64,000 nt of DNA from Siphonodentalium dalli (Eukaryota; Mollusca; Scaphopoda; Gadilida; Siphonodentaliidae): the NCBI GenBank assembly GCA_032622095.1, contig CP136066.1, positions 203,196,978 through 203,260,977 of the forward strand, in the 5' to 3' direction. Position numbers and translations under genes: made by a program. A model generated the notes under the pieces. It saw only the letters and a list, made by a program, of their open reading frames with translations. It was not told where the DNA came from and did no database searches. This document shows positions 1-64,000 of this stretch, piece after piece. The stretch's first letter is position 1, and every line of letters begins with the position of its first letter.

Positions 1-65
1 TTAGACAAAATGTCAAGTTACTGAGAATTGAGCTTTATACACAAACAATAATGACACATGTAAAC

Positions 66-315
66 AAACCTTGAAATAGTGTGTCTGTCATTTGCAGAAT
101 TAGGTCCCCAGAGGGTGAATTTAGTGATGCTACCCCGCATAGCGGGCTAGCATCACCAAATTCTCCCTCTGGGGACCTCATTCTGCTGAGGTGTAAGCAG
201 AATGAGGTCCCCAGAGGGAGAATTTGGTGATGCTAGCCCGCTATGCGGGGTAGCATCACTAAATTCACCATCTGGGGACCTCATTCTGCAAATGACAGAC
301 ACACAATTTCAAGGC
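66..315. repeat. Nested palindromic foldback element (SLC25A21 intron 3)
   Basis: Two ~76-bp palindromes (103-178 and 208-283), each starting GGTCCCCAGAGGG and ending CTGGGGACC with a CCCGC-AT-GCGGG core, are themselves arranged as an inverted pair. Flanking arms (ACCTTGAAATAGTGTGTCTG and its complement) extend the outer stem to about 66-315. A single diverged arm recurs near 20,430-20,465. This is a MITE-like foldback, not a gene. Confidence 0.85.
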
Positions 316-1313
316 TTGCAAGTAAATACGGTTATGTATTTACTACTTCCTCCTTTATTTTGCGGGAAATTTCGAAGCAAATATTGATGATTTCAACATT
401 TGGATTTCGAGATTCGATTTGAACCAAAATCTAAGTTACGCGGCCCCTATGGGAGGGTCTATGAACGAAAGGTTTTTATAGAAACATTTAGAAGGAATTT
501 TTTTTTAAATCCCATAGCTTCCAGACTGGGCAGCTCATTTGATTAAATCTGAATCCACACATTTAAGCAATCTCTACCAGAGCGCAACAGTCCTTCCTTT
601 CCTTTCTGACTCGGCAGGGTACTAATCTGTGGTTTTTCAACAAAAATGGGAACAACCGATCACCCCAATGTCAAATTTCCTACGTGCTTTGAGAACAATT
701 CCCTCACTGAAAACAGAATGGAGGATCAGAGCGATAGTTTTGTTGATGATTTTCGCAAGCAACTGTCAAAATTACAGCAAATTAGAACTCTTGTGTTTGA
801 CTTGCCATGCGCGTTGTCGTCCATGTGCATTTAGACTTTTGTGTTGATAAAATAATCAGAGAACCAAATCCCACCATTTTGCAATATAGTTCTTTGGTTC
901 TAGTGGGTCTTTCCAAACTTAAGGTACGAAATCACACAAATTGTTTTCAATATTTTCTGAGCTTTACAAGGGAACAATTTTGCTCTGCTCGCTTAGTATA
1001 TATCTTAATATTGCGGAAGTCCACCAAATGTGGGCAAAATGTCGCCGGTAGCAGCGGCCTTACCAAGTCTACACGGGAAGTAAACCCTGCATGGAGTTTG
1101 ACATTTAAATTCACTCCATTATCTGCCTAGTGCCTGGGGTATCAATACAGATTTTTCAGTAAATAACTTGGAGGGCAATGTGTTAATTAAACTAACTCGG
1201 CCCATATTTGACAAGATGGCTGTATATCAAGTTGAATATCTAAAACCACTCATCTGGGACCATGCTATGAGCATAAACATAAGAGTAAAAAATAAATAAA
1301 ATAAACTACTTAC

Positions 1314-1443
1314 ATAGCCGGTCGGAATAATATTGTCATATGCAAGCAACTTTTTGTATCTTTCAAAGCAGAAGAATTTAGTTGCTCTCTTTGGTGTTTC
1401 TGCTAACAACGGTGGGAGAATTCCTTTGTAGAATGAGAGTGGT
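1314..1443 (-). CDS. SLC25A21: SLC25A21 coding exon 3
   Basis: The acceptor is TTCAATTCCAG and the donor TAT|GTAAGT at 1312-1313. The exon encodes FYKGILPPLLAETPKRA and the following helix-2 region ending in KKLLAYDNIIPTGY, which aligns with the SLC25A21 family without gaps by eye. It is 130 nt, entering at phase 2 and leaving at phase 0. Exon 4 should lie left of the window. Confidence 0.93.
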
Positions 1444-4400
1444 CTGGAATTGAACAAATAATGGAAGACTTATCGAAGTGTGAGAATGGTACCGAGCTTG
1501 CACCGGCGGGGCTGGCATATTCCCACAGTGCTGGCATATCCCCACAGTCGCAAATTCTAACCAACAAAGTATGGTTGAGATATCTGTTCAGCCGAGAAAC
1601 AATTTCATATAAACAAAGATAAATAACTCTAGAACAAAAAACATGAACAAAATGATTAAATGTCAATTGATTGCCCTCATAGCAGTGAATATCCATACCA
1701 ATTTTCTATTGAGATTTGCCAACCGGTGGTGGGGATATCTGCTTGAACAGTCAAAACAACCAACATTTCCAAATAAATAAAGATGAATAACTCTAGAACG
1801 GAAAATCTGGAAAAAATGGTTGATTGCCCTCATAGTAGTGAACATCCATACCATATTTCTTTGAGATTTGTCAGTCGGGAGTTGGAGAATCTGCTCGGAC
1901 AGACAAAAAACAAAAAAAACATTTCCAGATAAACAAAGATGAATAACTCTTGAACGGGGAAAATGATTGAACATTCTGTTGAATGCCCTCATAGTAGTGA
2001 ATGTCCATACCAAATTTCATTCAGATCCGATAACCGATGTTTGAGATATCTGCCTGGACGGAATGGAACGGAACAGAGCATCTGGATGGACGGACGGACA
2101 AATGGACAGATACATATCAGATGGATGGATGAGGTCAAGCCAGTATACCCCCCATTCTATTCGAGTCTCGGAGAGTGGGAGTATAATGAATACATGTTCA
2201 TGTTTCGAGTCTCGGAGAGTGGGAGTATAATGAATACATGTTCATGTTTCGAGTCTCGGAGAGTGGGAGTATAATGAATACATGAACATGTTTCAGGTAT
2301 TAAATGGGTCCAAATTAAATCAGGATGGTCAGTGAATTTTCATTTCTTATTTTATTTTTCATTTTCTTTTGCAAAATTTCCAACTACTAGTAAGGCCACA
2401 GCAAATTTATTAGTTCGTTCATGAACATCAGGGAATAAAATCTCCAGTGAAGGAGGGGGGATATATAGAGGATCTCCAATGAGTTATGTTGGGATATTAT
2501 TAGTTATCTTCGGCAACATCGGGGGTACATGGAGATTTAATACCTGAATTTTGATTTTGAACCTCAAGGCAGAGGTGACGTCAAACTCAGTGTGCCAGAG
2601 CAATGTCACGATTCGTGGAAACTGCCAGTTCAAGGGTCATTCATATACCCCCGATGTTTCACATGCCCATATACCCCCGATGTTTCGCGCACTTTTTATT
2701 ATACCCCGCTGTCAAGGGTGATGGGGGACATAGTGATATGAAAGTGGCATTGTAGCCAGATTGCTAGTTACAACTGGATGTGGGGAGTGGGGACAAAATA
2801 TTTTATGAAATGAGTTTCATAAGATCTTATGTCCCAACATAACGAGTTGAAGATCTTGTATATCACATGAAAAAAACTAGAGCTTTATGCCTTTTTAACA
2901 AATCAAAACCTTAAAAGAAGCTGCAAAATGCATACATTTACAGCGTTGGCTGAGATGCTTCACATCCATATATGACAGTATTAATATCTCAATTATTTTC
3001 AATTGCCCATGATATAATGACGAATATATTGACGATAGAATGGTTTGGTGAGAATTCTTACATAAGCTGAACACCTTACCCTTCAGTTCTGTACATCTTT
3101 TTGAAGCAATCAACTAAGGAAGAATAACGATTTGGGTCATCTGGACCCCTCTGTATCTGGAATCGAGTTTTTATCAAGTCCAATGGGTGGTTGCATGAGA
3201 CCTCAACAAAACCTGCGAAGAGAAAGAGCAGATGAGCAAAGATATGCCTTCAGATTATTCTAAAAATGGATAAATTTGTTATCTTATCAATTGTACCGAT
3301 CGATCTTCCTCCGGAAGATCACAGGCAAATAATTGTTGAGAGTCTTCCAGCATGTCGGCATTGCAGTGCAATAAAGGTTCACGGTTGAATCTATGTCACT
3401 AGCCGCAAAAACACTGTCAAAGGACAATTAATTGTGATTGTTCAACATTTTGCGGTAAAAAAAACTGTAAGAGCTAAGGCATTTAAATATACGTTATAAG
3501 CACGGCATCCGATTTATAAGCAAAATAAAGATCACAAGAGCCCGGAGAAAACTGTCTATCGTTGATTACATTTGTTCATGGTGTTGGTGACGAGGGGGTG
3601 GGGGCTACTATATGTGCCACTGTTCAGGACAGTAACTGCAGGATTTTGGTGACAAAGCAAACGCCCATGCAACTCATCCGAATAAAATCCCCCCCCCACT
3701 GAAGTGTAAACAGGGTTTGAAAATGTGCTGAAGGGTACACAGGGTTTGTGATCGGCACTAATGCAGTTACTTCAACTGTGTCCTGACAGTCTGTCAGCCA
3801 TTAGGCATTAGCAGTTTGTTTTCAGTTATAATTTTCATTATGGAACGTAAACACATATTCTCTAAGAGATATCATGACAGACACGAAAACTAAATGTCGT
3901 TTGGAACTAGATTTCAAAGCATGTGTACCCTTAAGCACATTTTCAAAACCTGTGTACCCTTCAGCACTTTTTTTGGTGAGAGTGACTCCTTCAGCACTTT
4001 TTTTGGTGAGAGTGACTCCTTCAGCACAACTGTGCCCTAGGCCAAAAAAAAAAACCTCTTTGTTTCCAATACCCTGCCTGGCTGGGATTTTCTTGCCTGC
4101 CTCAATTTTTTATTTTTTTTCTCCAGAAAGCAAGTCCATATAGTAGTTACTAGTTAGTTACCTGTTAGAGTGTCAATGCGAATATTTATTTTTTCCCCAA
4201 TCCCAAAAGCAAAAATAAATGGGTTATTAAGCTCAAAATTGGTACAGATCTTACTGCAGAGTGAATGAACAAGGGACAACATGTTTTTATCCAAGGTTTT
4301 TTTAAAACAAAAAATTTGCACACAAAAAAAAATCCCAGCCTTGACTGTCTGGAAAATAATTTTCCCAATGTTATCGGAAACAGAGAAGTATTTGTTTTGG

Positions 4401-6131
4401 CCCTACCACAAAATAGTTTTTCATGTGTTTGTCAGTTTTTTCATATTCCTCAACATTCCCATTAATTCAGCTGATTGTCACTTAACCCTTCCATGACTGG
4501 AGCTTGCTGCTAAATTTTGTGAAAACCCTGTATTAACCCTTTCAGTGCCAGGGGCCGATCTCATCGGCCATAATTTACGGTCTGTAAAATCGGCCCTAAA
4601 AAAATTCCAAAATTAAGATTTTTTTGGGTATGCTTTAGCATGCTATTGCGAATTTAAAAACAAACTGGATAAAACCTTAGGGGCATGTTATAACTCAAAA
4701 CTATCACCAAGTATTCATAGTAATAATTTTTATGCCCATGAAAAACGTAATATTCCCTGGCACTAAACCTACAAAATAAGCCTGTTAAAGAATATAAGAA
4801 AAATTATTAAAATTGTAAAAAATTGTCAAAAATAATATTAAACAAATGATGAAAAATTGTTAGGCCAATGCATTCTCTTATATATGCGAGGCGACCTATG
4901 GTCGACTCGCATATATAAGAGAATGCATTGGCACAGGGTATATGGGTTGATACAAAAATCGGACCAGGCACTGAAAGGGTTAATGCATTCTCTTATATAT
5001 GCGAGTCTCCCATAGGGAACCTGTCATATAAAAAGAACAATATTTGCCTTGACCTTGTAATCTAGTGCATTCTCTTATATGTGTGAGGCTCCTTATGAGA
5101 GACTCACATAATATATAAGAGAATGCACTGGCACATGATCTTTAATGTTGCAACAGCGCAGTTCACAAAATGAAAGTGTTAATACATAACTATACATAAT
5201 CATAACTAATGAAATATGTTGTCTGGGGAGGGATATCATATGGTCCAGAATCCGACTGAACGATCATTTAGTTTCAACTGGTGCTAGACTGCTAGTAATA
5301 TTTCAGCAAGCCAAACTTCTAATGCTTGATGACATTGGAAACTACTTATGCTTGAGGCCAAAGAACAAAATAATTGGGGTTTGGGTTTCCCTACCTACCC
5401 TATTTCAAACCCTCTACCATAAAGATTTTTTCGTGGTTTTTGAGAGATGATTCTGAATTTTTTTTATAGTTTTCAATGTCTCAGAATGAGTTGTTAACTT
5501 GTTATCTGACAAAGCATTGTTTTTATACAAAGATATTCAACATTAATGCGTCAAAATCTTGCAGAAGATACAAAAAGCCATAAGAATATCAAAATAAAAA
5601 TAAAATAAATAAATATTTTTTAATTTTTAGCCTACCTACCGACCGTTTATTTGACTTTGGCCTGATGACATTGGAAACTACTGGTACTTATGCTTGATGA
5701 CATTGAAAACATGCAGCTAATTAGAATATTGCATGACTACCTGATTCCTTATCCAATTTATTTACAAATCTAGCATATATAGTTAGCCATCAGCCACTCC
5801 CCCACCCACCACCCTCTTGCACTTACAATACATATAGTTTGTCTTAATTATAATTATTGTATTATTATATGGCTGTGGCCTATAAGCCATGACATACACA
5901 GAGCCCCATTACCTTACTGTAATTTATACTTTGATCATAAAAAAAACACTTCTTGAGTTTGAGCTTTTATTTGAACGTCAATTTCGTCCGCTTCCGAGTT
6001 ATGAAAATTGAAACAACCACAGTAAATTGATCGATTGACTTGCCTGCACAACCACCCGCCGCAAACTGCATGGCAGCTAAAACCACCGGACTTGTTGTCC
6101 TCTCAGGCACCTGCGGCATGTTAGTCGCCAT
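1314..6131 (-). CDS. SLC25A21: SLC25A21 mitochondrial 2-oxodicarboxylate carrier, 5' part (exons 1-3)
   Basis: Three exons on the minus strand join in frame: 6044-6131, 3080-3212 and 1314-1443, giving about 117 residues of a protein usually near 300. The product belongs to the mitochondrial carrier family, inner-membrane antiporters with three ~100-residue repeats. SLC25A21 exchanges 2-oxoadipate and 2-oxoglutarate for lysine and tryptophan catabolism. Visible are the carrier signature PLDLIKTR (P-x-[DE]-x-x-K-x-R) after the first membrane helix, the subfamily stretch RFQIQRGPDDPNRY, the EGPLSFYKG part of the signature, and GILPPLLAETPKRATKFF, which is characteristic of SLC25A21. The start at 6131 is the first ATG after an in-frame TGA; a second in-frame ATG is at 6119. 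Intron phases are 1, 2 and 0. Repeats 2 and 3 of the carrier are not in positions 1-1313, so the gene continues off the left edge. Introns are full of repeats. The identification is firm; the exact start is less so. Confidence 0.93.
1590..2125. repeat. Three diverged direct repeats with GGACGGACGGAC tail (intron 2)
   Basis: Units near 1600-1745, 1775-1895 and 1925-2065 share AACTCTAGAAC, TTGCCCTCATAG and AGTGAA(T/C)(A/G)TCCATACCA. The last unit runs into a GGACGGACGGACAAATGGACAG stretch. This looks like the internal repeats of an invertebrate dispersed element. Open frames here have no recognisable protein. Confidence 0.7.
2161..2296. repeat. 44-bp tandem repeat, three copies
   Basis: TCGAGTCTCGGAGAGTGGGA recurs at 2161, 2205 and 2249, a period of exactly 44 bp with near-perfect identity. 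It lies within SLC25A21 intron 2. Confidence 0.95.
3080..3212 (-). CDS. SLC25A21: SLC25A21 coding exon 2
   Basis: The acceptor is a good polypyrimidine tract ending TCTTCGCAG and the donor is GG|GTAAGG. The exon encodes the rest of helix 1, the PLDLIKTR carrier signature and a matrix loop reading RYSSLVDCFKKMYRTE, typical of this carrier. It is 133 nt, entering at phase 1 and leaving at phase 2. Confidence 0.93.
3958..4030. repeat. 30-bp tandem repeat
   Basis: TCAGCAC followed by a T-run and GGTGAGAGTGACTCCT repeats with period 30 at 3961 and 3991, with a partial third start at 4021. It lies in SLC25A21 intron 1. Confidence 0.85.
4482..5182. mobile_element. piggyBac-like MITE, older outer copy
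   Basis: The left end is TTAA|CCCTTCCATGACTGGAGC at 4482 and the decayed right end is TGAAAGTG|TTAA at 5179-5182. The interior includes two TGCATTCTCTTATAT-type hairpin segments. A related terminus (GACTGGAGCTTCCTG read in reverse) occurs at 63,677-63,766, confirming the family. A second MITE (4533-4983) is inserted at an internal TTAA. Confidence 0.65.
4533..4983. mobile_element. piggyBac-like MITE nested in an older copy
   Basis: It is bounded by TTAA on both sides, with perfect terminal inverted repeats CCCTTTCAGTGCC and GGCACTGAAAGGG. TTAA target sites with CCC termini are the hallmark of the piggyBac superfamily. The interior has no ORF and carries a ~70-bp hairpin at 4865-4933 (CCAATGCATTCTCTT arms), shared with the TTAACCCTTTACCCAAC family further right. 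Confidence 0.85.
6044..6131 (-). CDS. SLC25A21: SLC25A21 coding exon 1
   Basis: The exon begins with a short variable N-terminus and ends in AAGGCAG, the start of the first transmembrane helix (AAMQFAAGGCAG). The last base is phase 1. The donor is CAG|GCAAGT, a GC-AG donor, at 6042-6043. The only nearby GT (GCAA|GTCA) would give an in-frame TGA on joining to exon 2, so GC is the coherent choice. Confidence 0.88.
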
Positions 6132-6300
6132 ATATCGGTCAGATCAGAGAAGTGATGCGGCAGAAAATCGGTATTAAATTAAGGTATCAGGGCCGACATG
6201 TACAGTACGACATTCTTTGCTCTCACTTCCGGTTGATTCTTCGCTTAGATTACAGACACCTGCGTGTACTAGGTTGTACTAAAACGAGTAACGCTCCTTC
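6132..6300 (-). promoter_or_regulatory. Probable SLC25A21 promoter/5' UTR with ETS motif
   Basis: The stretch just upstream of the SLC25A21 start is richer in CpG than its surroundings. It contains CACTTCCGGT at 6224-6233, on the minus strand ACCGGAAGTG, the consensus ETS/GABP site common at TATA-less housekeeping promoters. A mitochondrial carrier fits that promoter class. The transcription start is not determinable by eye. Confidence 0.5.
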
Positions 6301-6568
6301 ATTCGCCGTCATCAGTGAACAAATATAAATATTAGGCCATAGGCGTTTTTTTTTTAATTGAAGTTATGTTATATTCAGTCACGGGCTTGGAATGATCAAG
6401 GTTACCATAAATATTTATAACATTGTGTCTAGAAGACAAACTGATAGGATTTTGGCTACGCGCAGATCTGCAGTAATACGAATCGATGGAGTTATTCCTC
6501 TTCCTATAGACTGACCAAACTCCAGGCAGAATTATCTCCCATCGCTACGCTGAGATACCACTGCCATA

Positions 6569-6581
6569 ATGACATTAATTG
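6569..6581 (+). other. Candidate first coding exon of a divergent gene
   Basis: An ATG at 6569 is followed by ACA TTA ATT G and then the strong donor GTAAGG at 6582. It lies about 440 bp from the SLC25A21 start in the opposite direction, the layout of a bidirectional promoter. Only Met-Thr-Leu-Ile would be encoded before the intron, so there is no protein evidence. No downstream exon was recognised. Confidence 0.2.
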
Positions 6582-6941
6582 GTAAGGAATTCTTACGTGT
6601 GTTTAGTTCTTATGCTTTAGGATTAAAATTGTCTATGTCTGGCTCAGTTCACATTGTTCTTATCAATACCGAAAGAATTACCATTATTGCAAACTTAAAA
6701 ACAAATTTGGTGGTCAAAACAAGATAATAGGCCTAGGTGACTAAATGGTAGTAAATACAGTTCCTCGACGATATGTAAAAATAGATTTATCGTCTGCAAA
6801 GTACACTCATTGTGGCAGTGATGTATCGCAGCGATAGCGTAGAGGGCGCTGTATGGAGTTTGTAGACTGACCAGACATGACTGGTGACATCAGAGTGACA
6901 TGTTAAAACATGTTGAGGGTTAAATCCGCTTGACTGTCAAA

Positions 6942-8140
6942 CAGGGACGTGGCTAGCTAGAGGGGGTGTCCACTTTGGGGGATTCCAACTGAATCCCACC
7001 CCCTTGAATCCAACCGAACACAAGTTTTGCATAATCCCATTTGCACCCCCTCGCACCTCAGTGTTCAGGCTTAATAGCCTATACTATTCATAGACCATGG
7101 TTTTATATACACAGTATGAGAACATTCAGATATTTGAACCTGAAAATTGCATAAATCCTAACATCTAGTGGTCCAATTCCAGACAAATGCACACGGCTAC
7201 ACCAGACCATGGTTGTTCGGCCCGGTGTGAGAAATATTTTGAAAAATAAAAAATAAAATCGCAAAATCCTAGCATCTAGACTGGCCTCAAGCTTTCCTAG
7301 TGTTGGATATTTCAAACCTCATACTCACCCTTAGGTTTAGTCCAAGTCTTCTCGTACTAAAACCAGCTGAGATATTGGGATGGCGAGATGCTGGATTTAG
7401 CATCTCACCATCCCAATATCTTAGCTGGTTTTAGTACGAGAAGACTTGGACTACCGTAGGTTGGGAAATTCTCCAACTGATGACCATTTCAGTCCACAAT
7501 TTTTACCAAATGTAGTAAGATATTGTTTTTTAAAACTAATTAGCAGTTTTTATTGGCCACGGGGAAGGGACCATGCCACACCGGACCGATCGTGGTTCGA
7601 CCCGGTCTGTGAAAATTTGGAAATCTGAACAAGACAATCGCAAAATCCTAAAATCTAGACTAGCCTCAAGCCTTTCTAGAATTGGAAATTTCAAACATGA
7701 CACCCACACTTAGGTTGGAAAATTATCAACTGATGACAATTCCAATGACAATGTTGACCAAATATTGTTTTCTTAAACTGACTAGCAGTTTTTGACGACA
7801 CACAGGGGGAGGGACCAGGACACAAGTTTTCCAAGTGTTGGAAATTTCCAACCTGACACACACCCTTAGGTTGGAAAATTTCCAACTTATGGCCATTTCA
7901 GTCCAAAATTTTGACCAAAAGTAGGAAAATATGCAAATATTGGTCCAAAAACAATAAATTCCCCACAATAAATTGTTTGAAAATCAAACTACAAGAACAT
8001 TTTCAACCTATTGTTGGTGTGAAATTTCCAACTAATGTTGTGTCAGGTATGAAATTTCGTACTGTTGAAAATTTTGACCAAAGTTTGGGGTGTCAGTTGG
8101 TGTGAGACAACCCCCCCCCCCCCCCCCCCCCCGCTGCTGT
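6942..8140. mobile_element. hAT-type nonautonomous element, left member of an inverted pair
   Basis: It starts CAGGGACGTGGC at 6942. Its body is a diverged reverse complement of the 8311-9427 element, including the paired TTTGAAAATCAAACTACAAG segment near 7978 and TTGACCAAAGTTTGGGGTGTC near 8072. The right terminus is eroded into a C-tract at 8110-8132. CTGTCA occurs at both flanks (6934 and 8137), a weak candidate for a remnant target duplication. No transposase is encoded. Confidence 0.7.
7338..7453. repeat. Long perfect-arm hairpin inserted in the hAT element
   Basis: TAGTCCAAGTCTTCTCGTAC and its complement form ~40-bp arms around a short loop containing GATGCTGGATTTAGCATC. The sequence interrupts the CACCCTTAGGTTGG stretch conserved in the sister element, so it is a later foldback insertion. 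Confidence 0.85.
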
Positions 8141-8310
8141 CAGCTGCAATGGCGGATCGAACACGGTGTTCCATAATATTTAGGCTAAATATTATGGAAC
8201 GCCGGGTACGCTCCGGTCTTTGCAGTTGACATTGTTCATTTTGCAGTATTGGAAGTTTACAATAAAGAGCGTCTAATATAAATTTCAAGCGAGCGCTCAT
8301 AATAAAGAGC

Positions 8311-9427
8311 CAGAGACGTGGCGACAGGGGGGGGGGGGGGGGGGGTTTGGGTGGGTGTCTCACCCCCCAACTTTGGTAAAAATTTTCAACAGTTGGAAAT
8401 TTTATACCTGCCAAAACATTAGTTGGAAATTTCACACCAACAATAGGTTGAAAATGTTCTTGTAGTTTGATTTTCAAACGATTTATTGGAGGTAATTAAT
8501 TGTTTTTGGACCAATATTTGCATATTTTCCCATATTTGGTCAAAATTTTGGAATGAAATGGTCATCAGTTGGAAATTTTCCAACCTCGGGGGGGGGGGGT
8601 GGTGACAGGTTGGAAATTTCCAACACTTGGAAAGCTTGTGTCCTGGTCCCTCCCCCGTGGCCAGTCTAAAACTGCAGTTAATTTAAGAAAACAATATTGC
8701 CATACCTTTGGTCAACATTGTTATTGGAATTGTCATCAGTTGGAAATTTTCCAACCTAAGTTGGGGTGTCAGGTTTGAAATTTCCAACTCTAGGAAGGCT
8801 TGAGGCTAGTCTAGGTGCTAGGATTTTGCGATTTTCTTGTTCAGATTTAAAAATGTTCGCACACCGGGCCGAACCATGGTCGGCGCTGTGTGTCATTGTC
8901 CCTCACCGTGGCCAATACAAAACTGCTGATTAGTTTAACAAAACAATATTTTACTACATTTGATCAAACTTGTGGACTGAAAATGGTCATCAGTTGAATT
9001 TACCAACCTGAGGGGGAGTATATGAGGTTTGAAATTTCCAACACTAAAGCTTCAGTTGAGGCCAGTCTAGATGCTAGGATTTGCGATTTTCTTGGATAGT
9101 TTTCAAAATTTTCCCACACCGGGCCGAACAACAATGGTCAGCCCGGTGTGTCCTGGTCTCGTGTCCGTAGCCGTGTGCATTTGTCTGGAGTTAGACCACT
9201 ATAAGATGTTAGGATTTATGAAATTTTTCAGGTTAAAATATCTGAATATTCTCATACCGGGAATTAATATAGAAGCATGGTTTATGAATATATAGGATAT
9301 TAGGCCTGGAATTGTGCAACACTTGTGTTTGTTCTTATTCTGATTCAAGGTGGGGGTGAAGTTTGAAATTCCCATGGTGGACACCCCCCCCCCCCCCAAC
9401 GGGGACCCTCTATAAGCTACGTCCCTG
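8311..9427. mobile_element. hAT-type nonautonomous element with intact 8-bp target duplication
   Basis: Termini are CAGAGACGTGGC at 8311 and GCTACGTCCCTG ending at 9427. The flanking octamer TAAAGAGC is identical on both sides (8303-8310 and 9428-9435). An 8-bp duplication with CAGRGACG termini is diagnostic of hAT. The interior is a mirror of 6942-8140 with G/C homopolymer tracts near both ends and no transposase ORF. Confidence 0.88.
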
Positions 9428-9439
9428 TAAAGAGCAGAA

Positions 9440-11020
9440 TATATGTAAGTCAGCATTGTAACGGACACAACTTGAGCGTTTTTTGAATTTGCGATGTATA
9501 CTGGTCATTAGCCCTTTCTATATACTGAATTGATTCTCGTATTCAGTTATAAACGTATACATTGGAATGGTATATTATTCATTTGGAGAGCAGAAGACCG
9601 ACAGAAAAACAGATAATACAAGAGGAGAATATGATTCATATTCATTTGTGGGAAATGTTCAGATAATAAGTTCAACAAAACCACCCATGTTGAACTTATT
9701 ATCTGAACATTTCATAAGAACTACTCATCAATGAGTATTTAATATATGAAGAGTTATATATATATACACTTGGTTTGCGATCCAATATACACCTAATAAT
9801 ATTTGCTTTTGAATTTGTCCCGGAATCAAAATAGGTCGATACACTTGAACTACCTTTCTACGAGCATTATGTCCCAGAAAGACGCATCGAAGTCATAAAC
9901 AATACATAATAATTAGAACACGATGTTTGGGTACCAAACAAAAGGAGACATTGAACGGCATGGATAAAAAATTTCCTGATATGGTAGAAATAAAGAGCCT
10001 TTGTTTCACTTTTGTGCGAAAAATAGAAATGAAAATTGCCGTGACCACTGGTGCATGACAATATAATTATTTTTCAGAGCATATGAAACCGGTAAATCAA
10101 TATTTCGTGTTGATCATACCTCCTTCCAAATTACGCAAACATAATTTGGAAGCTCGGATGAGCTATGTCCGTTATACACGCCGTGATCATATTCCAAGTT
10201 TGAAACCTAGTTAGTTCAAATTAAGTATAATAATAAAATGACATATATATTTATATAAATATGTCATCTAGAAAACCGTATTAGTTATATCCCACGCACG
10301 TATACTGCTGTACAAAACACGACAAATAGTGAATATTGCCAACCCGATCATGCTGTTTATAAATTCCGCTTTGATTCACGATAATACACACCATTGCCTT
10401 CCAACACAGAAGAACACAGAGGTAGTAAAAGAAGATATGAAGGCATACGCTCGTCCACTTAATAAGTTTCCCAAAATTAACGTCATGCATTTTGATATTC
10501 AGTTGTGTGTGGCGCATCATGAAGTTAAATTTCTCGGTACGTTTACAGCGAATTCAATCTCAGAATTCCTGCCAAACGCAATCAAAGTGCCGCATCAATC
10601 AAGTTCGCCGCTAGATCTGTTGGCTGTGTTTACAGACCGTACTTTCTATACTGATTTATATATAAAGGAATGCTTTCTGTATTAATTGAGTAATCTGCCC
10701 AACGCCCTTTGGAATATATTTGATAAATTACGCTTCTCGCATATCTGTCAGAATATACGTGTTTTGTTTCTTATATTTTTCGAGCGGACCATTCCTGGAA
10801 TAGCTATATGTTGTCAGTTCATACATATTCTCTCAATTCTTGGCAATTCGCTTCTTTGAATGCGATGTATGCATGGTGTTCAGTATATGTTGTCAGTTCA
10901 ACCGAATAACACATTGAAATGTACTTAAAATCATATCAAGCTTGAAAATTTGTCTCAATTTCGCCCATGTGATGCGAAGAAAGAATTGAAATTGAATTGT
11001 CTGGCGTTTGAACAGAGATC
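9440..11020. other. Intergenic AT-rich stretch
   Basis: It contains a perfect 26-bp-arm hairpin at 9652-9713 and an AT palindrome at 10,238-10,266 (ATGACATATATATTT). An unrecognised 118-codon frame at 10,329-10,685 (+) has no family features or splice context, so it is not called as a gene. Confidence 0.5.
9652..9713. repeat. 26-bp perfect inverted repeat
   Basis: GAAATGTTCAGATAATAAGT begins the left arm (9652-9677). The right arm (9688-9713) is its exact complement across a 10-bp loop. Confidence 0.95.
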
Positions 11021-11029
11021 ATATTGCCG

Positions 11030-14000
11030 GTCCCTTCACCCAAGTAACCGCATCGTAGTTGAATCGTTTCAGGCTGAAGGCCGGGTATGGTGGCCGGAAT
11101 GCATTTTGCCGATCCCTTCCCCCAAGTAACCGCATCGTAGTTGAATCGTTTCAGGCTGAAGGTCAGGTATAGGGTAACCGGAGTGCGTTTTGTCGGTCCC
11201 TTCACCCTAGTAACCACATCGTAGTTGAGTCGTTTCAGGCTGAAGGCCGGGTATGGTGGCCGGAATGCATTTTGCCGATCCCTTCCCCCAAGTAACCGCA
11301 TCGTAGTTGAATCGTTTCCGGCTGAAGGCCGGGTAAGGTGACCGGAGTGCATTTTGCCGGTCCCTTCACCATAGTAACCGCATCGTAGTTGAATCGTTTC
11401 CGGCTGAAGGCCAGGTATAGGTTGGCCGGAGTGCATTTTGTCGTTCCCTTCACCCCAGTAACCGCATCGTAGTCGAATCGTTTCCGGCTGAAGGCCAGGT
11501 ATGGTGGCCGGAATGCATTTTGTCGGTCCCTTCACCCAAGTAACCGCATCGTAGTTGAATCGTTGCCGACTGAAGGTCAGGTATAGGGTGACCGGAGTGC
11601 GTTTTGTCGGTCCCTTCACCCTAGTAACCACATCGTAGTTGAATCGTTTCAGGCTGAAGGCCGGGTATGGTGTCCGGAATGCATTTTGCCGGTCCCTTCG
11701 CCCAAGTAACCGCATCGTAGTTGAATCGTTTCCGGCTGAATGCCGGGTAGGGTGGCCGGAGTGTATTTTGCCGGTCCCTTCGCCCTAGTAACCGCATCGT
11801 AGTTGAATCGGTTCCGGCTGAAGGCCAGGTATAGGGTGGCCGGAGTGCATTTTGCCGGTCCCTTCACCCAAGTAACCGCATCGTAGTTGAATCGTTTCCG
11901 ACTGAAGGCCGAGTAGGGTGGCCGGACTGCATTTTGCCGGTCCCTTCACCCTATAGTAACCGCATCGTAGTTGAATCGGTTTCGGTTGAAGGCCAGGTAT
12001 AGGGTGGCCGGAGTGCATTTTGCCGATACCTTCACCCAAGTAACCGCATCGTAGTTGAATCGTTGCCGGCTGAAGGTCAGGTATGGTGGCCGGAGTGCAT
12101 TTTGCCGGTCCCTTTACCATAGTAACCGCATCGTAGTTGAATCGTTTCCGGCTGAAGGCCAGGTATGGTGGCCGGAATGCATTTTGCCGGTCCCTTCACC
12201 CAAGTAACCGCATCGTAGTTGAATCGTTGCCGGCTGAAGATCAGGTATAGGGTGACCGGAGTGCGTTTTGTCGGTCCCTTCACCCTTGTAACCGCATCGT
12301 AGTTAAATCGTTTCCGGTTGAAGGCCAGGTATGGTGGCCGGAGTGCATTTTGCCGGTCCCTTCACCATAGTAACCGCATCGTAGTTGAATCGTTTCCGGC
12401 TGAAGGCCAGGTATGGTGGCCGGAATGCATTTTGCCGGTCCCTTCACCCAAGTAACCGCATCGTAGTTGAATCGTTGCCGGCTGAATGTCAGGTATAGGG
12501 TGACCGGAGTGCGTTTTGTCGGTCCCTTCACCCTAGTAACCGAATCGTAGTTAAATCGTTTCCGATTGAAGGCCAGGTATGGTGGCCGGAGTGCATTTTG
12601 CCGGTCACTTCACCATAGCAACCGCATCGTAGTTGAATCGTTTCCGGCTGATGGCCAGGTATAGGGTGGCCGGAGTGCATTTTGCCGGTCCCTTCGCCCC
12701 AGTAACCGCATCGTAGTTGAATCGTTTCCGGCTGAAGGCCAGGTATGGTGGCCGGAATGCATTTTGCCGGTCCCTTCACCCAAGTAACCGCATCGTAGTT
12801 GAATCGTTGCCGGCTGAAGGTCAGGTATAGGGTGACCGGAGTGCGTTTTGTCGGTCCCTTCACCCTAGTAACCACATCGTAGTTGAATCGTTTCCGGTTG
12901 AAGGCCAGGTATGGTGGCCGGAGTGCATTTTGCCGGTCCCTTCACCATAGCAACCGCATCGTAGTTGAATCGTTTCCGGCTGATGGCCAGGTATAGGGTG
13001 GCCGGAGTGCATTTTGCCGGTCCCTTCGCCCCAGTAACCGCATCGTAGTTGAATCGTTTCCGGCTGAAGGCCAGGTATGGTGGCCGGAATGCATTTTGCC
13101 GGTCCCTTCGCCCCAGTAACCGCATCGTAGTTGAATCGTTTCCGGCTGAAGGCCGGGTATGGTGGCCGGAATGCATTTTGCCGGTCCCTTCACCCAAGTA
13201 ACCGCATCGTAGTTGAATCGTTGCCTGCTGAAGGTCAGGTATATAGGGTGACCGGAGTGCGTTTTGTCGGTCCCTTCACCCTAGTAACCACATCGTAGTT
13301 GAATCGTTTCAGGCTGAAGGCCGGGTATGGTGGCCGGAATGCATTTTGCCGGTCCCTTCACCCAAGTAACCGCATCGTAGTTGAATCGTTTCCGGCTGAA
13401 GGCCGGATAGGGTGGCCGGAGTGCATTTTGCCGGTCCCTTCACCCTAGTAACCGCATCGTAGTTGAATCGGTTCCGGCTGAGGGCCAGGTATAGGGTGGC
13501 CGGAGTGCATTTTGCCGGTCCCTTCACCCAAGTAACCGCATCGTAGTTGAATCGTTTCCGGCTGAAGGCCGAGTAGGGTGGCCGGACTGCATTTTTCCGG
13601 TCCCTTCACCCTATAGTAACCGCATCGTAGTTGAATCGGTTTCGGTTGAAGGCCAGGTATAGGGTGGCCGGAGTGCATTTTGCCGATACCTTCACCCAAG
13701 TAACCGCATCGTAGTTGAATCGTTGCCGACTGAAGGTCAGGTATAGGGTGACCCTAGTGCGTTTTGTCGGTCCCTTCACCCTAGTAACCTCATCGTAGTT
13801 AAATCGTTTCCGGTTGAAGGCCAGGTATGGTGGCCGGAGTGCATTTTGCCGGTCCCTTCACCATAGTAACCGCATCGTAGTTGAATCGTTTCCGGCTGAA
13901 GGCCAGGTATGGTGGCCGGGATGCATTTTGCCGGTCCCTTCACCCAAGTAACCGCATCGTAGTTGAATCGTTGCCGGCTGAAGGTCAGGTATAGGGTGAC

Positions 14001-17000
14001 CGGAGTGCGTTTTGTCGGTCCCTTCACCCTAGTAACCACATCGTAGTTAAATCGTTTCCGGTTGAAGGCCAGGTATGGTGGCCGGAGTGCATTTTGCCGG
14101 TCCCTTCACCATAGTAACCGCATCGTAGTTGAATCGTTTCCGGCTGAAGGCCAGGTATGGTGGCCGGAATGCATTTTGCCGGTCCCTTCACCCAAGTAAC
14201 CGCATCGTAGTTGAATCGTTGCCGGCTGAATGTCAGGTATAGGGTGACCGGAGTGCGTTTTGTCGGTCCCTTCACCCTAGTAACCGCATCGTAGTTGAAT
14301 CGTTTCCGGCTGAAGGCCAGGCATAGGGTGGCCGGAGTGCATTTTGCCGGTCCCTTCGCCCCAGTAACCGCATCGTAGTTGAATCGTTTCCGGCTGAAGG
14401 CCAGGTATGGTGGCCGGAGTGCATTTTGCCGGTCCCTTCGCCCCAGTAACCGCATCGTAGTTGAATCGTTTCCGGCTGAAGGCCAGGTATGGTGGCCGGA
14501 ATGCATTTTGCCGGTCCCTTCACCCAAGTAACAGCATCGTAGTTGAATCGTTTCCGGTTGAAGGCCAGGTATGGTGGCCGGAGTGCATTTTGCCGGTCCC
14601 TTCACCATAGCAACCGCATCGTAGTTGAATCGTTTCCGGCTGATGGCCAGGTATAGGGTGGCCGGAGTGCATTTTGCCGGTCCCTTCGCCCCAGTAACCG
14701 CATCGTAGTTGAATCGTTTCCGGCTGAAGGCCAGGTATGGTGGCCGGAATGCATTTTGCCGGTCCCTTCGCCCCAGTAACCGCATCGTAGTTGAATCGTT
14801 TCCGGCTGAAGGCCGGGTATGGTGGCCGGAATGCATTTTGCCGGTCCCTTCACCCAAGTAACCGCATCGTAGTTGAATCGTTGCCTGCTGAAGGTCAGGT
14901 ATATAGGGTGACCGGAGTGCGTTTTGTCGGTCCCTTCACCCTAGTAACCACATCGTAGTTGAATCGTTTCAGGCTGAAGGCCGGGTATGGTGGCCGGAAT
15001 GCATTTTGCCGGTCCCTTCACCCAAGTAACCGCATCGTAGTTGAATCGTTTCCGGCTGAAGGCCGGGTAGGGTGGCCGGAGTGCATTTTGCCGGTCCCTT
15101 CACCCTAGTAACCGCATCGTAGTTGAATCGGTTCCGGCTGAGGGCCAGGTATAGGGTGGCCGGAGTGCATTTTGCCGGTCCCTTCACCCAAGTAACCGCA
15201 TCGTAGTTGAATCGTTTCCGGCTGAAGGCCGAGTAGGGTGGCCGGACTGCATTTTTCCGGTCCCTTCACCCTATAGTAACCGCATCGTAGTTGAATCGGT
15301 TTCGGTTGAAGGCCAGGTATAGGGTGGCCGGAGTGCATTTTGCCGATACCTTCACCCAAGTAACCGCATCGTAGTTGAATCGTTGCCGACTGAAGGTCAG
15401 GTATAGGGTGACCCTAGTGCGTTTTGTCGGTCCCTTCACCCTAGTAACCTCATCGTAGTTAAATCGTTTCCGGTTGAAGGCCAGGTATGGTGGCCGGAGT
15501 GCATTTTGCCGGTCCCTTCACCATAGTAACCGCATCGTAGTTGAATCGTTTCCGGCTGAAGGCCAGGTATGGTGGCCGGAATGCATTTTGCCGGTCCCTT
15601 CACCCAAGTAACCGCATCGTAGTTGAATCGTTGCCGGCTGAAGGTCAGGTATAGGGTGACCGGAGTGCGTTTTGTCGGTCCCTTCACCCTAGTAACCACA
15701 TCGTAGTTAAATCGTTTCCGGTTGAAGGCCAGGTATGGTGGCCGGAGTGCATTTTGCCGGTCCCTTCACCATAGTAACCGCATCGTAGTTGAATCGTTTC
15801 CGGCTGAAGGCCAGGTATGGTGGCCGGAATGCATTTTGCCGGTCCCTTCACCCAAGTAACCGCATCGTAGTTGAATCGTTGCCGGCTGAATGTCAGGTAT
15901 AGGGTGACCGGAGTGCGTTTTGTCGGTCCCTTCACCCTAGTAACCGCATCGTAGTTGAATCGTTTCCGGCTGAAGGCCAGGCATAGGGTGGCCGGAGTGC
16001 ATTTTGCCGGTCCCTTCGCCCCAGTAACCGCATCGTAGTTGAATCGTTTCCGGCTGAAGGCCAGGTATGGTGGCCGGAGTGCATTTTGCCGGTCCCTTCG
16101 CCCCAGTAACCGCATCGTAGTTGAATCGTTTCCGGCTGAAGGCCAGGTATGGTGGCCGGAATGCATTTTGCCGGTCCCTTCACCCAAGTAACAGCATCGT
16201 AGTTGAATCGTTGCCGGCTGAAGGTCAGGTATAGGGTGACCGGAGTGCGTTTTGTCGGTCCCTTCGGCCTAGTAACCACATCGTAGTTGAATCGTTTCAG
16301 GCTGAAGGCCGGGTATGGTGGCCGGAATACATTTTGCCGGTCACTTCACCCTAGTAACCACATCGTAGTTGAATCGTTTCCGACTGAAGGCCAGGTATGG
16401 TGGCCTGTGTGCATTTTGCCGTTCCCTTCACCCTAGTAACCGCATCGTAGTTGAATCGTTTCCGGCTGAAGGCCAGGTATGGTGACCGGAGTGCATTTTG
16501 CCGGTCCCTTCACCTAGTAACCACATGGTAGTTGAATTGTTGCCGACTGAAGGCCGGGTAGGGTGGTCGGAGTGCATTTTGCCGGTCCCTTCACCCTAGT
16601 AACCGCATCGTAATTGAATCTTTTCCGGTTGAAGGCAGGATAGGGTGGGCGGAGTGCATTTTGTCGGTCCCTTCACCCCAGTAACCGCATCGTAATGGAA
16701 TCGTTTCCGGTTGAAGGCAGGGTAGGGTGGCTGGAGTGCATTTTGCCGGTCCCTTCACCCTAGTAACCGCATCGTAATTGAATCGTTACCGGCTGAAGGC
16801 CAGGTAGGGTGGCCGGAGTGCATTTTGCCGGTCCCACCACCCTAGTAACCGCATCGTAGTTGAATCGATTCCGGCGGAAGGCCGGGTAGGGTGGTCGGAC
16901 TACATTTTGTCGGTCCCTTCACCCTAGTAACCGCATCGTAGTTTAATCGTTTCCGGTTGAAGGCAGGGTAGGGTGGCTGGAGTGCATTTTGCCGGTCCCT

Positions 17001-18320
17001 TCACCCTAGTAACCGCATCGTAATTGAATCGTTTCCGGCTGAAGGCCAGGTAGGGTGGCCGGAGTGCATTTTGCCCGACCCACCACCCTAGTAACCACAT
17101 CGTAGTTGAATCGTTTCCGGTTGAAGGCAGGGTAGGGTGGCCGGAGTGCATTTTGTCCGTCCCTTCACCCTTGTAACCGCATCGTAGTTGAATCGTTTCC
17201 GGTTGAAGGCAGGGTAGGGTGGCTGGAGTGCATTTTGCCGGTCCCTTCACCCTAGTAACCGCATCGTAATTGAATCGTTTCCGGCTGAAGGCCAGGTAGG
17301 GTGGCCGGAGTGCATTTTGCCGGTCGCACCACCCAAGTAACCGCATCGTAGTTGAATCGTTTCCGGCTGAAGGCAGGGTAGGGTGGCCGGAGTGCATTTT
17401 GTCGGTCCCTTCACCCTAGTAACCGCATCGTAGTTGAATCGTTTCCGGTTGAAGGCAGGGTAGGGTGTCCGGAGTGCATTTTGTCGGTCCCTTCACTCTA
17501 GTAACCGCATCGTAGTTTAATCGTTTCCCGCTGAAGGCCAGGTATGGTGGCCGGAGTGAATTTTGCCGGTCCCTTCACCTAGTAACCGCATCGTAGTTAA
17601 ATCGTTTCCGAATGAAGGCCGAGTAGGGTGGCCGCAGTGCATTTTGCCGGTCCCTTCACCCTAGTAACCGCATCGTAGTTGAATCCTTTCCGACTGAAGG
17701 CCAGGTATGGTGGCCGGAGTGCATTTTGCCGGACCCTTCGCCCTAGTAACCGCATCGTAGTTGAATCGTTTCCGATTGAAGGCAGGGTAGGGTGTCCGGA
17801 GTGCATTTTGTCGGTCCCTTCACCATAGTAACCACATCGTAGTTGAATCGTTTCCGGCTGAAGGCCAGGTATGGTGGCCGGAGTGCATTTTGCCGGTCCC
17901 TTCACCCTAGTAACCGCATCGTAGTTAAATCGTTTCCGAATGAAGGTCGAGTAAGGTGGCCGCAGTGCATTTTGCCGGTCCCTTCACCCTAGTATCCGCA
18001 TCGTAGTTGAATCGTTTCCGGCTGAAGGCCAGGTATGGTGGCCGGAGTGCATTTTGCCGGTCCCTTCACTCTAGTAACCGCATCGTAGTTTAATCGTTTC
18101 CCGCTGAGGGCCAGATATAGGGTGGCCGGAGTGCATTTTCCCGGTCCCTTTACTCTAGTAACCGCATCGTAGTTTAATCCTTATCGGATGCAGGCCGGGT
18201 AGGGTGGCCGGAGTGCATTTTGCCGGTCCCTTCACCCTAGTAACCGCATCATATAGTTGAATAGTTTCCAGGTATAGGGTGGCGGCTGTGACCGGAGTGC
18301 ATTTTTACAGTTCCCTTCAC
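11030..18320. repeat. ~83-bp satellite array, roughly 88 monomers
   Basis: A unit of 82-85 bp with core GTAACCGCATCGTAGTTGAA, TTTCCGGCTGAAGGCCAG and GTGCATTTTGCCGGTCCCTT repeats without interruption for 7.3 kb. Monomers fall into recognisable variants (ACCACATCG versus ACCGCATCG; GTATAGGGTGG versus GTATGGTGG; CACCATAG versus CGCCCCAG). Monomers right of 16,300 are more diverged and mostly carry GGCAGGGTAGGG. The array is GC-richer than its surroundings. Minus-strand open frames up to 277 codons come from the low stop content of the unit; the non-triplet period argues against coding. Confidence 0.97.
12878..16211. repeat. 1,660-bp higher-order repeat within the 83-bp satellite, two near-identical copies
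   Basis: Sequence at 12,878-14,551 recurs at +1,660 bp (14,538-16,211), a block of 20 monomers. In the parts compared I saw only isolated differences, e.g. CCGGATAG/CCGGGTAG near 13,405/15,065 and CCGGGATG/CCGGAATG near 13,918/15,578. A more diverged third copy is traceable at 11,600-12,060 with the same offset. This is the pattern of recent unequal exchange. Confidence 0.9.
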
Positions 18321-18402
18321 CCTATCTTGGTGTGACCACCACGCCCACCATTTGACTTCGAACGGGACCAAAATGCAATCCTTTTAGTCGTTAGGTGGAC
18401 CA

Positions 18403-18888
18403 TCATGGGGGTGCATGTTGATGTGGTTGGATGTGGCTGTTGGTACGGACGTTGACCAGAGGCAAGGCGTGAGGTGTCGGTTGCTTTTTGGGTTCTATAT
18501 GGGTCTTTCCGTGCTGTCGATTTGTAGGGTGAACTTTTTCTTCTTGTGGTGAGTAGCTGGTTTGTGGGAGGAACTTTGTCTTCTTGGTGGTGAGTAGCTG
18601 GTTTCGCAGTTGGGGTTCTTGGATGAGTCGGCTGTTGTCAATTATGGAGAGTGTCTGGTGTCTGAGTTCCGTTATATATAGTCGTTGTTTCATCGCTGGT
18701 ATATTTACTGCGTCGTGGAGGTCTTTGATCGGGTTGTGTATTGACTGATGAAGTGCGATGCAGAGAGCTTTGTTCTTTACTTTTTGTAGGTTGACGATGG
18801 AGTTCTTTGAAGCTGCTACGAGGATGGTGACACCGTACTTCATAATACCACCTGCATGGGCAACTGTAGGCTTTAATTTACATTGCAC
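18403..18888 (-). pseudogene. Non-LTR retrotransposon reverse transcriptase, C-terminal fragment
   Basis: The 161-residue open frame starts with a region matching the end of Jockey/RTE-like reverse transcriptases: a YG-V motif (MKYGVTILVAASK), then LQKVKNKALCIALHQS and PIKDLHDAVNIPAMKQR. In these elements this segment follows the catalytic palm. The catalytic YADD and an upstream endonuclease are absent, so this is a 5'-truncated remnant. The tail (residues ~95-161) is Thr/Pro/His-rich and unplaced. It sits directly beside the satellite. Confidence 0.65.
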
Positions 18889-18899
18889 GCGTTTCCAAA

Positions 18900-20430
18900 A
18901 CTATTGCTATACCTTGGCGTCATTTCAGTTATGCAATTTTAGTAATTAATCTTATTCCTAAATTCGTATACAATGGCGCGTTGTTTGGCAGGCAAAATAG
19001 TCGCTTGTTTAGTGTTCATTAGCTTCAGGTTATGCAAGCAATTATAAAATCAAAAGGCCTTAAAGCTCAACTTATCGACGCCCAGCATGAGATAAGCCGT
19101 AAAATGTTAATCTGTCTATTGTTAATGTTATTTCTTGTGTTTGAATAATGTGTGGTATATACTGATGTTAAATTTTCGATGCGACACATAAAATAGCCAG
19201 CCTGTTCTCCCGAAAATCAGCACCCTATATATGGGCTTATACTAGCATTTGTTTTAGGTTCATAATCGGTTTGAATTGCCTCATTTTGAGTCCATAACGA
19301 ACTGAAAATGAGAGTGTTTTGGTGTCATTATATATCGATTCCTGACTTATTTTAAGTTAATTATGGACGGATAAGTTGCAATAAGCGAGATCACTGAGTC
19401 GCGGCCATATTGGATTCATCCAGCCCCGTTCGGCGGTTTAAGTGCTACATGTCAATGTTCTGGAGGTGCATTCCATATATGGAACTTTTGTCTACAATGG
19501 AATTCATGAATATTCAAAATTTCCATATATGGATCGAATCATGAATATTCAAAAGTATATATACACACACACAATGATCCGGGTTGTCTGGATCAGTCTC
19601 TATATATCCGTATATATATACATTGAATCTATGACGCCTTGTCTATAACCCTGCATTGTTGTGGCATTGCTGTAGGACCGTATACGGTCCAATATATAGT
19701 GATACTCCATGAGCCCATCAACTTGACGATTATGACAAATTTCGGTCGGGTTCACAGTCTATAATGTTGCACAATATCTTTAATATTGAGTCTATATATA
19801 TCATACTGAACGCAAGTACAGACGTACCAACCATGCACGGCAAAGATCCAATGTCTTGGAATATATCTGTGCTATATTTGGCATGTTTGCCATTTTATTT
19901 CGTTATTTCAGAATGTTTTAGTAGTTAAATATCAACTTGATTGCCAAAGCCTTTCGATTTCAACAGCCGAGACGTGGAAGCCACAATTACTCTCCGCAAC
20001 CGCAGCGAACAAAAATTGCTAAACTTATGTGGCGTCTGGGAACAGACTCTGTTAAAGTCATCTCAATGTTTGTACAAATCCATCTGGTAGGAAATTAGTT
20101 TGACTTTTGGATACGGTTCGATGCTAAAGATACCGTATTTATATTGCATGTCGCTCCCTGTGTTTTATGCGTGCGTGTGATGGTAAAAAATCTCCAATCT
20201 CCTGACGTCAATGGACTGAACACATGGTGTACTATGAAAGTGAATGGCCATTGTTGGTGGTGTTCTCATTAATTGTGCAACTATTGCAGCTGATGCTATA
20301 GCTATATTCCTTATTTTTTCAGATACTTGGTGTATATTTCTGCTTGGTATATATTTACTGACTTCGTCCTTGGTTGGATACCAGGCAGCCGTTCTTACAA
20401 CACGATGCAACTAATTAACAAGCCTGCAAA
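18900..20430. other. Intergenic, AT-rich, no gene recognised
   Basis: There are two TTCCATATATGGA palindromes with CATGAATATTCAAAA direct repeats at 19,470-19,555. A TCGCGGCCATATTGGAT segment near 19,400 is related to the element at 57,463-57,704. A 47-codon frame near 19,950-20,090 follows an acceptor-like TTTCAACAG but has no recognisable homology. Confidence 0.4.
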
Positions 20431-20746
20431 TGGTGTGTTTGTCATTTGCAGAATGAGGTCCCCATCTGCTTTGGTCTCATCTTCTGGGAAGTATATATAG
20501 TATCAAGTTAACTTTGTTATTTAGTTCCCTTTTGCCTAATCTGCAGAAGGAAAAATGCATAAACTACGTTTTCAGAATTCAGGGGAGATAAATCGGGCTA
20601 TTTTCCTATAACCAAACACATGTATATAGTTGGCATCCCCTGAATCCCAAAATGATGCTACGTATCCATTTTTCCCCTTTTTTATGAATATTCCCAGTTT
20701 TGTAAAATAATTAAACCAGTAATGTTACATATAATACAGGCAAAAC

Positions 20747-21461
20747 CACAGGTCCCTGGAGATAAATACTAGATATACCAATATAATTCTATAACAGTGA
20801 CAGATTCTCAAAATCTTTCTTCGCAGTCACAATATATTTCATTGTTTCTTATTGGCCATGCAATTTCCTTTCTTTTCATGTATAATTCGATGGTATCATA
20901 CGAACAAACGTCGATATATCGTATCGAAAACTAGCAAAACTTATCGACGAAAAGCGGTCGTCAGTCTCCCTGTCCGGTAAGTAGTGATTATACACGGATA
21001 CCAATCACAATAGCCGAACCTGCGAATTCCCCGTACGACATGTCGACTTCGCTTAAATAGACTTCGTCAAGTTATATATCACACGAAAGAAAATTGTATG
21101 CCCTATAACATACACTGGGGCATATTTTGGCTGAGTTGACATTTTTTAGAATTATTGAATATATTAGGCGGACAGGGAGACTGACGACCCGTTTTACTCC
21201 CAAATTTCAAGTAGATATTGCAAGTTTTCGGTACGATGTCTCGACTTTCTTTCGTTTGATATTATGGAATTATACATAAACAAAAAGGAAATTTCATGGC
21301 CAATAAGATACACTGAAATATATTGTGACTGATTTGAACGATATTGAGAATATATGAGCAATATTATAGATGGTGTGTTATTTCCCAAAATCGGACTTGT
21401 GAACATTGTCACTGTTATGGTATATATTGGTATATCTGCTATTCCCCCCCAGGGGCCTGTG
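20747..21461. mobile_element. Foldback transposon with CACAGGTCCC termini
   Basis: Long diverged inverted arms (20,747-20,977 and 21,170-21,461) pair through CACAGGTCCCTGG, TTGGCCATG and GGTCGTCAGTCTCCCTGTCC. Flanking octamers GGCAAAAC (20,739) and GGCTATAC (21,462) agree at six of eight positions, consistent with an aged 8-bp duplication. The terminus resembles that of the 52-bp palindrome at 50,457. No ORF. Confidence 0.7.
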
Positions 21462-22189
21462 GGCTATACTGGCTGTTATGCCCCCAAATACTGACCCCCT
21501 ACAAATAGTGTAAGATTGTAACAATGTATATTATTCTTCATTGAACAATTAAAACGCTTTTTCAAATTAACAGTCATCTGGTCAGCAGACGTTTTTGTGC
21601 GATTATTCTGTCGCGGGCGGGGATTGGGGATTCCCGGGTATACTGGGATTATCTTAGACTGTGAACCGGACACTCCCAGTCTGATGTAACCATGTAGCAT
21701 TTTGTTAAAATATTAATCTTTTTTTGTATTGGGAATAAATATTGTTTACATCAACCCGATAACGATATCGGGTGGAGACTTTGCATACATGCATGTATAG
21801 CGACCATGAGGGAGACTTGTTTGCATGGCCCTGATGTCATGGTAGCATGATGTTTCCCACTTGTATATATATTACTCAGACGCCTTCAATTTGCTGAAGA
21901 TTATGCCGTGGTACAGGTGCTACCATGGCCGAGTAACGTTATAACACTGTGGTGACTAAAGTATATATAGCTTTCTTTAACACGCACATACTGATGTGTG
22001 TACACAGGCCAGCCATTAATGTCTGCGCCCGATCGGACAGCGTACTGCATCCACGACAACATACCTGGACAAATGATGTAACGGGGGGGGGGGGGGGTCG
22101 GCATTTTTCATTCGGATCTTTATTTAGTTATCTCGAATGAGATTGTTCAGCCTGACAAACTTGGTATCTAACCGAGTTCTGATTTTTGT

Positions 22190-22262
22190 CAAAATATCCT
22201 GACCATGTTTCGATCCCTGGTCGGCTAGCACGAGAGACCAGTGCGCTATACCTTTCGGCTAC
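22190..22262 (-). repeat. tRNA-derived SINE head fragment
   Basis: Read on the minus strand, TATAGCGCACTGG resembles a pol III A box and, about 34 bp later, GGGATCGAAACATGG resembles a B box. The spacing fits a tRNA promoter, but the cloverleaf is incomplete and the acceptor stem is not paired, so a SINE remnant is likelier than a tRNA gene. Confidence 0.4.
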
Positions 22263-23074
22263 TGTCTTCCTCTACCAGTTACAACAGAAATCGAAAACCG
22301 AACAGATGTGCGCCGGCCACAAGTTCTGGTCACCGAGCAACAACAAACCAAAGAACCAACCAACCGAATGACTATGGCTGGAAGGATCACGATACTACGT
22401 TTTCATATTGTTTGCAGTTGTAATGGACAAGGAACCAGTCAATTCAACAAGAGACATTAAGTGCGCGCAAATAAACAGACATGCATGAGAGTCGCATAAA
22501 TAATGGCAGACGGCAGCTAGATAGCTGCTTGTAGTCACTAACCGAATCTGTTATTACAATCTGCTTTTATTTCCATGAAGTAGAAACTTACAGTTATTTC
22601 CGGATTTCGCGCATTAGACAATAGACATGTTCTTGTCCACATCGAACCTGCCAGTCTATTCGTATAGTATCGTGACCCTTTCTGCCTGGCTATATGTCCC
22701 GGATAACGTCTGATTTTTTTGCAGTGAAAGCGCATCCAGATATTCACTCCTTGGGATATATGAAGTAGAAGTCTGCATCAATACCAGTCAGGGATGAAAT
22801 GGAACAACTGTTCTAATCGGATCAAGTCAAGTGAGCATTGGTAATGCTTAACCATGCACTCACAATATTGGGAGAGAGAGAAAGAGAGAGGGATAGAATG
22901 AAAGGAAAAATAGAGATAGTTTAGTCCCCGTATCATGATTCCGTGATTAGAATAGAAGTAATATAATTCGAAAGCGTCCGCCACAAAAAGCTGGTCAACG
23001 ATGGTTATTTGTGCCGTTGCACATGTCAGCGAACAAATCGACATCACGCCAAGCAACCAACTGGCAAATCAAGC

Positions 23075-23262
23075 GACTGACTGTGTCCCGGGTGACCTCT
23101 GACTGACTGTGTCCCGGGTGACCTCTGACTGACTGTGTCCCGGGTGACCTCTGACTGACTGTGTCCCGGGTGACCTATGACTGACTGTGTCCCGGGTGAC
23201 CTCTGACTGACTGTGTCCCGGGTGACCTCTGACTGACTGTGTCCCGGGTGACCTCTGACTGT
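23075..23262. repeat. 26-bp expansion inside a satellite unit
   Basis: CTGTGTCCCGGGTGACCTCT followed by GACTGA repeats with period 26 about seven times. Other units have the same segment once (e.g. near 30,070), so this is a local expansion of a unit-internal sequence. Confidence 0.95.
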
Positions 23263-23456
23263 TATGCAGCTATCGCGCATCCAGGTATTCGCTTCCTTGA
23301 AAGATATGAAGGAGCAGTCTGTGGTAATACCACAGTCAGTGATGAAATGGAACAACTGTTCTCATCGGATCAAATCAAGTGAGCATTATATAAAGGCTCA
23401 ACCAATCACAATATTTTTGTACTCTTGGCATACTAAAGTCGGGTTGAGACGTTAGC

Positions 23457-23458
<2 letters not shown>

Positions 23459-23529
<71 letters not shown>

Positions 23530-23531
23530 AG
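23459..23531. repeat. (GA)n microsatellite
   Basis: About 35 uninterrupted GA dinucleotides lie at the GA-rich position present in each satellite unit. Shorter runs occur near 26,058-26,089 and 29,527-29,545. Confidence 0.97.
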
Positions 23532-23614
23532 CGGGGGTGTTTATTCCTCACATCATTCATGGTTGGTGCTACAGATGTGATACTGCCAAATGTGCTGACC
23601 ATCGATGGATGTTT

Positions 23615-25815
23615 TTTTTTTTAATTCTTTATTGACAATATATACATGAACATATTCATATATTTAAAATACAGCATAATGACAATAACAAAAATAATGT
23701 CCTGGTATTTTCGGGAGGGGGGCTTTCGCTCGCAACTCACACACGCCTTACACACGTTCAAATTCGAAGACACCTCATGCGTGTTTTTGATTACACAGAC
23801 TATGTTTATGACTGGAATGTCATCAGAAATCGTTTTGTATGCTTTTAAATATACATGTAATTTATAGTCTCCGATATGATAAAACAAAAATGCCTCTATC
23901 CGTGCCCGGTATTTTATATAGCGTTAATTCGACCAACCATCAACAAGTGAAAAAACGAACATAATCACAAATAGTTATTTGTCCTCAAAGTACTTGGCAG
24001 GGCAAGGTATATCTCACACCATTCAAATTCGAAGTCGTTAAGGATATCTCTCTTTAGTGCTATATATTTCTCTAACCGGTATCTCTCATCAAGTTCACGT
24101 AGAAATGATTTCAGGGATAAGGTATCGGGGTCAAATTTGGTTTTGTATATGTAATATTTAAGCAATGTCAGAAATAAATTTTTGACACTGAAATTTTGCT
24201 GGCGGGGAGGGCCGAAAATTATATTGCTACGAGTGATAGAGATGTCCAGCTTGTGTTCATCCAGCCATTTTTGTGTGTAATTTATGAATAGTTTTACGGC
24301 GGAGCATTCATAGAATATGTGGGTAATGTTCTCAGGTAAATTACACCGGTTACAGTAATCGTCTACAGATATTTTCATAAGAAATAGCAATCTGTTGGTT
24401 CCCAAAATACGTGTATTTATCCGATATTGAAACCATTGTAATCTAGAATCTCGCAGACAATTGAATGGCGATGATAATATATGAGACCATGAACTTGTGG
24501 TTGTATTAGGTCCCATATCTCTTTTCCATTTTGATACACACAGTGGGAATTGACCATTGTCTGAGATAAGGAGGTTGTAAAATTCCTTACATCCATGTTT
24601 ACTTTTTGTTAGCAGGTGAATATTGTTTGGAATAAAGGGGGTCTCAGTGCTAGTGAGATCTTTTTTCGTCTGTTTTGATCAAATGCGGAGCTGCGTGTTG
24701 ACACTTTGCAATGTCAAGAAAGTGGTGGGTATGTCAAATTTGGCGGTGAAACTTTCGAGTGTGTGCAGTTTATTTCCTGGTGTGATAAGATCGTTTATAA
24801 ATAAGATGCCATTTTCCTTCCACTCGCTACTATTTATTGCGTCTTTATTCATTCGGAGTTCATCGTGGTTCCAAACAGTCTGAGTCGCTAGGGGTGAGTT
24901 ATCGTTTGGCATATTTTTCAAGTAACTCTTCCAAGCCATAAGAACGTCGCGCCAGAAAGGGTTCCCAGTTTTTGATAGAACAGTGTTGATGTATTTTGAG
25001 CCATAAGTCGCTAGTAAGGGATCTGAAATTTCTCGGGGTGTTATGTTCAACCACGGGGTTGACTTCGTGATACATCTGCGCATCCAGGTTATTTTGAGAG
25101 CATCGTTGAAATGTTTTATATTAATCATTTTTAGTCCGTCATATTCATAATCCCTGCAAAGTTGTGTACGACTGACCCTGTCGCGTTTATTGTTCCATAC
25201 AAATTTGAATAGAATTCTATTGATTTCGTCAAGGATATCTTGCTTTGGATTTGGGAGGGATTGGAGAAGGTGTACAATATTTGGAATGAGAATAGACTTG
25301 ATAATTGTTATTCTACCGATGGGTGAGATATGTCTATGTTTCCATTTGTCTATTACTTTTTCATGTTGTCGATCTTGTCTCTGAAATTAATTTCTGGTAT
25401 TTCGGACATATTGGTGCTGTATTTAATTCCGAGGGCTGTGAATGTATTCGAAACTTTAAGTTTGCATTCTGAATGAACTGATGTGTTCATTTTCTGAGAG
25501 CCCAACCAGACTATTTGGCATTTGTCTAGATTAGCCTTCAGCCCGCCCGACATAGTAGCAAATGATTCAAGCACGGATAGAGATTCTCTGAGGCTGGCTT
25601 CGCTCCCATCTAGTACAAGTGTAGTGTCATCTGCATATTGGTTTATTTTGTATTCTGTCTCGTCGAGGGTAACACCTATTATTTTCTTATTTCCTCTTAT
25701 CATTTCAGCGAATATCTCGGCGCATAAGAGAAAAATATACGGTGATAACGGGTCGCCTTGCCTACAGCCTCTGGTTGGCTTGAAAAATGAAGACAAATTG
25801 CCATTAACTAAGACG
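23615..25815 (-). mobile_element. 5'-truncated LINE insertion with target duplication and poly(A)
   Basis: The satellite sequence beginning GCTGACCATCGATGG is duplicated for 21 bp on both sides (23,594-23,614 and 25,816-25,836). Read on the minus strand the element ends in CAATAAAGAATT followed by about 12 A residues, i.e. poly(A) signal plus tail at 23,615-23,640. Removing element and duplication restores a 410-bp unit spacing, normal for the satellite. The element starts inside the reverse transcriptase domain, so it is strongly 5'-truncated, as expected from target-primed reverse transcription. Confidence 0.93.
23965..25815 (-). pseudogene. LINE ORF2 reverse transcriptase and C-terminal zinc knuckle, frameshifted
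   Basis: The N-terminal part contains RT motif B (RGCRQGDPLSPYIF) and motif C (NQYADDTTLVLDGS). The middle carries the thumb/linker region, and the C-terminal third has a CNRCNLPENITHIFYEC zf-RVT knuckle preceded by LQWFQYRINTRIL, typical of L1/Tx1-like LINEs. Two frame changes break it: one in an A-run near 25,352 and one near 24,683. Between them the frames continue without other stops, so decay is light. Endonuclease, ORF1 and RT motif A are missing through truncation. Clade assignment to L1/Tx1 is by motif style only. Confidence 0.88.
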
Positions 25816-26053
25816 GCTGACCATCGATGGATGTTTGTAGCGCCGTCAACGAACAAAACAACCGACCATCCGACCGACCGACTACGTCCCGGATTCCCTA
25901 TGAACGTTGTGCGCTGACAACGCATCCATGTATTCAACCCTTGATGTATATTAAGAAATAACATAGTCAGTGATGAAACGGAACAACTGTTCTAATCGGA
26001 TCAAGTCAAGGGAGAATTGATAAAGGCTCAACCAGCATGCAATCACAATATAT

Positions 26054-26093
<40 letters not shown>

Positions 26094-26317
26094 GGGGAGA
26101 GAAATGAAAGAGATACAGATAGTTTAGTCATCATGTCATGGTTGCGTGATTACTGTCGGGTGCCAAAAGTACTAGTGCCGGCACGATTATTAATTTTGGT
26201 GATTCAGTCTAAATCCCAAACAATCACGATTATTAGACACCTGATGGTAGTGTTTCATCTATCATAGAAATATAGAATTTTAAATCGGAACAGACGAGCG
26301 CCAGTCAAAAAAAAGCT

Positions 26318-26560
26318 GGTCACCGATGGTTTGTTGTGCCCTGGTCACCGATGGTTCGTTGTGCCCTGGTCACCGATGGTTTGTTGTGCCCTGGTCACCG
26401 ATGGTTTGTTGTGCCCTGGTCACCGATGGTTTGTTGTGCCCTGGTCACCGATGGTTTGTTGTGCCCTGGTCACCGATGGTTTGTTGTGCCCTGGTCACCG
26501 ATGGTTTGTTGTGCCCTGGTCAGCCTGGTCACCGATGGTTTGTTGTGCCCTGGTCAGCGA
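26318..26560. repeat. 25-bp expansion inside a satellite unit (longest of three)
   Basis: CTGGTCACCGATGGTTTGTT followed by GTGCC repeats with period 25, about nine times, with one interrupted copy near 26,520. Confidence 0.95.
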
Positions 26561-27445
26561 ACAAATCAACATCCAGCCAAGCAACCAACTATCCAACCAG
26601 CAGGCTGACTCTGCTCCAAATGACATCTGAATGGTATGCAGCTATATCGCGCATCCAGGTATCCACTCCCTTGATATATATGAAGTAGAAGTCTGCAGAA
26701 ATACCACAGTCAGTGATGAAATGGAACATCTGTTCTAATCGGATCAAGTCAAGTGAGAATTGTAAAAAGGCTCAACCATGCAATCACAATATTTTGAACT
26801 CTTGGCATATTGAAGTCAGAGTGAGAGAGTGAGAGAAAAGAGATGGAGAGAGCGAGAGAGATACTGTTTAGTCCGCACATCATGATTGGTGCTTCTTCTG
26901 TCAGAGAAAATAATTCGAAAATGGAACAGATGTGATACTGCCAAATGTGCTGACCATCGATGGTTGTTTGTAGCGTCGTCAATGAACAAAACAACCGACC
27001 ATCCGACCGACCGACTACGTCCCGGATTCCCTATGAACGTTGTGTGCTGTCAACGCATCCATGTATTCAACCCTTGATGTATATTAAGAAATTCCACAGT
27101 CAGTGATGAAATGGAACAACTGTTCTAATCGGATCAAGTCAAGTGAGAATTGATAAAGGCTCAACCAGCATGCAATCACAATATATCGAGAGAGAGAGAG
27201 GGAGAGAGAAAGAGGGGGAGGGGGAGAAATGAAAGAGATACAGATCGTTTAGTCATCATGTCATACATGGTTGCGTGATTACTATCGGGTGCCAAAAGTA
27301 CTAGTGCCAGCACGATTATTAATTTTGGTGATTCAGCCTAAATCCCAAACAATCACGATTATTAGACCCTTGAGGGCAGTGTTTCATCTATCATAGAAAT
27401 ATAGAATTTTAAATCGGAACAGACGAGCGTCAGCCACAAAAAAGC

Positions 27446-27575
27446 TGGTCACCGATGGTTTGTTGTGCCCTGGTCACCGATGGTTTGTTGTGCCCTGGTC
27501 ACCGATGGTTCGTTGTGCCCTGGTCACCGATGGTTTGTTGTGCCCTGGTCACCGATGGTTTGTTGTGCCCTGGTC
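27446..27575. repeat. 25-bp expansion, five copies
   Basis: The same CTGGTCACCGATGG unit as at 26,318, at the equivalent position of the next long satellite unit, with fewer copies. Confidence 0.95.
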
Positions 27576-28442
27576 AGCGAACAAATCAACATCCAGCCAA
27601 GCAACCAACTATCCAACCAGCAGGCTGACTCTGCTCCAAATGACATCTGAATGGTATGCAGCTATATCACGCATCCAGGTATCCACTTCCTTGATAGATA
27701 TGAAGTAGAAGTCTGCAGAAATACCACAGTCAGTGATGAAATGGAACGTCTGTTCTAATCGGATCAAGTCAAGTGAGAATTGTAAAAAGGCTCAACCATG
27801 TAATCACAATATTTTGAACTCATATTGAAATCAGAGTGAGGGAGTGAGAGAGAAGAGATGGAGAGAGTGGGAGAGAGATTGTGTAGTCCGCACATCATGA
27901 TTGGTGCTTCTTCTGTCAGAGAAAATAATTCGAAAATGGAACAGATGTGATACTGCCAAATGTGCTGACCATCGATGGTTGTTTGTAGTGTCGTCAATGA
28001 ACAAAACAACCGACCATCCGACCGACCGACTACGTCCCGGATTCCCTATGAACGTTGTGTGCTGTCAACGCATCCATGTATTCAACCCTTGATGTATATT
28101 AAGAAATTCCACAGTCAGTGATGAAATGGAACAACTGTTCTAATCGGATCAAGTCAAGTGAGAATTGATAAAGGCTCAACCATGAAATTACAATATTTCG
28201 AGAGATAGAGAGAAATGAAAGATATATACAAATCGTTTAGTCATCATGTCATGGTTGCGTGATCACTATCGGGTGTCAAACGTACTAGTGCCAGCACGAT
28301 TATTAATTTTGGTGAATCAGCCTAAAGCCCAACCAATCACTATTATTAGGCAATCACGATTATTAGACCCTGAGGGCAGTGTTTCATTTATCATAGAAAA
28401 ATAGATTTGAAATCGGAACAGACGAGCGTCAGCCACAAAAAA

Positions 28443-28525
28443 GCTGGTCACCGATGGTTTGTTGTGCCCTGGTCACCGATGGTTTGTTGTGCCCTGGTCA
28501 CCGATGGTTTGTTGTGCCCTGGTCA
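28443..28525. repeat. 25-bp expansion, three copies
   Basis: Third occurrence of the same internal expansion. Copy number falls left to right (about nine, five, three) across the three homologous long units. Confidence 0.95.
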
Positions 28526-31389
28526 GCAAACAAATCAACATCCAGCCAAGCAACCAACTATCCAACCAGCAGGCTGACTCTGCTCCAAATAACATCTGAA
28601 TGGTATGCAGCTATATCACGCATCCAGGTATCCACTCCCTTGATAGATATGAAGTTGAAGTCTGCAGAAATACCACAGTCAGTGATGAAATGGAACATCT
28701 GTTCTAATCGGATCAAGTCAAGTGAGAATTGTAAAAAGGCTCAACCATGCAATCACAATATTTTGAAATCAGAGTGAGGGAGTGAGAGAGAAGAGACGGA
28801 GAGAGTGGGAGAGAGATTGTTTAGTCCGCACACCATGGTTGGTGTTTCTTCTGTTAAAGAAGAGGATTCGAGAACAGAACAGATGTGCGACTGCCAAATG
28901 TGCGACTGACCATCGATAGTTGTTTGTAGCGTCGTTATACGAACAAAGCAACAACCAACTAGCCAACCAACCGATTGACTATGTCCCGGTGACCTCTGAG
29001 TATTATACAGCTATCGCACATCCAGCTATTTATTGCCTTGATAGATATGAAGGAGAAGATATGAAATGGAACAACTGTTCTAATCGGATCAAGTCAAGTG
29101 AGAATTGGTGAGGCTCAACCATGCAATCACAATATTTCGAGAGAGAGAGGGGAGAGACATGAAAGAGATACAGATTGTTTACTCCTCATATCATGGTTGC
29201 ATGATTAGTGTTTACTCTAACATAAAGTAGAATTAATGGAATTCGAAAACTGAACAGACTTGCGTCAGCCACAAAAACTGGTCAACGATGGTTATTTATC
29301 TGTCGTCAGCGAACAAAGCAACAACCAGCCAATCAACCAACTGACTATGCCACGGGTGACCTCTGAATGTTATGCAGATATCGCGCATCCAGGTATTCGC
29401 TTCCTTGATAGACATGAAGGAGAAGTCTGCACCAATACCACAGTCTGTGATGAAATGGAATAAATGTTCTAATCGGTTCAAGCCAAGTGAGAATTGGTAA
29501 TGATCAACCATGCAATCACAATATTTCGAGAGAGAGAGAGAGAAAAAAAGAGAGGGGGAAAGAGAGACGTGAAGATAGATACAGATTGTTTATTCTTCAT
29601 ATCATGGTTGGGCGAACGAATCAACATCACGCCAAGAAACCAACTAGCCAAGCAACCAACTGACCCAATGTCCCGGATAAACTCTGAATGTTATGCAGCT
29701 ATCACGCATCCAGGTATTCGCTTCCTTGATAGAATGAAGGAGCAGTCTGCAGCAATACCACAGTCAATGATGCAATGGAACAACTGTTCTAATCGGATCA
29801 AGTCAAGTGAGCACTGATAATGCTTAACCATGCAATCACAATATTGAGAGAAAGAAAGAGAGAGAGAGAGAGAGAGAGAGGGGGGGTAGCGAGAAAGGAA
29901 AAATATTTATCGTTTAGTCCTCATGTCATGATTCCGTGATTAGAATAGAAGTATTATAATTCGAAAGCGTCCGCCACAAAAAGTTGGTCAACGATGTTTA
30001 TTTGTGATGTCGTCGGCGAACAAATCAACATCACGCCAAGCAACCAACTGGCAAATCAAGCGACTGACTGTGTCCCGGGTGACCTCTGGATGCTATGCAG
30101 CTATCGGGCATCCAGGTATTCGCTTCCTTGATAGAAATGAAGGAGAAGTCTGTGGTAATACCACAGTCAGTGATGAAATAGAACAACTGTTCTAATCGGA
30201 TCAAGTCAAGTGAGCACTGGTAATGCTTAACCATGCAATCACAATATTGAGAGAAAGAAAGAGAGAGAGAGGGGGGATAGCGAGAAAGGAAAAATAGATA
30301 TCGTTTAGTCCTCATGTCGTGATTCCGTGATTAGAATAGAAGTATTATAATTCGAAAGCCTCCGCCACAAAAAGTTGGTCAACGATGTTTATTTGTGATG
30401 TCGTCGGCGAACAAATCAACATCACGCCAAGCAACCAACTGGCAAATCAACCGAATGACAGTGTCCCGGGTGACCTCTGAATGCTATGCAGCTATCGGGC
30501 ATCCAGGTATTCGCTTCCTTGATAGAAATGAAGGAGAAGTCTGTGGTAATACCACAGTCAGTGATGAAATAGAACAACTGTTCTAATCGGATCAAGTCAA
30601 GTGAGCACTGGTAATGCTTAACCATGCAATCACAATATTGAGAGAAAGAAAGAGAGAGAGAGGGGGGATATCGAGAAAGGAAAAATAGATATCGTTTAGT
30701 CCTCATGTCATGATTCCGTGATTAGAATAGAAGTATTATAATTCGAAAGCGTCCGCCACAAAAAGTTGGTCAACGATGTTTATGTGTGATGTCGTCGGCG
30801 AACAAATCAACATCACGCCAAGCAACCAACTGGCAAATCAACCGAATGACAGTGTCCCGGGTGACCTCTGAATGCTATGCAGCTATCGGGCATCCAGGTA
30901 TTCGCTTCCTTGATAGACATGAAGGAGAAGTCTGCGGTAATACCACAGTCAGTGATGAAATAGAACAACTGTTCTAATCGGATCAAGTCAAGTGAGCACT
31001 GGTAATGCTTAACCATGCAATCACAATATTGAGAGAAAGAAAGAGAGAGAGGGGGGGATAGCGAGAAAGGAAAAATAGATATCGTTTAGTCCTCATGTCA
31101 TGATTCCGTGATTAGAATAGAAGTATTATAATTCGAAAGCGTCCGCCACAAAAAGTTGGTCAACGATGTTTATTTGTGATGTCGTCGGCGAACAAATCAA
31201 CATCACGCCAAGCAACCAACTGGCAAATCAACCGAATGACAGTGTCCCGGGTGACCTCTGAATGCTATGCAGCTATCGGGCATCCAGGTATTCGCTTCCT
31301 TGATAGACATGAAGGAGAAGTCTGCGGTAATACCACAGTCAGTGATGAAATGGAACAACTGTTCTAATCGGATCAAGTCAAGTGAGAAT

Positions 31390-34260
31390 TGATCGTTTGA
31401 AGCAAAGCGTGAAATAAAGCGCAGATAGTATTAGTATGAAATATGATGAATGTCGTTGGGGATGTGTTTCGACAAATTGCTTGGTGGTGTCAGACGCTAG
31501 ATTGGCATCAACATAACTCTGCACATTTCTAGGAGATAGTTTCGGCAAAATGACGATCTAAGGAGGCATGTTTACTCAAGAAAGTTAAGCGTGATGGCAA
31601 GCAGTCATACACGATGGAGGTATGTTTCGGTTCGTCAGCCTTAGGGAGATACGTAGCTTGTTGATATTTCTAAAATAGCTTGTCCAATATATTTGATCGA
31701 CAAGAACGAACATGGCGCCAATACGGAAGATGACGAAGTTTTATATATCTTTATTTCCTCCAATTCAGGAGAATATATCTGAACAACAAAACATATACAG
31801 GGAATAAGCAATAAATATTTACAGAATATAATGTAATGAAATGAAAAAAATAGTTTCTATTCACAATTATGTGATTCTATAAACTATGAACTTGGCATGC
31901 AAACCCCCCCCCCCCCCCCCGGAGCCAGCCAAGTGTGGAGCTTTTGTGAAAAAAAATCGAGAACAACAAAGATAGCATGTTAAATTTACTACAAACACGG
32001 TGTCAGGTTGCAATGCAAAAAATATATAGCTGCACTTGCAACAGCACTATCTACTTTCCGTTGTATCTTATATCTTGAGTGGGATAGTCTTTGATGTTGG
32101 AAGAAGTTACAAGGAATTATAGATGTTCTGATATTATTTATTTTTAACACAAATTAATTAATAGAACCCCTCGTCCTGGCTAAATTCACAAATAATATGC
32201 AATGTTGTTTTGTTTTTGCATATATATATATATATATATAGATTCAGCTTGTAGATTAGCTACCAACAACAATAATTATTTGAACTGTTTCGATAACTGA
32301 AGATAATCAAATTGAACCTATGTGGGCCTTTTCACCTGTAACCTATAGGTTTTTTCACGAGAGGGGTCTTATACTCTCATCGACTTTCAAAATATGCTGT
32401 TTGATCAGGTATTGACTTTTTGTCGGGCGCCCCAATTGAGAAATATCATATGTATAAAATAAGTGTCCTGTGCCCAATAGCGGCAATATTAAAGCGCGCT
32501 TTAATCGAATGGTTTTAACTGATTAGCATTGTCTTGATTTGAATTATCTTGTAACTTAATTCCACTTATTATTTTCCAGGGGGAAGGGGGAATTGACTTA
32601 GGAAATTTCCTCTAATTTTGTATCAAATCTGATGGGAATTTTTTTAAGTGGTGATACCCTTGAAATTGGTGCCTCGGTGTGTCATATATGATATCACTAG
32701 ATGTGCGGTCTCAATAACTCTTCATTTCTACCATTATCCACAATCCTCCCGGTTCCTACTTCAGATAGCATTAGGGGGCAATTATTGTCAAGATAACCTT
32801 TTTGGCATGCGCGCGTGTTCATTTAGCTATGGCATCGTGTTTGAAAAAATGCTTCCTGCTTTGAAATCAAAATCTACGACTGACAGCTGTGATTTCCATG
32901 ATTAGTTTAGGACATAAAACGCTGATGGGGTCTGAATTTCCACAAACGTCCATTTATGAAATGCTTATCAAAGGCAAAATCAACGTTTTCGTTGGAGAAA
33001 CCGGCAATGGGAGCTAAAGATGTGTAAACCTGTCTCTGCGATCAGCATCTGTTTTTGTATTGATGCCACGGAACAAAACAACTTCCCATCAATCACGCTA
33101 GAAACTGAAAACATATGTACGCGACGTGTGATGTCGACTATAGAGTTATCGTTCTTTTCCGCTAGTGGGAGAGGTTCCATATCGTTGGGTTTGTGGGATG
33201 TTGTCTCATAAAGTTTGCTGCTACATTGGCACCAAATCAACTCTGCATTCTATTGTTAACTATCTCTCAATGGCGTTGCCAACTCTTACACGAATTATGC
33301 CTCGTGTATTGGAAAAGACACGTGATTTCGCCCGCCCTGAAGTTATCTCATTTTATCACCCGGGATCATGGGTAATATAATATAAGCACCGAAAGAAAAA
33401 TCTATTTTCAACGTCTATTTTCGATTTAGTTTAGTCATAATAGTTATATGACAAGATTAATAAACTCTACGGAATCGCTGTCGTAAAATGATATCATGTA
33501 TACCTAAAGCACCAAACAACAAGATGTTAGGTCAGAACACAAACTTATTGTATAATTAAAAGCAATAGCTTATCATTTACACTCCACATCTCCTATCCTA
33601 GCTATATTGCATATCAGACTCACCCAACCGTTTGATATGTCACCTCACACTCTTGTCTATACCGATCTATACTTCGTTCCGCTATACTAAATCTATTTTC
33701 AATTAATTTCTTTCTATTACTCCATATGAAGAAAAAAATAATCTAATTTTGATATATCTATCGACCCAGCCCGCAATGTGAGTGGCTGAGTAACATATAT
33801 ACCAATAACGACCTTCTAAAAATGATTATGAACACCATTACCTAGCTAATAGTATGTCATCATTCTCACACTGTGGGCTTATTCACACGTAATCGGAACG
33901 ACCCTCAAGCTTGATGTCGGATCCCCTCCATACAACCAATATTCATGCTTCATATTTTGTATCATGCATTGTTTTTGATTTCTATGGAATAAATACTGTT
34001 GACATCAACAATATGTTCTTCCATGAAAAAACTTCTCAAACTTGATGACATTGGCAACATTCAGATGGTTAGAATACTCATATAGATTATCATGCTATAG
34101 TTTGTTGTCCGACTCATTTAAACTAAAGTAATGCTCACTAATATAATAGAACAAAGGGAGCACAGAATTATATTTCAAACTGAGGTACACAATTATGGAA
34201 TAACTTCCCTGAAGGTCAGAAATTATAATTATGCAACACGACAATTACTTTAAAATTGTT
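31390..34260. other. Intergenic, AT-rich, no gene recognised
   Basis: It holds a C-homopolymer at 31,904-31,920, a (TA)n run near 32,219-32,240, and overlapping open frames of 60-86 codons on both strands at 32,648-33,380 without recognisable domains. The minus-strand frame 32,980-33,240 is protein-like in composition but has no supporting motif. Confidence 0.35.
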
Positions 34261-34267
34261 TCAGGCC

Positions 34268-34683
34268 TTAACCCTTTACCCAACAAAACGGCCAAAAACG
34301 CCCAATTAAACCTTCAACAGCCTAAAATATCTTCGGTCTGTCTCAATATAACACCATACAAATATGGATATCATTGGAACCGGTTCATTGACCACATTGT
34401 ATATGGTTACAGTTATGCCCTGTGCCAATGCATTCTCTTATATATGCGAGTCGACCATAGGTCGCCTCGCATATATAAGAGAATGCATTGGCCTAAAAAA
34501 AAATTACTTACATTTTTTAACAATTTTTATAATGTTTTTCTACATTCTTTGACAATTTTATCATTTTAATATGTGTTAAGCCAATGCATTCTCTTATATA
34601 TGCGAGGCGACCTATGGTCGACTCGCATATATAAGGGAATGCATTGTATTGGCACAGGGCCGTTCTATTGGGTAAAGGGTTAA
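34268..34683 (+). mobile_element. TTAA-flanked piggyBac-like MITE, copy A
   Basis: Complete copy: TTAACCCTTTACCCAAC at the left and TTGGGTAAAGGGTTAA at the right. The interior reads CAACAGCCTAAAATATCTTC, then hairpin 1 (34,427-34,493), a TTTTAACAATTTT spacer, and hairpin 2 (34,581-34,653). Each hairpin has ~30-bp near-perfect arms starting CCAATGCATTCTCTTATATA. The open frame spanning it has no function. Confidence 0.92.
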
Positions 34684-35186
34684 CAAAGCAATTGTGAATG
34701 GACAGATGGATATGGAAATTACTTCCATTTTCAATTTCTAATCTATTCCTAAAACCATTATATTTATCATTGAAGTCAACTCATTTAGATGTACATATAT
34801 ACATAAGTATGGAACATTCTCCATTTTTTTCAATAGAAGGCTTCATACTTCTTACAGCAATTAGTGTAAACAATATTTTATTTCTCAAAAAGGCACATAA
34901 ATACATATATAACATACACAAACATACATATGAGATAAAGGGATCTGGCAGTAAGCCTATGCTTATTCGTGGCCATTTCCGCGATATAAAATTGCTTCAT
35001 GATATATTTTGGTCTCGAGTGATGAATTGTCAGTTCCACAGACACCCGCGAGCATATCCGCGGCTGATCGCCGCGGGTCCGACCCCCCCCCCCCCCCCCC
35101 CGGATTACATAATTTAACTGTGAGAGCGCTCTTATTTATTTTCACTACTCTTTGGATGCGATATGTATATCTGTTAGTGATGGAAC

Positions 35187-35660
35187 TCAGTTAAATCGTT
35201 TGGTTCTATCTATGAATTTTTGGAGTGACATGAAAATGACTGTATTTTCACTGTACGTTGAATTAACCGACCCATTAAGTAAAGTGTTCACATTTAATGT
35301 CATAATAGGACCCACAAAACAGTTATCTCTCTCTTTTTTGTAAATTGGACAGTGAAGTAAAAAATGTTCGGCTGTCTCCAGTTCCCCACAATCCAGAATG
35401 GATTATTATTTAGGTGGTTACAAAACAGATCATATTTCAAGTTACTGCAGTAGGTTCTCAGACGACAGTGGTAGATTTGACTTGGTCTTGTAAACGTTGT
35501 ATAACAATATGATGGTATGCTATTGTGATTTTTGGAGATATATCTCTTGAATTCTGATACTGTGTCACAACTTTTCGCTTCTTTACAGCAATTGACAACA
35601 CTGGTTTACACTGTAATAATTTCTTGTCAGTGTGTTCTTCTTGTTTTCTGTTCAAGGTTC
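35187..35660 (-). pseudogene. Non-LTR retrotransposon 3' end with zinc knuckle
   Basis: Minus-strand translation gives RLRTYCSNLKYDLFCNHLNN, then a broken C-x-C-G knuckle followed by ELETAEHFLLHCPIYKKER and finally MSLQKFIDRTKRFN before a stop at 35,187. This is the standard tail of one group of invertebrate non-LTR elements. One base is missing at the knuckle near 35,395 and another frame change occurs near 35,465. No RT motifs were found upstream; the match may extend weakly to ~35,830. It differs from the LINEs at 18.4 and 23.6 kb. Confidence 0.72.
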
Positions 35661-36883
35661 CTGATATTCACAAGCTTTTGCGTTTCGGCAGGCGCCATGT
35701 GTGTAATTATGCTGATATATTATCAAATAAAAATATGCACATCGCTTGATTTGACTTCTGTCTAAAATTGCCACCATAATTAATTTATAAGCTTTTCTTG
35801 CAGCAACTGTGACCATATCCCCGTTGTTCACGCCATCCTGACACTTACCCTTCCATTTGTCTTAAAAGAGCGGACACTAACAGTTGTGCAGAAACAGAAA
35901 GAGTCATGTTACTACGTTTAACAAAGACAATGACCGGTCTATCGCGCCAAATTCGACAACAACTGTCTAAATTTCTAGCTCATGGAAGTAAAATTACACT
36001 TTAATGAATGATTTTCGTCTCAAAGTTGAAATAACTGCTTAGTGAATGACAATTGCTGTCTATATAGCTGTCGTCTGTCGTTGTTTTTTGCGACTATCGT
36101 GTCTGTTTATTTGCGCGCACTTTACGTCTCTTGTTGAATAGACTGGTTCCTGGTCGAAAGCTGCAAAAATCTGAAAACGTATATAGTGACCTGACCCCTC
36201 CAGCAACAGTTGTGTTGGTCAGTGAGCCCGTCTCTGTGTTACACTGGTGTAAATAGGGCTCGGAGTGACATCTAGCGGATGCGAGAGGAATATGTAGGAG
36301 ATAATAAAATAGACACTGGGCCCTGATTGGCCAATAGCCTTGTGTGTTTTTTGCATAACTTGAAAAAATCATCACACCTCTTCCCTATGATTTCGCAATT
36401 GGTTCAGGAAGTAACCCTTTGTCGTGAAGTTTGAATTTTTTGGAGCGGTCTAAAATATGACAGTATTTTTTTATGTGGTTCTGACACTAGTTACGAAAAC
36501 ACAAGATTTAAAGGCGAATTCCCTGCCAGGCGGACATGATTTTGTGCTTGAAAATTCCCCCAAATGTCAATTTTTCAGATTTAACGAAAATTTGGACCCA
36601 ATATTTATATTGCCAACAGTATACGCTAAAACGTTAGCACTGAGGCCTATAGAAAACATTTATACACCAGTGTAACCTCTGACACTACTATTCTGTCATA
36701 TCGGTAAGTGAACATAGATCCCGCGCATTATACCGAGAATGATTTCACAAGTAGTACTATTATTTAATACCGTTTTAGTATTGTACTGGGTGAATTTTCT
36801 ACTTGCACTCTTCGTACAGTTTCGCAGCCAGGAATGGCACCGAACACCATGCCATACCCAACTAAGACTGAAATGCAGTAGTC

Positions 36884-37286
36884 TTAATCCTTTACCCAAC
36901 AAACCGGCCAAAACCGGCCAAATAAAGCTTCAACAGCCTAAAATATCTTCGGTCTGTCTCAATAGAACCATACAAATATGGATATCATTGGAACCGGCGG
37001 CTCCTTGACCACATTGTGATAGTTACAGTTATGCCCTGTGCCAATGCATTCTCTTATATATGCGAGTCGACCATAGGTCGCCTCGCATATATAAGAGAAT
37101 GCATTGGCCTAAAAAAAATCTTTTTTTAACACTTTTTACCATTTTTTCTTACATTCTTTAACAATTTTATAATTTTTAATGTGTTAAGCCAATGCATTCT
37201 CTTATATATGCGAGGCGACCTATGGTCGACTCGCATATATAAGAGAATGCATTGGCACAGGGCCATTCTGTTGGGTAAAGGGTTAA
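36884..37286 (+). mobile_element. TTAA-flanked piggyBac-like MITE, copy B
   Basis: Same orientation as copy A. The left terminus is TTAATCCTTTACCCAAC (one change) and the right GTTGGGTAAAGGGTTAA. Both hairpins are intact (37,040-37,108 and 37,188-37,257). It has a doubled AAAACCGGCC near the left end. Confidence 0.92.
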
Positions 37287-37650
37287 TGAAGACCTCCACG
37301 AGAATTGCCTAAAAGAAAGCATCAGTTGCTCGTGTGGCGACATATCAAGCGCAGATCACTTTCTTTTAGTCTTCCCATCATATAAAATCAAATCGGAGAT
37401 GATTGTTTTATGTCAGAAACAAAATACATAGACAGTGGCATACTCCGGAATGGCTTGAATTCTCTTCAACTTAGCACCAACTACACAATCTTTAAAGCAA
37501 CTAAAACTTGTATTACCAGAAGTGGTCATTTTAGTCTTCTATCATAATATATGGAATCATATACTGAACAGAACTTTGGTCATATACCAGTAAGTCTAAT
37601 GTGAGATTTCCGTTCGAATTCTATTAAATATCAATCGTTTCATTATTTTT

Positions 37651-38050
37651 TTAACCCTTTACCCAACAGAAGGGCCCTGTGCCAATGCATTCTCTTATAT
37701 ATGCGAGTCGACCATAGGTCGCCTCGCATATATAAGAGAATGCATTGGCTTAACACATTAAAAATTATAAAATTGTTAAAGAATGTAAGAAAAAATGGTA
37801 AAAAGTGTTTTAAAAAGAATTTTTTTAGGCCAATGCATTCTCTTATATATGCGAGGCGACCTATGGTCGACTCGCATATATAAGAGAATGCATTGGCACA
37901 GGGCATAACTGTAACTATCACAATGTGGTCAAGGAGCCGGATCCAATGATATCCATATTTGTATGGTTTTATTGAGACAGACCCAAGATAATTTAGGCTG
38001 TTGAAGCTTTATTTGGCCGGTTTTGGCCGGTTTGTTGGGTAAAGGGTTAT
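37651..38050 (-). mobile_element. TTAA-flanked piggyBac-like MITE, copy C
   Basis: Inverted relative to copies A and B and only 365 bp from B. The left end is TTAACCCTTTACCCAAC; the right target site is changed to TTAT. The interior ends TTGGCCGGTTTTGGCCGGTT before the right terminus. Confidence 0.92.
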
Positions 38051-38299
38051 AGAATTATACAAAAAGATATATGTTTTAGATTGTTTATAAACACACATCA
38101 GTGGTAACTCACTCTCTGTCTCACTCTTTCTTTCTCTTCTGCCTCAACTGATTTATAATAATTATACTATTCTTAATATTTTGTTTTCTTGTCATTTTCA
38201 ATTCCCCTCATGTTCTCTTTAACTCGATATCTTGTCATACGCTCCTTCTACATACTATATTTCATGCTTTTCTTCTCTCTTCGAGACTGCATTGTGATC

Positions 38300-38765
38300 T
38301 GATTGTATAGTCTTAAACACTGCATGATGTATTATAGTCTTCAATACTGCATGATGCTGTTACCTTCTTCGACACTTCATGGTAATAGTATATTCCACAA
38401 CACTTCATGATGACATTATAGTATTCAACACTATATATATAGTGATATTATAGTCTTCAACACTGCATGGTTTTATAGTATTCAACACTGCATTGTAATA
38501 GTATAGTCTTCAACACTGCATGCTATATTATAGTCTTCAACATTACATGGTGATATTATAGTCTTCAACACTGTATGAGGCTTCAACACTTCATTATAGC
38601 TATTACAGTTTTCAACACTGCATGATGCTATTACACTCTTCAGCATTGCATGATGCTATTACAGTCTTCAACACTGCATGAGGCTTCAACACTAGATTAT
38701 AGCTATTAGTTTTCAACGCTGCATAAAGCTATTACCTATTACAGTCTTCAACACTTCATATACAC
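38300..38765. repeat. Degenerate ~30-bp minisatellite
   Basis: Variants of AGTCTTCAACACTGCATGATG followed by CTATTAC or ATTAT recur about fifteen times with irregular spacing of roughly 25-35 bp. No coding potential. Confidence 0.85.
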
Positions 38766-39339
38766 GAGTTCCATTTTGGTGAGTATCCTTTTCGTGTTAT
38801 GTTCTTGTCTTGTAGAAATGTCTTTTGAAAGATTTGGCTGCACGTACATGCACATTTCCAATCCCATTCGAAAACTATGACATCAAGAATATCAGTAGAG
38901 TTTTCGATTTGCGGAAATACGGGGTTTGTTACTGGTGACCCTACTCAGCTTGAACTGATTTTGTGCACGATAAAGGAGAGAAACACCGAACTAAAATTGT
39001 AAGCATATCATAAAATGACATCAACCGATCGATTCTCAAGCTGTTTTATAATTGTAAGTAATATTGTAAGACTTCGTAATCCGATGATTATAGAACGTAT
39101 GTTATTTTTGAACATTAGTATCTGAGCATAGTTAAAACAACTGCATGTGACTTATACCACAGAAACCGCGCCAGCTTTTTCTCGTATTTTCGCACGAGTT
39201 TGGAACAGCGGAGCCTGAAATCACATTAATATCGTGATATGATTTAGTGAGTGTAACGCCCGAAACTCATTCCTCCCACGTGAAGCGTTGATAGCTCTAT
39301 AGTTGTATTAACTGTTTGACAACCGAGCTTTTTTGTAGA

Positions 39340-39507
39340 TTTATCACCGAACTAGATACCAGGTTCGGCGGTCACGAATCTGTGCTGGCAATGTATATCA
39401 GTTTACTTAATGTTGGGGCGCAAACATTTCCAATTGCTACCGGAATGCAAACAATCGGCATAATACGCAGAGAGCTGTCAGGCGAGGCAGTAAATCCCGC
39501 TGACTGA
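39340..39507 (+). pseudogene. Possible hAT-type transposase fragment
   Basis: After an acceptor-like GCTTTTTTGTAG, 55 codons read FITELDTRFGGHESVLAMYI and continue to a TGA at 39,505. The phrase ELDTRF after an aromatic/hydrophobic run resembles the segment before the C-terminal dimerisation domain of hAT-derived proteins (THAP12/ZNF862-like). Only this segment is present and its 3' end merges into a dispersed repeat, so it is a fragment at best. Confidence 0.3.
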
Positions 39508-39720
39508 TATGTGTAATGACGGAGCTTGTATTACAACCGTCTGGCGGAAGAATCCTTCCCCAGCAATCAAACATAGCAGACCAGGAGTGAGCCAGAACAT
39601 CAGTGTAATGTATCTGATTTAGAGTTATCCCCCTTAGTTTGATTCACATTCCTTGACACCCAGTGTGCTGTCGATAAGGCAGTTTGTTATTTGAAGCCTT
39701 AAATTGAACCCGAGTGTGTC
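39495..39720. repeat. Dispersed repeat shared with 52,143-52,440
   Basis: ATCCCGCTGAC, CAACCGTCTGGC, CTGGAGTGAGCCAGAACATC (here AGGAGTGAGCC), CCTTGACACC and GTGCTGTCGA occur in the same order and spacing in both places. The 117-codon frame in the second copy is therefore part of a repeat. Confidence 0.75.
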
Positions 39721-39738
39721 ACGCCCCCTTTTTTCTGG

Positions 39739-40244
39739 TACACTCTTAGAACAAGTGTGTATATATTGTACACAATGTGTGTTATATTTTATCTTAAGCA
39801 AAATTGTGTAGAAATGACACATGACATATGTGTCAGTGGAACTTCCTCAACGTTGAATGTGAGTGAATATGTGAGTGTGTCATAGTTATTCGATGAGATG
39901 CATATTGGAGACACAAAACTCGTAAAGGCTGCCACAGAACAAAATTTGGCAGCAGCTTTAAAATGTGTTATACACTGTGTCAAATCTGTACAGCACATAA
40001 TTCTGTAGCACAAAGTTTTTAATCTTATGCCAGATTTTTAATATGATATAGTTTTTACAATGTTTGTATCTCAAATAAAACATATCTCATACTAACTATA
40101 ATATACACACATATTCACTCATATTCAATGTTGAGAAAATTCCAGCGACACATATGTCATGTGTCATTTCTACACAATTTTGTTTGAGATCAAATGTAAC
40201 ACATATTGTGTAGAATTTATACACATTTGTTCTAAGAATGTGTG
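39739..40244. mobile_element. TIR element with ACACTCTTAGAACAA ends
   Basis: Inverted arms of ~135 bp: TACACTCTTAGAACAAGTGT at the left, complementary to ACACATTTGTTCTAAGAATG at the right. Inner parts are conserved, including TGTGTAGAAATGACACATGA and CATATGTGTC. No ORF; no clear target duplication. Confidence 0.82.
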
Positions 40245-40385
40245 CGGGATTCGGATGAGTTTCAAATGGTACGAAGGATTCACACCCCGCTGGTACTCAG
40301 CTGCTTTTATAGCACAACATTTCACAAATTGTTATTATTTCCCAGCCCATATGACATGTATTGATGTAATTCAGCCTATAACACC

Positions 40386-40762
40386 ACCCTTTACCCAACA
40401 AACCGGCCAAATAAAGCTTCAACAGCCTAAAATATCTTCGGTCTGTCTTAATAGAACCATACAAATATGGATATCATTGGAACCGGCTCCTTGATCACAT
40501 TGTGATAGTTACAGTTAGCCCTGTGCCAATGCATTCTCTTATATATGCGAGTCGACCATAGGTCGCCTCGCATATATAAGAGAATGCATTGGCCTAAAAA
40601 AAAATCTTTTTTTAACATTTTTTCTTACATTCTTTAACAATTTTATAATTTTTAATGTGTTAAGCCAATGCATTCTCTTATATATGCGAGGCGACCTATG
40701 GTCGACTCGCATATATAAGAGAATGCATTGGCACAGGGCCCTTCTGTTGGGTAAAGGGTTAA
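40386..40762 (+). mobile_element. TTAA-flanked piggyBac-like MITE, copy D
   Basis: The left terminus has lost its TTAA (reads CACCACCCTTTACCCAAC); the right end GTTGGGTAAAGGGTTAA is intact. The inter-hairpin spacer is shortened by about 20 bp compared with copies A and B. Confidence 0.9.
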
Positions 40763-41047
40763 GTTGTGGATATTACTTTATTATATGATCCTTCCGTTGG
40801 CAGCGTCTCCAAATACTATGGCTTCCAACAAACTCAAATGAATGAAGAGTATGAATGAAAAGTTACATCATTAAATATACGCCATTAAATACGTCAAAGG
40901 GTCCTTATTTCTTTACGCGGGCAAACTACGCATAGTTGCGCGAAACGTCATTGCAGGCCTCACAGAAGCCAACGTTAGTTTCAGGTCTAATAATTTTGTT
41001 GATTTAAGTATGTTTTATCGAGTTTTTGGATTGTAATAAATAGTATA

Positions 41048-41166
41048 TACAACTCGTCCCCAGTCCAGTAAATTAGGTCTGGACCTCGCCAAAGACTCGG
41101 TCCAGCTAGACCTAATTTACTGGACTCGTTTTGTAAATTTCGCTATAAACTGGGAACGAGTTGTAG
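41048..41166. repeat. Nested palindrome
   Basis: The inner 19-bp arms AGTCCAGTAAATTAGGTCT (41,062-41,080) and its exact complement (41,108-41,126) lie inside outer arms ACAACTCGT and ACGAGTTGT (41,049 and 41,154). Confidence 0.9.
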
Positions 41167-41528
41167 ACCCTCTATTAATTTTTAGCAAATGTGTGTAAAC
41201 TATATATGCACGGTATTAGATATTCATATTATCAATATTAATTTATTTCGGAACAATTTTATAGACTTTCATTTCCAACATCATATTACAGGTCACTTAG
41301 TTTTCATGTCACATAATGGATATTTCTTTTTTAATTTGAGGAATCAGTCATATTTCATGTTATAAAAGAAAGCATCGATTAATTTGATACGTCGTTCCGT
41401 AAAAAGTACTTTCCCACATTTGTATGTGATTATTTTTATCAGGTCATCTGGAGCTTCTGATCGTGGCCTCGTGTTATGTCATAACGTTATTTCTGAAGGT
41501 GTATAGATGGTACTGGTTTCTAACAAAT

Positions 41529-41884
41529 TTAACCCTTTACCCAACAGAAGGGCCCTGTGCCAATGCATTCTCTTATATATGCGAGTCGACCATAGGTCGC
41601 CTCGCATATATATGAGAATGCATTGGCTTAACACATTAAAAATTATAAAATTGTTTTTTTTAGGCCGATGCATTCTCTTATATATGCGAGGCGACCTATG
41701 GTCGACTCGCATATATAAGAGAATGCATTGGCACAGGGCTAACTGTAACTATCACAATGTTATCAAGGAGCCGGTTCCAATGATATCCATATTTGTATGG
41801 TTCTATTGAGACAGACCGAAGATATTTTAGGCTGTTGAAGCTTTATTTGGCCGGTTTTGGCCGGTTTGTTGGGTAAAGGGTTAA
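41529..41884 (-). mobile_element. TTAA-flanked piggyBac-like MITE, copy E
   Basis: Both TTAA ends are intact. About 40 bp of the spacer between the hairpins is deleted, so the two hairpins lie closer than in other copies. Minor stem changes: ATATGAGAATG near 41,610 and GGCCGATGC near 41,664. Confidence 0.92.
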
Positions 41885-42148
41885 AGGTTTCTATAAGGTC
41901 ACCTCTTAATCTTTCGTGATTTATATATATATACCAAGTATAATTTTAATCATTATATCGTGGAAGCTGAGTTTGCTTATATGTGTGACCATCCTTGTTG
42001 CCATGCGCTGCACTAGTTCTAGTCTCATGCATACTCAGATATTTTAATTGTGGATTCCCCCATGCATGCATGCAGTATTGCAGTATTCCGACACTGATCT
42101 AATCATGTCCGTGTACAGTTTTTAATGTATCGGGATTGAGTGATGCCT

Positions 42149-42395
42149 ACCTATATACGAGCGCCTGTGGCGCATAAAATACTATGGGTGGCGGGATGGG
42201 GTGGTGGGTGGGTACTACCTATATGCGAAATGCCTACCTATATACGAGCGCCTGCGGCGCATAAGATACTGTGGGTGGCGGGATGGGGTGGTGGGTGGGT
42301 ATATACTACCTATATACGAGCGCCTGCGGCGCATAAGATACTATGGGTGGCGCGGGATGGGGTGGTGGGTGGGTACTACCTATATATGGAATACG
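42149..42395. repeat. Tandem repeat, 3-4 copies (71-88 bp)
   Basis: CTATATACGAGCGCCTGCGG followed by CGCATAAGATACTATGGGTGGC and GGGATGGGGTGGTGGGTGGG recurs starting near 42,149, 42,238 and 42,309, with a partial copy near 42,380. The G-rich half could form a quadruplex. Confidence 0.88.
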
Positions 42396-42799
42396 CCTTC
42401 GTATGGACCGCTTTGAGGATCTGGTGACTTGACATGACCAGAAGCACACGTTTACCATGAGAATAGGCAACTTGAAATTATTTGCTGCAAAATAATTTTT
42501 TTGATTCACTTTCATTATCATTACTTTTATTTCCTAAATGGGTTATTATAATATTAGTGGCAGAAAAGCAAATTTGATACTTATGTTAAAAATAACCGCA
42601 TGTTTACAGTGAATCAGGAAACAAGAAATTTTGCAGTGAAATTTTCAATGTATATCTATTGTCTTTGTTATACCATTGTCGTCTGCACTGTTTTTTTCTG
42701 CATATATTACAGATGGGTCCATTCGTGGGCAATTAATTGTAAATTTTTAGATGGACACAAATTTGTTACCAGTTTGATACCAGTTGAGGTCCCCGACCC

Positions 42800-43326
42800 T
42801 TAAAGATACGGGCGGCGTTGGCGATGGGTATGCTGTTAAAATATTCACCTCCGTCAAAAACCGCCATAAACAGAAAGAATAGTAAAATATAGACAGACTT
42901 TGTTCTTATACCAATCAGAAATATGGCATAAACAGTATGTTATTGTCAAATGTTTTCCTTTGTTATGTGAACAAAAGCAAAAAACGTTACAGAACCTGGC
43001 TTTTGTTTAGATCCGGATATGGTAAACATAAAGAGCGTTATTAGTTACTGTTTTCCTGATATGTAAATAATAAAGAGCGTTCACATCATTTGTGTGTGAT
43101 TAACCAATAGAATAGAGCTGTGTTATGTAAACAGAAGCAAAACTTCTGTAACACGAGCAGGTTCTTGTTTACGTACACCAGCGTACGTCTTGACGACAAT
43201 ATACTATTTACGCGATGATTATGTTTGGCATATGAACAAAATTATATATATTTTAATATTCCTTCTGTTAATGGCGATTTGAACGAATATGAATATTTCT
43301 GCAACGAACGCCGCCCGTGCCTTTAA
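42800..43326. mobile_element. TIR element with TTAAAG(G)CACGGGCGGCGTT ends
   Basis: The left end TTAAAGATACGGGCGGCGTT (42,800) pairs with AACGCCGCCCGTGCCTTTAA (ending 43,326). The interior has two diverged direct repeats (GTTATGTGAACAAAAGCAAA near 42,963 and a related copy near 43,123) and two AATAAAGAGCGTT motifs. No ORF. Confidence 0.75.
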
Positions 43327-43645
43327 AGTGAAATATAATCGTCTCGTCGTAAATTAAGTCCATGCAGTAAATGCACACATTGTCTGTCGTATGCCATGGC
43401 GCACATTGTTCTGTTGAGAAAACTGCATTGGCCTGTTCTGGTGGGATAAATAGTTTACAATTCATTAATCATCTCCTATGCATATTATGTCGGTAAATAA
43501 ACATGCCATGTGTATACATACATCACCCTACTTCGATCCGGCATCACATGTAGAACGCGCAATTACTTTACTTCCAAAACGACCGAGCAAATCTCGAGCA
43601 AACATGATGTGATGACACCTTTAAAGCCCACTTAATTTTCGAATC

Positions 43646-44520
43646 ACCAGATCACATTATATACAACATATTCCACATTATATACAACATATTCCACATT
43701 ATATACAACATATTCCACATTATGTACAACATATTCCACATTATATACAACATATTCCACATTATATACAACATATTCCACATTATATACCACCACCAGA
43801 TCACATTATATACAACATATTCCACATTATATACAACATATTCCACATTATATACAACATATTCCACATTATATACAACATATTCCACATTATATACAAC
43901 ATATTCCACATTATATACAACATATTCCACATTATATACCACCACCAGATCACATTATATACAACATATTCCACATTATATACCACCACCAGATCACATT
44001 ATATACCACATATTCCACATTATATACCACCACCAGATCACATTATATACCACATATTCCACATTATATACAACATATTCCACATTATATACAACATATT
44101 CCACATTATATACCACCACCAGATCACATTATGTACAACATATTCCACATTATATACCACATATTCCACATTATATACAACATATTCCACATTATATACC
44201 ACCACCAGATCACATTATGTACAACATATTCCACATTATATACCACATATTCCACATTATATACAACATATTCCACATTATATACCACATATTCCACATT
44301 ATATACCACCACCAGATCACATTATGTACAACATATTCCACATTATATACCACCCAGATCACATTATATACAACATATTCCACATTATATACCACCCAGA
44401 TCACATTATATACTACATATTCCACATTATATACAACATATTCCACATTATATACAACATATTCCACATTATATACCACCACCAGATCACATTATGTACA
44501 ACATATTCCACATTATATAC
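43646..44520. repeat. 21-bp minisatellite with 23-bp variant units
   Basis: ATTCCACATTATATACAACAT repeats with period 21. Every few units a longer variant ending ACCACCACCAGATCA adds about two bases and shifts the reading frame. Long open frames on both strands (up to 298 codons, plus) simply read these units in successive frames. A single inverted unit occurs at 44,819-44,866. Confidence 0.95.
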
Positions 44521-44884
44521 CGTTTGAAAGAGGGAGCTCCAAAACATGGTATTATCAACTTATCCGGTCAAATAAGCTGAACATGTTGTCAAGGTGCCGA
44601 CATGTATTCTCGGCTTAATTTCGATCTGGTCTGTACTCCCAGTCTATTATTCTCAGTGGAAGGGAAATAACTCCATAACCTATAGTTGTGAATTATGATG
44701 CATACTGGGTTAAATAACGATGGGGAGTCTTTGGGTGAATCTGAGAATTTCTATCACTTGGTGGACACTCCCAAGCCACGGCTGATCCGTTATTCTGGTG
44801 GAATATATATATTCTTCCAATGGTATATAATATGGAATACGTTGTGTATAATGTGGTCTGGGCATTCGAAAATTATGTAGGCCT

Positions 44885-45284
44885 TTAACCCTTTACCCAA
44901 CAGAAGGGCCCTGTGCCAATGCATTCTCTTATATATGCGAGTCGACCATAGGTCGCCTCGCATATATAAGAGAATGCATTGGCTTAACACATTAAAAATT
45001 ATAAAATTGTTAAAGAATGTAAGAAAAAATGGTAAAAAGTGTTAAAAACAGATTTTTTTTAGGCCAATGCATTCTCTTATATATGCGAGGCGACCTATGG
45101 TCGACTCGCATATATAAGAGAATGCATTGGCACAGGGCATAACTGTAACTATCAAAATGTGGTCAAGGAGCCGGTTCCAATGATATCCATATTTGTATGG
45201 TTTTATTGAGACAGACCGAAATTATTTTAGGCTGTTGAAGCTTTATTTGGCCGGTTTTGGCCGGTTTGTTGGGTAAAGGGTTAA
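44885..45284 (-). mobile_element. TTAA-flanked piggyBac-like MITE, copy F
   Basis: Complete copy with both TTAA sites and both hairpins (44,916-44,983 and 45,063-45,131). It lies 24 bp from the hAT element at 45,309. Confidence 0.93.
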
Positions 45285-45308
45285 CAAGGCCACACTAGAT
45301 GATGTGGT

Positions 45309-45684
45309 CAGGGACGAGGCGACAGGCAGGGTATGGTTAGGTGTGCATGGTGTCTAACCACCCCCCCCCCCCCCACCTCCCCAACTTTGATAACAAATTT
45401 CAACAGTTGGAAATGTCGTGCCTGGCACATTAGTTGAACATTTTACACGACATACAGGTTGAAATTATTCTCGTTCTTTGAGTTTTCAACCAGTAATTAG
45501 TGGGAAAATTATTGTCTTTAAAACCAACAGTAGCATATTTTTCTACTGAAATGGCCGTCAGTTGGAAATTTTCCGACCTTTGGGGTGTCAAGTTGCAAAT
45601 TTCCAACAGTAGGAAAGCTACCATGCAGTTGGAAAGTCCCAACCCCCCCCCCCCCCCCCCATGGAGACTCTAGCCACGTCCCTG
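45309..45684. mobile_element. Short hAT-type element, CAGGGACG family
   Basis: Termini CAGGGACGAGGC and GCCACGTCCCTG; body shared with 8311-9427 (AACTTTGATAACAAATTTCA, CAACAGTTGGAAAT). Flanks GATGTGGT and TATGTATT agree at five of eight positions, a possible decayed duplication. C-tracts lie near both ends (45,361 and 45,643). Confidence 0.82.
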
Positions 45685-45689
45685 TATGT

Positions 45690-45830
45690 ATTCCGCGAAA
45701 TAATTATTCAAGTCATTGAATCTAGGAAAGATGGGGTCGTCAGCAGGAAACAATACTGAGCAACCGTGATCAGTATAATATATGGTGATATGGTGAAAAT
45801 AAAAACGTTTAATTGTCTAACTTCTGCATG
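45690..45830. repeat. Dispersed repeat shared with 52,500-52,690
   Basis: ATTATTCAAGTCATTGAATC and GGTGAAAATAAAAACGTT have diverged counterparts in the same order near 52,535 and 52,655. At the second locus the last part is tandemly amplified (GTTCATGGTCAGTATG three times). Confidence 0.55.
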
Positions 45831-46849
45831 GATGTGTGGAAAATATAAACCAGGTGATATCTTCAGTTTTTTTTTTCAAAGCATATATAAAGTCTGTATA
45901 ATGGTATTTCGTGTAGTTTTCTACCTGCATTGTCTCTACTTCCTATTTACGTATGGATAATTTATGATCTACATGTATGTTGAAATGAACTCATTGTATA
46001 TTCCGGTTACTCCATGCACCAGCGTTTGTCTGCAATGGGAAAACAGATAATTTGTGGGATGTATATTAATTTGAATTTGAATTACCTGGCCTGTATATAT
46101 GTCGTATATGAGTCAATATCAATTTTGGTCAAAATTTATGTCCTCGGTGGATGGTGAGTGCATAATGCAACGTGCGGATCCCAACTATTGTTCCCAGTGT
46201 GCATCCCCATCACTGTCATAACATGCACACACAAATAAGCGTGATGTTCGGGTATATATGTATGTAATGGGCTCATTCATGGCCAGATTTGACCAAAATG
46301 GCCTGTCCCCAGGAAAATTTTACAGGCTAAAATCGAAATTTCGATATATTAACTACATGCCACCGAGAAAATCCTCTGGCATATCATTAGTTTAGTTCTT
46401 GATATGAACTACTGTCACATATACACCACCCAAGATTGAACTTAACTAAGTGAAAATTGCTCAGAAACTTTGTACCTCAGCATTTTGTCTCTCATGTAAC
46501 GAAGTGCTATTTACTTGACATAATGACGTATCCCTGATATTTATAATCTCCGTATTTTGTGCTCCGTGACGCTGTGTATGTCACAATATCGGAAACGCAT
46601 GTCGTCTGAATAAAAATACAACTTGCGATAACACAATTATATAATAGGTAGGTTGACCCCCTCGCGTACTTTTCAAAGTCGTCTTTTAAATAACGCATGT
46701 TTGTTCGCTATAACATATGTATAATTATATTTCAAACAAATGTTTCCGAAGCCACTGTGGTGTATTTTATACTTCCCTATTTTCGCCATACTGGAGGGAG
46801 AACTCATTGAATGCCGTGACCAGAATGGTCTGTACATCTCTACTGTAAC

Positions 46850-48260
46850 GTTCTCTGTTGTAACAGGCCAAAACGTTACAGGATAGACCAATACTGTAAC
46901 GAAAAGGGAAGGCTGCTGTTTACAGAGGCTGTTTGTGTGTGAACACACGCAACACTAAGCTGAAATATCTAGAGGGTGTAACTGGGGTCTTGTTCTTCTT
47001 TCAGATTACAAAATGTGTTTGATTTGGAAAATATCATTTTCGTGCGTCGATGTTTTGAATTTTCGTTACATGAAAGATATGTTTATGTTACATTAAAGAT
47101 GTTCTTATGTGGTAAGTCGATTTTGCATTTCATGTGATTGTTATGAAACCATGATAGCCGGGAGAAAACATCAATTATAACGAGACTGTTACTTTTTATT
47201 AGTTATTCATTCGGTTACAACATGATTCCGTGTATGATTTAACTCAAATCGAGTGGCCGTTACAGTAAATACAACAATTGTTATCCAGAGGACATGCCTG
47301 TGGCATTTAATAATTTTTTCTCTTTTCTTTGCCGCAGAAATATATCACACGATATACATAATATTTAATTGGTTATGTTTGTCTTTCAATTCGAACTATT
47401 TTTCTGGTTTGGATAATAGAAACCTTTCTAGTGTTAAATTTGGGAAATTAGTGTTACACGAGGGATATATGTATGTTATAGTAAGGATATTGATACGTTG
47501 TGAGTTGATTATGCGTTAGGGGGACGTCTTTTAAACAATATGGCCATGGGGTGAAATGTATTATAATGAGTTCGCTAAGTTATAATAATCACGCGTGCCA
47601 ATTCCTTCACGATATCATGTACGCTCTTCTGAAAGCATGTGTCCGTTACATTAAATACATCCAACGCCATGTGTACGATCTGCCTGAGTTTCCCGATGCC
47701 TTAAAGTTTCCAGTGTGCCGGGAAATATATCACATGATGTGCCAATGATTGAGCAATACTTTATTTATCATTCACCTAGCAATAGTTCTCTGATTTTAAA
47801 CATATTACGTTTTCTAGCGTTGAGGTTTTGGCTTTATTGTTACACGAAAGATATTGTTGTTAAGTATGTTCGTGTATGTTATGTCGATATTTTGTTTCAG
47901 GGAAGTCTTCCGAACTACGACAATAGGAAGTAAATATATATTATAATGCTTTTCGTTAGTTATATTAGTCGTGTGTGTTCATTGTGTGCACGATCGAATA
48001 CAACTTGAGTGGTTGTTACAGAAATACAGCCAGTGTTATATGAAGGACATGTTCTTGTAAAGTGTTACAACATATTGTCCCATATAGTAATGAATTGTGC
48101 CACGATGTAGCAAAGACATAACTGATCAACAATATATATGTTTACACAGTACAGTGCCAATAAAGGTGATTCAAGTTAGGTCATAGGCAGTGTAAAGGAC
48201 ATCTGTAAAGGACAACTGTTACGTCAAATACGTTACACGAAGGACCACTATATGTTGCAC
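46850..48260. repeat. Strongly diverged ~380-400-bp tandem repeat
   Basis: Segments with TTACA(G/T)TAAATACA, AAATATATCACA and GTTACACGAAAGATAT-like words recur near 47,250, 47,640 and 48,000 and near 46,985, 47,405 and 47,795. Similarity is weak but the order is kept. No coding sequence recognised. Confidence 0.45.
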
Positions 48261-48649
48261 AGTACGCGTGTGAGGTATTAGTCTGAATATATTATATTTC
48301 TTTTGAAGATTCGATGACAAAACTGTCACAGAAACAAAACACTATTGCCATTTACATCCGAGTTGAGTCAATTCAAAATTCACGACATAATTTCATAGGA
48401 TTTTGGCGGGTTTGTCATATAATAGAACATAATGCTCATTAAATCGTAAGCCTACACTTCAGAAATAGTACCCCGCGTGCACGGTTGGCTGGAGTATTTC
48501 GCCGACATGATATTGGTCCATATATTTCTCAATGCTGACAAATCACTGATTACATCAGGCGTAAAATAATGGTATTCTGATAGTCCGCATTGTTTGCGTA
48601 TACCGTATATATACAGAGAGCCGCGTACATGTACTTAAGTCGATTTAAT

Positions 48650-50402
48650 ACAAGAGAATGTATTGTGGCTCGGAGGAATGTGAAACGGTATGTAAAGAGA
48701 ACAAGTAATGTGAGAGGTGAAGGCATATGTGATGGAAGTAGGATTGCAAAGGGTGAGGAGATACCCGAAGAGGTTGAGCAAGGTGGTAGCGTGGTTAATG
48801 AATGTTGTGAGTCGAGCGGTGTGCTGGTAGATGTGGGGATTGGGGTGAGAAGATGGATGTTGAGGAACGAGGTAGCGTGGTTAATGAATGTTGTGAGTAG
48901 AGTGGTGTGCTGGTAGATGTGGCTGTGAGGGATCGGGAGATATGTGAGGAGACATGTGAAGAGATAGTGGTTGAACAAGGTGGTAGCATGGTTAATGAAT
49001 GTTGTGAGTCGAGCGGTGTGCTGGTAGATGTGGGGATTGGGGGTGAGAAGATGGATGTTGAGGAACGAGGTAGCGTGGTTAATGAATGTTGTGAGTAGAG
49101 TGGTGTGCTGGTAGATGTGGCTGTGAGGGATCGGGAGATATGTGAGGAGATATGTGAGGAGATAGTGGTTGAACAAGGTGGTAGCGTGGTTAATGAATGT
49201 TGTGAGTCGAGTGGTGTGCTGTTAGATGCGGTTGTGAGAGATCGGGAGATATGCGAGGAGACATGTGAAGAGATAGTGGTTGAACAGGGTGGTAGCATGG
49301 TTAATGAATGTTGTGAGTCGAGCGGTGTGCTGGTAGATGTGGGGATTGGGGGTGAGAGGATGGTGGTTGAGGAACGAGGTAGCGTGGTTAATGAATGCTG
49401 TGAGTCGAGTGATGTGCTGGTAGATGTGGCTGTGAGTGATCGGGAGATATGTGAGGAAATAGTGGTTGAACAGGGTGGTAGCGTGGTTAATGAATGTTGT
49501 GAGTCGAGTGATGTGCTGGTAGTTGTGGGGAGTCGGGAGATATGTGAGGATATATGTGAGGAGATGGAGGTTGAGGAATGTGGTAGCGTGGTTAATGCAT
49601 GTTGTGAGTCGAGAGATGTGGTCGTTGAGGGTGAGGAGATATGCACGATTGCGGAGGCAGATCCAGTTTGTAGCGAGATTAGCGCGTTTGAGTTTGATGT
49701 TGCAGCGGAAGTGGTTGTGGGTGGTTAGGAGATATGTGAGGAGGTCGAGGTCGAGCAAGGTAGCGTGGCCAGTGAAAGTTGTGAGCAGAGTGGTGAGCGC
49801 GTCGATGTGACTGTTGTTGGTGAGGACATAGTTGATGGAAGCTGGGTTGAACATGATTATTGCAAGAATTATGAGTCGAGCATGCACCAAGGTTCACATG
49901 TAGAGGTTGACGTGGAAATACGGGGCGAGCAGATATGTAAGGAGACGGTGGTTGAGCAAGGTGGTAGCGTGGTTAATGAATCCGGAGTGCATGATGCGGG
50001 TGTAGTTTTTGGAGATGGGGAGATATGTGAGGAGATGAAGGCTGAGAAAGGTAGAGGCGTGGTTGTAGAGGTAGGTACGATGAGTGAGTGTTGTGCGAAT
50101 GGAAAGGCAGATAGCATGATCCTGGTGTGAATAAGTACGTACTGGTTGAGTATCAGAAATCCATATACCCTGGTATTGTAGAAGAAATGTCTGAGTGTGA
50201 ATTGCTTGTTAAATGCATGAAGCGTGTTGGCGTTAAATATTATAACTGCTTTTGCTGGCCGAAAAAATGTAATGACATTTCTTGGTATAATTATGATGAA
50301 GTGATCGCGTTTATTCCAGATCCACAACTGATCGAGGGGTCTCATTCTCGTTTCGCTGTTGGTGAATGTGCGTGGGACTCGGCGATGAGTAAACTGTTTT
50401 AA
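48650..50402 (+). pseudogene. Repetitive Cys/Glu-rich protein with C-terminal compact domain, decayed
   Basis: A plus-strand frame encodes a ~66-residue repeat (198-bp period): blocks like EEIVVEQGGSVVNECCESS, VLVDVAVRDREICEE and VLVDVGIGGERM repeated to ~49,600, then diverged copies to 50,120. It is broken by a missing G near 48,845 and by TAG codons near 48,898, 49,096 and 49,726; intact units have TCG at the first two sites. After a further frame change near 50,112 come ~90 residues (YPGIVEEMSECELLVKCMKR ... WYNYDEVIAFIPDPQLIEG) with a W-Y-[ND]-x-[ED]-[DE]-V-x-x-x-IP-P pattern. I have seen this small SH3/tudor-like tail in many uncharacterised invertebrate and transposon-linked proteins; that is recollection, not proof. 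No promoter or upstream exon was identified. G-run indels could be sequencing errors. Confidence 0.55.
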
Positions 50403-50456
50403 AAGTTATCATTACTTCACCTCACTAATATACTTTTTTTTATATGTGAATATAAT

Positions 50457-50508
50457 CACAGGTCCCCAGAACAAAAATTGTGGTCAATTTTTGTTCTGGG
50501 GACCTGTG
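50457..50508. mobile_element. 52-bp perfect palindrome with 8-bp target duplication
   Basis: 24-bp arms beginning CACAGGTCCCCAGAAC flank a TGGT loop. The octamer AATATAAT is present immediately on both sides (50,449-50,456 and 50,509-50,516). It is essentially only the terminal repeats of a CACAGGTCCC-type foldback transposon. Confidence 0.85.
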
Positions 50509-50519
50509 AATATAATGAA

Positions 50520-52140
50520 GGTGAAATTCATGCTTGTAATGATGAATTCGAGCAACGTGCATCGGGATAGCTTATCTAACACCGGGAACGTGTACTTATA
50601 TTTATGAAACACGGACATGCACTTGTTTCAATTTATCTCAACCGAGCACAAAGCTAAACGAGACAGGTATATACGAAAGGGATTCAAATATACAATGTGT
50701 GCTAATTTACATGTATCCGGATAATCCCATAGCATATCCCTGTCGTACGTTACTCGAATCTATCACAATAGTTTAACCTACACACAATATTCTTTATCCT
50801 TACATATTTTCCAGTACGCGGGCACCTCTTCACCACATAGTTGTATTATATTTAAACACAAACGAATGTTAGTGTACGTTCATATTATTTCATCTGATAA
50901 AGCAAGGGATAGAGTGTTCACCCGACTATAACCAATGTCTATCGTGTAACGAAAATTTATTTACTATAGCACAAGACATGATGGTATTCAGTTAACAATA
51001 TTCGTTATACCATGCATATGTGTACTAAATGTGTAAAAAAAAAAACAGTGGAGCATTTATTATGAAAAGAAATTCCACAAATTGAACCTCGTTTTATATA
51101 ATAGCCTGTATATATGCTATGCGCCTTTTTTGGTCAATCGTGTAATCTTTACTGTAACGCACATCATATATTGATATAGAAATACGCGTCAGAAAACATC
51201 ATTAAGTATTTGGGACATGAATTCTCGCGATACTCGCCATAATATTGAATTTGCACTGATGTCAGTACATGATTATGATACCTATATGTATACAAATGAC
51301 ATTTCGCATATGACTGTGTCAGTTGTGTAACGTTGTGGTCCTCACTGTAACAAAGCCTATTCCTACATCGTATTCCAATCGTCAGATATCCTGATTGTGT
51401 AGTTCGTCGCTGTATTTTCTTTATGAATAACAGGTTTTATCATCTTGTTAGCATATTTCGTAACTCTGGAATTCGACATGGCTTTTATACAGAAATTTAT
51501 CAGATATTGTCCACCCCGTAGCAAATATGTGTCTTTCGTGTTGCGCTGAAGTCCGTCGTGTAACACATATTATTTTTTAATCTATAAATGAAACGTTATA
51601 TATTTCAATTCCAGTTTTGTTCAATATTTGGTGGACAAGGAGTGTCCAATTCAATATTATGTTAGAAAGTGTGTGACATTCGATTATCTTGATTTCATAA
51701 AGTTTAATGTTGTGTTGAAATTAAATTTTTCTGAGAAAAATGTGTTCCATTGTGACCCCCATTGAAAACCAGCTATACAAAGGGTAAATGTTTTCTCGAT
51801 CTATGCATTACCGGTCAATACTCAATTCGGATCAAAAAGTACTCCAATATCTCTATTCTGAAAAATGATATACCGGATGACAATACTGTTACAGAAGAGA
51901 CATAATTTCCAGACATCCACCATTCATAGCATCATAAAATATCAGTGCTGGATGTTTAAGCTCGAACTTCAGTCGTTTCTTCCAGTTCAATAGCTATATA
52001 TCTCGAAATGATAACAACTTTCCCCATTATCGGAACTAAAAAAATGCCATGTGGCATATCTGTAATTTTGACCAAAATTGATATTGACTCATATATCGAC
52101 TATAAGGGAGCTGTCAGCCTATAGTATCAGGACGAGCTAT
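50520..52140. other. Intergenic, AT-rich, no gene recognised
   Basis: There are repeated words such as GTGTAACG and ACTGTAACG at 51,150-51,570, perhaps related to the diverged repeat left of 48.3 kb. A segment at 52,060-52,105 is an inverted match to 46,090-46,135 (GAGTCAATATCAATTTTGGT). No coding or RNA gene seen. Confidence 0.35.
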
Positions 52141-52142
52141 AC

Positions 52143-52440
52143 ATCCCGCTGACCGTTATGAGTAATGACAGACCTTGTAAGACAACCGTCTGGCTTAAGA
52201 ATCATACCCCATGTAGCGATCAAATGCAGCCGACCTGGAGTGAGCCAGAACATCGTGGTGCCGTATCTGATCCTGTGAGTGATTCCCCTTATATATAGTT
52301 CGTTTTGAATTCCTTGACACCTACATTCGTGGGTTTGAAATTCAGGTGACGTGCTGTCGACTTTATACTGATATATCCGCTTTATTTTAAAGCAATATTC
52401 GGTTTGAGGCCTCAAATTATACCAGGTAAGTCTAATATCA
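52143..52440. repeat. Dispersed repeat, second copy
   Basis: Partner of 39,495-39,720. The minus-strand 117-codon open frame across it has a fibronectin-like look near its start (WYNLRPQTEYCFKIK), but the DNA-level repetition and lack of the same frame in the other copy argue against a gene. Confidence 0.65.
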
Positions 52441-53150
52441 TATCGAATTGCGGTCATGTTGTTGTGATCAAGAAATGTCGATAAAGGCAACTATTTTATT
52501 CAACTTTCTAATACCCGGAATTAAAGGCTTAATTGTTCAAGTCACTGAATCTATAGAAACATCTGGTACGAAACACGAAAAGAGCGCGCGTTCATTGTCA
52601 GTATGATCCTGTTATGGTAAAATAAAGAACGTTCATGGTCAGTATGTTCCTTATTTGGTGAAAATAATGAGCGTTCATGGTCAGTATTCCCCTTAACTAT
52701 GTGGGTATAAAAATAGATTTCGATGTCCGTAACAACTCCATAGGGGGCCCACCGCTCCTGCTAAATCCGTCCGAAATCGTAAAATCGTCCAGTGCGCAAT
52801 CGCGTGGCTCCTCTGCCTTTCCGGCGACAGAAAGTATACCATTCACAGAAATTGAACTCAAATATACGTAAATATGAGTATTTTATGTAAGAAAATTACA
52901 TTTCCCCCTCACTAAAAGGTCATTCCGTATATGCAAAGCGGCTCGCGGTCCGCAGGATTCATAAACCTGAAATTCTTTGTATTTTTCCCGAACCTCATAT
53001 AATTTCCAGTGCTTTTTACTATGAAAAATCCGGAAGCGTTCTGAGTGGAACATGTGCTCAATTTCAATAGAATCTTCAGTTTATCGTCATCTTGGTATTG
53101 TTTTTAATATTACCAATCAGAATCACTGTCATGAGAAGTTCGTTATTTTG

Positions 53151-53550
53151 TTAACCCTTTACCCAACAGAACGGCCCTGTGCCAATGCATTCTCTTATAT
53201 ATGCGAGTCGACCATAGGTCGCCTCGCATATATAAGATAATGCATTGGCTTAACACATTAAAAATTATAAAATTGTTAAAGAATGTAAAAAAAAAATGGT
53301 AAAAAGTGTTAAAAAAAGTTTTTTTTAGGCCAATGCATTCTATTATATATGCGAGGCGACCTATGGTCGACTCTCATATATAAGAGAATGCATTGGCACA
53401 GGGCTTAACTGTAACTATCACAATGTGGTCAAGGAGCCGATTCCAATGATATCCATATTTGTATGGTTCTATTGAGACAGACCGAAGATATTTTAGGCTG
53501 TTGAAGCTTTATTTGGCCGGTTTTGGCCGGTTTGTTGGGTAAAGGGTTAA
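53151..53550 (-). mobile_element. TTAA-flanked piggyBac-like MITE, copy G
   Basis: Complete ends with TTAA on both sides. Stem changes at AAGATAATGC (53,232), CATTCTATTATA (53,336) and CTCTCATATA (53,372) make its hairpins less perfect than in other copies. Confidence 0.92.
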
Positions 53551-53719
53551 AACAAGGTTTATAAAACATCTCAAAATGATACGTTGCCTTTGCGATAACA
53601 TGATACACGACGGGTGCGCATTCGGCGAAAGTGCACCAGTGCGAAATCGTCACCTCAGTGTGCTTTCATGTTGATATCGATGCTTCGCGGTTTCCATGAA
53701 GCTATTTGTGCTGATAAGC

Positions 53720-53960
53720 AGGGACGTGGCGACGGGCGGTGATTATGTCGAGTGTATACCGTCCCCACAGGGACGTGACGAGAGCGGGTGGTAGATTGAA
53801 ATGTGTTAGTTGGTCGATTTTCCAACCAATAATTAGTGATAAATGTTTTGTTTTAGACCAAACGTAGCAATTTTTTCGATGTTTAGTTCAAAGTTTGGTA
53901 AGAAATTGCTCGTGAGGGAGGTCACTATCAAGTGGAAAGTTACCAACAATAGTGTGTGAT
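53720..53960. mobile_element. Degraded hAT-type element(s), CAGGGACG family
   Basis: CAGGGACGTGGCGACGGGCGG at 53,721 and CAGGGACGTGACGAGAGCGG at 53,771 are two left termini 50 bp apart, followed by a body fragment (GATTTTCCAACCAATAATTAG). The right end is not found. Confidence 0.6.
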
Positions 53961-53999
53961 ATGTCTCCCATGCTTTTTCACAGAGTGTGAACGAACAGG

Positions 54000-55340
54000 T
54001 TAGAGTATTATCAATAATATGAATGTCCATGCACTCAAATTGTCGAGAATTTGGATTATGTAATCAAGAACAGAAGATTCAGATGACAATCGGTGTTCTC
54101 GTTCAGTCAAAGTGGGTGATTGTTCGTGACCAAACATATCAACTTGCCCCAATTTCTTTCCAAATCCCATTGAAATTTTACTTGCCATCACGTCTCAAAG
54201 TTTTCAAATTGGGACCATGCGAAATTAATATTGGCCTTCTGTGGATCCAGCTCCGTCGGTTCTCTCGAATCGTCATCAATACATCTGGGTCCTCCCAAAA
54301 CGAATGCATTTTCCGTGAAAGAGTCGGTATATAACTCCCCAAAAGTGTCGCGTTGTTGGTGAATACCGCATCTCCTTGGAATTGGAACATTCCATAAATC
54401 GCACGACACCCATGAATAATTGTAACGAGATGTTTCTCATTGGAAATGTTCCAGCTGATAGTTGTCGGAGAAACGATAACCAGTCATCTATCCGATTATC
54501 TTTTCCCAGTGTTTCTAAAGCTGATGGAAGAAGTTGGTTGATTTCTTCCATTATATCTTTTATCTCAGCCGGGCAGAAAGGTATTTGGCCATCTTTGAAC
54601 ATTTCATGCGGATTTGTCACGGAAGGCCCACTACACAGTCCATACGAACTCTCCCATTGCACAATCGGCTTCGTCGAACAATTTCTTTCCGGCATGTACA
54701 GCTTTCATGGGTGCGTTGAGTTGTGTAATCTTATAAGATGGCACGCCAGGGCTGTCTGCACCTATAGCACACGCCGTACTCGATACCACGACATTTTCTT
54801 TTCCAGTTTCATTGAAATCTCGTTAAGAATGAGGCCGCTTAGACCATGGTTCATATCATTTGGCGAGATTCCGAAATGGAATGAAACATGCTTGTCTTTG
54901 TGACCAGTGTCTTGGTCTTCTGTCCTTACCAACAGTGATAGCTCATTGCCAACATGGATTTCCTCTGCATGTTTTAATGCGTCAGTGGAACTATCGTGCC
55001 TTATTCTACATTGGTAACATCTATGCATCTATAAATGCACATATATTAGATAACATGTCATTATGTTCGGGTATAACGCCGATACTGTACTAAATTGTCC
55101 ATTAAATATGTGCAATATCGAAATTCTTTATCGTGGGTGCGCACTGGATGGAACTTATCATTTTTGCTCGTTTTCGAACTGGAGCCATACAAAATTCGCA
55201 CTGGAGCCACCGGGTGCTTGTCTTTGAATGTGCCACCTGTAGATGTTTTGAGATTGTTCGTGAATATGTTTGCATTTTCGTGTTCCGGAATATGGTTTGC
55301 CCAATGGAATGTCCCACTTCTGATCTAAAAACAAACTTTA
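54000..55340 (-). pseudogene. Frameshifted multi-domain protein gene of unknown family
   Basis: Minus-strand open segments in alternating frames follow each other head to tail: a Lys/Thr-rich stretch (NNLKTSTGGTFKDKHPVAPV) near 55,250-55,090; a C2-H2-like finger (CYQCRIRHDSSTDALKHAEE then IH) near 55,020-54,960 followed by SFHFGISPNDMNHGLSGLIL; a 139-residue segment (FCPAEIKDIMEEINQLLPSA, then MRYSPTTRHFWGVIYRLFHG) at 54,695-54,276; and a tail (ELDPQKANINFAWSQFENFE). The changes of frame near 55,080, 54,770, 54,640 and 54,300 without other stops point to recent decay of one gene. The FWGVIYRLF...GK.IRF region resembles a multicopy protein of invertebrate genomes I cannot name. It lies inside the 52,744-55,630 inverted repeats. 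Confidence 0.5.
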
Positions 55341-55677
55341 CCGCCGAAGGTTACGGTAAAATGTCGAAAACGAAGTGATAAACTCTTAATTGTTTAATCT
55401 TTCGTGAGTGTTGCAAATCAAATTAAAAACACACGTATGCAAACGGTCATACTGAACAAATTACAACACAATTTTTAATGAATAATGTAGATTGTTAACA
55501 AAAGAATTGCCATTTTAAGTGCTGCGACGCTGATTTTCACAACATTTCAGTGAGGGCAACTTAGCATTTATCGATGCGCACTGGACGATTTTACGTTTTC
55601 GGACGGATTTATCAGGAGCGGTGGGTCCCCAGTGAACTCGGTCATCGTATACAGGGTGGATTTTAATTATCTTTTTT

Positions 55678-56153
55678 GTCCCCCGAAAAATTAATTTTCG
55701 GGGGACTATAGAAACTGGCTCCGTCCGTCCGTCAGTCTGTCCGTCCGTCACACTTTTGAGTACCTTCATGGTGTAATCAACTCCTCCTACAGTTTTCATC
55801 CTAGAAACTTCAGAATATTGTTGCCCATATATTGAAGATGTGCAACATGTATATAGATGACGGAAAAAATATTTTTTTACGGAGTTATTAACCTATTTCG
55901 ACTTAGAAAATTGCAACATTTTTTATAATTTTCTGTATGAGGGCACCTTCATGGTGTAATCAACTCCTCCTACAGTTTTGATCGTAGATATTTGAAACTT
56001 CAGAGTATTGTTACCCACATATTGGAGATGTGCAACATGTATATAGATGACGAAATTATTTTTGTTACCGAGTTATTAACCCTTTTCGACATTTAAAAAA
56101 AAAAATTATTTCTTTAACAAAGCGGCATCGACTTGTCACGTTTTCGGGGGGAC
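55678..56153. mobile_element. GTCCCCCGAAAA-type inverted-repeat element with internal 183-bp repeat
   Basis: It opens with a GTCCCCCGAAAA/TTTTCGGGGGAC hairpin, then CTCCGTCCGTCCGTC, then two copies (55,762 and 55,945; period 183) of ACCTTCATGGTGTAATCAAC. It closes with TTTTCGGGGGGAC at 56,141-56,153. This layout is common as a dispersed element in marine invertebrates. No ORF. Confidence 0.75.
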
Positions 56154-56159
56154 ACTGTG

Positions 56160-57460
56160 GTCGGTTGACCTTTTATTTGTATACGAATGAACCACCGCGG
56201 GGCAGGACTTCCCCGGCGCAGGGGCCATATACGATCCCCGACATGGGGCTATATATAGGATCCTTGAAGCTAACGGGCTGACCATTTCGATCATCCATTC
56301 TTTGCAGAGTTATGGCCTTTAAAGTCAAATTACTTCTGCGCTAATATATTAGATATCTGTATCTCAGTCATCGCGCGTGTTTGAATAATCTTTAGCACGC
56401 CAATTGGACAGCACGAAGGGAACACTATCAATAACATGTAACATGTTTTTGGTTTTGTTTTTACATTCCTTTCTTTTGAAGTTATGGCCCTTATAGTGTA
56501 AAATACAACCATCTATGTATCTCCGTCATCTTAGATCAGATGCGAATTATATTTGGTATGGTATACGCTTTGTCACGGAGTCCAGAACTTTGACATATAT
56601 ATATGTATAGCACTTAAAAACTGAACAATGCTGGATGGATCCAATCTGTCCGCGACTCGGTGACAATGCGTATAGTCGTGAACAACAATGGGATGAAGAA
56701 TAATTTAGGTCTTTCATATTTTTGCACATGTATTTAAACGGACATGGCTCATTACGAGTGTCTATACGTAAATTGGAAGGAGGTATAAGATAGGTTGACA
56801 AATAACACGAAATGTTGAACGCTCTTTTATGTTATTTGCGCCGTGGAGTTTGCTGTTTTTGTTTGGGACCCAAACATGCATCGTGTTCAAAGTTGTATTT
56901 TTTATGACTTTTATACGTCTTATGGGACATATAATGTTCACAGAAAGGTAGTTCAAGTATGTATAGACCTAATTAGACACCGGAAATAATTCAAAAGCGA
57001 ATATTATTTGGTTGGAGTGCAAACCGCCATGTGCATGGCTTTAACCTATGAGCGTGCATTGGGTCACTTTAAGCATGCATGTTCAAAGAAATTCGACACA
57101 ATAGTAACATTGGAAATTATCGTACGATAACCAACTGAAGCCAGGTAAGACAGAACCTCACAAACAGGGATTGACTATTCCGGGGAACAGGAACAGAACG
57201 AGGAACAGGAACAGGTAATTCCGGGTAACCAAGTGACTATTCCGGGTAACAAGAACAGATTTAAAAAATCAATTGTTTCGCGTTCTACGCTATACGAAAC
57301 AATACATATTAGTATCTCCACAGCGGTGAATCGGCAAATAGCACCCCCGATATACGGATATCGATCAGATTATTCGTAGCAAGTCGCCATTTATCGCAAA
57401 ATACGCAATAATAATGTCCAATATCCATAGAAATGGGAAATGTATCAATCACACTATACC
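56160..57460. other. Intergenic, no gene recognised
   Basis: A GGAACAGGAACAG-rich patch at 57,180-57,260 and scattered short frames are all I see. Confidence 0.35.
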
Positions 57461-57462
57461 CA

Positions 57463-57704
57463 ATATGCCCTATCACTAACTCGCGGCCATTTTGGATCCA
57501 CCAGGTCCGGTTCCGTGGTTTCATAGATTCATCCAGCCCCGGTTCCGGCATGGTTTCAGTGTTTCAGGTCAAAGTTTTGGACTAGCATTTCCATATATGG
57601 AGCTTTTGAATTATTCATGACTTCCATATATGGAAAGTTAAGTAAAACCACGGAACCGGACCTCGTGGATCCAAAATGGCCGCGAGTTAGTGATAGGGCA
57701 TATT
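57463..57704. mobile_element. TIR element, ATATGCCCTATCACTAACTC ends
   Basis: Arms 57,463-57,520 and 57,646-57,704 are near-perfect inverted repeats including CGCGGCCATTTTGGATCCAC and GGTCCGGTTCCGTGGTT. The loop contains two TTCCATATATGGA palindromes. A related segment lies near 19,390-19,520. Confidence 0.88.
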
Positions 57705-58653
57705 CTGACACATGGAAGTTTATGGTGCTTTTTGTTTAAAGAATATCTTGTCAAACTTTTAAAAATGATTGACGTCTGTTCCGGGCGAAATTTATCAGGA
57801 ATAGGAACAGATTCTTCGTCGAAAATCTCATATTTTTCGCAACTGACACAAAACTAGCGAAACTTATTCTAAAAACAGGAAGAATATAACCCCTGCTGTC
57901 TAATTAATTATGAGATGTTGGTGTTTATTTTGAGATGTTCTGTTTAAAAAAACTTCGACAAATTACTGACTGATTGGTATCCGGGCGGCTGAATTTTCCA
58001 ACAGAATCGTCGTTACTGACTGATGGGTGTCTGGGGGAGGGAATCGTCGTAGCAGATCACAGGAATTTATTCAAGACCTAATCGGTATGTTGCTTCGGTT
58101 GGCTTTTCATTTGAAGTGAAACTTCCCCAATCAGTATAAAACTGGTATCAGAATGAACCCTTTATCAGCCTTATCAGTTGTTTCTGTTATCTTAAACGAG
58201 TGCCATTAATTGTCCGACACTAAATGATTCTACCCAATTTACAAGCGCAGTTATTCGACATGTGGTGTTAGAATTTGATTCATCACGCCATTGCGTTGCG
58301 TCATACGGCCGTGCTCGTTCTTCCATGACCGACCACGGAGCAGCAATGAAGATAAGAAGCTGATACGGGGTGATTTGATGATGGTTTCTGCTATTAGCGC
58401 CTCAGTTTATAGACGATTTCATCGAAGTGACGTTTTGTCAATTAGATAACGATACATTGCTCTTTGGAAAATCCACATTGCCGAAAATAACTATCTAACC
58501 TGACCTGCCTGATAGGCTATAACGAATTAAAATTGAGTTTTCGTTCGAAAATGGTGTAGGCCGAATGTGTTACGATCATCTATAGCCATAAATTGAACTA
58601 CAGATCCTGTATTTGCGAACATCACTTTTACGTTACGGGGTTCTGCTATTACA

Positions 58654-59094
58654 TTAACCCTTTACCCAACAAACCGGCCAAAAATGGCCAAATAAAGCTT
58701 CAACAGCCTAAAATATCTTCGGTCTGTCTCAATAACACCATACAAATATGGATATCATTGGAACCGGTTCATTGACCACATTGTGATGGTTACAGTTATG
58801 CCCTGTGCCAATGCATTCTCTTATATATGCGAGTCGACCATAGATCGCCTCGCATATATAAGAGAATGCATTGGCCTAAAAAAAATCTTTTTTAACACTT
58901 TTTACCATTTTTTCTTACATTCTTTAACAATTTTATAATTTTTTCTTACATTTTTTAACAATTTTTATAATATTTTTGTATATTCTTTGACAATTTTATC
59001 ATTTTTAATATGTGTTAAGCCAATGCATTCTCTTATATATGCGAGGCGACCTATGGTCGACTCGCATATATAAGAGAATGCATTGGCACAGGGT
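58654..59094 (+). mobile_element. TTAA-flanked piggyBac-like MITE, copy H (right end lost)
   Basis: The left terminus TTAACCCTTTACCCAAC is intact. The right side stops at CACAGGGTAAA after hairpin 2 without the terminal CCC/TTAA. The spacer is longer than usual because a TTTTTTAACAATTTTTATAA segment is duplicated. Confidence 0.9.
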
Positions 59095-59660
59095 AAAAAA
59101 ATCAAGCATCTATAGCATCTGGCTGTCGGTTGTTTTTGCGATGAAGGCCCCAGAATATCAATTGATAAAATAAAATAAGCCAAACTATTTGTGCGAGCAT
59201 GTTTTTACTGGCACGTTTGTATGGCATTTGTGCAGGCATTTTCTCATTGAAACCCCTATGGTACCAGAATATGAACGGTAACGTGCATACACTGCAAATA
59301 CAAATGTTCAGATTTGAACACCAAAAATGCAACAGATATTGAAGTATGTGTTCAATGTTGAACACTAGCGTTCAAAATAGTTAACACATACATGCGTTCA
59401 GAACACATGCAACAGATATTGAACACCAAACAGGCGTTCAATGGAGTAATTTGAACTCTATGTGTTCAAATTTTTTAACGCTGGTGTTCAATTTTGAACA
59501 CTATGTGTTCAAAGTGTTCAAATTTTTAACGCTGGTGTTCAAATGTTTTTAACGCTTGTGTTCAATTTTGAATACTATGTGTTCAAATGTTTTTAACGCT
59601 GGTGTTCAATTTTGAGTACTATGTGTTCAAATTTTTAAACGCTACTAGTGTTCAAAGATA

Positions 59661-60295
59661 TTAACACTGGCATTCAAGTTTGAACACTAGTGTCGTGTCG
59701 TCCTCGTTGGACAACACAGACCCTGTCTTGAAAACAGCAGCCTTTGCCTTTTTCTTTGGTGGTGGTGAGTTCAAACCATCAACGTGGCCACCTTTCTTCT
59801 TTTCTGCCATTCGCATATGCCGAATTTTCTGGGAAAACTGATGAAGTAGGAAACTCTGAAAATATCAATAATATTTGGTCATTTATATGTGACCATAATA
59901 TGTGACCATAAGAATCATGACATGATTTGTACATGCTGCACATATGATTATGAAGCAAAACCAATTTACAGGTGCTCAGTCAGTGATATATTCTATAACT
60001 TCTATACTACTAGTAGTACTACTAGTTCCAAATTTGTATTTTGAAAGAAATGTATGTAGCCTAGGCCTATACTTATAATATATACCACCGAATAGATCTA
60101 CAATTTTCTACATGCATGACTACTATATACGTATTCCGAATTGTCAAGGTTATACGTATAGCAACTTATACTGATGAAAATGAATAATTATGAGTTCATG
60201 ATGATGAAAATTGAAATTACATAATTTCTAAATTATGGGTACAATAATTTAATGTGGATACTCACCACTAACGTGCACGTAGAATATATGTCCAT
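59661..60295 (-). CDS. Two-exon small ORF inside TIR element, probable captured gene 5' end
   Basis: Exon 1 codes 10 residues from an ATG at 60,295 and ends TTAGTG|GTGAGTAT (donor at 60,265). Exon 2 begins after TGATATTTTCAG at 59,855 and joins in phase 0. The spliced ORF has 74 residues: a short hydrophobic/basic start, then MAEKKKGGHVDG, LNSPPPKKKAKAA (nuclear-localisation-like), VFKTGSVLSNEDD, and a tail TTLVFKLECQC with its stop codon inside the transposon arm. Normal composition, consensus splice sites and an upstream CRE cluster support a gene start; the family is unknown. The last ~10 codons come from arm sequence, so the original exon was probably truncated on capture. An internal ATG at 59,810 could also serve. 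Whether it is expressed cannot be told. Confidence 0.45.
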
Positions 60296-60451
60296 GCGTC
60301 GAAATAAAACAAATCCGCTAAGCCTATTTACTGAACATCGAGTTTCTTGAGCCACACAAATTTTACAATAACACAACCACAATGGCGCTATTCATGTATC
60401 TCTGCTAATTAAATTATTTCCCTCCAAATCATCATTTGCGCGCGTAATAGC

Positions 60452-60486
60452 GTGACGTACCTCATTCATGACGTCATATGACGTCA
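60452..60486 (-). promoter_or_regulatory. Cluster of CRE/ATF sites upstream of the captured exons
   Basis: Two perfect TGACGTCA palindromes (60,469-60,476 and 60,479-60,486) and a TGACGTAC near-match (60,453) lie 160-190 bp upstream of the exon 1 ATG. A CGCGCG patch lies at 60,439-60,443. The arrangement is that of a CREB/ATF-responsive, TATA-less promoter for minus-strand transcription. Confidence 0.5.
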
Positions 60487-60920
60487 TTTAAGCGCGGATG
60501 GTATTTGAACACCAGCGTTCAAAATATTGAGAACACCAGCGTTCAAAATATTGAACACCATAGGCCTAATATATTGAACGCATAATTGAACACATCGTGT
60601 TCAATTTATAAGGATTCTATTGAGCTATCTTAAACGCCAGTGTTCAAATGGTTGAACAAGAATTACGACTTGAACACATGGCGTTACGGATTGAACACTT
60701 CACATTCAAATTTGAACTCTTTGTGTTATCATTTGAAGACTTGGCGTTCAGATTTGAACACATATCGTTACGATTTGAACACATGTGTTGAATTTACGCG
60801 TAAAAAATAGAACACATATATTTGCAGTGTATACAATGCATATTAACACATTTATATAACGACATAAGAAGTTAAATTTCGGTAGTTCCAAATGTATAAC
60901 CGGGCTACCAACGCATTGCC

Positions 60921-61420
60921 TTAAACACGGTGGGGAATCACGTGGTTTCGATTTGATGAGTATCACGTATTCAAAATGGCCGAGGAGATCGCAAACGCGA
61001 CCGGAAACGAGGAAAAGGGTACTAAACTAGGATAATGATATATAACATAGTATTTTGGCAGCTACGAGAATATGCTATACTATTTTTCAAACAAACTGAT
61101 ACCTCATTTGTGTCCAAACTCACAGTTTTAATATTCTGACCAAAGTTGTCAGTATAGAAGGATTCTCCTAGATGTATGGACTTATTCCACGAACCTCCGA
61201 CTGGAATCTTTGGTCAGAATGTTAATGTAGAAAACGACTGAGTATTTCCGAACAAATAAGGTATCAACTTGTTTTAAAAATAAACAAGCAAATGCTCCTC
61301 GAAACAGTCAAAATGGTATGTTTTGTGTCAGTTTCTCATATATTACGTGTTTGTGCGTTTGCACATTTTGAAAGCGTGGTAACCACCAACCTCTATACAA
61401 CGTGATTCCACACCGTGTAA
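60921..61420. repeat. Inverted-repeat element, TTAAACACGGTG ends
   Basis: TTAAACACGGTGGGGAATCACG at the left (first 20 bases diagnostic) pairs with CGTGATTCCACACCGTGTAA at the right. The inner arms (61,089-61,148 and 61,203-61,285) pair through ATTCTGACCAAAG and CTTTGGTCAGAAT. A 19-codon ORF at 60,976 with a good Kozak context lies in the left arm and is not called as a gene. Confidence 0.65.
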
Positions 61421-61428
61421 ACTACATG

Positions 61429-61889
61429 AGGGTATCACCCCCCCCCCCCTTCGGTACGCGGGATTCAGGGTGTTTTGAAGCCGTACGCGGGATTCATACC
61501 CCCGAATTAACTGGTATACTCGGGTTCAAGCAAAACATCTTGGACGCAGGTTTTGATGGCGCAAAATAATATTTTGTGCTAGTTACATGTATGCATGAGT
61601 GGGTAGAATAGCTTCTTGGGCATATTCGACCACCATGCCATCATAAAGTATCATTAATCGTATCATAACGGCCTCATAACGCCCATAACGCGACCGGCGT
61701 CTCTTCGGTCGTTAACCGGAAACTATATTTGATTTGTGTTCCAATTCCAAACTTTTAATTAACCGGTATATTAAAACAGTCAATGTGTATGTCATTTATC
61801 GCATATTATTTCATAACATGTATTCAAGATTCACCCCCCCCCCCAAATTAACTGGTATTCAGGATTCAGGGGGGAGGGGGTGATACCCT
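61429..61889. mobile_element. TIR element AGGGTATCACCCC with probable 8-bp duplication
   Basis: Ends AGGGTATCACCC and GGGTGATACCCT are flanked by ACTACATG (61,421-61,428) and CCTACATG (61,890-61,897), seven of eight identical. Long C- and G-tracts adjoin the ends and a second C-tract lies at 61,836. No ORF. Confidence 0.65.
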
Positions 61890-62098
61890 CCTACATGTAT
61901 ATATGCATGATTCTTGTGATATAAATGCAAATTTCGATAGCATCGCCTCTAGTGAAACTACATGGTGTTTACTTATCACGTATAGTTAGTTAGCTGTGGC
62001 ACAGCGCATTTTGCATTCGATTTCTGTCACATTGTAACTTTCTGTACCGAAATGCTCGCAAAAGAATGCTTGGAAAAAGTGCAAGTGTATGGCCATCA

Positions 62099-62498
62099 TT
62101 AACCCTTTACCCAACAGAAGGGCCCTGTGCCAATGCATTATCTTATATATGCGAGTCGACCATAGGTCGCCTCGCATATATAAGAGAATGCATTGGCTTA
62201 ACACATTAAAAATTATAAAATTGTTAAAGAATGTAAGAAAAAATGGTAAAAAGTGTTAAAAAAAGATTTTTTTTAGGCCAGTGCATTCTCTTATATATGC
62301 GAGGCGACCTATGGTCGACTCGCATATATAAGAGAATGCATTGGAACAGGGCATAACTGTAACTATCACAATGTGGTCAAGGAGCCGGTTCCAATGATAT
62401 CCATATTTGTATGGTTCTATTGAGACAGACGGAAGATATTTTAGGCTGTTGAAGCTTTATTTGGCCGGTTTTGGCCGGTTTGTTGGGTAAAGGGTTAA
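62099..62498 (-). mobile_element. TTAA-flanked piggyBac-like MITE, copy I
   Basis: Complete copy with both TTAA sites; stem changes CATTATCTTATA (62,137) and GCCAGTGCATTC (62,277). Confidence 0.93.
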
Positions 62499-62916
62499 TG
62501 TGCTGTATACTCAGATATGGATAACGCTATTTAGTATATTGATATACAGACAGACAGAAGTTCCAAAATATATATTAGATAAAGATAAAAGTGTTTGTGA
62601 TTGTGTAAACCCTTGCGGTGGTCTAATCACAGATGGACACCGCGGGTTAGTATGATATCAGTGCTGGTAATTGTGGAGGCGCTAAACCCTTACTCTGGTC
62701 TTGATTGGATGCTTCTCATTAGGAATCACTCGCGATAATTGTAAACTTCTTTGTCACAGATGCACTCGATTTGTCTTAGGAGACGAAGCGTGTAACTATT
62801 CTGGCGAGGTTTGTACACACTACGGTTTAGCCATACCAATCGGCTAATTTACGGCGCAACAACCTCAGAAATCTATGAGCCAGACAACGAGGAAACCCAG
62901 CAGAAAAATCACTCAC

Positions 62917-62997
62917 GGCCCCGTTCGCTGGTGGTATATCAATAACTCCCTCAACAGTAGTCCCATAGTTGTCAACAACCACATAATTTTTAAACAT
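62917..62997 (-). other. Candidate minus-strand exon with GTGAGT donor
   Basis: From an ATG at 62,997 the frame reads MFKNYVVVDNYGTTVEGVID then IPPANGA and meets a consensus donor GTGAGT at 62,916. If unspliced it stays open for 56 codons. Composition is protein-like but I recognise no family and found no partner exon. Confidence 0.2.
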
Positions 62998-63676
62998 AAT
63001 TATCGAGAGAGGTATGCTCAGCTAAACTGCTAAACCAGCTCCCGAAGCTAGCGTTAATGTAAAAACATTACCATTGGCGTGTCCATTGCGTGAGAACCGA
63101 GCCTTCTAATTGGGAGGCAAACACATGTGATGTAAATTTTGCATCAAGACAAGAAGCTTTTCAGAGAAAACAGTTGATTTGTGGCATTCTTCTAGTCAGC
63201 TAGTGCTGAAATCAATGTGTGATATTCTCTGTAAAACATGTTTTGGGTATGGTTAGGACCGGGCATAAAACAAACATTTCATCACTTTGGCTGTGACTTC
63301 TGCCAGAATTATGTTACGAGGATATATTTATGAATTTTTGGTGCAAAAATAATATTTATCGCCCGTGTTAATCTATAGCATGTATGTGCAACGTATAGTA
63401 AAATGCAACACATTAAACGTTTGATTATATACGCATTGTTTTCGGCTGGTGCATGAACATTGGAATCCATTTTAACAGTGGTTTATTTGATGTAAACATG
63501 TTTTATTTCCAATCCCGATAGCATATATGTATATAACATTAAAAGTTATACATTATCCGAATTAACTCTCCTAAATTACAATTTCTTTGGCTTCGAGGGT
63601 AAAACATATTTGATTCGAGTCGAGGAACCCACCAATCAAAGCTCAGAGTTATCAGATATCGATTTTTGAAATTTGT

Positions 63677-63766
63677 TATCCCTGTGGGAGAGTCGCATTT
63701 ATAAGATAATACATTGGCACAGGGTTTTCGCAAAAAATCAGGAAGCTCCAGTCGTGAAAGGGTTAA
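63677..63766 (-). mobile_element. Partial piggyBac-like MITE terminus
   Basis: Half a hairpin (GGGAGAGTCGCATTTATAAG), then GGCACAGGGTTTTCGC, GGAAGCTCCAGTCGTGAAAGGG and a terminal TTAA at 63,763. In reverse it matches the outer element at 4,482, defining a second subfamily. Confidence 0.75.
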
Positions 63767-63977
63767 TTTGTGTTCATAAGATTGAACACTTGTTACATTG
63801 ACACAGAAGTCCTCGATGTACTCCGTTATTCATGATTTTGATGCCACAGCTCCAGCCTCGGCCGATTCAAGCAAGAGAGAATATTATCTTATCGTTTAAA
63901 ATTGCAATGAACCGATAGTTCAGAAGACACAAAATTGACACAATTTAAACGGCAAAAATAAACGATACAATTTCTTT

Positions 63978-64000
63978 AACTCTTTACCAGCCAATCTTTG
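63978..64000 (+). mobile_element. Possible further TTAA element start, cut by window end
   Basis: TTAACTCTTTACCAGCCAAT resembles the TTAACCCTTTACCCAAC terminus. Only 23 bases are visible, so this is tentative. Confidence 0.3.

Follow-up and report, generated by a model that had tools for sequence, protein, structure and literature searches.

In one set of CACTA/CMC transposons, the ends read CAC...GTG and insertion is accompanied by a 2-bp duplication (PMC6004678); in the wider CACTA/CMC group, the ends are given as CA..TG and the duplications as 2 to 5 bp (PMC12730594). The En/Spm system has, in addition, subterminal sites for TNPA and deletion derivatives that are moved in trans (PMC2613891). 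Other animal CACTA elements that have been described start with CCC (PMC1636069, PMC4298943). Pack-TIRs, which contain gene fragments and are defined by an unambiguous parental copy, number 370 in 100 animal genomes (PMC8277862). In Hydra, CIDE-N stands beside transposase domains among the over-represented domains, and the passages of that study on which we draw describe no transposon bearing a CIDE-N domain (PMC7642931).

The element described here lies in a 64,000-nucleotide stretch of the Siphonodentalium dalli assembly (the window). Its family has CAC...GTG ends and a 2-bp duplication, as CACTA/EnSpm (CMC) elements do, and its subterminal repeats resemble the TNPA sites of En/Spm. The family differs from other animal CACTA elements in starting with CACTG rather than CCC and from CACTA/EnSpm elements in that no transposase was seen and the gene carried has a CIDE-N domain. 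Like a Pack-TIR or Pack-TYPE element, the window element is a TIR element with a gene fragment, a putative promoter, and introns inside, but its insert is common to the family and no parental copy was found in the assembly. The CIDE-N domain is familiar from cellular genes. The family's exon encodes the second half of this domain, over the Pfam cut-off, as in the CIDE-N genes DFF40/CAD, DFF45/ICAD, CIDE, and DREP, but it lies between transposon arms and its partner exon is KKK rich. We think it likely that the window element, which is probably non-autonomous, derives by internal deletion from a longer, CACTA-like element that carries a CIDE-N gene of several exons.

Ends, target-site duplications, and subterminal arms

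The sequence-only reading of this DNA had placed a transposon-like element at 59287 to 60832, and the terminus ATACACTGCAAATA does occur exactly at 59287-59300 (plus strand) and 60819-60832 (minus strand). With up to three mismatches, it has 20 matches against 11.2 expected, a number reached by 1 of 100 shuffles; the remaining 18 each carry three mismatches. Comparison of copies placed the limits slightly further in, at CACTG (59290) and CAGTG (60829), with the flanking ATA outside the element (Table 1). All 11 two-ended copies have CACTG and CAGTG ends, the left end of L050 reading CACTGTAAATA. A TA target duplication is a feature of Tc1/mariner elements. In this family, the equal flanking 2-mers found in 8 of the 11 copies are TA in seven and CG in one, two of the eight (the window copy and L052) representing one insertion that was later duplicated. 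The flanks are unequal in L039, L041b, and L042.

Table 1. Features of the element, in window coordinates
Feature	Position	Strand	Details
Whole element	59290-60829	.	1,540 bp, CACTG...CAGTG; ends and flanking 2-mers compared in 11 two-ended copies
Left target-site duplication	59288-59289	.	TA; copy comparison
Right target-site duplication	60830-60831	.	TA; copy comparison
Left terminal inverted repeat	59290-59300	+	CACTGCAAATA
Right terminal inverted repeat	60819-60829	-	
Left subterminal arm	59301-59692	.	20 TTGAACAC-like sites (at most 1 mismatch), 13 reading GTGTTCAA
Right subterminal arm	60503-60818	.	17 TTGAACAC-like sites (at most 1 mismatch), 12 reading TTGAACAC
Two perfect CRE palindromes	60469-60476, 60479-60486	.	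TGACGTCA
CRE-like near-site	60453-60460	+	TGACGTAC
Predicted short exon	60266-60295	-	10 codons in the frame of the sequence-only reading
Predicted intron	59856-60265	-	GTGAGT...TTTTCAG, 410 nt
Predicted second exon	59661-59855	-	Contains the KKK-rich stretch; 59661-59692 belongs to the arm; stop codon, 59661-59663
Piece of exon 2 also in a different repeat	59703-59779	-	77 bp

Of the 27 exact TTGAACAC motifs in the window, 25 lie inside the element (3.3 would be expected for the whole window), in keeping with the motif-rich inverted arms noted earlier. Sites with at most one mismatch occur about 5 times per 100 bp in both arms, compared with 0.25 in the core and 0.17 in the rest of the window. 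The arm sites are partly palindromic and often 21 to 23 bp apart; many neighbors in the same orientation in the window copy are spaced at 21 to 25 bp, and five successive spacings in the right arm are 21 bp. The window copy has subterminal repeat arrays, as CACTA/EnSpm (CMC) elements do. An autonomous CACTA/EnSpm (CMC) partner would encode a DDE transposase with C(2)C and H(3-4)H motifs. No transposase was found among 15 ORFs from the longer copies (including some of those in L047) and their surroundings; 14 had no Pfam family, and the 15th was a neighboring zinc-finger ORF. Nor did a complete partner come to light. The CACTA class and a complete parent element are therefore inferred, and CACTA membership, judged by ends, duplications, and arms, is unproven.

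The terminus was also sought outside the assembly. A scan of viral contigs gave 30 stretches, roughly as many as we estimate that 16 fixed bases would yield by chance. The element aligns with these 30 loci over 21 to 31 bp at most, and they were dropped. Phage records gave no match.

The window holds other repeats as well. A repeat of ~440 bp with two internal hairpins (58654-59093) lies ~200 bp to the left of the element. It recurs at least nine more times in the window (near 4942, 34268, 36884, 38049, 40386, 41884, 45284, 53550, and 62501), in copies that are 78 to 95% identical over the longest aligned pieces. A satellite array of ~88 copies of an 82-bp unit occupies 11020-18269, and a 21-bp tandem array at 43653-44520 is open in all three plus-strand frames. 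At 23965-25991 lies a broken non-LTR retrotransposon, whose reverse transcriptase is over the Pfam cut-off and whose zf-RVT is just below it. Rfam and tRNA scans of the window gave nothing.

A dispersed family with a common promoter block and exon 1

A DNA search of the 2.23-Gb, nine-contig assembly found at least 81 matching pieces, which form a dispersed family; 40 of 221 candidates were scored, so that the counts are lower bounds. Near-full-length copies at 85 to 90% identity, centre included, lie at least on contigs C2, C8, C3, C9, and C6. We read 20 stretches, 17 with family pieces and 3 with a 77-bp match to exon 2. The promoter block and exon 1 are present in all 11 two-ended copies; the KKK-rich second exon survives complete or almost complete in seven (the window copy, L039, L040, L041a, L041b, L042, and L043), and all or most of it is missing from four (L046, L047, L050, and L052). 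Given this distribution, the promoter and exons are inherited family sequence rather than a private capture by the window copy. The earlier description was right that this is a TIR element of nonautonomous appearance and that it contains a promoter-like block and two exons that can be spliced. Of the other TIR elements for which it had asked, those with the insert exist as family copies and those with an arm but another centre at least as fragments. Of the outcomes that it had named as refuting it, a parental gene was indeed missing from our protein search, but the centre is not the same in all members.

L052, which lies 250 kb from the window copy, has flanks identical to it at 176 of 192 and 508 of 513 aligned bases and lacks the KKK-rich exon. 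On the evidence of these flanks, the two copies are the same insertion, duplicated, so the centre is unstable even within one insertion. In L047, L050, and L051, the shared intron breaks off at nearly one position (q712-719), and different sequence is joined to the left arm; in L051, another stretch adjoins that arm. A C2H2-like motif seen in L051 by pattern only was set aside, Pfam having given nothing. One relative, L055, consists of a left arm only (69%), with no window-type centre.

A tandem array on C3 (L045:600-8096) is made up of five head-to-tail 1,590-bp units, which are element copies without the promoter block and right arm. Zinc-finger ORFs (L041:59-979, by Pfam, and L041:6113-6766, by eye) lie ~90 bp before both element copies of L041, as if gene and element had been duplicated together.

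Predicted promoter and splice model of the window copy

The two perfect CRE sites noted from the sequence are present, TGACGTCA occurring at 60469 and 60479. None of 100 shuffles contained the pair, but the pair amounts to a palindromic 10-bp unit repeated. The 65-bp block upstream of exon 1 contains both sites and eight CpG. Two adjacent perfect sites are found in 3 of 17 copies, and at least one lies in the promoter block of 14 of 17. The motif suggests that the element's putative promoter may respond to CREB; a literature search on CREB and transposons listed nothing of use.

A minus-strand gene model identical to that of the sequence-only reading was recovered, with a GTGAGT donor from 60265, an intron extending to 59856, and an in-frame join of 74 amino acids (aa) whose stop codon falls within arm sequence. 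The short exon may be just the last part of a longer 5' exon, and other ATGs can be seen by eye upstream of the proposed start. When the sites of this strand are scored with splice weights, the donor comes 5th among 3,318 GT sites, and the acceptor comes 136th among 2,786 AG sites. A scan of both strands gave seven equally good gene models, this one included, with five acceptors, so the gene model taken alone is weak. Conservation among the copies supports it: the ATG, short exon, and donor are found in 17 of 17 copies (with a short exon of 25 rather than 30 nt in one) and the acceptor in 11 of 17. This count of 17 includes one duplicated pair and one unit of the L045 array and leaves out the fragments L054 and L055 and the four further L045 units. 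The 74-aa frame is open in three of the 11 acceptor-bearing copies (the window copy, L040, and L042) and broken in the other eight.

Among 11,623 equal-length open frames in the window, only those at exon 2 reach its codon-use score, calculated with a human codon table; 35 of 2,000 shuffles reached that score, and 865 of 2,000 had some open frame. The exon-2 frame was not enriched in RNY periodicity, which 1,795 of 2,000 shuffles matched. The exon has a GC content of 46%, compared with 29% in the intron, and over eight copies it has fewer gaps (1.6% versus 13.3%), a substitution identity barely above that of the intron (95.2% versus 94.2%), and a pooled pN/pS of 0.56, a weak signal. The 74-aa protein gave nothing over the cut-off or below an E value of 0.03 against Pfam and PDB, the KKK-rich exon has no Pfam family over its cut-off, and of 198 pattern matches to the protein in GTDB genomes, none was confirmed.

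Sister copies carry a CIDE-N exon

Three sister copies, L047 (5.2 kb), L048 (long), and L050 (1.65 kb), have the same right arm, promoter block, exon 1, and first part of the intron as the window copy and contain an exon that encodes the latter half of a CIDE-N domain. The exon of L050 has two stops inside. In a Pfam scan of the L047 and L048 exons, both exceeded the PF02017 gathering score of 23.5, L047 with an E value of 5.2e-10 and 39.7 bits and L048 with an E value of 3.3e-6 and 27.5 bits, the matches covering only positions 29 to 76 and 38 to 76 of the domain, respectively. The best PDB match of the exon was CIDE-A (E, 2.1e-5). A self-made pattern for the first half of CIDE-N had no match in L047, L048, or L049.

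Only L048 has both the CIDE-N exon and the KKK-rich exon. It matches the window element over q682-1545 (59968-60831) and q438-659 (59724-59945), with 6.9 kb in between that includes the CIDE-N exon, and this layout gives the order exon 1, CIDE-N exon, KKK-rich exon. The copy is broken and full of insertions. Inner left-arm sequence ~25 kb from its right end is a candidate for its left arm; its outer left end was not found. The L048 CIDE-N exon lies between a TTCCAG acceptor and a GTGGTGAGT donor and contains a shift. The phase in which it ends does not lead into the frame that the KKK-rich exon has in most copies, so the two exons may not be read together. The KKK-exon frame that it does enter contains stops in the window copy and in L044. 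Because the CIDE-N exit phase leads to this other frame, the original protein may have differed from the 74-aa reading.

Inside the span of L048, a series of long ORFs (L059:1181-5748) may be a nested insertion; none has a Pfam family. By eye only, nuclease-like and CXC motifs are suggested by a GCD...GKGRALK stretch and a cysteine-rich end.

Search for a source gene and for CIDE-N elsewhere

As in a Pack-TIR, TIR-element sequence stands on both sides of the gene stretch. A parental gene with the same exons, which the sequence-only reading had anticipated, was not found in a six-frame protein search of the assembly with exon 2 (65 of 65 candidates scored, E up to 0.001), and comparison of the core with the window itself gave no parental copy within the 64 kb. 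Of the 37 matches to exon 2, 13 are family copies, and the other 24 places contain a piece of ~27 residues; the six of these places that were read are all one other repeat. The matches do not include L039, a broken copy, so the search would overlook a source that is broken or has diverged strongly. The other repeat spans several kilobases (L056, L057, L058, L066, L067, and L068) and has the 77-bp exon-2 piece at 94 to 96% identity; it was rejected as a parental gene, the six places read being one repeat and 2.9 kb of L056 containing no ORF longer than 99 aa. Among the 13 family copies and the six other places read, no parental copy apart from the transposon appeared, and the closest CIDE-N exon outside the family, on C1, has 57 to 58% amino-acid identity.

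A Pfam CIDE-N search of the assembly returned six matches, including L047 and two on C2, 20 kb apart, and the only place with the first half of the domain was on C2. With the family CIDE-N exon as the query, we found its three copies, the C1 exon, and 19 more exons on seven contigs, at 44 to 51% identity, 13 of the 19 having the same score. L082, one of the 19, has in the 1.4 kb read an open exon of ~90 codons that is CIDE-N by Pfam (E, 6.5e-7) and no arm motifs; by eye, it is entered with two carried bases and left at GTTAGT. The likeness of these 19 scattered exons hints at mobile CIDE-N genes, and L082 and the 18 others are possibly a young mobile or amplified CIDE-N gene family.

Like that of the C1 and C6 genes, the CIDE-N exon of L047 and L050 begins with two carried bases; the L048 count reads 0 because of the shift inside its exon. 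The same exon boundary was not clearly seen in the C2 and C4 CIDE-N genes, and the exon after the CIDE-N exon on C6 (L073/L081) was not recognized. We also considered whether the C1 exon (L075) belongs to an element gene: a diverged left arm lies 4.8 kb downstream, but the upstream stretch L076 has no right arm, and this candidate was not relied on.

How the window copy may have arisen

We favor, as the probable explanation, short forms that arose from long ones by deletion rather than long forms that arose by insertion. The long form would have had, in order, a right end and arm, the CRE promoter, a short exon 1 with its donor, a long intron, the CIDE-N exon, a further intron, the KKK-rich exon, more sequence, and the left arm. 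In the window copy, one deletion would have brought together the beginning of the first intron and the last part of the intron that precedes the KKK-rich exon, and a second would have joined that exon to the left arm, the source of the stop. A deletion from intron to intron would leave exon 1 and the KKK-rich exon still spliceable. The short copies differ in what they retain: the window type keeps the KKK-rich exon, L047 and L050 have the CIDE-N exon, and L046 and L052 are without the KKK-rich exon. A transposase supplied in trans would recognize the ends and arms. The promoter and splice sites would be relics of the element's own gene, any transcript being incidental and truncated. Since CIDE-N is known from cellular genes, this gene would likely be an old acquisition, derived from a cellular CIDE-N gene long ago.

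The sequence-only reading had preferred a Pack-type capture of the 5' end of a host gene, and a version of this in which the promoter and exons of a host CIDE-N gene were taken up, for example by gap filling, and then multiplied, with the window copy as a typical product, strikes us as unlikely. Part of the proposal stands: sister copies have a CIDE-N exon, coding for a domain of cellular genes, behind the same promoter; promoter, exons, and introns are present as unspliced genomic DNA; Pack-TIRs are documented in animals; and relatives of the arm without the window centre exist at least as fragments (L055). The recent capture from a host gene does not fare as well, since protein searches revealed no parental gene, the closest outside CIDE-N exon has 57 to 58% amino-acid identity, and every two-ended copy read has the promoter and exon 1 as inherited family sequence. 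It is very unlikely that this is an ordinary MITE-like element with no gene, in which the promoter, CRE, and splice features arose by chance. In favor of that reading, six other gene models in the window are as good, RNY periodicity is absent, and most acceptor-bearing copies have a broken 74-aa frame; against it, the family retains donor and acceptor, exon 2 is without indels, and the CIDE-N exon of the sister copies exceeds the Pfam cut-off and has its own acceptor.

Most improbable of all, in our judgment, is that the copies disperse through the genome a functional CREB-responsive promoter together with a nuclear protein of 74 residues, with an effect on the host. The paired CRE sites in a CpG-bearing block and the frame left open in the window copy, L040, and L042 would fit such a role, but the frame is broken in the majority of copies, few retain the CRE pair, and ATGs precede the proposed start. 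The deletion explanation leaves room for an extension that we regard as speculative and, on balance, quite unlikely: that the CACTA-like lineage encodes its own CIDE-N protein, which would polymerize along the TTGAACAC arm sites as TNPA does for En/Spm, the 19 scattered exons being a more recent mobile family that carries a gene of this kind. CIDE domains form head-to-tail helical filaments (PMC8647176), and a CIDE-N protein could therefore polymerize along the arm sites.

Implications

Half of a CIDE-N domain is an unexpected passenger for a DNA transposon. The domain is known from apoptosis and lipid droplets, and if the CIDE-N gene is resident in the element, this filament-forming domain would have a branch in mobile DNA, which would be a possible source of lineage-specific expansions of CIDE-N genes. 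A promoter and spliceable exons between terminal inverted repeats are not necessarily a captured host gene; they can be the deletion remnant of a gene of the element's own.
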